Assembly: GCA_014871385.1 (NCBI GenBank)
Contig: CM026426.1
Location: 23,155,070-23,219,069, forward strand
Source: Ceratodon purpureus
Lineage: Eukaryota; Streptophyta; Bryopsida; Pseudoditrichales; Ditrichaceae
Direction of reading: 5' to 3'
Length of the DNA stretch: 64,000 nt
This document shows positions 1 to 64,000 of this stretch, piece after piece (position 1 is the first letter of the stretch; every line of letters begins with the position of its first letter). A model generated the notes under the pieces. That model saw only the letters and a program-made list of their open reading frames with translations, had not been told where the DNA came from and made no database searches. Made by a program: the position numbers and the translations under genes.

Positions 1-437
1 GCCGAAATGGCGCTGCACTCGAAATACCCTAATTCAGTGGTGACAGGTGTAAATTCTCTGGCATCTGTAACGTTCACACGGTTGATATGGCTAATTATCA
101 ATGGGTGTATCCAAGCCGTGACGGCATCGGTTATGGTTGCTGAGAATCCGAGTGAAGGCAATAATCTCAGTGTAAATTATCGGCGGGTAAGCATTGCAAT
201 CTTTCTTTGAGACGTTTTTCTTTCTTTACCTACTGAGAGCCCGACAATATAGTCTATAATGCCACGGTATACCCTCCGATGACCATGAAGTACCAAATTT
301 TTTCGAGCCTGCTCGTGTACAGATTGAGGCTACCATGGAATCATACCTGGTTTATGGCAGCCATGTGCAATGTCTTATCTGACGTTTCACTTTTGAATGA
401 GACACAGGCGAGTGATTCTTGCTAAGATAGGATATGT
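1..437. other. 5' flank or 5' exons of the lipase gene
   Basis: I see no ORF here with a recognisable product. The stretch lies directly upstream of the first recognisable lipase exon, so it probably holds promoter, 5' UTR or an N-terminal exon that I cannot delimit. The true start of the lipase could lie here or before the window. Confidence 0.3.
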
Positions 438-3400
438 ATGAAGGTATTGTGTCTGATTTTCGGCTGTGGACATTGGGAGCAGCGATGGTACAGGTTATGG
501 CGGTGGTGGAACCGCGTTGGCTTATTGGTGTTGATTTTACAAGTTTTGGCTTCATGTTATATTGTTCGAAACAATAACAGTATTCGATATGGTGAGTACC
601 CGCGATTTTCTGTTTTTGATTTGTCACTCAGTAATGCATGATATGATTATCTTCTAAATGATTGAGGGAGTAAAGTCGAAGAGAGGATCTTAACAGCCAC
701 TGCTTTGTCAAATGAGCTTTACTTTCTTATTACCCAACTGTGTTCTCTGCATGCTATGACAGGCAACAATGATAATCGTTTCCAAGCCCTTCTCATAATT
801 TTACCCGTGACCAGTTTGGTCGTGGTGATATTGGGGTTGTTTACGGGCTCTGAAGTGTTTTCCTGGCATTTACTTTATACGCGCCGGATAGCTTGGAAGG
901 CTCACTACACGGAGGCCTTCCGTTGCTTCATCCGTGAAGCTCTTTGCTGTTTGGGGCGATACCGCTATCTGTACATTTCAAGAACCTTTATTGTGTCTGC
1001 TAACTTGCACATTTTCTCTCCTATTTATGGATCTAGCAGATGGTATGGGGAATACTGGTAGCAGTGTGGATTTGTATACCTTTTAAATTAGGGTTTGACC
1101 TGCAGGAAGGCAACATGCACGTGCTGAAAGTTAATTTTCTGGAAGGGATTATTTGTTTGAACTGTTCCAGAGATTGAATTGTGATTGGTTGTGTATTATT
1201 ATTTAATATATCAGTAAATTATCTGTGTGCTGTAGTGCAAAAGAACAAAACGAGGAAGTATGCTCGGTCGCTGAATTATTAGGCCACTTGGTTACTTATC
1301 GGGCTGAAGGCTGCAGTCAGTTGGAGGTTTTAGCTGGTATAGTCCAATCTTCATTTTGCGGTGTTTTTGTTGATTGTATAAAACAGTTACGGTTTGCCTT
1401 TCCGTATCCTGTCCTCTTCGGTTGATCTCCACAGGTACTCTGAAGAGTATAATCATCACATCTGCTCACTATTTCGAGTATAATTATCACCACCTGCCCA
1501 TTAGTTCGAGCTAGTAATCAACTCTTGATCACTTTACAGAATTCTTCACCTCCTATACATGCTATGCGTGAACATGAGCATTATATTAATCAGGATTTTA
1601 GCACTCGACGAATGTACTAATTACTTGACGAGCATACGTGTTTTCGCATGGTAATATTTAACTATACGCGACACAAAATCTGATATCTAAGTTATCTATC
1701 AGGTGTCTCTTTTCTGCGGAAAGATCTCATTGATAAGAAAAACCCTGCACCAAAGCCTGCATCAAATCCTGCATCAAATCCTGCACCTGATGATCTTCTC
1801 CATGAAGCTAGCATTCTTCACCCATTCGCAGTGGCGTCATATACGGTAAATACCTTCTTCAATTTCTCTCTTGCACCATCCAAGTTCTACGATCTCTCTT
1901 AAGAATATTGATGATATATGTTATGAGTGCTAGGTACTCTGACCGTGCCTCTGCTGGACAAGGGTTATTTCGCCCATTTTGGTTTCAGGTTCATTCTTGC
2001 TCATTCCTGAATGAGATGTTGAATAAGATATTTTTGTGCATATTTTCCAGTTATTAATGTGTGTTAAACTCTGATCTTTTTAGGGACCATTGCTTGAACT
2101 TGGACGCTATCCACACTGCTGGATCTTGGTGTGGCTGTATAGTCAAGGTTTCTGTTCCTTCTGGAAACGTCGCAGGTGAAGTTCATTTGGTTAGTAGCCC
2201 TTGTCCAGATCGGTAGTTCCGTTATCAACTATGTAGTTAGTCAGGCCGTTCGAAATTTCATTGTATGATTGTATTCAGTGCGATTCCGGTAGTTTGGTCA
2301 TAGATTCATACTGGCTCTGCTCTTCCATTTCAGATCATTTACAGTGTATGTACCGTTGCCTCAGTGAGATCTAAACGCTCGTAGGATCGGGGCCTAACCT
2401 GTAATTGAACGTACAAAAAAGAAGCTTAGCAAATCGCTGGAGCAATTATCGTATTAACTTTAGCTTGAGGATCTAGCTTCGATGAATTGTTTTATAAAGT
2501 CCAGCCTTCGACCTGGCAGTAGGCAGTGTTCTCAAGATAGGTTCTATAACCGTGATTGTAAACAATTGATTTGAACGTGGATGTGGACGTGAGAAGTTTT
2601 TGGCTGGTAGAGGTGTCTTTATAGTAAGGGGATCATGTTTTGCTACGGGTTTGCTGTATTACGCTTGTTTGTTTGCATACGAGTTTTGCAACGACTTTCA
2701 GCAGGGAGTATCAATTAAAATATTAGTTGTTATTCGTAGGCGTCCAGTTTTGAAAGGTGATAACTTGTGGAGAGGTCATGCCGCTGCGTTTCTTCGGCAT
2801 TCGCGGTTAACTCCTGAAGATGGTTACCTCCGAATAGGTCGGGTGTTGCAGGTATAAAGTACTTAACAACGCTTCTCAGTTTGTGTTACTGCCGACGAAC
2901 TGCACTTTCCTCCTATATTTGCTCATGGTCTCGCTGGAAGTGCGAGAGCCACACAAAGATTATCGATAGAATTTGTTCATTCCTCTTAAGTTCTGTTTGT
3001 GGCCTGTTCTACGCAGACGAACATCTGCTTCTTTTTTTCACGTCTCAATTTTGTGTTGGTAGTTGTTTACTTCAAAAAACGGATATAGTGTGTAGTATCT
3101 GTACGGAATTTTGTTTTATTCTTTTAGCTTCTCCGGGAGGTTGAGCTTATCTCTTGAAAAGTGGAAAATTTCTTTACAGTAGAGAACTACAATATTGCTC
3201 AGTTATTGATAAGCAAACTTTATTTCTTGTGCATGTTTGCTGAAGACCGAAAGGGAACCGGCATATTTTGTGGTTGTTTGGCACAAACTGCGCATAGTAG
3301 TGGTGGCGGTTCGTGGGACAGAGACCCCTGAGGATTTACTTACCGATGGACTGAGCAGAGAAACTCCTCTTTCCAAGTCAGATTTGCTGGGTGTGTTAGA

Positions 3401-6240
3401 GTAAGAATTCATTCACATACAGTATGTGCACATTTAATACCTTCTTGCTTTCTAGATGTGTGTCTTGTTCACTTTTATTTCTCTCGACGACAGCAAATGT
3501 GAATTGAGAGAAGCATGTCTTTACAACTTTATTATTCATTTTGACATAAATATTGATCTTTTGTTGTCAATTGCAGAGGACTGCACGATTTAGACGAAGT
3601 GGAAGGGAAAAAGCATTATGCACATAGCGGTATTATTGAAGCAGCACGCGAGCTCTCATTGCAGCTTGATAATTTGGCTGAGGATGACGATGACGCCATG
3701 GCTGCTTCTGATAAAGCGTCCATTGGGGGCCACAAAGGTACTATTTGGAACGACTCTTTTTTGCTTCTGAAGAAGTGAAGTAGTGGTCTTTTTGTTAATG
3801 AACTTGCTTGTTGATTTAGTGAAGTGGTTTACTCACTTTTAAGGGGCTTATTGACATCGTTGGACCTGGATAATTTTATGGAGCATCTGTCCGAGTTGGG
3901 GAGTTACTTAATTGAAATAGTGAGGAGTTCTTACTGACGTGTTGCTATGAATCTTTCTCCAGACGAAGAGTTGGCTCAAGGAAGTGGTCGGGGAGGGTTG
4001 CTGACGGATTTGTTTGGTCCCACGGGAGACTGCAAAGGATATCAACTGCGACTTGTTGGGCATTCATTGGGAGGTTCAATTTGTGCTCTTACAGGTTTGA
4101 GGGTAAGAATAAAAGACACTTGCATATCTCAGATCTGGAAACAGATGTCGAAAATTTCAAATTTCGTAATGGTTTCACTTATCTTAGAGGTGAAATGTTC
4201 AGTGTAACCTGTTTTTACAGACAAAAAAGACTTGTTGCTGTATTGCTTGACGTTCTCGGAATTGGTGTGGTAAATGTGTTGACCACTGGTTCTGGTCTTG
4301 TCAGGGTTTTCTATAGAATCTACAATATCGAGCTTGCCATCCCTTTGTCAGGTCAAATGTGTTTGGGAGTGATAATTTCTGAATTCTCATAGTTGAATTA
4401 TCAGTGAGATGTCGCTGGGATACGTTCTGATGCTGCAATATTCGGCATGTGGCAGTTGTACAGGCGGTATCCGAATCTGCATGTTTATGCTTTTGGAGCT
4501 CTACCATGTGTGGATGATGTCATAGCTAAGTCATGTCAAAATTTTATCACCAGGTAAAATGTGCGATTTGTGGAGATATTCGTTTAGACATCATCTTTCT
4601 TTGATCTGCGCGTTATGAAATTTTATAGCATCATTTTAATCTGCACTTGTGTATCTACTTAATCTTATTGCTGTCTAATTTTCTATGGTCGTAAATGCAG
4701 TGTGGTCTACCATGACGAATTTTCATCCCGTCTTTCAGTGGCATCATTAATGCGTTTGCGTGTTGAAGCTGAGGTGGCCCTATCAGATAATATCACATCA
4801 GACAAGCACAGCACTGTTAATATAGCTCTTCAAGCCGAGTCCACTTCAAGTTCGGGAAGGAAAGAGTACTCAGAGCTGAGAAAGGTCCAACGGCTGCCAT
4901 ATGTATTTAAAGGCGGATTGTTTTTGTGTGCACATATTTGCTTTTGCGTCTTCAAAATGTCTCAACACCACAACGCAACTGCCCTGACCTCAGAAGTAGA
5001 ACGTCGTGTTCATTCTTTATCAAACCAACAAAACAATTGCACCACTTCAAAATCTCAGTGGCAGTGTTTGGGTAATCACGAACGTGAGTCAATGACATGG
5101 TTGGTTCCTCCACAGGTTCCACCTGCTCTATGTTCCCTTACTGGCTCGAATGAAGTGACAGGAAGCAAAGGTTCGGGTTCTCACTCACGTTTACATTGAT
5201 CTTGTTCCATGTATGTGCTATCTGTGCATTATGAAATTTTATATTATCAGTGTAGTTTATCACCCAAGCGGAAGTATTTCGCGGCCGCGTAGATCAGAAT
5301 GTTCTTTTGTTGAAACTATTTTGCGTTTTATTGGTATAGCTCAATTTAGTCGTACAAAGAACTGCCTTTTGTTCATAACCATGATTGTTTTAGCAGGGTA
5401 TACAAGTTCTGACCTTAGAGAAACCGACGAGGGACAATTCATGGTAATAGATCTCGAGATGCAGTCATTTAATAAGCGATTCACCGAAGACCCCAGTTCT
5501 GTATGTAGTGGCCATGATGCTCTCAGCCGGAAAGGAACTGGCGCAGGGTTTCTTAATAGCTCGGATGAAGAGGCAGGTGGAAACTTACGATTGCACTATC
5601 CATCTGAAATGTATCTTCCTGGGGAGGTGCTACACATTCTGCCGCGGAAGGAGCCCCGAAAGGAAGAGCCAGTGGTTTCTTGGTGGGCGTCATTCTGGAA
5701 CGCATGGAAATCGGAGAGGAAATCGCAGTACGAAGCTTTTGTGGTAGATCGGAATGAGTTTCGGGACCTTGTTATTTCTCCATCAATGTTCATTGATCAC
5801 ATGCCATGGAAGTAAGTTTCCCAAGCCGCAGGTGCTTAAGCAGGTCGTGTTGAAATTTCATCTTTCGCGCAGAAATTCGTAAGAGTTCTGTAGCAACCAT
5901 GGACTAGCTATCTTCAGAGAATGTGTAAAGCAAATTCTGGATGGTGTATTTTTGCTATGCGTGTGACGATTAGCTCATGTATAATATGATCATTCTCCAC
6001 TTCGAATGGAGACTTGGTGTTTGTTTAACCGAGATGTGCTCTCAGTAGCTCCTGGTTTTGCAAAGATGAACCTTAGATATTAATTGCTTGGTACTGATAT
6101 GATGTTGACGTTCTCTCCTTATCGTTCTTTCTTTTATTGCTGTGATCATTCATTGGCCTGTCCGCGATATTCTACTAACAATTGAACTGCCTCCCAGGTG
6201 TCAACATGCATTGAACACGATTGTGAAAGACCTCCCGTAG
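438..6240 (+). CDS. Class-3 lipase, plant sn1-specific DAG lipase-like (multi-exon)
   Basis: Predicted membrane-anchored serine lipase of the alpha/beta-hydrolase class-3 family, which hydrolyses acyl esters such as diacylglycerol. Recognisable exons, with GT-AG borders where clear: ~438-591 (hydrophobic N-terminus, WRWWNRVGLLVLILQV), ~790-970 (TGSEVFSW, WKAHYTEAF, IREALCCLGR), 1234-1336 (VAELLGHLVTYRAEG), ~1704-1845 (LHPFAVASYT), 2084-2147 (GPLLELGRYPHCWI), ~2739-2851 (GDNLWRGHAAAFLRH), ~3225-3400 (VAVRGTETPEDLLTDGLS), 3577-3737, 3963-~4102 (GHSLGG; Ser codon 4064-4066), ~4446-4553 (RYPNLHVYAFGALPCVDD), 4701-4884 (VVYHDEFSSRLSVASL), ~5116-5169, 5397-5811 (SPSMFIDHMPWK) and 6198-6240 (CQHALNTIVKDLP, stop TAG 6238-6240). 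Motif order matches plant DAGL-like proteins throughout. An exon near 2880-2950 is likely but its frame is unclear. The start codon is uncertain. I saw no damage to conserved parts, so the gene looks functional. Confidence 0.85.
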
Positions 6241-8144
6241 GGCAATTATCTCAATGTCGGAAGCATACTCCGAGAATTTACCCAGACAACCTTGAGTTCC
6301 TGGCTGGCCTCTAGACTCGAAGAATGCATGCACGAGTGAAAACTTGAATTTATGGAAATTATCTGGAATGTTTTGAAAATACAGTTGGGGTTCACCAGGC
6401 CACGTCTATGGGTTGTTTGAAATCTTTCAGCGGTTGTTTGAGCCCTGCGCCCAAATTTAGGAGATGTTTGAAGGGCTCCTGCGGCTTCTATGTAACGTAA
6501 TGAGATTAGCTTCGTATTTTTCCTTGAGCGATTATGTGTTCTGCAGAGATGTGCATCTACTACATTTAAATTGTATACCAATGTAAATGTATAGTTAGGA
6601 GAAACTAACTGCTGTGGCCTTCTTTTCCTAGTCTAGACAAACACATAATGAATCATGTTCTGGAATTCATCATGTCTTCCTTCGAAAACTTATTTATTTT
6701 TAGAATTTAGAGCTGACAACAAGATTACCGTTTGGAGTAGCCAAACGAAGTTTAACATATTCCAAGATGGTCCTTTTCCCAAGACGCCCCTTGATTATGT
6801 GTTCTGCGTAGAAATTGCGCAGAAACAAGTGGATTATGTTTGACCATCTGAATAGAGTGAAGGAGTGAAGCCTTTGGAATCTACATGTATGACCCTGGGT
6901 ATTGCCAAGGTCATGACAAGTGTTGTTTGAGCCATGCAGCTGGAGACAACTAAGGCATGACATCTTAAATGCAAACTTTAAAGGCTTTGACATCTTTAAT
7001 CCCAACTTCAAAGGCCGTTTTACGGCAAAATCCGTCCAAGCGGACTTTGATGGACTCATAATTCTGTTTGGTTCACAGGACCTGAGAGTAGAAGATAGAA
7101 AGCAAAGAGTGTACATGTTGATTTCAACAAATGATGGTTTAAGATTGGCACGTAAAGCTCCACTAGATCAACTTGAAGATGTATCATGGCTATTGATAAT
7201 TGAAGATGTATCATGGCTATTGATAATCTCGTAGAAATTTTGATACGAATACTATATTGGTCACAATAAAAGCATGGTAGATTTTGTCTTGTGTCGTTAC
7301 GAAAAGTTCTTTGAAAGAATTGAATGTCTTGATCAAAATTTTGAATATTTGTTATTACCAATAGAGGACCTTGAGCTATATCAATGTCATGGCTAAGTCT
7401 CACTTCTCTCCCTTTACGACCCGACAGCAAGAAACCCGGCAATCCAATTGCCGGTGAATTGGAAAAGACAAAACACCTCACCACTAGTTCACTCCCTACT
7501 CAGAGTCCGCAAAAAGAACTTCAAACCCAAACATCCCCGCTTATACACTCAGGGAATCATTAACGCTAAGGCGGCGTGTAATTATAGCCGCCACCGTACC
7601 GAGCCAAACGTCATCCGGTCATGATCACTCCCGCGTCGGATCGGATCCCAATTGCGGTTATTGTAACGGTTAACTCCCGAAACGAACTCTCGATCCGGTC
7701 TCTCCATTCGGTTTCCTCATCCAAGTTCTCGAATCTGGATCCGAGAATACCGCCCGAGTTAACTGTTTTAATGATCGTTGAGTATCCGGTTCTGACTAAC
7801 TCCTAATCTGGATAGTGCATGGCCTATTTTTACCTAATTAACCAAAAAAATAAAAATACAATTGAATTTTATCTCCGGTTGGGAATTATCCGATTTATTC
7901 CGACTTTCTCGGATCCCACATTACCTCATATTGCAGTGGTGGGCCAAGAGGTATGGATAGGCCAAGGTACTGTTGTGGATATGTCAAAAATTCCCGCCAT
8001 TGGAGACAAAACCAATAAAAACGTTTCCCGGTAAATTCCAGCCACGACGAGGCTTTGTTCTACAAATAGAATACTTTCCCGCCCTATACAGGTTTTTGGC
8101 TCATTCCAAGTGGCCACTAGATTGTCACAGTTTTATTGTTAGAG
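6241..8144. other. Intergenic, AT-rich, downstream of the lipase
   Basis: Holds the lipase 3' UTR and then DNA without convincing genes; the short ORFs on both strands have no recognisable motifs. A 27-bp tandem duplication lies at 7173-7226. Confidence 0.4.
7173..7226. repeat. Two-copy 27-bp tandem duplication
   Basis: The 27-base unit starting TTGAAGATGTATCATGG is present twice, head to tail, at 7173-7199 and 7200-7226, with no differences. This is consistent with a recent slippage event. Confidence 0.85.
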
Positions 8145-8648
8145 ATGGCGCTTCAGGATGTTGCTAATATGGAAAGGGGTAGTGGATATACGGCATCTGT
8201 AGCTCTTGATAGCAAGTTTGCACCTATTATCTAGAAAGGAGTTCGACTTGATCAACAAGTCTCCAGATTAGAATTTCCAGTCTTGGGAGCATTTACTGCC
8301 ACCAACATGGATATGTGGTTGGATGGAAATTTGTGGCATGGAGGTCTATTCGCAAGTAATGTCACATTCAACCTATCTGCTATTGTAGAAGAATTGCAAT
8401 GGAAACCCATACTGCCTATTCTACTTGAAAGAGTCCATATTTGTACATTGCATGCTTTGACAAGAATAATTGAGAAAATTCTTCACATCTACTTCATGTT
8501 CATTTGGAACATGGAGAATGAAGTCCGTCAACAAGCTGCTATAGAGAATATGGAAAAGACATTGTCTGCAGCTGGGCATCATGGTGGGAACGTGTGCATA
8601 ATGAAATTTCGTGGCAATTTTTATTTTGACAAAATCCGGATATTCTAA
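8145..8648 (+). pseudogene. Unrecognised decayed ORF with one in-frame TAG
   Basis: An ATG at 8145 opens a frame of about 167 codons to a TAA at 8646-8648, interrupted only by a TAG at 8232-8234 (codon 30). Visible segments include GAFTATNMDMWLDGN, VTFNLSAIVEELQW, ILLERVHICTLHALTRI and AAGHHGGNVCIMKF. I do not recognise the family. Its sharp 3' end and poor context suggest a fragment of a repeated or mobile gene. Confidence refers to its being a relic of a real coding sequence. Confidence 0.4.
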
Positions 8649-9339
8649 TTTCACATTTGGGTATCCAAGGACCTCAAGTTTTCTCTAATGCTATGCTCTC
8701 CTCAGTGGAAAACTACTTCTTGACGCCTGGGTATCCAGTGACTTTCCTCTCTGGATTAGCGGTGCACACTTGCTTGGCAATTTAATCTACCAAATATACA
8801 AAATACCTGTGTTTGTGACATCAGAGAGAGCCATGCTACAGCACTTGACGTTGCTCACGCCCAAACGCTTACGTATCCCATGTCAACTTTCCCGCCAAGA
8901 TACTACAATCTCCCGCCGCTCCTTGCACTCTGCCAACACTCTCACTCCCGCCCTTAAGTCCATGCTGTCAACTTTACTAAAGCTTGGCGCCAACTTGTAA
9001 AATAGTAAACAGTGATAAAAAAATGCTAGTTGTACATCCAATTGTATAAAAAATAGGACTGAAGGAGGGACGATACACTCATAAATCAACACGTACTCCA
9101 AAACAGCGAGGAGCCACGGCTGCCTTTGAGCTTGGCGTTATTAGTCACGGCGACAAAATGTAGGTCCACGGTGATCAACAAGCACTCAAAGTCTCTATGG
9201 AGACGTGGACGGGGTCAAGCTACCCGCACCATCAATTTGCACAGCTGGAGCCATGCCCGGGCCAAAAAGCCCTCCGATCAACCTGCTTGCACAGCCCTTA
9301 GAGGGCCTTCTACTGACTCAAAACTTGTTCTAATGCACC
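8649..9339. other. Intergenic, no gene seen
   Basis: Mixed AT-rich DNA between the decayed ORF and the inverted-repeat element. ORFs on both strands are short and lack motifs. Confidence 0.35.
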
Positions 9340-9748
9340 CATTAGGGGAAGGTTGGGGTCTCCAAAAGGCCTTTTCCATGAAATCTGTGCCTGAATTTTT
9401 GCCATGCCCGTGCACTTTACCAATGGTGCCAGCAGGTCGCCAAATGCTGCCAGCAGTGCCAGCAGTTGGCATTTGGGGGGTCTAGCCAATCGCATTAGGC
9501 GAAGGCGCTGCCCACTGCTATCACCCCATTGGACAATACAAGCAGTAATGACACTGTCACCGAGCGTGTGCCCACTGCTGTCACCCCATTGGACAGTACC
9601 GGATCTTGTTGTCAGCGGGGCGAATCCTATTGTCAGCGGGCAGGATATCCACCAATGAGATTTCACAGAGGAGTGTCAGCGGGCAGGAAGCTCACCTAAT
9701 CCGGGCTGTCTTACAAGGCCCTTTGGAGACCCAATTTTTCCCCTAATG
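9340..9748. mobile_element. MITE-like element with inverted ends
   Basis: The left end reads CATTAGGGGAA, then GGTCTCCAAAAGGCC. The right end (about 9715-9748) is its inverse with a few mismatches: GGCCCTTTGGAGACCC, then CCCCTAATG. The interior contains two direct copies of a motif beginning GCCCACTGCT (about 9508 and 9572) and repeated TGTCAGCGGG, but no convincing ORF. I could not find a clean target-site duplication, so the superfamily is undetermined. Confidence 0.5.
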
Positions 9749-11349
9749 AGTGGCTGGTCTAAAGAAGGCATTTCCGAGATGCGTACCAATACAAAGAGAG
9801 TTTCTAGGTTTTATTTTTGAAGGCATCAATTTAGTTATAATATTAGACTATATCAATTGTTACTAATGTATTTTTGGTAAATTGGCTTTTGTATATTATA
9901 AAGTCTATCAAAATTACCTTTATTGAGAGAGGGGATATTTTAAAGATGTTTTGGCCCTTCCATCTTCAATGGTTGCCTTGTTTGCTTTCAGTTCTTCTTC
10001 CTTTCGTAACCGTTTGTTGTAGGAGCCAAAAAATCCTTTTTAGCTTTTCAAGCCTATACCTTCTAATGCTCTTTTACATTAGTAGTGGACTTGGATGTCT
10101 TTGTATTTTTTATAGTAAATGATTCTGATTTTAACTCTGTTAGTTTGTCTCCTCTATCCTAAGCAGACCACAATTTTCACTGTTTGAATCAGGATGCGTG
10201 CAAGGCCTAACATCTCTAAAGTTGGGTTCTCGCTTTACCAATCCAAATAGATAATATGATTAGGTATAAATTCCAAAGAAATTCCAAAGAAATTCCATCC
10301 TAGTTGTCATCTTTCAGCCTCTTTTATTCCTTTGATTTGAAAACCACTAGTCTTTCTCTTTCTGTGCTCCTTCTTTAGATTTGATGTTTGAAAAATTTCT
10401 TCAGCCAAGTCCACTGATACCATGCTTTATCCATTCTTCTACATACTAGCTTTACTTTTCCATGCTAGTTTTATCAAATCCATATTGCTTAAAATTTCTT
10501 CGATGCAATTAGGGCATGATAATGACTCCTTCCTGGATAATGGCAAATTCAATTATGGTAAATTCAATAATGGTCAATTCTTGGAGTATCTAGTTCACCA
10601 AACCATTGAAAATTGGTTTTTCCTTCAAAATAGTTGAAAAAATTTATACATGATAAAAAAAAAGGAAATGCAGAACCTTCAGTAAAACATCGTGAAGGTC
10701 AAATCTCATAGCACGAAAGAAGATATATATTACTAAGAAGAATGGAGCAAAAGAGACCTTCCATTACTATCTCCTAAGAGTTATATTGTTTCAATTATTA
10801 AATAATACGTAGAGTAGAAAATTCTCCCAAGGACAAATATATTTCAAAGAATAAAAACTACAGTAAAACATTTAAGTTGTTTTAAAAAGATCCTAGGTTT
10901 TGAAAATGTATAAAGTTTTTGTACACATCCAATGACATGATGATGTTGATATGTTTAGAACAAAATCATTGATTACAATCTCAAATACGTTTTAGCAACG
11001 CTTTCAAGTCATAGACTCTTTAAATAAAAATGAAGAATCAATTCGTCACCTTTTGTAGAAAGTTATGGATAAAAGATAACGGGAGATATGTTCTACACAC
11101 ATTGATTGAAGATTATAGGGAAAAATGTATTCATGTACGACACAATTTAAAATACATATAAACATTTCATTGGTATTGCTTGCATATACAAATATGTCAA
11201 CACTCTAAGAAGATAGTACATACTTCTATAAACATGTCTGCTTGGCAACATTAGGCTTTGTTGAGAAGCAAAAAAATGGCCAAAGTGCTCTACTCCAAAA
11301 CGCATACACAAATCACCTTTAGAAAAATACTACATTTAGAATTACAGGT
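9749..11349. other. AT-rich intergenic DNA, no gene seen
   Basis: Very AT-rich sequence with short ORFs only. A three-fold repeat of AAATTCC occurs near 10270-10300. No RNA gene or mobile element end was identified. Confidence 0.4.
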
Positions 11350-13260
11350 CATCAGATTCGTCACTATATCTTCAACTGGGTCCAGCTCTTCTAGGTGGTG
11401 AATGTCATGTAACCGCGTTGCTAAAAGACGGTGTAGGATATAGTCCTTGGATTGAATGGTCTGAAGTGTTGGGGCACTATATTCTTTAGGGAGTAGGGGC
11501 TAGGTACCATAGACAAGTTCAAAAGGACTAGCTTCGATGGCTATCTTGGTAGCTACTCTATAAGCTCAGAGGACGGTCAAGAGATAGTCGTCCCCATTAG
11601 ATTTATTGGCTTGTATAAAGCTACTGATCATGTTTATCAGAGTTTTATTGGTGGACTCAGCCTGTCCGTTTCCCAATGAGTAATACACTGTGCTTGTGCC
11701 ATGTGTGATCAAATGATTATTTGGAATCTCCTGGATGACAGCACAGACAAAGTGGGTTCCTTAATCCCACATTAAGAGTAAGCGGAATTGTGTAACAATT
11801 TGTTCCTATATAAAGGTGGCAGTCATGACTGATGTATTGGTTTGTAGAGGTTTTGCTTCCATCCATTTGGTGGTGTAGTTAGTGGTGACCAAGATGTACT
11901 TGAATCCTTATTTTGTAACAAGTCATATGGGTCCTACAAAATTGAGGCCCTACTTTAGTAATGGTCCTAATAGTGGAATAGATTTTAGTGAAACCTTCCT
12001 TGGTGGTGAAAATTTATTGTGGAAACTTGGCAGGCATGACAATTCTTAATATAGTTGCGGACATCCTTTTGTAATGTTGGCCACCAATATCGTGCAAATA
12101 ATATCTTTTTGATGGTGGTGTTTGGGTCTTGATGGCCACCGGCTCGGCCGTCATGAAGTTAGGGCATGATGTCCATTTGTTGCCACATAAGAGCACAAAT
12201 TCAGATTTCTCCATCCAAGCCACAACAATAGAGATGTCCATTGACGACAGTGTATGGCAAGGTAATCCGCACAAAAATGATTCTTCTTGTGCCCAAAATG
12301 TCTCTTGATAAGTGACCTCTAGTCAAATACTGAATATATGAGTGACGCCAATCCTTAGTTGCTTCAGTTTTAACTATCACTGCGTGGATATAAATTTCAT
12401 TTAAGGAGTCGTCAATGCTGTCTTTGGTCCTATTGGTGTCCCTAGATAAATAGTTGGCAACAATGTGAGGTATCTTTGGAACATAGACTACTTTAAAATT
12501 ATACTTTAATAAAATAATTATCCATTGGGTCATTCTTCTGTTGACGAGGGGCTGGTTGACCAAGTATGACAAATTGTGATGGTTGACAATGTATTTAAAT
12601 TTATTTCAAAGTAAGTAGGGGCAAAACTTTTTGATAGCATATATCATTGCTAAGGCCTTACGTTTTGTTGTAGAATATTGCGTTTTGCAAGGTCTAGTAG
12701 GCGGCTTGCATATGCGATTGGCAAATCATGTTTGCATGTTACATTTTGAGCTAATATAACACCGACAACAATATTTGAGGCATTGGTATGAACGTGAAAT
12801 GGTTTAGACCAATCTAATGCAATTAATATGGGTGCGTTGGAGTATGTTTTTTTAATTTGTCTAAAGCTTCTTGGACGGCAGGGGTCTAGTCTTGGGGGTA
12901 GCTATAGTGCGCATGGTTTAATGCTGTAATAGGCATTGTAATGTGTGCTAGCTTTTCTATACAAATCCTATTAAATTGTGCCAAACCTAAAAGATTTTGT
13001 ACCTCCTTTTTATGAACATGAGAGGTCATATTGCGGATGTCTTGGATCTTTTAAGGTCCAAAAGTTTGCCATACTTGGATACTATATAGCCTAAGATTAT
13101 TCCCGCAAAGAATAATTACATGCACTTTTTGCGTTAAAGCTCACGACGTTGGCTCTGCAGGTGTCAAAGATTTGTCACAAGAGGGTAACATGGTCGTGCA
13201 TGAAGTCATAGACCATGCCATTATCAAGATAGATGATGTGAGCAGTCAAAGTGCTCACTA
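11350..13260 (-). mobile_element. Ty3/gypsy retrotransposon remnant: RT end, RNase H, integrase
   Basis: Read on the minus strand from 13260 down. The RT YxDD-like core is YLDNGMVYDF (second Asp changed), near 13200. The RNase H end follows at about 12570 (NQPLVNRRMTQW, PHIVANYLSRD). The integrase zinc finger is at about 12140-12010 (GGHQ..., YWWPTLQKDV, CHAC), and integrase core remnants run to about 11360 (NGQAESTNKTLI, FELVYGT). Many stops and frameshifts show it is dead. The missing upstream part of the same polyprotein lies at 21185-22450, so the element was split by later insertions. No LTRs were recognised. Confidence 0.85.
12010..12572 (-). pseudogene. Gypsy RNase H-integrase junction (best-preserved part)
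   Basis: An open stretch at 12201-12572 encodes the C-terminal RNase H segment, ending toward the integrase. It is followed, in a shifted frame, by an HHCC-type zinc finger with CHAC as the cysteine pair. The order RNase H then integrase is that of Ty3/gypsy pol. Frame changes separate the two parts. Confidence 0.75.
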
Positions 13261-13735
13261 TTATCTTTGTATTCAAAAATCCATTAGTTTAGTAGGATTT
13301 TACATTTTTTATGTAAAAAATGACCAAAACTAGATTAGTCAGACTTTTAAATACCAATTTATCTACTTTTACTAATTTCTTCTAAAAACCCTAAGTTTTA
13401 GATTTGCCAATCGCATATGCAAGCCTTTGGTATTTCTTCCCCTTCCTCCTTTAAATTCCAATTTCTCTTTTGATTATCATTTTTCATAATTCTACTTCTT
13501 TCTTAGAATTTGTTTTCCATTTTTCCTTTCCTTCTTTTTCTTCGTCTTATTTTTCTCATTATCTTTCTTTTTATTTTTTAATTTTTAGTTGTCCCAAAAA
13601 ACTTGAAGAATTCAAGGCGGCTCTATTAATAGAGCTGCCACAATTTACGGATAGGCGTGTAAGTCAAATTGAGCTAATGCTAGTGAAGCAAGAAATTTAG
13701 TTTATAAAAAAAATGGGAATTGGCACAATGAGGAT

Positions 13736-13967
13736 CAGGGTTGTCTTAACGGACGGACATGGGCAAAATTTCCAGACACAGACGGACGAACGGACGGACC
13801 GGTCGGTCCGAGGTGAAAATTGGACATATTCTATGAATATTCCTAATTTTTTCTCAAACATGCTCGAATATGCTTGAATATTCTCTTATGGACCGGACAT
13901 GACCCTTAACGGACGGACGAGCGTATCGGACGGATTGTCCGATCCTTATGTCCCATGAACAACCCTG
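13736..13967. mobile_element. hAT-type MITE (232 bp) with 8-bp TSD
   Basis: The element begins CAGGGTTGT and ends with the exact inverse ACAACCCTG. It is flanked on both sides by ATGAGGAT (13728-13735 and 13968-13975). An 8-bp duplication with CAGGG-type ends is the hallmark of the hAT superfamily. The interior has repeated CGGACGGA-type motifs and no ORF, so it is non-autonomous. Confidence 0.88.
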
Positions 13968-13975
13968 ATGAGGAT

Positions 13976-16323
13976 TCTAGTTTTTAGAATTAAAGAAGGC
14001 GTGGGTCAAAAAATATGGGATCTAGTAGTTAGTGATAGTTGGCAAATGAAATTGCCAAATCACCGATTTAGTTTTGGAGGTTTAGGATTTTTTATATATT
14101 TTTGGCTTTGAAACCTACATCTTATTTAGATATCACATTAATATCATTAAAATGTTTTAGTTAGTTATCGCATGAGTCTAGGAAAAAAGGATCATAGATG
14201 GATGACCTCTCAAGTTTAGAAAAAAAAATATTGATTTAGGGATAAGTTAGGTAAAGAAAGATGTTGGCCACTAAGAATTATGTGCATGTGGGATGTGTAT
14301 GCTGTTGGATGGGAGAAGCAACGGAGGTGGACTAAGAATGAGGGTGAAGGCGGCTGCTAAGGGGGTGGTTGCTGGCTAGAAGAAGAGTCTTTGATGGTAG
14401 GAAAAGGGTGAGAGGTTGCTGGACGGCTGTGGGAGAAGCATGATGTGTGTAGAAGGATAGGGTTGTGGAGAGTGAATTAGGAGTAGGGAAGCAAGGTGTG
14501 GGTTAGTTAGTTAGTGAGTGAGTAGGAAGAGAGATTGGTGAGTGACTGTAGGGTCAATTAGAGAATAGGAGTGAAGGAGAGTTTTTGGCATGCCGGTGGG
14601 TTGAGTATGCATTGGTTGGTGCATGTAGTTGAAGTCTTGAGTGGGTGAAGTCGACTGTTGCTTTTGCTGGTGGAGGTTTGGTGACTGGTTGCGGTGCATG
14701 AAGCTTGAGCCGGTTGAGGATAGGAAGGTGCCGGGAATTCTTGCGGTGGTGGTTTGTTGGAGATTAGACGACGAGGAGGCTTGGCCGAGGAGGTTGCATT
14801 GAGTTCAAGTGGGAGTTATGAGCAAATGAGGAGCTGTCGAGGGAGGTTCGGTGGAAGTTCTGGAAGAAGGCAGTTTGGTAACGTACTTTCTATCTTCCAC
14901 AAGGGGCTGCTGGAATTCTCCCTGTGATGGAAGAGGGAAAACCATTTGTACACCCTATTCCACTTAATGTGGTCAAAGGGAATAACTCCATTCATTTTAT
15001 TCAAAGTGGAATGTCATTTGCATTCCTGGTGAACATCTTATCAATTAGCTAATAAGTGATTGACACAGGGAAAATGCTTGTTCCATCTCGTGTTTCCCTT
15101 TGTGATTCCACATTACAGTTATCCCATATCGATTGTCGTCAAGTGGACCACTAGTGAGTTATAAGTACTTGAAGTAAGATTTCGCTAGAGTTGAATTTTC
15201 CTTACTCTTGGTACACCCCTAGGGGAGGTATGGAGCAACACACTAGTGTGAACTCCCTTGGAGCTTGAATCTCCATACCCACTCCATATATGAGGCTCCA
15301 ATCGACTCCAAATCTCAAACTCTACAATTCATGCTCCAAGGGAATGTTGCAAGCTCAAAGGGAATGTTGCGATTCAGGCTCAAAGGGAATGTTGACGAGG
15401 AGCGCCAGAAATTCCGGCAGGATGTTGCTGGTTTCGAGGTGAAGCGTGGAGGAAGTCGACACTGGTTGAGACGGAGAGAAGCTGCGGGCAATTCAAGCGG
15501 AAGAGCAACCGACTGTTGGAGGCGGTTGGTGATCGTGATTTAGTTTCTTGGTGGTTTTGGTGTTCGGCCGGCTTGTGGATGCGAATAGGTGAGAGCAGCA
15601 ACGGCAACAAGGAGTCCAAGCGATAGCTGGTGATCTTGTTTGAAGAGGAGCTTGTCATTGGAGATTTTCCGCAGCCTGAGGAAAAGCTCGGCGGTTCAGG
15701 CTGTAGTGGTAGCATGGAGTGTCCGAATGGGAGCTGAAAGTGAAGGAAGGGTCTCGAGGGAGTTGCATCGATTGCTTGCAGTGGTTAACTTCAGGCTAGG
15801 TGGCGGCTTCAAGAGCTAGGCGGTACCAAGGTGAAGGTGTTGTCGGAGTTTACAGTCGGATGCAGCAGATCAAAGCTGCGATTTGGAAGGGAGTTCGATG
15901 GTGGCAGATCGGGTGTGCGTTCTTGGTGAATGCTGAAGCGGCAATTTTTGGTGGAGGTCTGTATGGAGCCTAGTTGCTGCCGATTGTTCCTGTTTTTTAA
16001 GTTCTAAATTGTTATTTGATTAGATTACAAAACTTGTAGTAGAGTGTGTGTGGTGTAAGATTGTGCATATATGTTCAAAAGTAAAACAAAAAGATATATA
16101 AAAACTTATGTGATTGTTCTTGTGAATTAATTTTGTGCCTTATCTTGTTTTGAGAATTATTGCATGTGTGCTGTTGTTTTTTTATTTGACTGGTTTTAAG
16201 AGAATCTGGGCGCTAACTCTAGCATGTGAATTCGTAGTTAGATAAAACATAAAAAATTAGTAAATTCAAACGATAAAAATGTATGATTATGATGTAAATT
16301 AAAAGAGTTAAGATAAAAACTAA
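13976..16323. other. Insert DNA within the split gypsy element, no clear gene
   Basis: This lies inside the gypsy gap, left of the piggyBac element. ORFs on both strands at 14.5-15.7 kb are short and motif-free. Three short direct copies of a GGGAATGTTG-containing unit occur at about 15331-15395. I could not identify the ends of the event that first opened the gypsy RT. Confidence 0.35.
15331..15395. repeat. Three short direct repeats (GGGAATGTTG unit)
   Basis: The phrase GCTC(A/C)AAGGGAATGTTG occurs three times with spacings of about 20 and 27 bp. Function unknown. Confidence 0.6.
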
Positions 16324-16978
16324 TTAACCCCCTAACGACCAACGAGCCTGAATTGGGCTTCTATGGCTGGATTTTGTGCTATAATTTTTTTTCTACGAGG
16401 AATTACCGTATGAGCCCAACTAGAGAGTTGTGGGGAGTGAAGTTAGCTATCCAGCGCACTTTACCAATCAAGAATCCGAGTTTGCTGTAAAAAGATATGG
16501 CGATTATAGTCGCAGGGGGTCTGGGAAAAGCAAATTCCGATGCAGCAGATGGGCACAGTCAGCCTCGCCAGCTTGGATTTAGGGATTCAGGCTGGGGGTC
16601 GGGCTCGTGACCTGGCTGTGATTGCAATAAAAGACTGCGCGGGAGGAGGGTTTGGCGCGGTTTAGGGTGTTCACTTAGGGTTCGACACGTGGTCTCCCGC
16701 CTCCTCTCCAGAGCAAAACCCCGGGAAAAAAACTGCCGTTGAGAGCCCTCGGTAGTGGCCTTGAAGTGAGTACGATTTTTGGAGACGCTTGCGACGGTAG
16801 ATGCTTGCGAGGGTCGATTCAGTAGTTGAGGAAGAGAGTGGAGCCGGGGCAAATTTATGCGCTGTGATTGTTGGAGGTAGTGGTCCTTGATTGAGTGGGA
16901 GTAGTGGAGAGTGTTGGTGTATAGAGCGATTTATGTTTGGCGCACCTTGCCGTTAGAAGCTAGACACAAGAGTGAGCG

Positions 16979-17675
16979 ATGGCTTCAAGGAGAGCTGCAA
17001 AGCGCAAGGCTGAGTGCCAGGGCTAGCCTCCTCTCACGCACGAATTGGCACGGTGGCCAGATCCACCTGTTGTCATCGATGAGGGTTTGGAGCCAGGAGT
17101 GAGAGCGATACAGGAGTGGTGTAAGGAATTGGGAGTTGATGGGAAGAGGGAGAAGTGCATGATTGGGTTGCTTGACCGACGTTGGATTGCCTCGTAACCA
17201 ACGCCAAACAAGGTGCGGCCTGTGAAACGTGATCCCTCTCCTAATGAATTGAGGTTTCTCTTTCGGAAACATTGTGGGGAGTTGCTGGGGTGGAAGCAGA
17301 GGGAGGCGTTTCCCGAAGCTGTGGATTCGGTGTTGCGTGGGGTTATCTATCCTGATCATAGAGGTGCCGAAGAGGAGAAGGGGCCGCCCTTGGAAGGTGC
17401 CCACAGTGGGACAGGCAGCGCCGAAGGAGTCACAGCCCTCACCGATCCGGGGCTGCCGAAGTGAGCCATGGCGCTCAGGCAGGGTGCGGGCCGACACCCA
17501 ATTTTTTGTTTGGGAGGACCCTAGAGCATTTGGTGGCAACGGCGGTGCTATGGTGCGGGGGAAGCGCGGAGTAAGCGGAGGGATCGATGACCCAATTTTG
17601 GTGCCATCTGCGCACAGTGAAGGAGAGCCCGAGAATTGGAAGACGCCTTCACCACCCAGACGAGGCAGGAAGTAG
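16979..17675 (+). pseudogene. N-terminal region of piggyBac element 1 (SAP-like, AT-hook)
   Basis: The ATG at 16979 opens MASRRAAKRKAECQG, followed by TAG (17024-17026). The frame continues with a SAP-like segment (IQEWCKELGVDGKREKC), TAA (17195-17197), then ELRFLFRKHCGELLGWKQ. A frameshift near 17360 leads to an AT-hook (KRRRGRPWK, about 17370-17396) and on to a TAG at 17673-17675. The LRFLFRKHC block has a counterpart, LRYLFQRHC, in the second piggyBac element at about 25140, so this was once a shared coding region. It probably supplied DNA binding to the transposase or to an accessory protein. Assignment as SAP-like is by eye. Confidence 0.55.
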
Positions 17676-17681
17676 CGGAAG

Positions 17682-18175
17682 GTGGTGGACACGGATTCAA
17701 TGTTCCAGCATGAGACAGAGGACCAAGAAGTGGTCAATTTTTCAGAGATTTCTAGGCAGCGAGGTTGTGAGACAGAGCCTGCCAACCTGCAGGGGATGCG
17801 AGCAGCGAAGTGGTTTCTTGCCGTGACACGATATGCCTTCAAGCGAAGGTGGGGGCAAGGCGCGGGGGAGATCCGAAGCCTGCGATTTGAGAACCTCTCT
17901 CAAGCGGTAGGGATTGAGGGCGATAATCCAGTCGACTTGGGGGCGTTCGTGGGAGAAACCCATGGAGAAGAGTCTAACGGCGCACTCCCGCTGAGAGTGT
18001 TGGTGCCGCGAAGTGCATTGGGATACCGCGGTGAACTACTGGTGCCTTTGGAGAATTACGCAAAAGAAGAAGATCGAGAGATGGTGTTCGGGCATGTTCT
18101 GAGGGCGTTGCGGTTGGATGACGGGGAGGAAGGCCTGTACGAGGTGGATTTCGGGGAAGACCTCGGGACGCAGAC
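17682..18175 (+). CDS. Upstream exon of piggyBac element 1
   Basis: An open frame just after the TAG at 17673 contains ETEPANLQGMRAAKWFLAV, LRFENLSQAVGIEGDN and LYEVDFGEDLGTQT, and ends at a good splice donor (GTAAGT at 18176). The block FGHVLRALR...EVDFGEDLG has a counterpart in the second piggyBac element (FGYVLRM...EVDFGDYFG, about 27450-27530), which supports its being coding. It probably joins by splicing to the transposase exon starting near 18220-18270, but I cannot fix the acceptor. Confidence 0.55.
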
Positions 18176-18268
18176 AGTAAGTAAGAGCAACTGCCATGAC
18201 CTTGAGCAGCCCGATGATCCGGAGAACCCTGCGCGGGATCCCCCCCTTTCGCAAGCACTGAAGAGGTC

Positions 18269-20269
18269 TTGGCGTCAGGTGCGCTGGACGCTATGGGAGA
18301 TGTTGTCGAGGATCGCAATTGGAGTCCGGGACCCTCATGCGGGTCAACATTGCAGTCTGATGGCTTCTCCGAATGGGGATTAGAGCAAGATGAGCGGATG
18401 CCGGATCTGTTAGGTGAGTTGGGGTACAACTCCATTCCCCCTTGTGATGTGTATCATTTTCCTACTGTTGATTCTGCCAAGCAAGTCCTTGAGGTAGTGC
18501 AGAAGATAGGGTGCCTCACCGAGAAGCAAGCGAAGACTGCACAAAACAGGATAAGGAAGGCCTGTGAAGATGAATGGGTCTCCTATTATGCTGATTGCTT
18601 CTGGCATGCGAAGATGTACGAGTTGGAGCCACCAAGGGCTGAGTTCAAGGGGGCAGCACCTGGCTTTGTATACGGAGATAGCGAGTCTCGAGAACTGAGC
18701 AGCTTCGAGTATTTCGAGAGGTTCTGGACCCCTCGGATGACAAAGGAAATCACAAGGCAAACGAACCTGTATGCCGAAACGCACTGTGAGAAAATGAAGC
18801 ACAAGCAGGGTGGCTTATGGTGGAAGCCGGTTTGGTACAAAGAGATGAGAGCCTTTCTCGGCATTTGCATCCTAATGGGGATTAAAAAACAGCCCTCCAT
18901 TCAGAGCTACTGGGAAGAGCAGCAGCCGTTTCTTCACTGTAACGTCATTCCAAGAGTCATGAGCAGACAGAGATTTGAAGCTATCCTGAGATGTTTGCAT
19001 CTTGTGCCGAAGACGCGAATTGTCAAAGACCCTAAACAACCTGGTTTTGACGTGTTGGCTAAGACAAGATGGTTGCTGGATGATCTGACGAAGAACTTTC
19101 AAGAACAGTACCACCCCGGAGAACATATTTGTGTGGATGAGATGATGGTACCTTACTCTGGGAGATTTTGCAAGATCAAGCACTACATGAAGGCAAAGCC
19201 AACGCAGTATGGCATCAAGATTTGGGCCTGTGCCTGTTCCGAGACGAAGTACATCTTCAACATGGAAGTTTATTTGGGGAAAGCCGAAAATGAGGACGAC
19301 GACGACCTCAACTGCTCAGTGGGCCATGGCGTGGACATGAGGCTCTGTAAGCCTCTATATTATGTGAACCATACGTGCGTCTTCGACAACTTCTTTACCA
19401 GTCCTCGGTTGCTAAAGTCGCTGCTACGGAAGGGTATCTATGCTGTGGGGACTGTGCGGCAGGGCCGGAAGGGATTTCCAACAAGTCTAAACGTCGCTCA
19501 CAAGGATTGGCCACGTAGTACTCTACAGGTCAGAATGCACAAGAAGTTGCACATGGTCGCAGCGCATTGGGTCGATAGCAAAGGTCTGCACCTGCTGAGT
19601 ACAGGTCCCAACGCATATGCGGCAGGCACAACTGTGAAGCGGTACCTTAGGAGGGCACACACACCGATCCAAAGCTCTCCAATGGCAGTGATATACAACA
19701 AGCACATGGGGAGCGTCGATGGGCAAGACCATATGAGGTCGTCGTACACATGTCAATTGGGTTCACGGAAGTGGTGGCATAGAATCTTTTACTTTGGCTT
19801 GGACAGTACCCTCGTGAATTCCTATATCTGTTCTCGGGAACAAGCTAAGCGACTCGGGAAACGACAGAAGACGCACCTGCAAGTGCACATGGAGATAGCG
19901 ATGGGTTTGATTGGATCTCTCGAGAAGAGTTGGGATGGGTCTCTTGAGAAGAGTAACGCCATCACAAAAAGGTCCGCAAGTTCTCCTACTCAAGGTGGTC
20001 ACCGAAAAGACAACTGTGCCGGCAGTGCAAGACTCGGACTCACCATCAGTGTGTCTTGTGCAAGACCGCCGTTTGCTTGGGCAAATGTTTCGTGGATTAC
20101 CATCTTGACGGGCTCCAATGTTGACTTTGTGCAGCTTTCATGGAGGCCCTTTGCGGGAAAGCTATGGCAGCAGCTTTGGCACCGACCTTCAGGTGACTGT
20201 CCGGGCTCTTCCTCGCAGCGTGCAGTTACTTCATTTCTGTTCAATTTTTGTATTCATCCTGCACCCTAA
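18269..20269 (+). CDS. piggyBac transposase (DDE_Tnp_1_7 type), C-terminus frameshifted
   Basis: Predicted cut-and-paste transposase. Core blocks in order: YFERFWTPRMTKEITRQTN, FLGICILMGIKKQPSI, KTRWLLDDLTKNF, ICVDEMMVPYSGR, CVFDNFFTSPRLL, KGIYAVGTVRQGR and NKHMGSVDGQDHM. The catalytic Asp residues fall at about codons 290, 373 and 484 from 18269; spacings of 83 and 111 are close to those of known piggyBac enzymes. The usual C-terminal cysteine-rich finger is present but in another frame (about 19975-20124: LCRQCK, HHQCVLCKTAVCLGKC, DYH, stop TGA 20122-20124). A one-base-type shift near 19965 therefore separates catalytic core and finger. The first codon, 18269 (TTG), is only the start of the open frame; an upstream exon is expected. 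Confidence 0.92.
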   Translation: MASGALDAMGDVVEDRNWSPGPSCGSTLQSDGFSEWGLEQDERMPDLLGELGYNSIPPCDVYHFPTVDSAKQVLEVVQKIGCLTEKQAKTAQNRIRKACEDEWVSYYADCFWHAKMYELEPPRAEFKGAAPGFVYGDSESRELSSFEYFERFWTPRMTKEITRQTNLYAETHCEKMKHKQGGLWWKPVWYKEMRAFLGICILMGIKKQPSIQSYWEEQQPFLHCNVIPRVMSRQRFEAILRCLHLVPKTRIVKDPKQPGFDVLAKTRWLLDDLTKNFQEQYHPGEHICVDEMMVPYSGRFCKIKHYMKAKPTQYGIKIWACACSETKYIFNMEVYLGKAENEDDDDLNCSVGHGVDMRLCKPLYYVNHTCVFDNFFTSPRLLKSLLRKGIYAVGTVRQGRKGFPTSLNVAHKDWPRSTLQVRMHKKLHMVAAHWVDSKGLHLLSTGPNAYAAGTTVKRYLRRAHTPIQSSPMAVIYNKHMGSVDGQDHMRSSYTCQLGSRKWWHRIFYFGLDSTLVNSYICSREQAKRLGKRQKTHLQVHMEIAMGLIGSLEKSWDGSLEKSNAITKRSASSPTQGGHRKDNCAGSARLGLTISVSCARPPFAWANVSWITILTGSNVDFVQLSWRPFAGKLWQQLWHRPSGDCPGSSSQRAVTSFLFNFCIHPAP

Positions 20270-20477
20270 CCATTGACAATGGTGAATCTGTGTGTAATGT
20301 CAGGAAGAAGAAGAGGTGAGAGTATCGTCGGACTCACAACGCGGCACTACTGTAGGAAGTCGCTGCGGGATTGGTGTTAGGCGTGAACAGTGGCATGCAG
20401 GGTTTCCGCTTGGGTAGCCAACCGCCGAGAGTCCCGTGACATGGGAAGTGCAACCGACACCTCCCCTTCAACCCGTA

Positions 20478-20494
20478 CCCCCCCCCCCCCCCCC
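20478..20494. repeat. C homopolymer run
   Basis: An uninterrupted run of about 17 C lies within the 3' part of piggyBac element 1. Its length may be imprecise in the assembly. Confidence 0.8.
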
Positions 20495-20969
20495 ACGATT
20501 CATGCCCTCGTGTCTGCTAACACAGGCTTGCTTCCCGTGACGTGGAGCAGTTTCTCCGAAGCCATTGTGAAGAATGGAATTTTTTAAGCTCAATATCTGT
20601 AGCTAGGATAGTCGGATTGGACTACTTTTGATTCCCCCAATTTTGTAATGTTCTTATGCTTCCAGAACGGAGCTCCCCTCAATCTTTTTAGGAGGAAAAA
20701 AATTAAAAAAAAATAAAAAACATGTGAAAAACCACTGTTTCCAGTGTCCACATTCTCAGCGTTTTTTTCACAGATGTGTTATAATAAATCTGGATTCGAT
20801 TTCGAATTGGTCACACCTGTGAATGTAGACTAACAACCACCCTCTAAATCCATCCATACGGTTCGATCAACCCAAAGAAGTCTGAATTTTGAGATACAAT
20901 GCTTGCAACTGGACACGGTCCAAAATTCAAAAACTAGCCTAAAAACAGCACTGGACGTTAGGGGGTTAA

Positions 20970-21184
20970 GTAATCTAAACCATTTAGAGTTACTAATTAG
21001 GTTAGTAATTATTTAGAGTTACTAGATATTAAGGGTTGGTAATTATTTAGGATTAGGGTAAAGTCAATTTACCTTTTAACAAAACTAACTGACATAGGGT
21101 AAGTTTAAGATTTTTGACCCAGAGTAACAAAAAATTTACTACAAGGCAGTAAGCCGGAGCCAACCATTAAGGGTTGTGCTTTTC
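20970..21184. other. Short spacer between piggyBac 1 and gypsy RT
   Basis: AT-rich sequence with several TTAG/GTTAG-type motifs and no ORF. It belongs to the DNA that originally interrupted the gypsy RT. Confidence 0.35.
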
Positions 21185-22450
21185 TGGTTTACAGATGCAA
21201 AAAAATCTTTTTAAATAAGATCAGAAGATAAGTTCCAAAACATGGTGGAAGGTCATGGGTGCGTTTTTTGCACCAAACAACATCCATTCAAATTGATGAG
21301 GTCCTCTCAATCAAAAATGCAGCTTGATTCTTATCTTGGTCAACCATGGCCATTTGGAAGTACGCGCACAAACAATTCAGAAATGATAACATCTCGTGTC
21401 TAACAACTTCATCAATGATTCCTTTATGAATGGTAAGGGATAGTGGTTTTTCTTAGAGGCGGTGCTCTGTTTCCAAATGTCAACACATATCCTTAGGGTT
21501 CCATTTTTCTTGAGTATGATTACCAATGGTGATAACTATGGTGCTGAGTCAACAGGCAATATGAACTTAGTGTGAAGTAATTTATCTATTTTGGCCTTGA
21601 CTTTGACAACATCGTTTGAATTCATCCGATACCGTCTCTCTTGGACCGAATGTGCGTCAAAGACTAAATCTATAGTGTGTTCCGCTAGAAAATGTGGAAT
21701 GCCCTTCAATTCATCTTGTCCCCTGGCAAAGATACTCTAATATTCAAGGAAGAGCTTGATGGTTGTTGGCACTTCAGCATTGATCTTGATGTACTTCGGC
21801 TACGTGGATGTTCCTAAGTTGACTAATTTGACTTTATCCTTGGTGCCATGAAACCAGCCGTTCATTGTCTGGTCTTTTAGAGCTTAGACGGTGGGGTACC
21901 ATTCACCGCACCTGGTTTCTCGATTTCGTTTGTTAAGTGTGATGGGATGTTCGTTTTTTGGGCGCGGAGGCCAAATTGGCTAGATATATTTCTACCAAGG
22001 GAACGAGATTAGAGTCAACTTGGAAGACCAGTGCATCTTGATCCTAGGACAATCCTTTGTGCGAGCTTGTCATAGCGTTGTGTCTAATCTAATTTGTTTT
22101 GGCTTGAGTGACGCAATTGTCTATTGGAATGACGATGGTTTGTCAACGTCAGTGTATGCACATATTTTTTTGTGACCAATAATGAATTGCATCCATGTTA
22201 CATAGCCAAGGTTTAGGGTGAATGACAAGGAAGTTACTTCGTTCTGGCATTTCAATGACGACAAATGAAGTCAGTGTGGTCACTCCATATATGGTGATGG
22301 CCACCAAGGATAGTACACCCAGGGGTGTTACTAGGTGAGGATGGCCATACTGAAAATGAATTGTGCGGCTTTGGAGCATTACAAGGAGATCTGTGTCCTA
22401 ATTGACTGAGTTATGACAAAAATTTGTCAACTGCTTCGTAATTTAAGAGA
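21185..22450 (-). mobile_element. Ty3/gypsy remnant, upstream part: protease and RT N-terminal half
   Basis: The minus strand reads from about 22450: a protease-region segment (GVTTLTSFVVIEMPERS, HPKPWLCNMDAIHYW) at 22149-22379. RT follows at about 21700-21200 (VDSAPWLSPLVIILKKNG, TLRICVD, FEWMLFGAKNAPMTFHHV). The RT stops being recognisable near 21190, just where the other half (11350-13260) would continue with the YLDN core. Together they reconstruct one gypsy pol order (PR-RT-[gap]-RT-RH-IN). Confidence 0.8.
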
Positions 22451-23021
22451 CATTGATTCGGTCACTTAATTGATAGATTTTTGTCATTTTTGCTGTAATA
22501 TTGGACTTAAATACACGTCAACTGCCATTGTCGTTGGTGGTACTTGCCAAGCTTGATTTACTGTGTGATGTCACCAATTTACTTGTATAGAAATTAGGAT
22601 TTGTGTACATGTGAAAACTTTATGGAATTTTGTGGAAGTTCCCAGGATTGGATGAAAGTTTAATTACCCTTTGGAGGCAGTTTTGTGTGGTTTGGGATGA
22701 TTTATTTCTGTGTTGTACATTACAGGATTGTCAAGATTCTTTGTACGGATCCATTCTTTTGGTTACAAAGGAAAAAAACCCTAATGTTGCATAAGCGCGT
22801 GGATCTGAGGAGGAAGAGAAATGGCACAGGTTTTTTGACTTTGTTGGTCACTGTTGAAGATAGTCACTCGTGACATGTACCACTTCACACCGCCCACCAT
22901 CCCAGTACTTGGGCTCACTTTCTTTTTCCACAGAAAATGAGACTCAGTATCTCTCTTGCCTCCACATCACTCCATCTAAATTGTTGAAGTAATCCGCATA
23001 TCCAACAAGCTAGCATATCAT
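22451..23021. other. Intergenic, no gene seen
   Basis: Contains only short ORFs without motifs. It borders the SINE target duplication at 23022. Confidence 0.35.
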
Positions 23022-23032
23022 CCACATAAGAA

Positions 23033-23374
23033 GAAGAAAAACTCTGGCCCCGAAGGGACCGACCTGAATATAGTGATTGTTCATTCTATTCACTAATCCG
23101 ATTGCCGCTGGACAAAGAATATTGAATCTAGAGCTACTCCCCCCTTTCGAAGGTAAACAATCTTCTATACTAAGTGCTTCTATACTAAGTGCCTTGAAGA
23201 GAACCAACATGTCATCCCCCCCAAGGTCTTTTTAAGTACCTATACAACGAAGTCTCAAGACCCCCCACCATAGATGGGTGGACTATGGTAGTAGGCACCA
23301 CATTGGCATAGGGATTTGAACATACAACCACCTCGATTATGTGCCATCACTCAAACCACTACACCAAGGCCCAC
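23033..23374 (-). mobile_element. tRNA-derived SINE (342 bp) with 11-bp TSD
   Basis: On the minus strand the element starts near 23374 with a tRNA-like head. It has a Pol III A box, TGGTGTAGTGG (23356-23366), and a B box, TGTTCAAATCC (23312-23322). The body ends in a T-rich tail (GTTTTTCTTC). CCACATAAGAA flanks both sides (23022-23032 and 23375-23385), an 11-bp target duplication as expected for L1-type retroposition. Inside, CTTCTATACTAAGTG is tandemly duplicated (about 23161-23193). Confidence 0.88.
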
Positions 23375-23950
23375 CCACATAAGAATATGTTAGCACACCT
23401 TGAGAATGCTCTAATAGCCGTTCTTCTTTCCTTTCCTTTCTCAACTTCCTTAACCCCTAAAGGACAATTGTCCTAGAATGGACTTTTTTAGAATTCAGGC
23501 ATGTACCTGTGACTTCAATTAAAGTCGAGATTTTTTAAAACTTTTTTTGAATGTAGGCCATAACAAGAACTTTGAGGGAATCTAATTTATTTTTCGTCTG
23601 GACATGAGTGGAAAAAGTGGAAAAAGCTATTCGATGGGCAATTTGGGCAGCCATGCTAAATACATCAATCACCTCTGAAAACATTTCTGTAAATACTTCA
23701 TGATGTCCTTTTTGAGATTTCCAAAAAAAACGACTTTAAGTGCATAATGTTCACTCCACAAAATATCAAATTTTTCTCACCGTTCTAGGCAGTGTACTAA
23801 AAAAAAAACTTCTTTTTTCTTTCATAAAAGATAGGGAAAATATTATTTTAGGATTTTTTTTATTTAATTTTTTTTTTTTTTTTCGAGTGAATAAATGGAC
23901 ATCAATCCTTACCTTGAATGTTTGGATTGGGGCTTTATTAACCCTTTAGT

Positions 23951-23981
23951 GCCCAAGCGACCAGTTTCTGGTCGCTTGGGC
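23951..23981. repeat. Subterminal hairpin of piggyBac element 2
   Basis: GCCCAAGCGACCAG is followed by TTT and then its exact inverse, giving a 14-bp stem with a 3-base loop that overlaps the terminal repeat. Subterminal inverted motifs are common transposase-binding features of piggyBac elements; binding here is inferred. Confidence 0.9.
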
Positions 23982-24475
23982 CTCTGAAATGGAAATTGCG
24001 CCGTTTGTGTTCGGAGTCTGGATTTGACTAAACCGGGACGGAGGATGGCATTTTACTGAGCTGCATGATGGAAAAAAAAATTGCAAATCGGACCCCTGGA
24101 AGGTCCCCAAATACCACTAAATACTCACATACCGTATGAAAGAAAAGGGTCACTGAGGGGAAACGATGGGGGGGTTACATACACGGGGCACGAGAATGCA
24201 GCCATGGTCCCTACATTTAACTCCAGTGTTCCCAATGCCAACTGTGGATGCGTTCGCACGTGGTGGCAGACTGAGTTCCCCATAACGACCCCACGTAAAG
24301 ACCGGGTGGACCCGGGATTGAACTTGCGTCGGAACGAGTCCCTGCCTGAGAGTTTGCTACCGAATCCGCTCCACCTTCGTGTGCTTTGTAGCCTACCGCA
24401 AGGGTTTTGAAGAGGGCGAGGAGGCTGGGTTTAGCGATGCCCGCGCAGGAGTGAAGTAATTGCGATTGCGTATTC

Positions 24476-25272
24476 GTGTGGTTCATGTTAGGTTGTATCA
24501 GAGAATTCTCGGAGTTCGGATTCTGGGGCGGAGAGAAGGGATCACGAGGTGTCTTGGGATTGGAGAGTTGTCTTCGGGTCGTTAGGAGCATTGCGTATGG
24601 AATGCCTACGACGTTGATGGAGAGGGGGGTAGCGCTGCAGAGCGACATTGTGAAGGGAGAGCGCAGCCACGGAATTAATCACAGGAGCGGCTGGCAACGA
24701 GTACTCAACTACAAAGAGAGCAAGGTATGTTGCGTGTTTTTGGGCTTGTTTTCACGTGGACAATCGCTTCATGGTGGTGGCGGCGCTGGCAGAGGGGTGG
24801 AAAGAGTAGGGTCGAGGGTAATTTACAGACAGTCCACAGAGTTTGTTTGTACGTGGAGTTGGGAGGATTATGCTATGCAGGGCGCCGCCAATTCAAGCGT
24901 CTGTGGGGGGCGCGCTCCGAGGCCATCGAATACAGCCATGCGGTGGCCGTCACCCCCATCAACGCCAGCCCCTTTTCCAGATGCGCACCGACTTCTCCTG
25001 GATTGGGGACAATCGCGGAAATTGCGTGGGCATAAATTGGAAGTCTTATGTGCATTCCTTCGGTGGGATTACCTATTGCGACTGCTGTTGCCTCTGGGTT
25101 CCAGGGATTTGAGAACCTGGAAATCGTGGAGCCCCGTCAGCTGCGTTACTTGTTCCAGCGGCATTGCGCAAGAATAGTTGGCTGGAGGCAACAAATTGAG
25201 GAGGGCGACCCGGATGGATTCCCATCCGGGCTCAACAAAGCGATTCGGGAAGAAGTCTACCCAGATTCGTAG
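24476..25272 (+). pseudogene. N-terminal region of piggyBac element 2
   Basis: A likely exon ends at a GTATGT donor (about 24725). A second segment at about 25108-25272 follows a CCAG acceptor and encodes EPRQLRYLFQRHCARIVGW and REEVYPDS, then TAG (25270-25272). It corresponds to the LRFLFRKHCGELLGW block of element 1, so both elements once shared this coding region. The first exon's identity is not recognised. Confidence 0.45.
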
Positions 25273-26318
25273 CGCTAGGGTGAAGTAGGGGCCATGCAGA
25301 TGTGCTGTTGGAGCCGGGCGTTTAGGGGAAGCACCGCATGTCAAGGGACACCCTGGAGTGTATGCGCCCAAGTGCGATGGCGGGGAGGGAGACCTGCGTA
25401 TGTACTGCGAATGGTGCGTGGGGGCTGAGGGATGCCCTCCTTTGGGTGAGACCTATATGTCGCATGGCAATGTCGATGGAGTTTCTTTACCATCGGAGAT
25501 CGTCCAGGAGGGATCGAGTCACAAGACATCCGTCCAGATGAAGTTTGAGAAGGTCCTGTAGGAGTCCCGGAGGTATGACGTAGAAGGTTTGAGCGCTGAT
25601 GAACCTGTGGTGGAGGCCTCTGGGAGCCATGCCCCTTATCTGTTTGGTGGCAGTGGTCATGTAGAGGGTACATCGCAATGGGGGTGCACAAGGGTACCAT
25701 TTGGGCAGCAGGGGATACATGAAGATCTCGAGGAGCTGGAAGCTAAGGAGGCCAACCTCGGGCCTGTGGAGGGCAGCTGCGTCCACCGCCACATAACAGA
25801 CCGTGGAAAATGCCAGAGAAGGGAGCTAGATACTTTGGGAGGAGAAGTAGGTGTGAAGACTATTGCACCCGCGGAAGATCATGGAGGACATGCGGAACAA
25901 GGAAGAAGCTATGGATCTAGAGAGGGGCATAGTGTAGGGGCGGTTCAGCCCCCTCTCATGCTTCGCCGATGGTGCCGCCATCCATGGCTGGAGCAAGGAC
26001 TGCGATGCTCGAGTCCTCTCCATGCAGAATAGCTCACATGGGAGGAGGAGGGGGTGGACTCGAGACCTCTCCTGGAGGTCATGAAGGAGGAGATGTCACA
26101 CTTCCCCGCTACCACTCAGGTGATGGGGTGAATGCGTAGAAATTTGTATCTGGTGCGCAAGAGAGGGATACCATGCCGGTGCTGGACTAGTCCGAGCCTG
26201 CCCATCCCCCTTCAGTGGTACCCGTGAAGATAAGCAAACGCACGCGACGGCCTGTGAGAAAGTACGAACGAAAAAAAGAAAAAACATTTCCACTGCCATC
26301 GCCAACGAGGAGGGAACG

Positions 26319-26925
26319 GTGTCATTCGTTGGCCAAGTCTTGCAGAGGCTCGATAAAATTAGCAAGGACCTGCAGGAGGAGGTTCTACAAGAGGAAGTCG
26401 GGGATTACGTACCAGTGGACTCAGACCGGACGCCGCTGATTGCGGATGACACGTTGGTGGACAATACTCGAAAAGGGAAGCGGAAGGTGGGTGATGGACC
26501 GCAGCATGAGAAGAGTGCTACCATGGGAAATAGACCCGCCCCTGTGCTAGCTGATCAATCCAAGGCGGGGCATGAGCCGCAAGTCCAAGCTGGACTTCGC
26601 AAGGTACGCAAAAAGAAGGGAGAGCCAGGGAGTTTGAGGGGGCTGAAGGAGGAGGAAGGGGACGGGCCTGTGTTGAGTAAAGGGAAAAGACCAAGAGGAT
26701 CACAGTCAGGGCCATCACGGGCTCGAGCGCAAGCGGCAGGAAGTGGACGAGGAAGGGGAGGCGGGAGATTGCAGACGGCAGTGGCAGAGGATGGGGCGAC
26801 CTTTAACTTGTTGCTGGAGACAGATGGCCCGGAGGAGATTGAGGTTGAGTATGAGCCATACAGTCTGCCTGGTACTCGACGCAATGGAGGAAGAGTGGAA
26901 TGCAAGGGTGTGACCCACGGCCAGG
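26319..26925 (+). CDS. Basic, low-complexity ORF of piggyBac element 2
   Basis: An open frame of about 200 codons contains VLQRLDKISKDLQEEV, several Lys/Arg clusters (RKVRKKKGE, KGKRPRGSQ), an Arg/Gly-rich stretch (GRGRGGGR) and an acidic segment. It ends at a plausible donor (GTGAGA at about 26923). It is probably a nuclear, nucleic-acid-binding exon of the element. No known domain was recognised and the start is uncertain. Confidence 0.4.
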
Positions 26926-27378
26926 TGAGAAATGCATTTGTGGTTTGGCCTGCACAATTGAACTTGTCCACTATCTAAAATTTACGTGAATCTTGCACTT
27001 ACTGCTTTGTTGTAGGACCCCAGCGCCGGTATGGTGTCTGTTGTCCTTGGTACTATGTTACGGGCTGTGACCATGTGGGAAGGGCACTGTGTGGCATGAG
27101 AGGAGCAGATGGAACTACGCCTTCAGAGGTTGCTGGAGAATTCCTCAATGCATGGAACCCGGTTATGAGTACGGCAGGGACAAGGCCACGACCAGGGGCA
27201 TCCGAAGAAGTTCTGCAAGTGCAACCTAGGCGGGGACAGATGGAAGTCGAGTTGCAGCCAGGGGATTTCTTTGATCCTGCAGCGAGTATCGCAGAACCAT
27301 CTCCCGACCAACTGGTGATGGACGACCTCACTGTCATGAGTCTCGAAGGTAATACTCTTAGGAAAATATCTGTCAAGG

Positions 27379-28740
27379 TTGTTGACATGCGGTGGGGGGG
27401 GGGGGTGGGGGGGGGGGGGGGGGGGGGAGCTGGTCGAAAATCCCTGTCAGAGCGTCTTTGGGTATGTCCTACGCATGTGTGCCAATGAGGATGGAGCAGC
27501 GTGCTTAGAGGTTGACTTCGGCGACTACTTCGGGATCCAGTGCGTTCCGATGGGTGCATGCTCTCCATGGATGGCATGTCCACCAACTCCCATTGAAATA
27601 CTGGCCGTGGAGAAGCGAGTCGCCATGGCAGTCGCTGCACCGTGCACTGCGGCCGACATATTGGTGGGCCTTCCACCTAACTGGCAGGAGACTTACATTC
27701 TGGTGGAAGCCACACAATCTCCTAGGGGGACTGCACAGCGACAGTTCGGTGCCGGGTTTAGACGCGGCAGGGTGCCCAACGCGGAGGCAGTGGCTCGAGA
27801 GGACTCCGACCCGGAGTGGCTTCCAATGAAATTGTTTCCTGATGGAGGACCAAATGCTGGAGGAGGAATGGGGGGAGGACCTCCCTTGGGCGGAGTTCTC
27901 TCGAGCGGATACGAAGGTGGGGAGGGGCCCAAAGATGTGCACACGGTCCTGGCGGGGCTCAGGTGCTACAGCAAAGGTCCCCTAACGGAGGAGGAGACCA
28001 GTTTCAAGGAGCGCTACGCGGAGCAGAATTGGCATTCGAAGACCTGGAGTCTCTTGCTGCGGAACTCATTCACTGGCCCAAATCCAGGGTCAAAGATTAC
28101 ATACTCTGAGGCCATTGGGCCGTTGAAGAGTTTTCTGGGGATATGGAACAAGGTGATTCAGCGCCGGATTGTCAAAGAATCTAATGCCTATGCGGAGTGA
28201 GTCGACCCCAAGACGGGCAAGTGGAAGGGGGGCCATGACAAACAACCAAAGATCACTTTGAGGGAGCACCGCCAGTTCATTGGGATTTGCATCCTCATGG
28301 CTCTGCAGAATCAGCCTAGAGTTCGCGATTTCTATGGAATGTAGGTGGATGCCTTTCATTGTAGGCCTGTGGCATCCACAATGCGTAGAAGAAGGTTCTT
28401 GTACATGCTACAGTGCCTTCATATAGCATCAAAGAGTTCACTGAAATATGACAAACGAGACCGAGCGTATGATCCCATCGCCCAAGTCCGATGGCTTTTG
28501 GATACTTTGGTGCTGAATTTCCAGGCGTTGTAGAATGCCTCTCCATACCTCTGCGTAGACGAGTCAATGGTGCCATACAATGGACGGTATTGCTCTTTCA
28601 AGCAATACCTCCCATTGAAGCCCATCACCCACGGTATAAAAGTTTGGTGCCTCTGCTGCTTAGTGACCCAGGTTGTCTGTGGGAGTCCTTGTGGAACGCT
28701 CTATGTTGTTTTTCTCCCTTACGTCGGTCTCTCGTTTGTG
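27379..28740 (+). pseudogene. piggyBac transposase remnant of element 2
   Basis: One reading frame runs through FGYVLRM, EVDFGDYFG, TEEETSFKERYAEQNWH, then TGA (28198-28200), QFIGICILMALQNQPRV, TAG (28342-28344), CRPVASTMRRRRFLYMLQCL, AQVRWLLDTLVLNF, TAG (28531-28533), YLCVDESMVPYNGRY and HGIKVWCLC. Similarity to the element 1 transposase then stops near 28740. Only the first catalytic Asp (CVDE) remains; the second and third are missing. It is therefore truncated and has three premature stops. A long G run (27394-27427) interrupts the upstream part. Confidence 0.85.
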
Positions 28741-29196
28741 GGGCTTGAGGCTGCGTTACGATACGCCCATCGGGTTTCGCTAGCTTCAGCCTCTTTGTGA
28801 GCCTTAGAGGGTCCATGCAGAGACACGTCGTAGCCTCCATTAGTTGTACCTGCAAACAGGGGTTCCTTCGTTAATAAGGTCTGAAAATTCATTTTGATAT
28901 CGAATGACACTTCACACTACTGTTGGCTCTCATTATTGTGGTCATTACTGTACCCTCAACTGCATGCGAGGTATGTGTTTCCCCATCCCCCAAACCCTAA
29001 GCCAGTAACCCCTCCTATGTCCGCATCTTCTTTACCTTTGTTTCTTGCTTCAAGTCCCCCTTGCTGGATCCTTCTGCACGCTCTGCTGCCTTGTGTTTGT
29101 GTTCTCTGGGTGCATTGTAGTGTGCGACAGAGTTGGCGGTTTAAGGGGAAAACTGCTCGTGGCAATCTTCTTCTCTTCCGATCCTTTGCTGCTTCA

Positions 29197-29796
29197 ATGC
29201 CTCGCCCGGACCGTTTCTGCGAAAGCGTGGCGCAGCACCCTCGCTCTGCCTCGGAGCTGGCAGCGTGGTTCACTGCTGTTGAAGAGTGGCGCCTCCGCAG
29301 CACCCGTGCCGTTCCTCCTCCTCATTGGCTACTGGACCTGGTAGTTCCTAGAGCGGAGTGGGCATGGACAGTCAATGCAGAAGTGGAACGCTTGGAGATG
29401 GAATGGTACTCTGGGATCCCCTACCGGCTACCCCCCACAGCATCAGAAATCACCATCTCCAACGTGGGAGCCGTGGAAGAGATGAAGACTCAGAGCTTGG
29501 CCAGCGTAAACCCCGCCCAAGCAACGGTGTCACCCCCGCACTCTGCTCCGACTTCGGAGTGGCTGCGCATTGTAGAGGACACCCTGCCGAACTCCAGCGG
29601 AGAAGTTAACATGGAATGCAGCACAGCCATGACTTGTAGCACATTTGCCGCAGCTCCTGACAGCCCTCTACCTGCATCTCAGTCAACAAGCGGTGCCACT
29701 CTCGACTCGCAGCACTCGTGTTTCCCCCCGCCCCCCCCCCCCCCCAGCAACACCGACAACAGTGACTCCTTCGACTGCACCGAGAACATGGCGTAG
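29197..29796 (+). CDS. Unrecognised ORF carried in piggyBac element 2
   Basis: The ATG at 29197 starts MPRPDRFCESVAQH, followed by ASELAAWFTAVEEW, VPRAEWAWTVNAEVERLEM, a Pro/Ser/Thr-rich region and a poly-Pro run (C-rich DNA at about 29728-29744); stop TAG at 29794-29796. The first 90 residues look helical and protein-like, the rest low-complexity. It lies where the 3' half of the transposase should be. No family recognised; it could be cargo or part of a nested repeat. Confidence 0.4.
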   Translation: MPRPDRFCESVAQHPRSASELAAWFTAVEEWRLRSTRAVPPPHWLLDLVVPRAEWAWTVNAEVERLEMEWYSGIPYRLPPTASEITISNVGAVEEMKTQSLASVNPAQATVSPPHSAPTSEWLRIVEDTLPNSSGEVNMECSTAMTCSTFAAAPDSPLPASQSTSGATLDSQHSCFPPPPPPPSNTDNSDSFDCTENMA

Positions 29797-29828
29797 GTTT
29801 TTGCATACCTAGAGGCCAAGTATGGTAA

Positions 29829-30252
29829 AGGTGAGTCGTGTCTCTAACCCCCCCTCACCCCCCCCCCCCCCTTCCCCCTCTGTCTTTACGTCTTTTCCTT
29901 CTACAAGGTGACAGGGGGTCAACATGGAATCCTTGAATGTAAGATTGTAGTCAAGTAATTACAGCATTGGACAGACGCAAACATGTGCATTGCTGTATTC
30001 AGTGTTTGAGAGCAACTTCTGCAGTAACAAGCTGTGTCTAGCAATGTTACTAAATCACTGTGCTTGCAAGTTGATCCATCCTTTTAATTAGCTCCACACT
30101 GATTTTCCTTGAATGCGGTAATTACCTGATAGAATGAATGAGAATTTTGCATGGTGCCTGTAAATTGGTAGAGGTGAGTCGTGTCTCTAACACCCCCCCC
30201 CCTTTAACCCCCCCCCTCACCCTCTATCTTTGCATTTATTCCTTCTACATCC
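29829..30252. repeat. Two direct copies of a ~78-bp C-rich unit
   Basis: The copies begin at 29829 and 30173 with GGTGAGTCGTGTCTCTAAC, followed by C runs and a CTTCTACA end (about 29907 and 30252). Each starts with a splice-donor-like GGTGAGT. They suggest a segmental duplication within the element. Confidence 0.65.
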
Positions 30253-31676
30253 GAAACGCTAAACCGACTCTCTTGCACACGTTAATTTCGAAGATTATGT
30301 GCTTTAGATCCCTGACCTCCCTTGTTCTAGCTGTGGCAGATGGAGGACGCCCCTCTATAGGTAAATGACGTCTCCTTGGCCTGTGCAGAAGCTGGATTGA
30401 GCACCGCAATAGACTTCCGGACCGGCCTGCACTCATCCCCTGTGGAGAAATCAAGACCCCTACATGTGCAGGCAATCCACTACATTCGCAACCTCGGCGT
30501 CACAGTGTTACTGTTCCCCCTTCTCCAACAAACTTTCTGTTAGGGCTTCGGCTGAAAGGGACACCACTTCCCCAACCGCCAAGCCCCTTCTCTTCCCCGG
30601 GTCCCCTTCATGCTCACATCATGTTCCCGCTTGCTACGTTCCAAGGTACCTGGTCGCTCCCACCATTTTGTCTGAAGCATTGGTCGCTCTCAATGGCGCA
30701 GCTGCGACTCTTGATTTTCGAAGCAGGGAAAGAAATGACAGGTGTCGCCATTTTGTTCGGAGTTCATCCTGGTTGAAGGAAATACACCTTGTATTCGTAG
30801 TGTAGAGAGGTTGAACTGTATTATGCTGATTTAGGGAATATGTGTTTCGATGTAGGGTGAAATCGGTGGTTCCTTGTGCTCTACATGTGCAACAGATTAG
30901 ACTCACTGTTCCGATTTCTTGTTGAACACATTCTGGTCATTTGACTTTGAGGTTGTAAGTTCAGAGTGAACCGTATCCCTATGACGCTCTTTGCAGTTTG
31001 TAATTCAATAACAATTTGAAAAAATAAAATTTACAAGTGATTCCTTTTGGACAACATCGTTGTACATGTTGACAGCCAGGTCTTGCTATTATTTGATTTG
31101 TGAATTTTTTTCGAAGTCACTATGGCTGTGGGAGGCAGAGGCACTCTCACTGTATTCAACTTTTTGCAACATCGAAACTGCTAAAATACATCCCAATTTC
31201 TACTAATATCAGCATTATGAATGAAAACCAATTCCTGCATTCTAAACCTGACCGGGTTGGCAACCTTTTCCTTGACTCAGATCTGCAAATATTCCAAAAC
31301 TCTGGACTCAGTTCAAAATTTCACAAGGCAGGGTCTCCCAAACGGAGTTCCTTCTGAAAAGAAGCTGGGCACTAAAGGGTTAAACAATAGAATTTCAAGG
31401 AAAGAAATAAGATTTAGCATTCTTGTGTATTCAACTTAATAAAAACATTGTTTTCAACATGCTACACTTGACTTAAGAAACCTAAGAAAAAAAAGTTAGA
31501 GTATGGCAATCTAGTTAGAGATCTTGTCACAAAAGTTTGTTTTTAAATTTCAATTGCTATAATCTTCTAATCTCTACAGTTGATTATATGTTTTAGTCAT
31601 TCATGCTTTTTATATTGGAAATGGCAGTTTTGGAGCGTTTTTTGGTGAAATATAATTAAGGAACTTTAGGGGTTAA

Positions 31677-32529
31677 ACCGTGATTATTCGTCTAACCATC
31701 AGAACAAATAAGACCTTGAGAGAGTATTTTTCAATTGATATGTCAATTGCTAGCAAAGAGAAAGCCACGAGCTTACTTGAATATAGTCCATAGAAGAGCA
31801 CCTTGGCTATGAGGCCATTTCTGGAAACAGAACAATCCATGGTCACAAACCACACCACTTGAAATTGACAGTCCAGAAAATCCTAATACTAAAGCACAAA
31901 ATGGAATTCTCCTTGATGCACTAATCACTCAGTTACCCACCTTGAGAATTCAACGCTAACATACTGATACTGCTGAAGAGTGGGTGGAAGCTTTGAACGG
32001 CGGAAGCTTTTATAAACCCAAATTCACCTGAACTGCTGCGCCAGAGTATGATTGAACGTCGCAGCTCAATCATTTTTGGCTTGCCTTTTGATTTTTCATT
32101 AACCCCTAAAGTTTTTGGCATTAAAATCTCAAATTCTGCCTCAAATCTGCCCTGTTTTAGTTCAAGGTCAAATTTTGAAAATTTGAACGTATTTGGAACA
32201 ATCTAACCATAGGATCTAGTACCTAACTTATATGCATATATGTACCCAAGATTTCAGATTTGGATTCCTCACCATTTGGGAGATCGTAAGCTTTGAAGTT
32301 GAGGGAAAGGTTTTTTTGTTACTGCCCGACAGGGACAGCCACCGTTCAAAGGGTGAAACAGTCACCGTATTGAGCTCATGTTGAGGGAGTGACTTCGGAT
32401 TTTCATTGGAAAGTGAGTTGGGAGTATGCTCTCAAAATTTGAGATTCATACGATATAGGAAAGTATAGAAAAACCACATTTTCAGTGATGGGGTCAAATA
32501 AGAGGCATTTACATTGCCTCTTTTTGAAC
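31677..32529. other. No gene; orphan piggyBac-like left end at 32099-32119
   Basis: TTAA followed by CCCCTAAAG at 32099-32111 looks like another piggyBac-type left terminus. It points toward the CACTA MITE, and I could not find its partner right end. The rest holds only short ORFs. Confidence 0.4.
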
Positions 32530-32532
32530 ACT

Positions 32533-32673
32533 CACTAGTGGAAAAGGTGTACAACTACACCAAAGATGAACACCAAGTAGTGACCAATTACACCAAAATT
32601 TTTAAATTTTTGGTGTAATTGGTCACTACTTGGTGTTCATCTTTGGTGTAGTTGTACACCTTTTCCACTAGTG
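32533..32673. mobile_element. Palindromic CACTA-type MITE (141 bp) with ACT TSD
   Basis: The sequence starts CACTAGTGGAAAAGG and is an almost perfect inverted repeat centred at 32603, ending CCTTTTCCACTAGTG. ACT precedes (32530-32532) and follows (32674-32676). CACTA ends plus a 3-bp duplication are the signature of the CACTA/En-Spm superfamily. There is no coding capacity; the transcript or single strand would fold into a hairpin of about 65 bp. Confidence 0.92.
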
Positions 32674-32676
32674 ACT

Positions 32677-33161
32677 ACAAATGGCATACCTAACCTTCTC
32701 ATTCTCAAGATCCAAACGGTGAGAACATCCATTGGTACTAAAATGAAATTTTAGTGAAAAAAAAAAAAAAAAAAAAAAATGAAATCTGAAAAAGATATGA
32801 AATTCAGAGCATATAATGTGATTTAGGAGGTCAAAATCATGTAGGGCAGTGAAGAAAAAATGGGTGGAGAAGGAGACCCAAGATAAGGTATGAAAATTAT
32901 AACTGTCAACTAATGAATTAGGAAGATTGAAGATGAATGCATTGTGATGAACCTTTCAATTTGATAAAAACTGACATACATAAAGAGAGCCAAAGGAGCC
33001 GTTGGAGGAGAGGGGCTGTGGGTGGTGCTAGGTGGCGAATCAGTGGCCTCACAAGGACCATGATCCACCATCCTTGTTAACATCCTGCGAAGCACTTCCC
33101 TTATCCAATCAACAGATCCCTCTCTCCATCAATAACTCCCCACTCACCCCTCCCAAACGGA
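32677..33161. other. No gene; A run at about 32757-32780
   Basis: AT-rich DNA between the CACTA MITE and the next inverted-repeat element, including a run of more than 20 A. No ORF with motifs. Confidence 0.4.
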
Positions 33162-33893
33162 GGAGAGCACAATAAAGTGTACCACAAAGTGCAACATGTC
33201 ATCACTAGGAAGTGAATATGATGTGTGCTGTTTTTTATTACTCAAAGCTAATTTTGAGCATTTTGGTGTAGTTTTTGAGCATTTTAGTCACTTTTTAAGG
33301 TGTCACAAGGTATCTTACAGGCTTCTCCATAAGAAAAATATCTTCAATTGAAACTTAATTTGACCGCTAGTTCTAAATCACGAAAATGAACTTTTCCAAA
33401 GTCTTAATTTCTCCATTTGGGGCCCTCTATTGTCTTTAGAGGATGTTTTTTCCAATTTAAAAAACAATGTTCGGTGAAAAAAAACCTCTCAAAAAGTTTT
33501 GTCAAAAACAGCTCTTCAAAAACGTCCCAACAAAACTTTTTGGCTGTACAAACTTCCAAAGGAATTGCTTAGGCTCATTTTTGAAACCGCAATTCACAAT
33601 CGGAGGATACAGCGCAGTCAAAAGTGATTTCTAACATTTGTGCACTCTTTTTTGTCCACTTCTTCAAATGACAGCATTCACTTTGGATCACTTGCCGTGA
33701 CTCATAAGGCTTCGTAAAAGGCACACATCGGTTCTTAAATTTTGTAGACTCAAGATGACCGAGTCTATTTTCTATACCCGAAGCCCCTTCCAACATCTCA
33801 TCAAATTAAATGTCACTTTTCTTAGTGTATACAACAATGACTGAAATTGGCAATGAGCTAAGCACTTTTGTGGTACACTTTATTGTGCTTTCC
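33162..33893. mobile_element. MITE-like element with ~30-bp inverted ends (732 bp)
   Basis: The left end contains AGCACAATAAAGTGTACCAC. The right end (about 33862-33893) is its inverse, with one to two mismatches over about 30 bp. The interior of about 670 bp is AT-rich and non-coding. I saw no convincing target duplication, so the superfamily is open. Confidence 0.65.
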
Positions 33894-33991
33894 CCCTGAC
33901 CCGTTCCCCCTCCCCCGCCCTTCCCCCACCCTTCCCCTGCCCTGACCCGTGGCCCCTCTCCTCCAACTTCCCCCACCCTTCCCCCGCCTTG

Positions 33992-34280
33992 ACCCGAGCC
34001 TCGGGGCTATCGACTCCACGGTGGGGCGCCGACGCCCCACCTGCCCGAAGCCCATTCTTTTCAACGGCGGCCCGCAGTGCGGGCCCGTGCGAGGCCGGAG
34101 CGGCCCTGTGCCCGACCTGCGACCCCTATGCACGGGCGAGGCTGCGACCCCTACGACCTGCGAGGCTGTCTCGACCCCGCAGACCACACCCACTTTCGAG
34201 TCCCAAAATTTGCTGACTTGTGTAACTTCCCTTGAGATTCCAGTTGGCAGATTCACGGTAGAGATCACGCACTCTCATTG
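33992..34280 (+). repeat. GC-rich inverted repeat, left arm
   Basis: This arm, with CCACGGTGGGGCGCCGACG, GAAGCCCATTCTTTTCAACG and an inner end GAGATCACGCACTCTCATTG, matches 38619-38873 in opposite orientation. The GC-rich outer portion contrasts with the AT-rich surroundings. A C-rich tract (33894-33990) lies outside it and is not shared. Confidence 0.8.
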
Positions 34281-35761
34281 CTCATATATTCACAAAGTGT
34301 GCAGTAAAGTGTCGGTTCCTTTCGCACTTGAATTCTTATGAAACAAATGAGTTTTTGAACTACCCATGTAACCTGAATGGGCAAGTATCCTGGGAAATGC
34401 TGTATTGTTTCTGGCTAGTGTCATTGACTGTAGGTATCTGAAATAATAATATTTTGTAAGCGGAGTAGGCCATGTACAGAAAACCATATCATAGAGTTTT
34501 GGATTATAGATTAAGCAATGTTTTTAGTTAGTTAAGAACACTGACAGGTTACGGAGCACTCTTACTTCAAACAACCCCGGTTGGGTTACGAGAATTGCAT
34601 CTTCCTTTCTCGAGTGGGTTGTGACACATGGAACTCCAATTACTGGTTGGATGGAGGGGCATTAGACAGGCCAGCAGCGAGCTCTCACGTGAAACTTGAG
34701 CATGTTGAGTGAACTAGGAAGAAACGATCCGTGGGCAAAAAATGCTTTGTTTATCGCCTATTTGGCTTGTGCTTAAGCTGATATATATTTTTTAACTGCG
34801 AGACAACTGTGTAATATCCTCTGCCTTACCGTGGTAAATGGAGCATTGAATTTCAATTTTACACTGAATAAGCCTGGTCATTGGGATATACATGCAAGGC
34901 TGCACGACCAGTAGTTTGAATTTATTTTTCCTTATCCAAATGCAGACTTGAATTTTTGGTTTGTGAAATAGCAATACATTGTGTGATATCAAACATTGGT
35001 TACAGATTGAGTTTGTAAACTCTGTGTTTAGTACTTTGTGTTTTGTGCTTTCTGTTTTGAAACAAGTGAGCTGCTTCATAATTTTTGCACATCACAGTTC
35101 GGGAGCTCAGTTTGTGCAGATATCTTGATACTGGATGAACTAGACGCTGTGTTTCATAAGTTCCGGTGGGCAGATGAATTTCTTTTGTGAGACCTTTTTC
35201 CAGCCTTCTAGCAATGAGATTAAATGTGTGTAGGTGAAGAAGGTTTTTATTTCTGGAGTAGAACAGTGTGTGGAGTCTGATACATGGATGCTGGTACATT
35301 GAGTCTGTAATTTTTGCACAATTTTAGAGAGTGAGCGCTGTGTGTGTTGATGAGCTGATTGTTTTAGGCTCAACTTAGATGTGGCTGCATGAATTCACTT
35401 TGGAGAAGCTTTGCCTCTGTTTCTTATGTGAATGTTTGAAACTACAGACGGTGGAATCATGTTCTGACTTCCTGCTTCAAGTTGTCTTTTCAGGTTCTGG
35501 TTATGAAGAGATGGGCTACAATTCTGATCATGATTTGTAAGGCTTGTCACTTGTGTTTCGGAAACCATCTAAGTCTTCCTAAGTACTGCTAGTCGTCTTA
35601 TGAATATACAGATACAATACCCTTGTTACGTAATGGAAACCAGGAGAAGTGTGTCATTATTGAAACTTGTGTTGGATCTAGTGGAGAAATTGCTTAACTT
35701 CTTGTCCGTCAATAATCAGCCTGATTGCCTGCACCTCAATTAATTAATTAATGGAGGGTGC
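34281..35761. other. Spacer inside the inverted repeat, no gene seen
   Basis: AT-rich DNA with short motif-free ORFs on the minus strand. Together with 35762-38618 it forms the interior between the two inverted arms. Confidence 0.35.
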
Positions 35762-35911
35762 AGACGGGGCGAGGGGGTCCAGGGTCCAGCAGGGCGCTGA
35801 CGGGGCGAGAGGGTCCAGGGGTCCAGCAGGGCGCTGACGGGGCGAGGGGCGCGCAATTAATTAATTTCCGGGGGCGTTGCATGGGGTCCAGAGGGGCGCT
35901 GACAGGGCGCG
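35762..35911. repeat. GC-rich minisatellite, 36-37 bp unit
   Basis: About two full units of the phrase GGTCCAGCAGGGCGCTGACG plus diverged part-copies on each side, in an otherwise AT-rich area. TTAATTAA-type sequences (about 35740 and 35855) border the full units. Confidence 0.75.
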
Positions 35912-36049
35912 CAAATCTCCCAAAAGCGAAGCCAAAACCAATTAGGATTGCATTTTTTCTCAACAAGGGTTCTGCCATCGCCAGGGATCTGTGCTCGAGG
36001 GTTTCATTGCCGAGGGTTGTGGAGGAGCTGATCGGTCGAACGAGCACGG

Positions 36050-36638
36050 TCACAGCATTGCATTGAACGGGAAGGGAGACGCTGCGGGGATGGTGACGAT
36101 GGGGAAGGCGTGGGTGCGGGAGATCTCGGTGGAAGACTCACATGTGGAGAAGCGGAGCCGTGAACCGCCGGAGCATTCAATGCTGCAGCCGGATGCGCTG
36201 CTCAAGGTCGCCATATTCTTGAAGGATGAGGTTGGTCGTTCCTTCCCTGAAGCATAACTTGAGGTTGTAAACTTGCTCTTGAAGCGAGTGGCTGTAATTT
36301 TCTTGGGGGTTGGAAGTGGATCGGAGAGGAGGAATGCGTGTTTGCATTGTGCGGGGTTGGGAATCTCATTTGAAGTTGTTTCCTCAAATTTCGATCTTCT
36401 TACAACGTTCTTGTTATTCATTGTCTTGCCCACAGATTCCGCTTCAAAATCTTCAGTAGCCCCTTCAGATCTCTCAAGAACTGCCTCTGTTTCTGCATCT
36501 GCCAGTGGCGATGGAGTTAAAGGTTCATCTTCAAGTTTGGGCTCAATCACTTTGGTTGCAGCATCTTCTGTGAGTTGTTTCGTTTCAGTGCTTGATCCAT
36601 GTTTTTCCCATTGGAAATTTGGAGTAGGAAGCACCTGC
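36050..36638 (-). CDS. Hypothetical exon, Ser/Thr-rich
   Basis: A 194-codon open frame on the minus strand begins just after a good acceptor (polypyrimidine tract then TAGCAG, about 36638). It contains LPTPNFQWEKHGSS, TKVIEPKLEDEPLTPSP, HAFLLSDPLPTPKKITATRF and a Ser-rich end. No known domain. A competing plus-strand ORF lies over part of it. Treat as a possible exon of an unrecognised gene. Confidence 0.3.
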
Positions 36639-38618
36639 TAAAAAAATTAGAGTCACATGTTCAATAAGTTTCTAACACTTCCGCATTCACAAAGGTCACA
36701 ACTTATGTTCAGTTCATCCCAACTTAGACCAGCTATGCATTTTCAAGCATATTGACTCAGATTCTACTTTTATCACGTTCTACCTTCATGCCACACAGGA
36801 TGCCTTCAAACTCTCTCGAATTATGAATTGTGAAGAAGACAGCCTGAAGCTGGTTCAAAACAGTCGTAGAAGTAATGAGATTTCTTTCCTAATTCACCAA
36901 ATGAATGCAGGTAATAGTGCAGATGACCGAAAAGCTTGCGACTTTTGAGTCTTGCGTATATATTCTTCAACAACGCTCAAGTCAGTGCTGCTAATTCCAA
37001 CAGCGTCTTAGTGAGAGCGGCGACGGCCCCGGGATTACTGTTTCCTGCGTTCTGAATTACTGTTTCCTGATGAGACTTCTGTTGTTGATGTTTTAGGTAC
37101 CTTGACAACAATTTTCTCAATGGATCGTTTGCCATTAGTAAACTTTGGTCTCTAGGTTTGCTTAGCACAAGATCATTGAATTCATCTGGACAATTGAGTG
37201 TACTTTCATTGATAAACAACAACATCAGCGACTTAATCTTCAATGTTAGGGTTGTAAGCTTGAAAATTAGGGTTGCAATCAGAATTACAGAAGTGCTTTC
37301 AGTAACAGGACTGTTGCTTGAGAATTGCTTCTGGCATTTATTCGGACAATCTTACTAGAATTGAGTGTGTAGGAGACGAGGAGAAGAATTGAAAGCTGAA
37401 AGGAAGTTGTCGCTTCTGCGCTCCGGAGGAATGCAAGCTCTAGGAATGGGAAGGCTTTGCCAAGTGGCATCCCTACAAGGGGGTCCATGAGGCACAAAAT
37501 TTAAAAAAAAATCAAATTGAAATCCAAATGCGCATTTTCTCACTATACACCTTGAGTGCCTACTACATATACATATACAATGGACTCTGCAGAGACAATC
37601 CTGACAATCCTGTTTCCATTTCAGACTCTGCAGAGAGTGATTTTGATGTCCGAGAGAAGATCCTTGCCATCATGCTGAGCCTCGCGGAATACAGATACAT
37701 TGGGCACCGCATACTTTTAACATCATCACACCAAATTACGATGGTGCTAGAGAGACTCTAGTGCATGGATCCATTTGACGAGGGCTTCTCACAAATATAT
37801 GAGAACCTCTTCTTCATGTAAGAAATAAAAAAGCAGCTTCATACCCAAACACCAACTGCCTTCGTGTGCGTCGGAGGACAAATAAGACTTCGTACACTTT
37901 CTTGCCAAGATCCCTGTATCCGAGAAACCTCCTGACTTTCTACACACCTGCATCTTCTCTAAATAAACCAAGCCTTTTCTTATGGAATGATCAAGATGAA
38001 AATTCGATTGATGCAGGTTCCATCTGGTTGAAACACTTGTAGCTACACACTTGCCATCTTGGAAAGAAGAAAACAATTTCGGTCAAGGTGAGTGCACACC
38101 TCATGGATGTGGTTCTCTACAAGCCTATTCGACGGCCTGATATGAGCTGCGTTTACAACGAGGATCACAAAGAAAACAAAAGCCGGGTACTGTAACAATT
38201 TCATCTCTCATCTTGATCTCTAATTTTTGCAGTAGAAACTAGTTCATTTGATCTGAATACGAAGGTACTAGAATCCATTTGCATAGCTAGTGCGGATATA
38301 TTGGTGAACGTCGGCATATTGGGTCTACTCGAGGTTATTGTCTTGGGTATGGGGGTATGGAGCCATCAGATCCTTCATACCATTCAAACAGACTCATTTG
38401 TGTTGTTTTGGATCACGGATGGACTTCAAATATTTGTCTTTAGAATCATCTCCGTTTTCATCTCTTCATAAACACGTACTATGGCTTAAAAAAGAGGCAC
38501 TCTATGGTTATACCTTTCCTCTAATCATTCCATTTACTGACTCGGTTCTTTTGAAATCTCAGTTGTGATGTTTGAAAGCAAAAGGCTTGCTTGAGTATGT
38601 AAACATGAATTCTCAAAC
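36639..38618. other. No convincing gene between hypothetical exon and right arm
   Basis: Short ORFs on both strands (e.g. 36977-37243 and 37789-38076, minus) have no motifs. Nothing else supported. Confidence 0.3.
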
Positions 38619-38873
38619 AATGAGAGTTCGTGATCTCTACCGTGAATTTGCCAACTTGAATCTCAAGGGAAGTTACACAAGTCAGCAAATTTTGGGACTC
38701 GAAAGTGGGTGTGGTCTGCGGGGGTCGGGACAGCCTCGCCCGGGCACGGGGTCGTAGGTCGGGCACGGGGCCGCTCCGGCCTCCCACTGCGGGCCACCGT
38801 TGAAAAGAATGGGCTTCGGGCAGGTGGGGCGTCGGCGCCCCACCGTGGAGCCTATAGCCTTGAGGCTCACCCG
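38619..38873 (-). repeat. GC-rich inverted repeat, right arm
   Basis: Inverse counterpart of 33992-34280, beginning CAATGAGAGTTCGTGATCTC and ending near CTATAGCCTTGAGGCTCAC, with scattered mismatches and small gaps. The arms are about 4.3 kb apart. They could be terminal repeats of one element or two independent insertions. Confidence 0.8.
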
Positions 38874-40183
38874 GGCCCCCTGTTCCGCCCTCCCCCGCCC
38901 TAGCTCGTGGATACTCCCCCCACCCTAGCCTTTCCGTCATTCGCGGAGCCCCCACCGGCCGTGCTGCCCCTGATCGCCCGTGTGCTCTTCCTCTAAGCCC
39001 AGCGTTTAAATCCTGTTTTTTCACAGGTAGCAAGACAGGCACCTTGAAATGAAGCCAAGTAAGATGAATCATCCATTAGAACATATTCATCCATAAAATT
39101 TTCTATTTTAAGGTACTTTCATCCAAAGAGTGGCGACTTTGGTTAAATTTTCATAAGATTTTGGCGAATTCATCCATTTTTTTCCTCAGTTTTCCTAGTG
39201 TATGAGGAGCCACACACAATTTGAGGTAAGTTTCTGGCGAAAATTCGCCAATAATTTAAACGCTGTCTAAGCCCCGCTCTCCTCCTTGCGCGGGCCCCTC
39301 TTCGCCCATGATCCCCGACTTCATGTGCATGGGTCCCCCTCCCCACCATGTGAATGACATGCCATGTGCATGGTACCCCCATCGCGGCCGTCCCCCATCA
39401 CCCACCCTGCCCTTCTTTTTTTTGTTTTGAGGACACTCTCACAGTTCTCTCAACAGAATAGTGTGGAAAACCATAACTGAGGACAGACTTCTCAGTTTAC
39501 AACAAATCAAGTAATATTTTGAAAATAAAATAAAATGATTTGTAATAATTTCAAGGTTGTTCCATTGAAGATAAAAATAATTATAAAAAGGGAAAAAATA
39601 ATGAAAAGATGAATCACATGAAAAAGGGAAGTTCGTTTATTTTTGTAAACTTTGGCACTCATTTCGAAATAATTTGTACGAGTCCAAATACATGTAATTC
39701 AATGAATTGAAGGAAAACACCACCATTTCATTTACAATTATTTGGTCTTTGATAAAAAACATGAAGTTTGCTTTTGGAGATAATGTAGAAAATAGGAGAA
39801 GAAGTATTGTTCTACTACAATAAGTGGAAATCAAATTTCATTATAAAACATAAAGTAATGGACATACTCTACCTTACACATATAAAACCACATGGATGAG
39901 GTTTTATTGAAAAACTCACGGTATAGTTTTAGATATTCCTGTGGAACATCTCAAAGCAATTCGGATTACGCCAACACATGAATTGTCCATCGCATTGAAA
40001 ACAATACATGCGGACTGTCCGTGCTCTGCATACAAGACACGTTCTTCTCAACTCTGAATGAAATAATATGTGAATACATAGTTGGTGTGCTCAAATAGCA
40101 GCCTCCTGATCCGATCGAAGTTCGTAGCCGTGGAGGAGTTCTTTGCATAGCTTCGTCTTGAATTGCAAATGAGTCATGGGAGA
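38874..40183. other. No gene; two GC-rich islands in AT-rich DNA
   Basis: C-rich tracts at about 38874-39000 and 39265-39415 alternate with AT-rich DNA. No ORF with motifs; no transposon end recognised. Confidence 0.35.
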
Positions 40184-41688
40184 CTATACGATTCGCTCCC
40201 GAGAAATCCGATTGAGATACATCACGTACATATTGACAAATGTTGTATCAACTAAAAACCAAAATACACGGTGCCACCACTTGTGGATTTGTGTTTGACT
40301 GGAGTACGTTCCACGAAGTTGGTCCGCCACATCAACCCCGCGCATGTACTTAGTATATTCCACTAACACCGGAGATGTTGGAATATCCTCTTGAATGGCT
40401 CTGTTACTTCGAGGCACTACAACTTGTGGCTCGTCCGGAGAAGAAATAGAATTTGCGTGCGTAGACAATAAAGGATTGGTCGCTTGTCCTTCCACATGAC
40501 ACATGCCATACCCTGATCGCGATGCATTCTCTACTCTAAGAACCCTTGCGGCGATTTTCTAAAATTCCCCGCTGTCTTCAAATATGTAGGCAACCCAACA
40601 CGGTTAGATTGTGCAGTACCTATTGCATACATACCTATTAATGCTAGTTCTCTAAATAAAAGTACTGATGTAAAATAATTACCCATAACAACACAATGCC
40701 TCCGATTTTGCAGGCCTTCTATCAGTCTCAAAACAACTCTGTGGGGTACACTCGGTCCACCTCAACCTAAACCCACTACAATCTGCTCTTCAATGTCCTG
40801 ACCATAGTAGATATCAAAATTGTAAACGAATTTTGATTTTGAGTCACCATGGCACCAAACCTTGTTGCCTCACTTTTGTGGCTTTTTAGGCATGTACTGT
40901 CTCGCAGGGCAATAGGATCCTTAATATCGGATCATCATCTCATCTATCGTGAGATTTTCACCTAACGCCCACTCCCTCATGCATGCTTCCCTAATATCGT
41001 TCACAAGCCATCTAACTTGTCTCATTTTATCAAATCCAACATGACCTCGCTCAATATGATCATATTGTTGTAGATTGGTAATATGCATACACCGTCTCAA
41101 TTCCCAAAACCGTGAAAGAGTCAATATGTTGGAAAGAATGGGGCAATGGAAGATAGATCCTGCCTTCTCCCAAAATGACTTCATGTTCGGTTGCTTCTTC
41201 ATTCCCATGTAGATGTGGATAGCTAGAAATGCTCTAAAATTTGCCATTGTCATAGGCATCCAATTCCTCCCCCCCATTTTATTTCCAATCACGTTTGTAA
41301 TGCAATTTGCATATCGATTGGTTTCCCTGTGAATTTTCCAGAGTACATTGTAAGGCCCAAAAAATTCCCACAAGTACAATACTGTGGGAATTGCTTGGAA
41401 GAAACGAGCAGTTCCACTAATTCTACAAAAGATACTTGGAATTGGTTCATAAGTGTGATGCTCTTGCCCCCAAAATTCATCTCCATATTCATTCCTTACA
41501 TTGTCCTCAATGACCTCTTCTTGTTCTTCTCCACCCATACCTCCAACGCTTTCATCCTCACTTTCATAATCATAGTTGGAACTTAGTGAATTGTCACTTA
41601 GCTCCGCAACAAAGGCTCTTGCCCTTCTAAACCTCCGTCGCACTACACGCCTTACCACCACATCGGAAATTGCATCATCCCTCCTCAA
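40184..41688 (-). pseudogene. piggyBac transposase 3, inactivated
   Basis: Minus-strand remnant. 41688-40921 encodes the N-terminal half (FRAFLAIHIYMGMKKQPNM, MRQVRWLVNDIREA, NLTIDEMMIRY) and ends at a TAA. The frame continues through two TGA codons to VVMGNYFTSVLLFRELALIG (about 40690) and a TAG. A frameshifted end at 40504-40184 has YTKYMRGVDVADQLRG and QIHKWWHRVFWF. The second catalytic Asp (usual DNxF/DNYF) is Gly here (GNYF); the first and third are kept. It belongs to a lineage different from element 1. No terminal repeats or TTAA pair were found around it. Confidence 0.88.
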
Positions 41689-41699
41689 ATTCTCACTCT

Positions 41700-42870
41700 C
41701 CTCTCCATGGCCATCTTCATATGCATCTTACACATCCACATTGATAAATGTCCCTATTCCCATAGAACCCCCATCCCCCTCATTCAAATGACCATCATAA
41801 TTTCCCCCCATCCCAGCTTCACCATCCTTTACTCCTCCTTCACTCCCACCAAGTCCTTCGAAACCCGCACCCCCCATGACAAACCCTCCTCCCATCCCCC
41901 ATCCACGCCGGTCCCCAACAACAAACCCCCCCTGATCCCCTCGCCCGGGTTTTCTCCGTGCCTCCCCTCCCCCGCCCCCACACAAACAACCCTTCCCCGT
42001 TGGTTACCCGACCCCGCCCTTGCCCCTTCCTCAACAGTCCCCGTCCTCCCCCCTGTTCACACGTCCTCGCACGGGGCCCCATCTCCCTGCCCCCCCTTCC
42101 TCACCTGTCCCCGCTGATTGCCTATCCCCAACTTCGCCCGGTTACAGTCTATTCCCGCCCCAGCCCGTTTCCTTGCCAATGCCGCATCAACTCCACGGTT
42201 GTCAAAATAGACATCCGGACGTCCGACCTGGACGTCCCCGTCCCGGACGTGGCATCCCCGACGCTCGAGAATTACGTCGTGGTAATAATTTTGCGACCCC
42301 GGGAGGTAAAAAAATCTCCCAACCGTCCGATCAGCCGATCCTGCCACCACGCCGCATCTCGGCCGTCAAATCACGGGGACCGCCGCGAGGTCGCTGGGGA
42401 CGGCTGCCCCTAGATCCGGCCCACGATGCGGCCGTTTTGGCCCATCGCGGGCCGTCGGATGTGGGCGGCCCGCCTCGGCCGTCGGATCCCGCGGCCGTCG
42501 CCGTGGCCGACCGCGGGGACGGCCACGGGGACGGCCACGGGGACGGCCACGGGATACGACGGCCCAGATCCTTCCCGCCGCGGGCCATCAGGGACCACCC
42601 GATCGCCGCGGTCGACCGCGGGCCGTCAGATCCCGCGACAGTCCCTGTGGCCGTCCCCGCCGTCGGCTAGGGCGACGGCCGCGGGATCCAACGGCCCGCG
42701 GCCGCCATGGTCGGCCGCGGAGGGCCGTCCGCGTGGAAACGCGGCCGACCGCGCAGACAGCCGCGTCAGGCGACGGCCACGCGGCGCCATCGCCCGACGC
42801 GGCCGTCCGATCGGACGGCTGGCGCCTTCGGTCCGAGTCTCGTCCGATCGGACGGCCGCGAGGTCGGCTT
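41700..42870. other. C-rich then GC-rich upstream region of the kinase gene
   Basis: 41730-42180 is strongly C-rich on the plus strand. 42180-42870 is very GC-rich and made of overlapping GGCCGTCGGAT-, CGGCCGCGG- and GATCGGACGG-type motifs. Three tandem copies of GGGGACGGCCAC lie at 42515-42550. It holds long spurious ORFs on both strands without domain features. It may be a CpG-island-like promoter region. Confidence 0.5.
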
Positions 42871-42874
42871 CCTC

Positions 42875-42881
42875 TATATAA
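42875..42881 (+). promoter_or_regulatory. TATA box of the kinase-like gene
   Basis: CTATATAAGG lies at the edge of the GC-rich block, about 275 bp before the kinase ATG. It suggests transcription start near 42905-42915 and a 5' UTR of about 240 bases. Confidence 0.6.
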
Positions 42882-43151
42882 GGGGTAGCCGCCTCTTCAT
42901 TTTTTACCTTTTTTCTCACATTTTGCGTGAGGCCGATTGCTACTGGTGGGGGATTTGCTCCTTCTCCGTTGGTCGTTCTCACCGGGAGGAAAGGGGTCTT
43001 TTATTTGGGGGGGGGGGGGGACTTTTCGAATTTTTAAACGATTTTTTTCAATACCCTTTGGATATGTATTGCTCTGATTAATCTTTGTGGGAATTGAGGG
43101 TTTATTTGGAGTTGCGTATTCGATTGCTTGAAGCCTTGAAGGCTTTCCACG

Positions 43152-44627
43152 ATGCCGAAGAACAAGAAGCAGAAGAATGTGGGGGAATGGGCGGACAAAT
43201 ACGATGACAAACCGAGCCTACGTTGCAAGGATTATATTACGGAATTCATCGTGGAATTTTACCAGGAGAACACCCTTGTTTCATTAAACAGTTGTTACAT
43301 TCGGTATGAGGAAGATGGGCCCAAGGAATTCAAGTCAGAGATGGAGGTAAAGATTATGGATCATTTGATGCATCCGCACTGGAAATCCGAGAGACAAAAG
43401 CCCGGTTACCTTCATTTCGTGGAACAGCGTGCACATGATGCGTTATGGAATGCTCGTGACGTTGTGTCTAAGTATGCAAGAGAGCAAAGGGGGGGAGTCG
43501 AGGCCTTCAAAGATAATATTTCAAAGGCAGATTGCTTCCGGAGACTAATGGCGCCACTGAGCTCAAGAAAGCATCGACGGATCTCTGTTAAATGGTGGGA
43601 TTCTCCAATTGGGATGGAGACGGCGGCCGACTTACGTAGACGGCATTTGACTATCTTGTCAGACTACGCAATTTTCTATTACTTGGACAAGGAAGTTCAG
43701 AGAGGTGGTTATGCTACCATACGTAGGGTTCGTATTGAGGGAAACTCGGAAATCCCACCATTCTGGGAGTTTGCTGAGAAACGGCCGCTCAATTGGTCTA
43801 TGAGGCCGGAATTGGCACGTGTGGACGACAACAACGAATCTCTTGCAATAAGGATTCCCCATCCTGGTGTCATCCGCTTCATGGCCATTCATCAGAGGGA
43901 ACATGTCGGATTCATGTATTGGTGGAACGGTGGGACCCTTCGAGCCATGCTACAGAGGGACAATGAGGCCCCGGATGACCTCTACATCCACTACATCTTC
44001 GATAGGAATCCAGAAGACAGTCTGATTCAAGGAAAGCGTCTCCGACTTTTCCGAAGTAAGCATACAGAGCTTGCTTGGGCATTGTGTAACATCATAGATG
44101 ATGTGCACAAATGCGGTTACCTCCACAATGACTTGTCGCCGGACAACATTCTACTTCACTTTCCGGAAGATGAGTCCAAGATCTACATCGGGGTTTGTGA
44201 TTGGGGCTTGATGACGAAAATAGAGGAGAACAGAAGGTCGCCTTGGGTTTTTGAGAGTGCTTATTAGATGGAGGAGACTATGAGGAGGCGATACAGGGTG
44301 GATTCTCGCGTGGTATACGTACACAAGGAAAGCCAAGATATTAGAATCGTTCCAGATTTGACGGCTGCATCGGAGGATTTTGCAACCGCAAAGATTGCGG
44401 CAAAGATCAACGGCGGCAACATGTGCACAGCATACCACGAAGCGGAGCCAGTAGAAACACGCCATTTCGAGAGGATCGGAGACCTCGCTACAGTTTTCGA
44501 AAGTTATCTTGATAGAGTTTGTCAAAACAACAGAGGAAGAGTGGGTGGACTCGGACATCTTATTAACCGTTTCAGAGATAGACACAAGTGGCCGACTCCC
44601 AAGGAGCACTACCGCGTGGGGTACTGA
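43152..44627 (+). CDS. Protein-kinase-like protein with internal TAG
   Basis: An intronless frame of 491 codons (stop TGA 44625-44627) is interrupted only by TAG at 44265-44267 (codon 372). The N-terminal ~170 residues (MPKNKKQKNVGEWADKY...) are unrecognised. The kinase-like part follows: a glycine-loop-like GGYATIRRV (about residue 195), IIDDVHKCGYLHNDLSPDN (catalytic-loop Asp about 327, Asn about 332) and CDWG in place of DFG. HNDLSPDN replaces the usual HRD motif, and I cannot find a clear ATP-anchoring Lys in strand 3. The activation segment then meets the TAG, after which the frame continues with METMRRR-like residues, RVVYVHKESQD and a helical C-terminus. It is either a recent nonsense mutant or a read-through/truncated kinase-like protein. 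A TATA box and GC-rich promoter lie upstream. Confidence 0.7.
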
Positions 44628-45885
44628 TATGGAGAGGCATATCTACCTTTCCGAATTCCTATAATTTCATAATATTTAGAGTCGGACGGCGGGCATAGCT
44701 CTCAGTAGTGAATAGTTATATTTAGAATCTAAACTATGATGAGATGTTGGAATCTCAATTTTTGTACATCAATCAATATTTTGTTTATAAATTTTATTTG
44801 CATTTGGTTCAAATCTGGTCTCGTGTACTGAGATTGGTCTATTTTGCCTCTCGTACTCTCTGAAAAAAGGATTTGCTCCACACATCCAGCTAAAACTCGA
44901 TAGTCTCAATTGTAATTATGAAAATGATGTGATATGTGACTTGTAACCAATATAAGTCATACGTTTTAGTCTTAGAAAATATTGCACTAGAGCAGAACAG
45001 TGTCCAAAGTGATGTCGTTTAACGCGGTTTTTAACGCGGTTTAACGCAGTTTAACGTGGACAGTTTTTTTGACGCAAAAATGGCAAAAAGGTCACGGACG
45101 TCACTTTGGTTTGACGTGCTGCGTCAACCTTATGTTAAACCAGTTAACATGAGTTAACGTGCTGCGTCTAAAGTGACGCAAATTGAAATTATGGAAGTTA
45201 CCCAATTTCATGCACCCAATTCAAATATTGTGTCAAAAGAAATACAGCATTACGTCAAAGTAGACGCTGATAAAGAGGTTAGCTAAGTATTTTAACGCGT
45301 TTACGGAGACGTCAGTAGACACGGAATTATGAAAGAGGAAACAAGCATTTCATGCACCCCGTTAGAATTTTGTGTCAAATATGAGAAAATACTTTGACAA
45401 AGTTGACGCGTCTAAACACAAAAAACATATCATAACGTGTTTCTTGTAACGGCTTTAGACGTACTGTGACTTGGGCCATGTCAACCATTTGAGGCATCCA
45501 TTTCCAAATTTCTGTTAAATGAAACACAAAGCTATGTTTATATTGACGCATGGACAGCGTCCATTATGACACACAGTAGCGTGATGTAGTGTCCAACCAC
45601 AATGTCAACAGTGACGCAACATAACGTTTTCCGAGACGTAAAACTATGTCATATATAACGTACTTTCACACAAACATAGACGTCACTTGAAACGCCAATT
45701 AACAATGTTGATCAAGTTTATTGCGAAACGCAAATGAACATCGGTGATGAATTCAGATTACTGAAGCCAGGTAGTTTGAAAAGTATGTATGCTACGTTTC
45801 AATGGACATCCATTCAATAGCATAATGGAAAACGGCTACCTATGCGTACTAACAGCCATCACTTTCCTACAAAAATGCCTACAAT
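44628..45885. other. Intergenic, ACG/TGTCA motif cloud (3' side)
   Basis: From about 45010 to 45710 the sequence is dense in TTAACGCGGTT, TGACGCA, ACGTCA and similar overlapping motifs without a fixed period. Comparable clouds occur in introns and upstream of the neighbouring gene (46870-47150, 48000-48300, 50370-50650). No ORF. Confidence 0.55.
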
Positions 45886-48800
45886 CTACTTCTTGCTAAT
45901 GCTGGTTTCCTGTGTTGGGTTCTTCTTAATTTGCACACTCCAAATCACATAGCAAACGATTAGAAAACATAGCATGGGCTGCCAGATGGGAAACCGGAAC
46001 GACTGAGGTTTTAGGGTGAGGGGTAGATCTGAACGGGGCCTGCCGGTTTCGGAACGGCTGACTTCTCCAAACCCCCAGCTTCTCCCTGTATACACAATTG
46101 AGTCATCATCACGAGGGTAGAGGAAAGCAATAGCCTGCGTCAACGCCTCCAAACGGGATCTAGTGATCATTTCAGATCGTAGGGGAACCGTGCGACACCG
46201 TGAACAAACAGGCAAGACCTGCAACTCAACCAAATACAGAGAGAAGTCTATACGGAAAATGATGGTCAAATTACAATTGAAACCCCCCTCTAAGGTATGC
46301 AGGAAAACACAACAGTGACCACTTACCTCTACTGCCTCAAAGGCAACTCTTTTTTTGGGATTTGCGGCCTCCTCCTTAGTCTGTTTTTTCTTCGACGGCG
46401 CCTTCTTTTCCGGTGGCGGGGACTTCAGCTTCTTTGATGCCGCCCTCGTTGTTGCCCTGGTGTTGTCTCCTATACTTGCCGGTTTAGGGTCTCCTGCAGT
46501 AGCCTCCACTGCCGCGATTACTCCTTGGACGACCCCCACTGCCTCCACTGCCAGTGCTACCCCTTCGCTGGGTGCAGGCCTTAGGTCACTCGCAGGCCAC
46601 CGAATGAAGTAACCAATTGCCTGGTTCATGGTCAGGACGCCTTCATCCTCAAGTGGGCACTGAAGATCGTGGTCGTCCTTCAGACTTGTGGTCACCTGCA
46701 CCAAGAACTCGTCATCTTCTATACGCTGGCAGTGGACAGACTCTCCTGGCATGCCGTGTAGCACTCCACATCCAACCAGAGTGGTGAAGGAGTCGTCATG
46801 AGCGCTACTGAGCAACTCGACTGCCAATCCTTTAGCAAACCGTCTTTGCAACGCCAACAAAGCACATATGGGAACACAAATACGTTAACGGTTACGGATG
46901 AATACGTTTATCTCTGTCACTTGAACCAAAGTGCGTATGTCAGTGGAAATGGAAATTTTTGTCATTCAAGACGCAATTGTGCGTCATTTGAAACAAAGCT
47001 AGGATGAGCCGAGACCAAGTTTACCGTCCATGGAAACGTAAATTCATGTCATTCTTAACGCAATCCTATTTCAAGCAATACGACTTCCTATGTGAATGAA
47101 ATGCGCACATTATGCTACACGCTATCCTAACAAATTGAATATGAAGAGAACGTTGTGGTCTGCCTAGTAAACCGTATGCTTTATACTACCTGATTTGATG
47201 CCGACTTCGGGTCGGAGAGGGATGCAATCGTGTCGATTACCTCTTGCTCATCCGCCTCTGGTGAGGAAACCTTTTCCTCCAAAGGTGCTGGAACTCTATC
47301 GCTGCTGTTGTGCAAATCCGGGGATGGCAAGCCGTCGTTGTCTTCCTCCTCTGAGGCCTCCGCCTCCACATCCTGTTTTTGGGTCACCTGTTCCAGACCG
47401 CCACCATCCTCGATCCCATCTTCCGCCATATCTTCTGCTCCATCCACCATATCTACATGTTCCGTGTTCGCATGAGTCTTCTCATCCGGCGTTGTGCGGA
47501 TATTGTCATGGAACTCCTCATTTGTCTTGGTGGATGCGGGTCTAGGTCCCTCCGCTACCATAGTGCACTCATCTACAGCCTCCTCCGTTGTGATGCCGTC
47601 ATCCGGAGATGGACCCGCGAGCCCCGTACCAGCCTTTAACGACTCTGGAGTGACGACGACTGTGTCAGCGGGCCGCCGCTTGTCTTGCTTGGGCTGTGGT
47701 TTCCCCCCGGATTTCTTGGTGGTCTTGTGTTTGGGCAGCAATGGCTCCACAAGTGGTGGAGTAGACACTCGAGTCATACTGGCGTCTAACTCCGTGAGCA
47801 TATCCTCGACCTTCTTTAACCTCGACTCTTGGGCCGCACACAATGCTTCTATCTTCTCCATCCTCGCATCCTGAGCACCTTCTGACTTCTGCTTCCTTGC
47901 ATTGATGCGGTCTTCCAGCTCCTTCTGTCTCATAGCCTTCACCTCCGCAGCGACTTCCGCTTTTGAAGGCTGTCGTTCTAGTCTTATGCTCTGCGCGTGA
48001 TTCCCACTTCACGGAAATTAATGAAGCAAAAAAATCGATACCCAAGACGGAAACAGTGCATCATATGCGACATTAGCATGAAACATACCTATACTGACCC
48101 AGATAAATGTTACTCCCACCGCGGTGAAACTCAGTTTCATGTCACTTGAAATGTGGAGTCACGTCATATGGAACAAGGAAGACTATCAGAAGAAACGGCA
48201 CTGGATCGCCACTAGAAGGGCAGAGTCACGTCACGAGAAACAGAAAATAGTGTCATAAGAGTTGTGATATCCCGTTAGAAGAAACGCAATCCATATAGCC
48301 CACTACCACTGGACACATGAATTTGGACATTTGGACCATTTCTTATTCTCAAAAACATCCCACAAGAGTCAGAGATTGAGTGCGTTTCAAAATCCAGAAT
48401 TAAAGTATGTACAGTAACCAACTCAAAACCACAAAGCACACAGAATCATCACTCCAACAATATCAACATACAAACACTTTGTCTTATGTCCACAACGCAA
48501 CAGATGAAGTACTATAAAAGGACTTACCAGCGCGGACACTGCAGCCATCGATTGGCTCCACGCGGTGCTAGACTTCAAAGGCCTCCCAAGCGAGATGCTG
48601 GACATAATCTGGGACTTCTCTTGTACAGCTGGGTCTTCCCGCATCTCCACCAACTTATCCCAATGGCGCTTGGCGATATCCGGAGGCTTCCCTTGTCCAA
48701 GCCTGATGAGCTTGTTGATCAAGAACTTCACCCGAGTCACGCACCTGGACATCCTTGAATTGAACCATCTCTCACTGAGTTCTGTGGTTTCGCCATAGAA

Positions 48801-50221
48801 ATCGAACTCAGAGCATACTCGTGCGATCAGTTTTGCCTTTGCCTCCTTCAGCTGTCCCTTCCACCCCGGTGTCACGGTTGGATCTAGGGCGCGTGCAAAT
48901 TTCTGCAGGGAAGCATTCAGGAGGGGTTCATGGGAGCCGACAGGGATGCCATGGCGATTCAGTTTGATGCGCATCGGCTCCTTCGGCTTCCCATCATCTT
49001 CCTCCTCGTATCCCTCCATATCCTCTTCCTCCTCCATATCTTCATCACTGTACAACTCCATGTCGTCATCGTACGCAACCTCCCCTGACTGCAGCTGCTG
49101 CGAACTCTGCGAATCAGACCGTGAATTACGCATGGGTATCTTCCCCATTGCAACAGGGGTGCGGGACCCGGAAGAGCGCCCTACTGGAGAGGAGACGTCG
49201 GAGGTACCTCGCCAGCGTCTTGGCGGTGTCAGGTCTTCCTCCTCGTCTTGCGATGGTCCAGTATCCACGCAGCAAATTCTCTTCAGGTCGCCTACGGGTT
49301 TCCTGCGAACAGGCCCCGGAGATCCCCTCCCACCGCCAGCGGACCCTCCTCTTGATCTCGGTGGGCATCTTCTCACCTCGCGCTCCATCCAGTTTGTCTC
49401 CACCCGCCTCGGCAATCTGATCTTGCTCCGGCTGCAACCCTGGGCGTTCCGTCTGGGTTCCTCCTGCTCGTCCTCCATCGCCAATCCCGGAGCTTCAACC
49501 GAATGCAGCGCTGCTCGAATTGCCTCCACCGACACGTAATTTCTCGTAAGGCTCGGCCTTGGGGATCATTGCCTCCACTCTGCAAAATCCTCTTGGCTCT
49601 TCTTCCGGTTCTGTCAAGGAAGACCAAATTGCAACCCTAAATTTACAATGCCGGCCACCTAACTTCCACAAAATGGCGGCAGAGACTCTAAAGTTTGAAC
49701 CTGACACTATTCCCTAGAATCGTACCCTCATCACCCAGAAGTCACTGCCCAATGAAAGGAACCTAACATACAGTATAAAATTGTAATATGAAACGTGTTT
49801 CTCTATCAAATTGAGATGCTGCGAAGAGGAATTAAGGAGCGGAGAAATTATAGCATAGGGTTTAGGGTTTACTTACAGTTCGGGGGCTTGAAGCTAGCTT
49901 GGGCGTCGCTTCCTCCGCTCCCTCCTGGTACGCCACCCGTAGACGTTGGCGCGAGCTCCGCCTGGGCTGGAAGTCGGACTCCACGGATGAGCTACGCCGT
50001 TTTCTCCAACTTGGTGCTTCTGTTGGAGCAGCAGAGGACCTCATCAAGGAACCCGCACGAGAGGGGCACAACCGCGATGCGAAGTTGGGGTCGAAACCTG
50101 CCTCCTTCAATCGCAGCTCCACCTCCCTCCTGTTTGCGTCCACAATCGCATCACACAATTGCTCGTAGGACGGAGTTAACAAAGCCGCCGCCATATCTGT
50201 GTTCGGATCCACAGGATGCAT
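45886..50221 (-). CDS. En/Spm (CACTA)-accessory-like protein, five exons
   Basis: Minus strand. Exon 1: 50221 to ~49876 (MHPVDPNTDMAAALL..., donor GTAAGT). Exon 2: about 49560-48531 (acidic/basic low complexity, then IKLNRHGIPVGSHEPLLNAS, ERWFNSRMSRCVTRVKFL, KRHWDKLVEM; donor GTAAGT). Exon 3: about 47990-47193 (coiled coil around LEDRINARKQKSEG and SRLKKVEDMLTEL). Exon 4: about 46870-46327 (HDLQCPLEDEGVLTMNQAIG, FIRWPASDLRP, then Lys-rich). Exon 5: about 46218-45886 (hydrophobic end). The exon 2 helical block resembles PTTA-type plant transposase regions, and the exon 4 block resembles the DUF8039-type domain of En/Spm-associated plant proteins. Both assignments are by eye. It probably encodes a DNA-binding accessory protein (TnpA-like). 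The exon 2 acceptor is uncertain. Confidence 0.55.
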
Positions 50222-50369
50222 GGTAATCCGGCTGCCATAAGTGCTCTTCAGTAGGTGACCCTATAGGCGTGCGCCATTCAAACCAGCCGGCGGTAATCAG
50301 GTACATGTCCCTTACTTCCGTGTTGTGATTTGAATGTGCTAACACGTTGTCTCTAACACAATATAGCGT

Positions 50370-50650
50370 CATCTATAACAAGGAGCACCGTCTTTTTTAA
50401 CGCGATATGATTTCTATATCTGTCATTTTTAACGTGATACAACCAAATCTAATGTCATATGTAGCGTGATTTAATGTCAACATAGACGTAATGTCATGTC
50501 AAATTAAACGTCATTTAATGTCATTTGCGACAACCGCATCTGTCATTGGTGACGGGATGAAATGTCATTTGTGACGTAATTAGTGTCACCTGTAACGTGA
50601 TGTAATGTCAACAATGACGTGATGTAACGCGATCTACTGTCAGTTTTATT
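50370..50650. repeat. ACG/TGTCA motif cloud upstream of the En/Spm-like gene
   Basis: About a dozen diverged copies of units like AACGTGATTTAATGTCA and TGTCATTTGTGACG occupy 280 bp, with similar motifs in the gene's introns and 3' flank. They could be subterminal binding repeats of a CACTA element or simply a diverged satellite. Confidence 0.6.
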
Positions 50651-50801
50651 TACCATTTGTGGTCTCTGGTAATGGCCGGAAATTTCATTGACTAGGTCAA
50701 GCTAATAGCCTATACTCTTACTGCCTACATTACAATGCATTTGTGTTTTTTTATTTGAGGGGGGGGGGTGGGGTTGACTTTCTTTTTTTTGTCATGGAGA
50801 A

Positions 50802-50827
50802 GGCAGCCTACGTTGACGTAGGCTGCC
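50802..50827. repeat. ACGT-centred palindrome, copy 1
   Basis: GGCAGCCTACGT, then TG, then the exact inverse: a perfect 12-bp stem. First of three copies of the same family within 1 kb. Confidence 0.9.
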
Positions 50828-51066
50828 GTCAAATTCTTGTTTACATGAAAGCTTGTTTACTTTTGTATCAGCGGGCATGTTTTGGTCAGCCATAGTCCCA
50901 CCTACTTTCTACATGAAGTGTCGGAATATTTGACATGCAATTGCTTGGCTTCGGAAACGAGCTCCCTTACGAATGTTGTTATGTGAAACATGTGTGACCG
51001 ACTGGTGATCAGAACTTAGCAGGTTTTAATAGGGGGTCTGAGAGTACATCGAATTCCATTCTGGGT

Positions 51067-51090
51067 GCAGCCTACGTTCACGTAGGCTGC
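51067..51090. repeat. ACGT-centred palindrome, copy 2
   Basis: GCAGCCTACGT, TC, then the exact inverse: a perfect 11-bp stem. The flanks differ from copy 1, so the palindrome itself is the repeated unit. Confidence 0.9.
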
Positions 51091-51758
51091 GGTGATATGG
51101 TGTCTATGTCGTGGAGATATGGTGTCTATGTAAGTTTTAATTATCATTGGTATCTCTGTAAATTATGCGCTCGGTTGTTAGTAAGGCCGGTTCTAAAGTG
51201 AAGGTGGCCGGTGAATGCACATAAGAGTCCATTCTAGGCCGGCTAGGTTCAGATTGTCATTGCGAACAATCATCAGATATATCTATTAGAGTTAGCATAT
51301 CATCAGATATGGAAAGTGTAATGGAGCTGGGGAAGAAGATGGTGTAGAATTATGTACAGTCTAGTATTACTTCGTGTGCTCTTTCATACCCCTTGAATAG
51401 TTCTAAGCTTTGTGTTGTGTACAGTCTCTGGCTGATCGATTACTGCAGCGCTCGTTTAACTTGTGATAAGTTGTGTAGACTTGTGTAATCTTGTGGGAGT
51501 GCGTGATTGGGATTTCGAGGGTTTTCAATACTTGTGAGTTGTTTGATTCTTAAGGTAGAACAGAGCTTATTGTAAAGGACAGGTTCGACATTGGGATTAT
51601 GCATCATATCACATCATGCAAGCATTCACAAGTATGCTTGCTGCAGAGGTGGTGATTGAGAGTAGATTAGGTGGAGTATATGGTATGTGTTTGGATGTAT
51701 GGATTACGCATTATTTTATGATTTGAGAGAAAGAGTTAAATTTCATTTCAAGAGGGTT

Positions 51759-51780
51759 GCAGCCTACGTTAACGTGGGCT
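51759..51780. repeat. ACGT-centred palindrome, copy 3 (decayed)
   Basis: GCAGCCTACGT, TA, then ACGTGGGCT: same left arm, right arm shortened with one mismatch. Confidence 0.8.
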
Positions 51781-51992
51781 AAGTTTTTTTTTTCTTTTTT
51801 TTTCCTTTTTTCTTTTTTAAATATTGGGTTGCTCTTATACCCGTATTTGATTAGAATTTATTTTCTGGCTAATAAATAAGGTTTCTATCACAATGATTTA
51901 GACAGAAGTTGCACTCTTCAGTTATGTAGGCTTGCAAATTAATTTGCACATTACTTGAAAAAGTGTGCAAGCAATTAAAGGGATATTTAGGT

Positions 51993-52020
51993 AATTCTGG
52001 ACAAAAAAAAGTCCAGAATT
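51993..52020. repeat. Perfect hairpin with A8 loop
   Basis: AATTCTGGAC, eight A, then GTCCAGAATT: a 10-bp perfect stem. It is near the 3' side of the HAD gene cluster; role unknown. Confidence 0.8.
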
Positions 52021-52567
52021 CAAAAATGACCAATGCGAACTCAGCGGACCGCCGATGGATGGAGTCCACAGATGAACAGTGTCATTGTACATGAATACCA
52101 CAGAATATAGAATGCAAAACTGGACATCGAGATGTGCATGGGCGGAATTTGCCAGTGATGGATATATGAACCCGAAGATTGCGACATGTGATGCAGAATA
52201 AGAGTTACAATGAATACTTTAAAGAATATCATGTTGATTCAAGTAATGAAATGTACAATACAGAGTCGGCGACCCGCCGATAATAGAACACGCTAAACTA
52301 ACTAGTCTCGTAGCACTTTGAGTCATGAAGTCCTACAACATTAAGTCTACACCCAACACTATGTACCAAGTTGACGTAAATCCTATCACATTATAACCTA
52401 CTCGGAAAACTATTTCCCTGAAAGCATAGCCGTAAGGTCAATGAGTAAATCATATATTTGAAGGCCGCACAAACGGGTCGACCAAGTCGGCGGGCAGCCG
52501 ATGGAAGGTGTTCTGTTGGTCAGGAGGAGGGAAGAAGTGCAAGTTGGAGGCGAAAAAGCCGCCTAAC

Positions 52568-53245
52568 TCAGTCCCAGCAAACTTCAGTCCAGTCCACTCG
52601 TGCACGTCCAAACTTTCTCGCAGCTTCAATTGCCCAGTGCACTTGCCCCGGCCTACACGCCTGCGCCATATACTCCGGTACAGATCCGAACTTGTGCAAG
52701 GGATAAACCAGAGGAAGGATATCTGTAGCAATGTTAGGTATAACGCCGTCATCGTTCGGAAAGTTTAGATGACCCTGAAAAGGCCAAGGAATGTAGCACA
52801 TACAGTTTGGTGTCCTCCTCAATGACCTCGGGTCAACATCCACAAATAGCACCTGATCTAGTTTGCAGACGTTTCTAGACTGTACCTTGGAGCAAACTTG
52901 ACCTAACGTCTTATAACTCCAGGGGAAATTCTCCCGGTCGATAAGGTCACTTTTGCTATACACGAAGGACAGCCTCTCCATTACACCGGCCGGCAGAATA
53001 TGTGTGAGTAAAGGCTTCAGTTCTCCCAAGGGCATCTTCGACCACAGACCAACATGGAAATGCAAGAAAAGCATGTCGAAAAGCTTCTTCAAACCTGGGC
53101 GCTTCACTACATTCCGATGCGTATCCCATGGCAAAGCCTCTGTCCTGGGATCCACATAGCAGAGAAGGCCATTGACGCATAGGACAATACATTTCTTGAC
53201 ATGATGAGGTGGACCGTGAAGGCATTTGAAATAAAACGAGGAACC
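52568..53245 (-). CDS. HAD/FCP1-like protein C (226 codons in last exon)
   Basis: The exon starts after a CAG acceptor at 53245 and stops with TGA at 52568-52570. Motif I region: KKCIVLCVNGLLCYVDP, where the nucleophile Asp of the HAD phosphatase DxDGT-type motif is Cys and the second Asp is Asn. It continues with RPGLKKLFDMLFLHFHVGLW, KLDQVLFVDVDPRSLR (motif III-like) and WPFQGHLNF. It is related to the two upstream genes, but with a changed catalytic site it is unlikely to be a canonical phosphatase. The 5' exon was not identified. A GTCGGC palindrome lies about 85 bp upstream of the exon. Confidence 0.65.
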   Translation of the reverse strand, partial: GSSFYFKCLHGPPHHVKKCIVLCVNGLLCYVDPRTEALPWDTHRNVVKRPGLKKLFDMLFLHFHVGLWSKMPLGELKPLLTHILPAGVMERLSFVYSKSDLIDRENFPWSYKTLGQVCSKVQSRNVCKLDQVLFVDVDPRSLRRTPNCMCYIPWPFQGHLNFPNDDGVIPNIATDILPLVYPLHKFGSVPEYMAQACRPGQVHWAIEAARKFGRARVDWTEVCWD

Positions 53246-53555
53246 CTGAAGAATATGAAATGCAATCAGTGAAGGAAATCAAGGAACAGGACGAAGTATA
53301 TGAAAGAAATGGACTATATTCAAAGTCCTCGGCGACCCGCCGACAAAACGATGCATTGAAGAAACCTCAAAGGTAAATGTGCAGCAAGGGAGATGTTCAT
53401 GCATGGATCTACAAAAAGAAGTACCGAACTGCAGCACTGGAAACAAATGTGTGGTGCAGGGAAGTTCAGAAAGGGAACAGTCTTAGTGTATTTAACTAAA
53501 GAGTGTAGAGTATCATATGTGATTTTTAAAACAAGTGGCGCCGCTGGTATAGGCC

Positions 53556-54653
53556 CTAATCAGTCGGCTGCCCGCCGACGATGGAACTACCAGGGGCCTC
53601 CGTAGGACAAGGTAAATTCACAAACCAAGATCCAGGATCACCCGGGACGTCAAACCCGCATGCATGAGAAGGAATAACCTCCCTATACTTCTGGTATTCG
53701 CGAGATCCTGGAAAAAGACGTGGCTTCCCCACGCTAGAATTCTTCCTACAATACTCCTGGACATCCAATCCAGACTGCTTAAGTCCTGCAAGGAATGGTG
53801 TAACTACCCTAGTTAAATAGGGATTGGGGGTGGGTTGAGGTTCTTTGCACTCTGCAGAGTCCCAGAAAAAGGAATTAGGATGGACAGCGCTAAATGGATG
53901 ATTAAGTACATTCCTATACGGCCGGTCGTCTACCAGTAGGGTATTCTGGACAGTGGCACCTGATTGAGCCAGTAGCCTAGTGTCGCAAAAAAGTCTATCC
54001 AGACGCTTCAACAAGTACTCCCGTTTCCCATTCAGATTAGTCCGTGTTGAGATATCACACCAGAATCCTGGAAGGCGTCTGTAATTGCTCCTGAGCAAAG
54101 GATGAATGGCTAACAGCTTCTGGAAGTGACGATCGAGATTCTTTTCAGAAACCGTGGACCAAAAGACTACCTCAAAATTCGCCGTGCAGAACTCTAGAAA
54201 TGAAAGAAGTCCTGGTTTAGCCCGGATATGAATTTTTGTCTTCAGATCATCACTGATATACCCGTGGTGCTCCGCGATGAGCAATCCCTTAATGTCAAGA
54301 ACAAGGTAGTATCGTTGGAGAGGTACCTCAATATTACGCGCAATAATATCAGTGCTGACACTGACGGAATCATCGCGCGGGGAACCGGTGCGCGGGATCG
54401 CGACGTTGGTCTCGACGAACGAGGTGGAAGCCATCGCACACCGGCCAGAGCTATGTGCAGCAGACAGCGTCGGCGGCCCGCCGACTGGATAGTCGTACTC
54501 GTCCTCCCCATCACTTTCATTCTCGGCTTCCGCTCCCGGAGACTCTTCTCTGTGAGCATCACCATCAGGAGATGTTGGGTACTCCTCCAAGAGCATACTA
54601 AGAAGGGAAGGTCCCTGGTGCACTTCAATTTCAGCGTCATCCTCCAGTGACTC
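53556..54653 (-). CDS. HAD/FCP1-like (NLI-interacting-factor family) protein B
   Basis: The exon begins after TTTTCAG (54653) and runs 366 codons to TGA. An acidic N-terminal part includes EDEYDYPVGGPPTLS, where VGGPPT is encoded by a palindrome copy (54469). The FCP1-like domain follows: RYYLVLDIKGLLIAEHHG, FLEFCTANFEVVFWSTVSEK and NTLLVDDRPYRNVLNHPF. Motif I has DIKG instead of DxDG, so the second catalytic Asp is replaced. The last residues, SIVGGQPTD and the stop, are again formed by a palindrome copy (53563). The upstream exon is not identified. Confidence 0.72.
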   Translation of the reverse strand, partial: ESLEDDAEIEVHQGPSLLSMLLEEYPTSPDGDAHREESPGAEAENESDGEDEYDYPVGGPPTLSAAHSSGRCAMASTSFVETNVAIPRTGSPRDDSVSVSTDIIARNIEVPLQRYYLVLDIKGLLIAEHHGYISDDLKTKIHIRAKPGLLSFLEFCTANFEVVFWSTVSEKNLDRHFQKLLAIHPLLRSNYRRLPGFWCDISTRTNLNGKREYLLKRLDRLFCDTRLLAQSGATVQNTLLVDDRPYRNVLNHPFSAVHPNSFFWDSAECKEPQPTPNPYLTRVVTPFLAGLKQSGLDVQEYCRKNSSVGKPRLFPGSREYQKYREVIPSHACGFDVPGDPGSWFVNLPCPTEAPGSSIVGGQPTD

Positions 54654-54910
54654 CTGAAAAATGAAGGACAAATTCCAAGAAAACATGGGTGATCAATCGC
54701 ATGCTCACAATTCATACTTGCTCTAGTGTACAAATGGAGACACAATAAGACACCCACAACAGAATACACAGTCTCGACACTGAGTTCCGTTCTCATATAT
54801 TTAAAAGGAGGAAAACTTTATTTACTGAAAAAGTCTAAATACATGAAGATCCCATCGGCGGGCAGCCGACTGAATCATGTGCATGCTCTCTAAAACAGTT
54901 TCTACATCTA

Positions 54911-55680
54911 CTATGTTCTCTTTCGTTTAGGGCAATCAATGTGTGGAGAAAAGAGATTATAAGCTTCATCCCCCGGAAACAGACGACGCTGACCGAATTC
55001 GGAGTGTTTCTGGCAGTACTCGAGCACGGGGAGTTTAGATTCTTTCAAACTGGTAAGCCAAGGAATCAATTCTCCAACCTGATAATTCCTCTTATTTTCC
55101 GACTCCTTCGACTCGAAGGTATATGGTGTAGGGTGCACAGCGTTCCAAGGAGTGTTTGCGACATTCTTATAAGGGGAATCATCAACCAAGAGAGTGTTAA
55201 TTGAAGACGCCCCCGTCCCCTTCAGCCCGTCATCGAGGTCAAAGAGGGTCTGGAGTCTCTTCAAATAAAACTCCCTACTAGCCTTATGTACGCAAGTCTC
55301 GCAGAAACTCTGGTCGAACTTGTAGCGCACTTCGGCATCTAGACGAGGACAGCGCTGCTGCAACACTGTCCACAGAATCTCGAACCTCTTTTCCTGAACG
55401 CAGCTCCAGAAGACCACCTCGAAATTGTCCAGGCAGAACTCTAGGAACTTCTCTAAACCTGGTCTAAGTTTAGTATTCCACCTAGTACCCTGCTTCGTCT
55501 GGACTAATAGCAGGCCGTTAATATCCAGAACCAGAAAGTACCTCAGCACTGGATCGTGTACCTGAGTACCAGCCTGTTCGGGGGCTATGTGAAGTGAATT
55601 CAGAGGTGGAAGTCCTAGCTCCAGAATTGCACTGGGTCTATCTTCGTGAAGTTTTCCATGGACTTCCTTGTCCGCGGACT
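54911..55680 (-). CDS. HAD/FCP1-like (NLI-interacting-factor family) protein A
   Basis: The exon starts after CACTCCAG at 55680 (phase needs one base from an upstream exon) and ends with TAG at 54911-54913. Domain: LRYFLVLDINGLLLVQTKQG, FLEFCLDNFEVVFWSCVQEK, INTLLVDDSPYKNVANTPW, then a conserved tail (LEYCQKHSEFGQRRLFPG) shared with protein B, and a basic end PKRKRT, a possible nuclear signal. Motif I DING lacks the second Asp of active HAD phosphatases. A palindrome copy lies 52 bp upstream of the exon. The first exon was not found. Confidence 0.75.
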
Positions 55681-55912
55681 CTGGAGTGACAGAAAACGAA
55701 GCAGAGGACAAACGTGACGGTTAGGATGACGGTCGGCGGACAGCCGACTTGCAAGCAACATTATTTGGAAAAAGGGAAAGCGTACAACTTGGCATTTACC
55801 GAAAATTTATTCATATTTGGCAGTACAAACATCTAACACAATCCTAGCGCCCGATCACTACACTAAATTATCAATGCAGGCATTTAAAAGATGGACTGGG
55901 CCACCGCCAAAT

Positions 55913-58900
55913 TCACTGTCCTCCACCTTTGTGCTTCTTCGGCCTAGGCTCCCGTTTGGATGCCCGCGGAGGTGACAGAACGTCCTCTGGAGCGTCCACA
56001 TTTTTGGGACTCATGAGCAGATCCCCAGATGTGCCCTTCTTGGAGGAAGTCTTCTTCGAAGCAGCCTTCCGTTTGCCCTTCCCAGAGGACTCCTCCCCTT
56101 CCTGAACCCCTGAGGAATCACGGGATAAGTTACCACAAGAGAGGAATCCTGCGCAGTACCATCGGTCTTACTTCTCTTCATTGATCGTGTCTTGACCAGA
56201 GGGTTTTCATCCGGGCCAATCATCCGAGCTGCGCCCTTCACACCTTGAGTGACGAATGCGATTGACTTCCCTGTCAACTTGGTCTTGGCAGAGGGGTTAG
56301 ATGAGGTTTGCTCGTCTGCCGTCGGCTGCCCGCCGACAGCAGCAGGAGGAACATGCCCTTCAATGCTCACTGCAGGCTCCTGGGTTGGCTTCTGGACACG
56401 GAGAACCACTTCATCGTCAGGCCTCGATGCTAGAGGAACCTGCATCTTCTTTGGACGCCCCGCCTGGTCTAAATCACGTTCTGGCTCGGCGGGAGGAGTA
56501 TCCTGCTCTTGAAATGTAGGAGAAATAATACCGAAGCTGAGGGAGTCAGTTCCGGTCTCCCGTAGAACTTGCGACAGCGGTGGGTTCACGTAACGAGGAT
56601 TCGATTCTTCCAGTGGTACCACGTCGGGTTCTGGTTCATAGTCTATGTCCTGCGTGTATCTCTCCTCTACCTCTGCATCTCCAGTTGGAATGCGAGCCTC
56701 AGCTTGGTCGTCCTCGTTTCTTGGCTGTTCCTCAGCATCTCCAGCTTCATCTTCAACGTCAGGGTCGGGTACATCTGGTGGCTCCTCGTCGACATCGTCG
56801 TCGGAGTCCAGATAACTCTGTGAGCGAACCCCCGCAGTCTTCCCCGAACCCATACATCCACCCTTCCCGACCAAAAGGGCCTCCTTCGCATTCACACCGA
56901 AGTCGGCAGCCGTGAGAGTGGCTGTCCTGCCTCTAGCAGAGGCGGGGACAGACGGCCCGGCCCCAGACTGCGTGGTCTGAACTGGAGCTTGGACGGGCAC
57001 GTTATAAACGCCCGGAATGAACGTCATATTCCGAACCCGACAGTGCGCTTCGTATCTCTCTTCCTCGGTACGCACGATCTCAATTACAGTCAAATGGTTT
57101 TTCTGCAGCAGAACAAGACGAAACGGTTAAGGAAATCTTCTACCCAAGAAACACGAAGGATTTAATGAGCGTCGGCTACCCGCCGACGATCGGTGAGCAA
57201 ACAGGGAAGGCACCAGAAGAGACAGCAGTGACTTACCAGAGCGAGGGCCGTGACGTTCCCCCCTCCCCAGCAATTGATCACCCGAACGTCCTCAAGCTGC
57301 ATCGTTTTCTCCAGAAGAGATTGGAGGAAAGAGTAACTAGCGTGGCAGTGTCCATTTGACCAATCCTCCCCAAGATGATCTTCTCCTTCGTCCACATAGG
57401 GAGGAAGCGGACGTTTCAAACCAGTGAAGTCCGAGAAGGTATTCCATGCATCCCCGGGCGTTGTTTTTGGATACATAACGGACACATGAACCTTGGGTCT
57501 AGAGTCAATGAGAGAACTCCTTTGAAACCCGGCGGAACTATTAGGGAAGTATTGCATAGTATGAACCGTCCACGAACTACTCGTCAGCCTTGACACGCCT
57601 TGAAGAATGTGATTGGACTCAGCATCGAGTAGCCACAAGGATGGGGTGACAAGCTTATTCACCTTAATTGTTTCTCCCTCCCCATCCACCTGAATGACCT
57701 CCTCCTCCACCTCACGGTGAATCCTGTCAGCGACAGTTATAACGTGTTGTTGTCGCATGTTAGGCATCTCCTTTCCCGCTGGATCGTAGCCAAAGACTAC
57801 GAACATCTCATACTGCGCCTTGTCCAAGGAGAATGCTCCGCGAACGTCAAGAGCTGTGCACACTTCACCTAGGTCCTGTGCAATCCGGGCATCGAACTGT
57901 ACAGACGACTGCGAAGACTGGTCCACATCCGACTTCTAGTACTTTTGCATAATGTCTTTGAAGAATTCTGGTGTTGGCCCGTGCGACGGCGTGAGCGGAT
58001 GATTCCGTCCCTTAAGCCACTCCTTCCCCTCAGGACTATCTTCCAAGTCAGCCCGAATATTACTAATCATTGTATCATTGAACCCCTTCTCGACTTCAAG
58101 GGAATTCCAGTCATCCATGCTCCACTCAATATGCTTCCCAGTCCCTGGTTTCTTCAGTGCAAAGCCCCTGTAAATACACATGAGCTCGTTTCGGACAACA
58201 TATTCGTACTTCACACGAAAACACCAATTGTCCAAGGATATTCCGTCCCGTTGAACCACCTCTTTCCCAGTGACCTTGAGGTACACTTTAAGGTCGAGAA
58301 CTTCCTTGGCCAGCCTCTTGCATTCGTGGTCCCGAAGACCGATCACGTACTGCATGTCGTTGAGTGTTATGTCCCAGCGGGCTGGCTTTGGGGGAAATCC
58401 TGGTTTCAAACCGTCCTCCCCGATGATCCTCCCCTCCTCCCAGGCGTTGAACACCAGTTGCCACTCGTTGTATGTTTCGTCAGACACAAAGACTATGGGC
58501 AGCTTGAAGGTTTGGGACGTAGGGGACTTTCCGAGAATCGGACTGAGGTACTCCTTGCAGAACTCCTGCAAGGAAGAAGAAAATGACATTGATAAATAAA
58601 TCCCACTTCTACAATACGGAGAACCACTGGAGCATCGGCGGGCCGCCGACGACTTTCAACTACATGTAAACAACAGGAAAAGAGGAAGATGTGAATTACC
58701 TTCCATGCGCTGAAGTCATCTTTCTTGTTGATCCTCCCCCGCTCGATCCATTTGGCGCGCATCTTCGCCAGCTGGGACCTGAAACTTACTTCGGCGACTT
58801 TATCCTTCACCTCGATGTTTAATGCGTTAGAGACCTTATTGAGGGTATCCTTGTCATCAGCATATACAGGAATGATATCGTGGTTAAGGTAATACTGCCG

Positions 58901-60653
58901 CATAGGAGAGTCCAGTGGTTCCTTCTCTCCCAGTTCTCGACAAGCCTCAAACGTGTGCTGGCCCCCAATAATGTACCAATGGATGAGCTCATCTTCATAC
59001 CAAGGTATCTGCGACGTTGTGCCGTCATCCAATGTACGTGAATACTTGATATTTAGGGCTGGCATAGGTCGAAGAAGTCCTTCCAAGCCTTTAAGCTTAA
59101 TCTCGCCCGTCACTGGATCCTTTACTCTGGGGTCACCACTCATAGGAAGGCAGTACAGCTCGGGATTCTTCCGGATTGCTCCAAGTCCTTTGTAGAAAAG
59201 ACTTATCTGATCCTGCCTCTTCCTAAATATCGCTCTGTACTTAAATTCGTCAGGAGCTATGTGTATCCTGTTATATGGAATCTGACAAGGAAGGGCACGT
59301 TGCCCGTTGGGGAAGCAGTGCCCAAGTCCCTCCTCCAACGTCTGGTACATAGCAAGGACGTCGGTGTCCTTTGTTTTCGAAGTGAGATTGTTTGCGTGCA
59401 TGAGAGCTTCCGCCACGGTCTGCTTTTTCTCTTCCTTCTTCCCACCTTTCTTCTGTCTCCCACCCTCGCCCTCAGCAGCCGCTGCCTTTCCCTTCTTCCT
59501 TCTCGGTGACTCCCCTGTCGCATGTGTCTCTCCGGTCTCGGGGGTGACTGTACCAGTGCCCGCTTCTACAGCAGACTTGCGGCCGCCTCTTTTCTTTGCT
59601 AAAGGCTTAACCGAGTTCTTCGTCTTCTCTTCCATCGCTTTGTCCCCGAGCGTATCAATCACGTCGAGTATCTGTTCAACAGCTATGTTCCTGCCCCTGC
59701 CCCAAGTAGCCGCATCCTGTACTTCTTTAGAGCACAAGCCGTCCATGCACTTCTCAACCGGAATTACAACCGCGAAGCAGTCCACTGGTGTGCCCTCCGC
59801 GACAGGAACCGATGCAAACACCAAGGACACGTTGCCGTTATCCTCGCATTCCCTGGCTCCAATAATCTCAAATCTTGGTCCATCCGCCATTTGCTTCTGA
59901 CCTATTTTGGTCACGAAGCCCAGCGACGTGGGAGTGTCAGGCCAGGTGATGCCCCACTCCGTTATCTTCGAATCAGCGAGGAATGTCACCCTCAGTGTCA
60001 AGCCCCGTGCTCGTATTTGTACTTCAGAATCAACAACCTTGTCACAGAGCCACCGTAACCCATTTGGTTTTGCGGTGGAGTCGACCATCGCCCTGCAAAA
60101 TCAAAATCACAAGATTAGACCATGAGATTCGCACTCCATCGGCGGACAGCCGACGGGGCGGATGGACACGCCCTCCCCATCGGCGGACAGCCGACGGGGG
60201 GAATAACCCATGTGAGAAAATAGAAAGGGGTGGTGTCGGCGGTCAGCCGACGGGAGGAACAACCCCATGCGAGAGAACACAAAACATGAAGGGCAAAAGA
60301 AGGGGTGGCGTCGGCGGACAGCCGACGGGAGGGACAAACCCATGCGAGAAAACAGAAACATGAAGGACAAAAGAAGGAGTGGCGTCGGCGGACAGCCGAC
60401 GGGAAGGACAAACCCATGCGAGAAAACGGAAACATGAAGGACAAAAGAAGGGGTGGCGTCGGCGGACAGCCGACGGGAGGAACAAATCCATGCGAGAAAA
60501 CGGAAACATGAAGGACAAAAGAAGGAATGGCGTCGGCGGACAGCCGACGGGAGGGACAAACCCATGCGAGAAAACGGAAACATGAAGGACTCAAGAAGGG
60601 GAGCGTCGGCGGACAGCCGACTGGACAACTTACCCACTCTCGGAGGCTGCCAT
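55913..60653 (-). CDS. ParB-like / DNA-methyltransferase-like fusion protein, five exons
   Basis: Minus strand. Exons 60653-60634, 60092-58700, 58565-57237, 57102-56134 and 56101-55913. All borders are GT-AG and lengths sum to 1300 codons with every junction in phase, which supports the model strongly. The first exon encodes MAASESG. A Lys-rich region (KKGKAAAAEGEGGRQKKGG) is followed by a ParB/sulfiredoxin-like segment with IIGGQHTFEACRELGE (about residue 383). The C-terminal half has a SAM-binding-like motif, VINCWGGGNVTALAL (about 899), then VIEIVRTEEERYEAHCRV, as in permuted N6/N4 DNA methyltransferases. An acidic and a Lys-rich tail follow. I cannot see a DPPY/DPPW motif, so activity is doubtful. 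TAG at 57936-57938 (codon 681) breaks the frame. Palindromes lie in introns 1, 2 and 3 and in exon 4 (AVGGQPTAD). Confidence 0.65.
60138..60621. repeat. Tandem array, 74-bp unit built on the palindrome
   Basis: Palindrome copies at 60235, 60310, 60384, 60458, 60532 and 60605 are spaced 75, 74, 74, 74 and 73 bp, with conserved spacers containing ACCCATGCGAGAAAAC and ACATGAAGGAC. Shorter-spaced copies at 60138 and 60179 lie at one end. The array sits in intron 1 of the ParB/methyltransferase-like gene and is open in several frames on both strands, giving spurious ORFs. Confidence 0.93.
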
Positions 60654-61662
60654 GGCGTCGGCGGATGGCCTTTCACCGTCGGCGGATGACCTTCGAACAG
60701 CAGACGACGCGCGCGGGTGAAGGAGCCGACGCCCTCAACCCTAGCAGCCGACGCAGAAAAACCTAGCAGCCGACGCGACCTCTGCGGAGCGCTGAGAAGA
60801 GGACAAAAGAGAGCTGAAAAAGAGAAGGCTGGAAATGAGGAGGAAATGTCGGGAGTGGCGGGTGTATACCCTGCAGACCCCCACTTCCCGAGACTGAATC
60901 GTCACGCCCGATGGGTCATGACGTATGGCTATGTACATACCATCCATGCATGGATGGTCATCCCTAACATCCGTCCCATCACGCCACGTAGGATGATGAT
61001 GGGACGTCTTTTGACTTTTTTTCAATCCGTCACCAAGTCATGATGGCGTGGGCATGTGATGTGACAGCTGCTCCAATCGCCACGTTCAAATTTGTAATAA
61101 TGAACTAACATTGTTGTGTGACGGCGGGGTATCTCGCCGCCATGATGGGATCTTGATTTGTCCAAGGCGCGCAAAATTGAATTCGATTGTGGCGCCAATT
61201 TGTACTCCTGGGAATTCATAACTAACCCCCCGTCAGATGCGCATGCTTCATTCTGTTTCTGTCATTGCACTTTCAATTCCCTCTGAGAGTGCTCCTCACG
61301 CACACGTTTCCTGAGAGGACCGATATTATTCCCGCATGTGCTTAACTGTCCCGCACCTTCTGTTGCCGTTTCTGTTGTCTTTGTCTATCGTTTCTGATTG
61401 GACGGTTGAGGGGAGTCTCTGATTGGACAGGTTAGGGACATCAAACTGCTTCTCAACTAAGGTCCCCCTGCAATTTCTGTCGGCGGACGTGTCCGTCATC
61501 GTCGGCGGATGCTATTCTGTGCACACTCCGAGTTGTACGATCCGCGTCGGCTGCCCGCCGAGTCGTCTTCGTTGTCGGCGGATACATTTTTACTCCGTCA
61601 GTGGGGACACATCTCGTCGACCCTGTCGGCTGTCCGCCGACGAGGTCTTCATCTTTTATCCA
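60654..61662. other. Divergent intergenic region
   Basis: Separates the minus-strand ParB/methyltransferase-like gene from the plus-strand gene at 61663. It includes half palindromes (GTCGGCGGAT) on both sides, full copies at 61546 and 61625, and motif-free ORFs. It probably contains promoters for both directions; no clear TATA box was seen. Confidence 0.45.
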
Positions 61663-62471
61663 ATGGAAGTAGAGCCGATCCAGACGTTTCTAAGGAATGG
61701 CCGATCAGGGCGGTGGAAGGTTAAAAAGGGCGTTGTCGTGGCCCTTACTCATTCAGGGCTCTATTATGCAGGCAGGGCAGTGATCCAACGTGTTGTAGAA
61801 TTTGATCCTATAGTGGTGGTGGTAAAAGTGATTGAGGTTTCAGACAGCATGGAAATGAATATACCATTTCCGGATGAGGGTGTGAAGTCCTTGAGCAACT
61901 TGCTTAGGACGCATGATATTGTGGGAGGCGGCCGACCTCAGGCCTTTCGGAGAGGTGGAAGACGATGACATCAAGGCCGTCGGCTGCCCGCCGACGGATG
62001 TTGAAGAAGATGTCAAGCCCGTTCAAGAATTCCTGGACCTCGCAGAGCAGATGGAAGTTGCGCTCCTCGAGGAATCCGGAGGCTCAAAGCGTTGTGTAGC
62101 CGCTGGAGTCATTATGGAGTGCTCTCCTAAAGGAACGTGGGAGGGGTTTCTTGATTCCTCACAGCTTCTTCTAATAGTGAGAGTGTCGTCCGTCAATCCA
62201 GAATTCTCTGAAACACCTGCTTTCTGCGAGTTACCGGATGTGTTAACGATCGGGTGTGCTGTGGGGGCGATTGGTACTTTGGAGTGGATACAAGGTATGT
62301 CCAATTGTGAACGGCGTGTTGGCTGGCACATGTCCCGTCGGCTGCCCGCCGACGGAACCTCACTTGGGGAACGACAATGAAGAAATTGATGAAAGCAACT
62401 CCGCTTTGTCTGAGCAGGATCTGGGGACTAGGTCTCCAATGAATATCAGCAGTGACGACGATTGTGTCTAA
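61663..62471 (+). pseudogene. DUF8039-like accessory gene, frameshifted
   Basis: The ATG at 61663 starts MEVEPIQTFLRNGRSGRWK, then VVVVKVIEVSDSMEMNIPF and PDEGVKSLSNLLRTHDIV. A one-base-type frameshift near 61922 leads to WEAADLRPFGEVEDDDIKAV and GCPPTDVEEDV; the palindrome at 61979 encodes VGCPPTD. A second similar block follows: LLLIVRVSSVNPEFSETP, DVLTIGCAVGAIGTLEW. A probable donor (GTATGT, 62295) opens a short intron with a palindrome (62337); an acidic end (EIDESNSALSEQDLGT) closes at TAA 62469-62471. The pattern DEGV...W..ADLRP is shared with exon 4 of the En/Spm-like gene at 46.6 kb. Confidence 0.45.
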
Positions 62472-62949
62472 ACAAGGGGAATCCGACGTAGGAAAATAGA
62501 TGATCATTGTTGGGGTCCGGATTCCGGGGACCTCGGGTACTCCTTCCACTCCAGATGCTTCTTATCCTGACCGCCACCTCTGGAGAAATCGCTAGTGTCG
62601 AACTTCTTAATGATGATCTATCAGTCCGTGTGTAGAGCAATGATTCAAGTATGTTACCGGACGAGGCATGTGATGATGAAGTCCTAGGGGATACAGAGGT
62701 TGGGGTTCTCTTCGTCTCTGAAGACGATCATCTGCAGATGACAACTCTCAGATGGCGTCTGACTCACACTCGGTTAGAAGGGGGTCACCTTCTCTCTGAT
62801 ATAATTACTTACTGCTCGAGAATTTAGCAGACGCCGACGCGGACGATGGTCTGGATGGTGTCCCGAAGAATGCCTATCGATCGGGTGCGGAGGAAAGTTC
62901 GCGAAAAAGATGACGTCTCTTCCACTAAGCTTCGTCGAATGGTTGTCCC
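62472..62949. other. Between decayed genes; probable coding relic
   Basis: Contains acidic, open but interrupted frames (e.g. LPDEACDDEVLGDTEVG) that may be degenerate linker sequence between the two flanking pseudogenes. No motif. Confidence 0.3.
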
Positions 62950-64000
62950 TGCTGAATGCCGCTTAGTGAGCTCAAAGCGGGTGTTGCAAGGACCGAATGT
63001 TGCCAGACTTTTAGATGGGAAGATACTGTGCGTATTCGTCGTAGATTTTACGCAACAACATTCGAGGCGAGGCGAGAGATGTCCTTTGCTGTGCAGGGCA
63101 CTTACATACTGTACCCGGCAAGCGGAAGCTCTATGTTACTCTTGCGAACGTTGACGTATGTGAAAGTGGCGTGGTATATCATTCACGGAGTATCGAAATC
63201 CGCCGTACTACATGCTACAAGGCTTCGGCCCGAAGTGTCGTGTCAATGGGAGTTACGGAAATTCCGGTGTACATCGTCCCCAGATTCACACAATCCAGGC
63301 CCGCGCGACGTTGACCACTATCGTTAATGAGAATGCCGACCAAATGCCCAATGAGTTTCGGATGATTGGCAAGAAGAGAGTGGCCGCGCTCAAAGTACTC
63401 CCGTCTGCGATGAACTGGAATCACATGCGCGAAATGGCCAACGCCGTAAGTTCCTCCTCATCTTCTTCACTTTGGATAGTTTACTGAATTATAGTGATTA
63501 CTATCGTCGGCTGCCCGCCGACTGGATGACGAACTTCCCAACTGATCGACCTCACTCTGTGCTATTCAGGTCAATGAGCAGTGCAACGCGAACCTGATTC
63601 GAGTCCTCCGTTAGTCGCATGAGGAAGGAGTACTTCCGCAACGTTGAGGTCAAGGCAGTAGGAAGTAATTCCAAAGTGCACTGAGTGTGACTTCCTCGTT
63701 GAACTCATTGCCAAGTATCCAAGAGGGTCGGACGAGTGGCAGAGCTTGACAGAGGATAGGATCAGGCATTTGAAACTATCAGCGAGCTTGTCGCAACATT
63801 TATTACGGATGGACAACCCAATCTATACAGAGTCCTACTGAGTTCCTAGCCTATTCAACATGATAAGATGGACACATCGAAAACAGCGATCCCCCGCATG
63901 CAACGTATCACGAAGGCTACGGCAGGGCTTGGTCAAATTCCGATTTCCTGTACTGGAATGCTGACTCACGGTCACGGAGATGGCGCCTACGCACACTATG
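62950..64000 (+). pseudogene. Transposase-like protein of the DUF7869 type, decayed, partial at window edge
   Basis: Segments in order on the plus strand but in changing frames: FRWEDTVRIRRRFYATTFEA, VAWYIIHGVSKSA (frameshift near 63205), YYMLQGFGPKC, GNSGVHRPQ, NENADQMPNEFRMIGKKRV, KVLPSAMNWNHMREMANA, then a donor at 63446. The intron has a palindrome (63506) and the acceptor is at 63569. VNEQCNANLIRVLR, TAG (63612-63614), IPKCTECDFLVELIAKYP, IRHLKLSASLSQHLL, TGA, then HDKMDTSKTAIPRMQRITK and THGHGDGAYAHY follow to the window end. The order SK-YY-GN.G-MP-LPS, CxxC, D.MD and HGHG fits widespread eukaryotic DUF7869-containing transposon-like proteins. The family name is from memory; the decay is directly visible. 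Confidence 0.7.

Follow-up and report, generated by a model that had tools for sequence, protein, structure and literature searches.

A short palindrome, first described as GTCGGC-N5-GCCGAC, is peppered through one end of a 64,000-nucleotide stretch of the Ceratodon purpureus genome (the window), raising the question of whether this sequence is a mobile unit in its own right, a recognition site for a locally encoded protein or the mark of one large element. Exact matches to this pattern were detected at 15 positions in the window and in none of 100 dinucleotide shuffles. For counting, the pattern was replaced by an improved consensus, TCGGCKGNCMGCCGA, which had 20 perfect and 4 one-mismatch matches in the last 12 kb. 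These 24 sites spanned positions 52041 to 63522, the extent given in the original prediction, although the number was not quite the "about 25 copies" proposed there. No sites with two mismatches were found in this region, and those with three (2 versus 1.05 expected from shuffles) or four (4 versus 8.06) mismatches were few. The first 52 kb, in which no copies had been noticed originally, contained no sites with zero or one mismatch and a single site with two.

The palindrome consisted of two half-sites, TCGGC[G/T]G, flanking one free centre base. The common loops were GGNCA and TGNCC, which are mutual reverse complements, and the symmetric GGNCC and TGNCA, with other loops (GACCC and TACCC) being present at few sites. 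The view that 6-bp stems are conserved while loops vary therefore held for the occurrence of loop variation but needed amendment in two respects: the loop was largely confined to the common forms, and the outermost G-C pair of the stem was broken at 9 of the 24 window sites. Half-sites matching GTCGGCGG were also enriched outside palindromes in the last 12 kb (5 versus 0.22 expected).

The palindrome cluster within a large DNA transposon

A search of the whole genome (362 Mb) detected 2858 exact palindromes, compared to 3 matches for a reversed control pattern. Among the 50 matches listed, 49 were located in three full copies of one element (14, 18 and at least 17 matches, respectively) and 1 in a short derivative, a MITE. 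The listed palindromes, when compared with the copies of the gene cluster as had been suggested, were thus found to track them, and the window's cluster belongs to a single copy of a transposon, 15.7 kb long, that has spread across the genome. The element is a DNA transposon with imperfect terminal inverted repeats (TIRs) of ∼25 bp and 4-bp target duplications (TTAT, ATAA and ACAT in the three full copies, which were 15,622 to 15,761 bp in length), and each full copy carries 28 to 31 palindromes. Up to 2 mismatches being allowed, 599 ends resembling the left TIR were detected genome-wide. The window copy, which extends past the right end of the window (Table 1), exhibited 95.5 to 96.7% identity to three dispersed copies in an alignment, and the four copies differed by 0.9 to 3.6%, a divergence from which the transposon is judged to be recent. 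It probably sits on a moss sex chromosome.

Outside a tandem array that holds 6 of the 24 palindromes, 15 of 16 window sites were present at an identical internal position in the four copies compared. The sixteenth was missing from copies c2 and c3, and this absence resembled the deletion of 19 bp, CG being present at each edge. The number of palindromes within the array, and the presence of one neighbouring site, differed between element copies. Together with the genome-wide distribution of listed sites, these shared positions bear out the proposal that the palindromes mark one large element. They argue against a mobile palindrome, and no presence or absence by insertion was detected among the four copies outside the array that would have identified the stem as a mobile unit.

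The element encodes a DUF7869 protein (E value of 3.1e-44), which is a candidate transposase and whose frames are broken in the window copy, together with three NIF-type phosphatases and one large protein. A search of solved structures by sequence with the transposase candidate gave no match at an E value of ≤1. The full first exon of the large gene was predicted to fold poorly (pLDDT of 52.8) and had no structure match at an E value of ≤0.001; a usable model was obtained from a shorter part of this exon (residues 219 to 463) and suggested, with moderate confidence, a ParB/sulfiredoxin-type fold. The CTP motif of ParB is the arginine-containing GxRRxRA. At this place the ParB-like protein had invariant residues G376, Q377, H378, T379 and C383 in 22 aligned sequences, and the arginine motif was absent. 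No named family was detected in Pfam for the 22 members of the ParB-like family or in NCBIfam for three of these members and the transposase candidate. A viral or prokaryotic origin was considered and rejected: alignment of the ParB-like family against viral and prokaryotic contigs detected no relatives, and a palindrome scan of viral contigs returned at least 120 stretches with one site each among the 80 matches listed, as would fit chance. Probing for other loci with palindrome-derived peptides gave 895 candidates, none at an E value of ≤10, and scans of the window with Rfam (gathering scores) and for tRNAs were empty.

Table 1. Features of the transposon copy in the window
Feature	Position	Strand	Basis
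Transposon copy, cut by right end of window	51978..64000	+	Alignment with three dispersed copies
Left TIR AAGGGATATTTAGGTAATTCTGGAC	51978..52002	+	Matches inverted right ends of other copies
Perfect inverted repeat AATTCTGGAC-A8-GTCCAGAATT, left end	51993..52020	.	Sequence
Subterminal palindrome, one stem mismatch common to 21/24 copies	52041..52055	.	
Palindrome	52266..52280	.	
Palindrome	52487..52501	.	
NIF-type phosphatase A, reading frame	52568..53278	-	PF03031, E 4.5e-5
Palindrome missing from c2 and c3	53329..53343	.	Copy comparison
NIF-type phosphatase B, reading frame; VGGPPT and VGGQPTD encoded by two palindromes	53556..54692	-	PF03031, E 5.5e-8; translation
Palindrome inside phosphatase B frame	53564..53578	.	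Translation
Palindrome inside phosphatase B frame	54470..54484	.	Translation
Palindrome between frames; loop polymorphic among copies, stem invariant	54855..54869	.	Copy comparison
NIF-type phosphatase C, reading frame	54911..55720	-	PF03031, E 4.6e-13
Palindrome between frames	55733..55747	.	
Big minus-strand gene, third large exon	56011..57104	-	Limits by eye
Exonic palindrome, read VGGQPT	56322..56336	.	Translation
Palindrome, likely intron	57172..57186	.	
Big gene, second exon; in-frame stop in window copy, open in c2	57237..58566	-	Limits by eye
Palindrome, likely intron; loop polymorphic among copies	58635..58649	.	Copy comparison
Big gene, first exon; residues 219-463 give ParB/sulfiredoxin-like model	58700..60088	-	3' limit by eye
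Two palindromes (60139, 60180) upstream of big gene	60139..60194	.	
74-bp tandem array, 5.4 units; palindromes at 60236, 60311, 60385, 60459, 60533, 60606	60225..60625	.	
Two half-sites GTCGGCGGATG, spacing 21 bp	60657..60688	+	
Three half-sites AGCCGACGC, spacing 22 bp, within 22-bp tandem repeat	60724..60776	.	
Plus-strand gene, candidate transposase; DUF7869 part beyond window	61423..64000	+	Start from open frame
Half-sites GTCGGCGG at 61479, 61501, 61574; upstream of or at start of plus-strand gene	61479..61582	+	
Palindrome	61547..61561	.	
Palindrome	61626..61640	.	
Exonic palindrome, read VGCPPT	61980..61994	.	Translation
Palindrome, in open frame of c2 (VGCPPT)	62338..62352	.	Translation
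Palindrome	63507..63521	.	

Short relatives and variation of stems and loops

Twenty ends of a third type were fetched, and 18 of these belonged to MITEs of 371 to 383 bp. Target duplications were 4 bp in 16 of the 18 and 5 bp in the other two, which had the same flanks and represent one duplicated locus. The MITEs shared termini and duplication length with the transposon (18 loci), and the interior was non-homologous in a comparison of one MITE with one full copy, in which similarity at an E value of ≤0.02 was confined to the terminal 43 to 45 bp and the palindrome. On this sequence evidence the ∼380-bp MITEs derive from the large element, their autonomous partner, and no difference from an ordinary MITE/autonomous pair was seen here except for the retained palindrome and half-site. 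The full palindrome was present at one end only, with both 5-bp stems intact at +57/58 in 15 of the 18 MITEs and broken in 3, while the exact half-site GTCGGCGGAT was located ∼65 bp from the opposite end in 14. Between one MITE and one full copy this half-site was identical at 12 of 12 bases, with an E value of 0.71, the match alone being too short for significance. Of 24 copies of the full element, 21 carried the stem mismatch in the left outermost palindrome (+64). Counted from the right end, the first regular palindrome lay ∼495 to 510 bp in, and two irregular ones were present at ∼220 and ∼370 to 385 bp.

Variation was compared between stems and surrounding sequence in both kinds of element. 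Stems of the 18 MITEs varied in 5 of 216 cells compared to 226 of 5411 in the remainder, and at CpG positions in 5 of 126 versus 16 of 89 elsewhere. Analysis of five sites in 23 to 24 full copies detected variable cells at 3/1189 in stems, 42/595 in loops and 448/27480 in the remainder, with stem constraint at CpG (Fisher P = 7e-4) and other (P = 2e-3) positions, although such counts are non-independent because the copies are related. Constraint was weaker when distinct alternative bases per column were counted (3 in 50 stem columns versus 8.6 expected; P = 0.028), and by this measure loops were more variable than flanks between copies (11 alternative bases in 25 columns versus 4.3 expected; P = 0.005). 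These results indicated that stems are less variable than the surrounding sequence and loops more variable, as expected if the stem is more constrained than the loop. Hairpin repair, in which a K.M mismatch is turned into a pair, may underlie the loop hypervariability; it fits two palindromes, at positions 2878 and 6659 of the element, but the events are few and MITEs also show the reverse form.

Possible roles of the dyad

As the palindrome is also found near an end of the 380-base relatives, it is most likely a docking site needed for jumping. We consider the chances slightly better than even that TCGGCKGNCMGCCGA is a dyad site bound by a protein that the element encodes and that takes part in transposition. 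The palindrome would then be a 15- to 17-bp dyad of a large cut-and-paste transposon, with half-sites TCGGCKG around one free base, bound by a dimer of an element protein, for which role DUF7869 (the putative transposase) and the ParB-like protein are equal candidates. Binding near the ends would aid end recognition and pairing, sites every few hundred bases would hold the 15.7-kb element together, and sites may also control a divergent promoter at 60.7 to 61.5 kb, where half-sites are spaced 21 to 22 bp apart, equivalent to two helical turns. The placement of a palindrome near one MITE end and a half-site near the other, together with stem conservation, supports a dyad site of this type. Counting against it, the outermost palindromes of the full element are the degenerate ones and the exon and intron palindromes are missing from the MITEs, and hence most palindromes must serve something besides end recognition.

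GCCGAC and GCCGCC are core motifs of the plant AP2/ERF (DREB and ERF) factors, and the half-site includes GCCGA and CCGCC-type cores. The palindromes could therefore be host transcription factor sites borrowed as enhancers, in keeping with the concentration of half-sites at the divergent promoter, but this reading is unlikely: it leaves unexplained the fixed 1-bp dyad spacing and the retention in short MITEs, and palindromes also occur within exons and introns. Marginally less probable is a function as operators solely for the element's own transcription, with no role in transposition. The phasing of the promoter arrays and the degeneracy of the outermost palindromes would suit operators, whereas the retention of palindromes near the ends of 371- to 383-bp MITEs would not.

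Bacterial ParB binds the parS palindrome through a helix-turn-helix, loads there and spreads or bridges. By analogy, the ParB-fold protein could load at the palindromes and spread or bridge for cohesion, copy marking or silencing control, a proposal that we regard as doubtful. It is equally doubtful that a ParB-type protein was captured by a eukaryotic transposon, with ∼30 parS-like sites spanning the element. Coating or bridging by this protein would mark the element as self, and like sites close to the termini would allow full elements and MITEs to be recognised by the transposase or again by the ParB-type protein. Many dyads on one DNA element and, if the model is right, a ParB-type fold are common to the two systems, but this element is a eukaryotic transposon with different motif residues. 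RNA hairpins in element transcripts, acting in splicing, stability or recoding, are improbable: many palindromes are within frames or likely introns and their stems are conserved, but orientation relative to the gene is non-uniform, palindromes are present in MITEs and upstream of genes, and unpaired half-sites, which are unable to fold, are enriched too. Least credible of all is an independently mobile palindrome that invaded the region, since variable flanks and the occupation of exons, likely introns and spacers are outweighed by identical positions outside the array in four dispersed copies, by a single dispersed absence (c2 and c3) with the CG edges of an apparent deletion and by the lack of any site outside the element family among the 50 matches listed.

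A text search of 5.39 million papers did not find six exact motif forms, and a search at the title and abstract level found no descriptions of the element. Rickettsia palindromic elements are short palindromic repeats at many sites. Organelle DNA of Volvox similarly contains short palindromic repeats in many places (PMC2670323). The palindrome of the present element, by comparison, gives no indication of independent movement. The Sola superfamily, known from the moss Physcomitrella, has 4-bp target duplications, TIRs of 11 bp or more and a size of 2 to over 15 kb (PMC10741241). The element resembles Sola, as described there, in its 4-bp duplications, TIRs (∼25 bp) and large size (15.6 to 15.8 kb), a likeness of ends and size, whereas accessory genes like its phosphatase and putative ParB-fold genes, and its ∼30 dyads, do not feature in that description. 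A DDD transposase is a further mark of Sola, and DUF7869 was the only domain detected in the candidate transposase. In piggyBac, each end carries an identical 19-bp palindrome, to which two cysteine-rich domains of a transposase dimer bind (PMC11707139). In the terms of that description, piggyBac/piggyBat and the element each have a short palindrome near the ends, dimer binding being the feature of piggyBac; its palindromes are at the ends, whereas those of the element are present throughout and the outermost are degenerate. Membership of piggyBac was rejected, as no DDE_Tnp_1_7 match was detected among the element proteins scanned and the target duplications are varied 4-bp sequences, not the TTAA of piggyBac.

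The protein-binding repeats of transposons are usually near the ends. Here, one dyad recurs ∼30 times within a transposon of 15.7 kb, in promoters and exons as well as likely introns, and this element allows the role of internal binding sites to be tested in a giant transposon. Furthermore, a plant DNA transposon is now seen to carry phosphatase genes and, probably, a protein with a ParB-type fold.

Distribution of the palindrome in the window and in the genome

The original prediction described a cluster of GTCGGC-N5-GCCGAC palindromes in the last part of the window, and this cluster was borne out in substance. Fifteen exact copies were detected between positions 53563 and 63522, and none was present in 100 dinucleotide shuffles of the window. 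Using the consensus TCGGCKGNCMGCCGA, 20 perfect and 4 one-mismatch sites (range, 52041 to 63522) and no two-mismatch sites were found in the last 12 kb versus, in the first 52 kb, one site with 2 mismatches and none with fewer. A tandem array with a 74-bp unit housed 6 of these 24 sites, one palindrome per unit. Half-sites GTCGGCGG beyond the palindromes were also enriched in the last 12 kb (5 observed versus 0.22 expected).

A search of the genome (362,488,568 bases, with the window on a 110.5-Mb contig) detected 2858 exact sites versus 3 for a reversed control pattern. PMC8000587 describes U and V sex chromosomes of >100 Mb each, totaling ~30% of 360 Mb, in Ceratodon purpureus. The 50 sites listed, from the first 5.73 Mb of the first contig, formed clusters of 14, 18 and 17 plus one single site, and the spacing inside the three clusters was the window's own. 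The suggestion that the palindromes mark one large element was thereby upheld, as the listed sites cluster as element copies. Alignment of the window with these clusters detected a sharp common left end at position 51978 and a right end common to all three clusters. The ends were imperfect inverted repeats, AAGGGATATTTAGGTAATTCTGGAC and AAGGGGTATTTAAGTAATTATGGAC, and direct duplications of 4 bp (TTAT, ATAA and ACAT) bordered the three full copies (c1, c2 and c3; lengths of 15,622, 15,748 and 15,761 bp). Within the segment that the window covers, the four copies differed pairwise by 0.9 to 3.6%. The palindrome-bearing element is a DNA transposon. The window copy runs off the window's end, and the next 10 kb (L125) are all N, hiding its right end and duplication.

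An end pattern allowing ≤2 mismatches gave 299 and 300 matches genome-wide and none for the control. Among the 100 ends listed, 19 pairs spaced 15.5 to 15.95 kb apart, on contigs C1 to C6, were counted by eye as full-length copies, with pairing based on distance and end type and only three read through. A third type accounted for 28 of the listed ends, including one variant, and several end pairs were spaced wider than full length. Pairs 20 to 25 kb apart lay at C2:22336604-22356740, C3:5859656-5882554 and C5:3455241-3480215 of the genome (G000); such pairs are probably copies carrying nested insertions.

Retention in MITEs and constraint on the stems

Twenty of the 28 third-type ends were fetched, and 18 were the left ends of 371- to 383-bp MITEs sharing the element's ends; the other two (L152 and L157) were not such MITEs. 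Duplications were of 4 bp in 16 of the 18 and of 5 bp at L147 and L148, whose identical flanks indicated one duplicated locus. A palindrome, mostly GTCGGC[G/T]GGCCGCCGAC, was located at +57/58, with both 5-bp stems present in 15/18 MITEs and full 6-bp arms in 14/18. The exact half-site GTCGGCGGAT was found ~65 bp from the other end in 14/18. In the one pair compared, matches between MITE and full copy at an E value of ≤0.02 were limited to the terminal 43 to 45 bp of both ends and the palindrome, and hence the palindrome is kept where little else is. The MITE half-site matched the full element's promoter half-sites at 12/12 bases in one pair compared (E value, 0.71). Retention in MITEs is the main evidence suggesting that the palindrome belongs to the mobile element as a cis-acting component.

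Variable cells in the 18 MITEs numbered 5/216 in stems (6-bp arms), 7/90 in loops, 4/179 in the half-site and 226/5411 in the rest. At CpG positions, stems varied in 5/126 cells versus 16/89 elsewhere. The MITE ends varied in 9/900 cells, the left end being fixed by the search itself. For 23 to 24 full copies, the comparison covered five sites, of which three lie close to the left end, one between frames and one in a likely intron; L223 was left out at the last of these as it did not align. The proposal that the stem is under constraint agreed with these counts, with variable cells at 3/1189 in stems (5-bp arms) versus 42/595 in loops and 448/27480 in the rest (Fisher P values, 7e-4 at CpG and 2e-3 at other positions). 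A tally of the different alternative bases seen in each column, a measure that shared descent inflates less, gave 3 in 50 stem columns versus 8.6 expected (P = 0.028) and 11 in 25 loop columns versus 4.3 expected (P = 0.005). The cell and column counts therefore suggest that the stems are constrained and that the loops, if anything, change faster than their surroundings. The usual loop changes, without assigned direction, were GGGCA to TGTCA and TGTCC to GGTCC. At two sites in the full-copy set (L186 to L225; 23 to 24 copies), loops diverged beyond their flanks even between closely related copies, often by two bases together and between unpaired and paired forms of the K.M pair.

Possible roles of the dyad

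A dyad centered on one base is the usual site shape for a protein dimer. The palindrome, with half-sites TCGGCKG and a one-base center, would thus be a putative dimer site. Our best guess is that it takes part in end recognition, because it is retained in MITEs and has a parallel in piggyBac, as presented in PMC11707139. However, the outermost sites were irregular in the full element: the left one had a stem mismatch in 21/24 copies, and on the right the first regular site was ~495 to 510 bp inward. A second use of the dyads, which may lie in looping or bridging or in regulation of the genes that the element carries, is suggested by the numerous sites in its interior and by the arrays of half-sites at the divergent promoter (spacing, 21 to 22 bp). 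The asymmetric dyad was mostly in the + form to the left of this promoter (exceptions at 53564, 56322 and 57172); the five window sites to its right all had the - form. Past the window's limit, copy c2 had one + form near its right end. No reading fully explains this switch in orientation.

There was no sign of an independently mobile palindrome, as had also been proposed, since 15 of the 16 window sites outside the array held identical positions in all four copies. The sixteenth (53329) was present in the window copy and c1 and missing from c2 and c3. Copies c2 and c3 are most closely related to each other, and the difference amounts to 19 bp bounded by CG on either side, making loss by deletion the simplest reading. 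The array, with its two neighbors, contained 8 sites in the window copy, 5 in c1 and 7 in both c2 and c3, and c3 lacked one 41-bp stretch between two palindromes of this region, as unequal recombination would give. Near the right end, a 100-bp tandem repeat (L136:6084-6378) carried a variant palindrome, TCGGCTGGTAGCCGA or TCGGCTGATAGCCGA, in each unit.

Protein relatives and relation to known transposons

The first exon of the big minus-strand gene had 21 relatives in the protein database, 36 to 89% identical over the alignment. The intronic palindrome was kept in translation (SRRRPADA) by one 88% relative, and both exonic palindromes were kept by a 97% NIF relative. In a distant relative of the first exon (P0008; 36%), read-through of the likely intron in the tail gives the peptide IGCPPM in roughly the corresponding position, which is compatible with a distant family carrying this palindrome too; no other first-exon relative had a palindrome-compatible tail peptide. 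No relatives were found in viral or prokaryotic contigs.

The element's 4-bp duplication, size above 15 kb and moss host fit Sola as described in PMC10741241, making the element a candidate member of that superfamily. Transposase-like and kinase-like frames of the neighborhood are listed with other features in the table.

Coordinates of features in the window
Feature	Position	Strand	Remarks
piggyBac-type transposase frame (DDE_Tnp_1_7)	18269-20269	+	E 1.8e-84; outside element
piggyBac-type transposase frame (DDE_Tnp_1_7)	40921-41688	-	E 5.8e-20; outside element
Protein-kinase-like frame	43152-44267	+	PK_Tyr_Ser-Thr 23.7 versus cut-off of 23.1 bits; Pkinase below its own cut-off
First exon of big gene	58700-60088	-	Residues 219-463 give a ParB/sulfiredoxin-like model
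74-bp tandem array	60225-60625		
Divergent promoter	60.7-61.5 kb		half-sites 21 to 22 bp apart

Subterminal repeats and MITEs are familiar features of DNA transposons. Two things are unusual here: the dyad is distributed through the whole element, and a eukaryotic transposon probably encodes a ParB-type fold.
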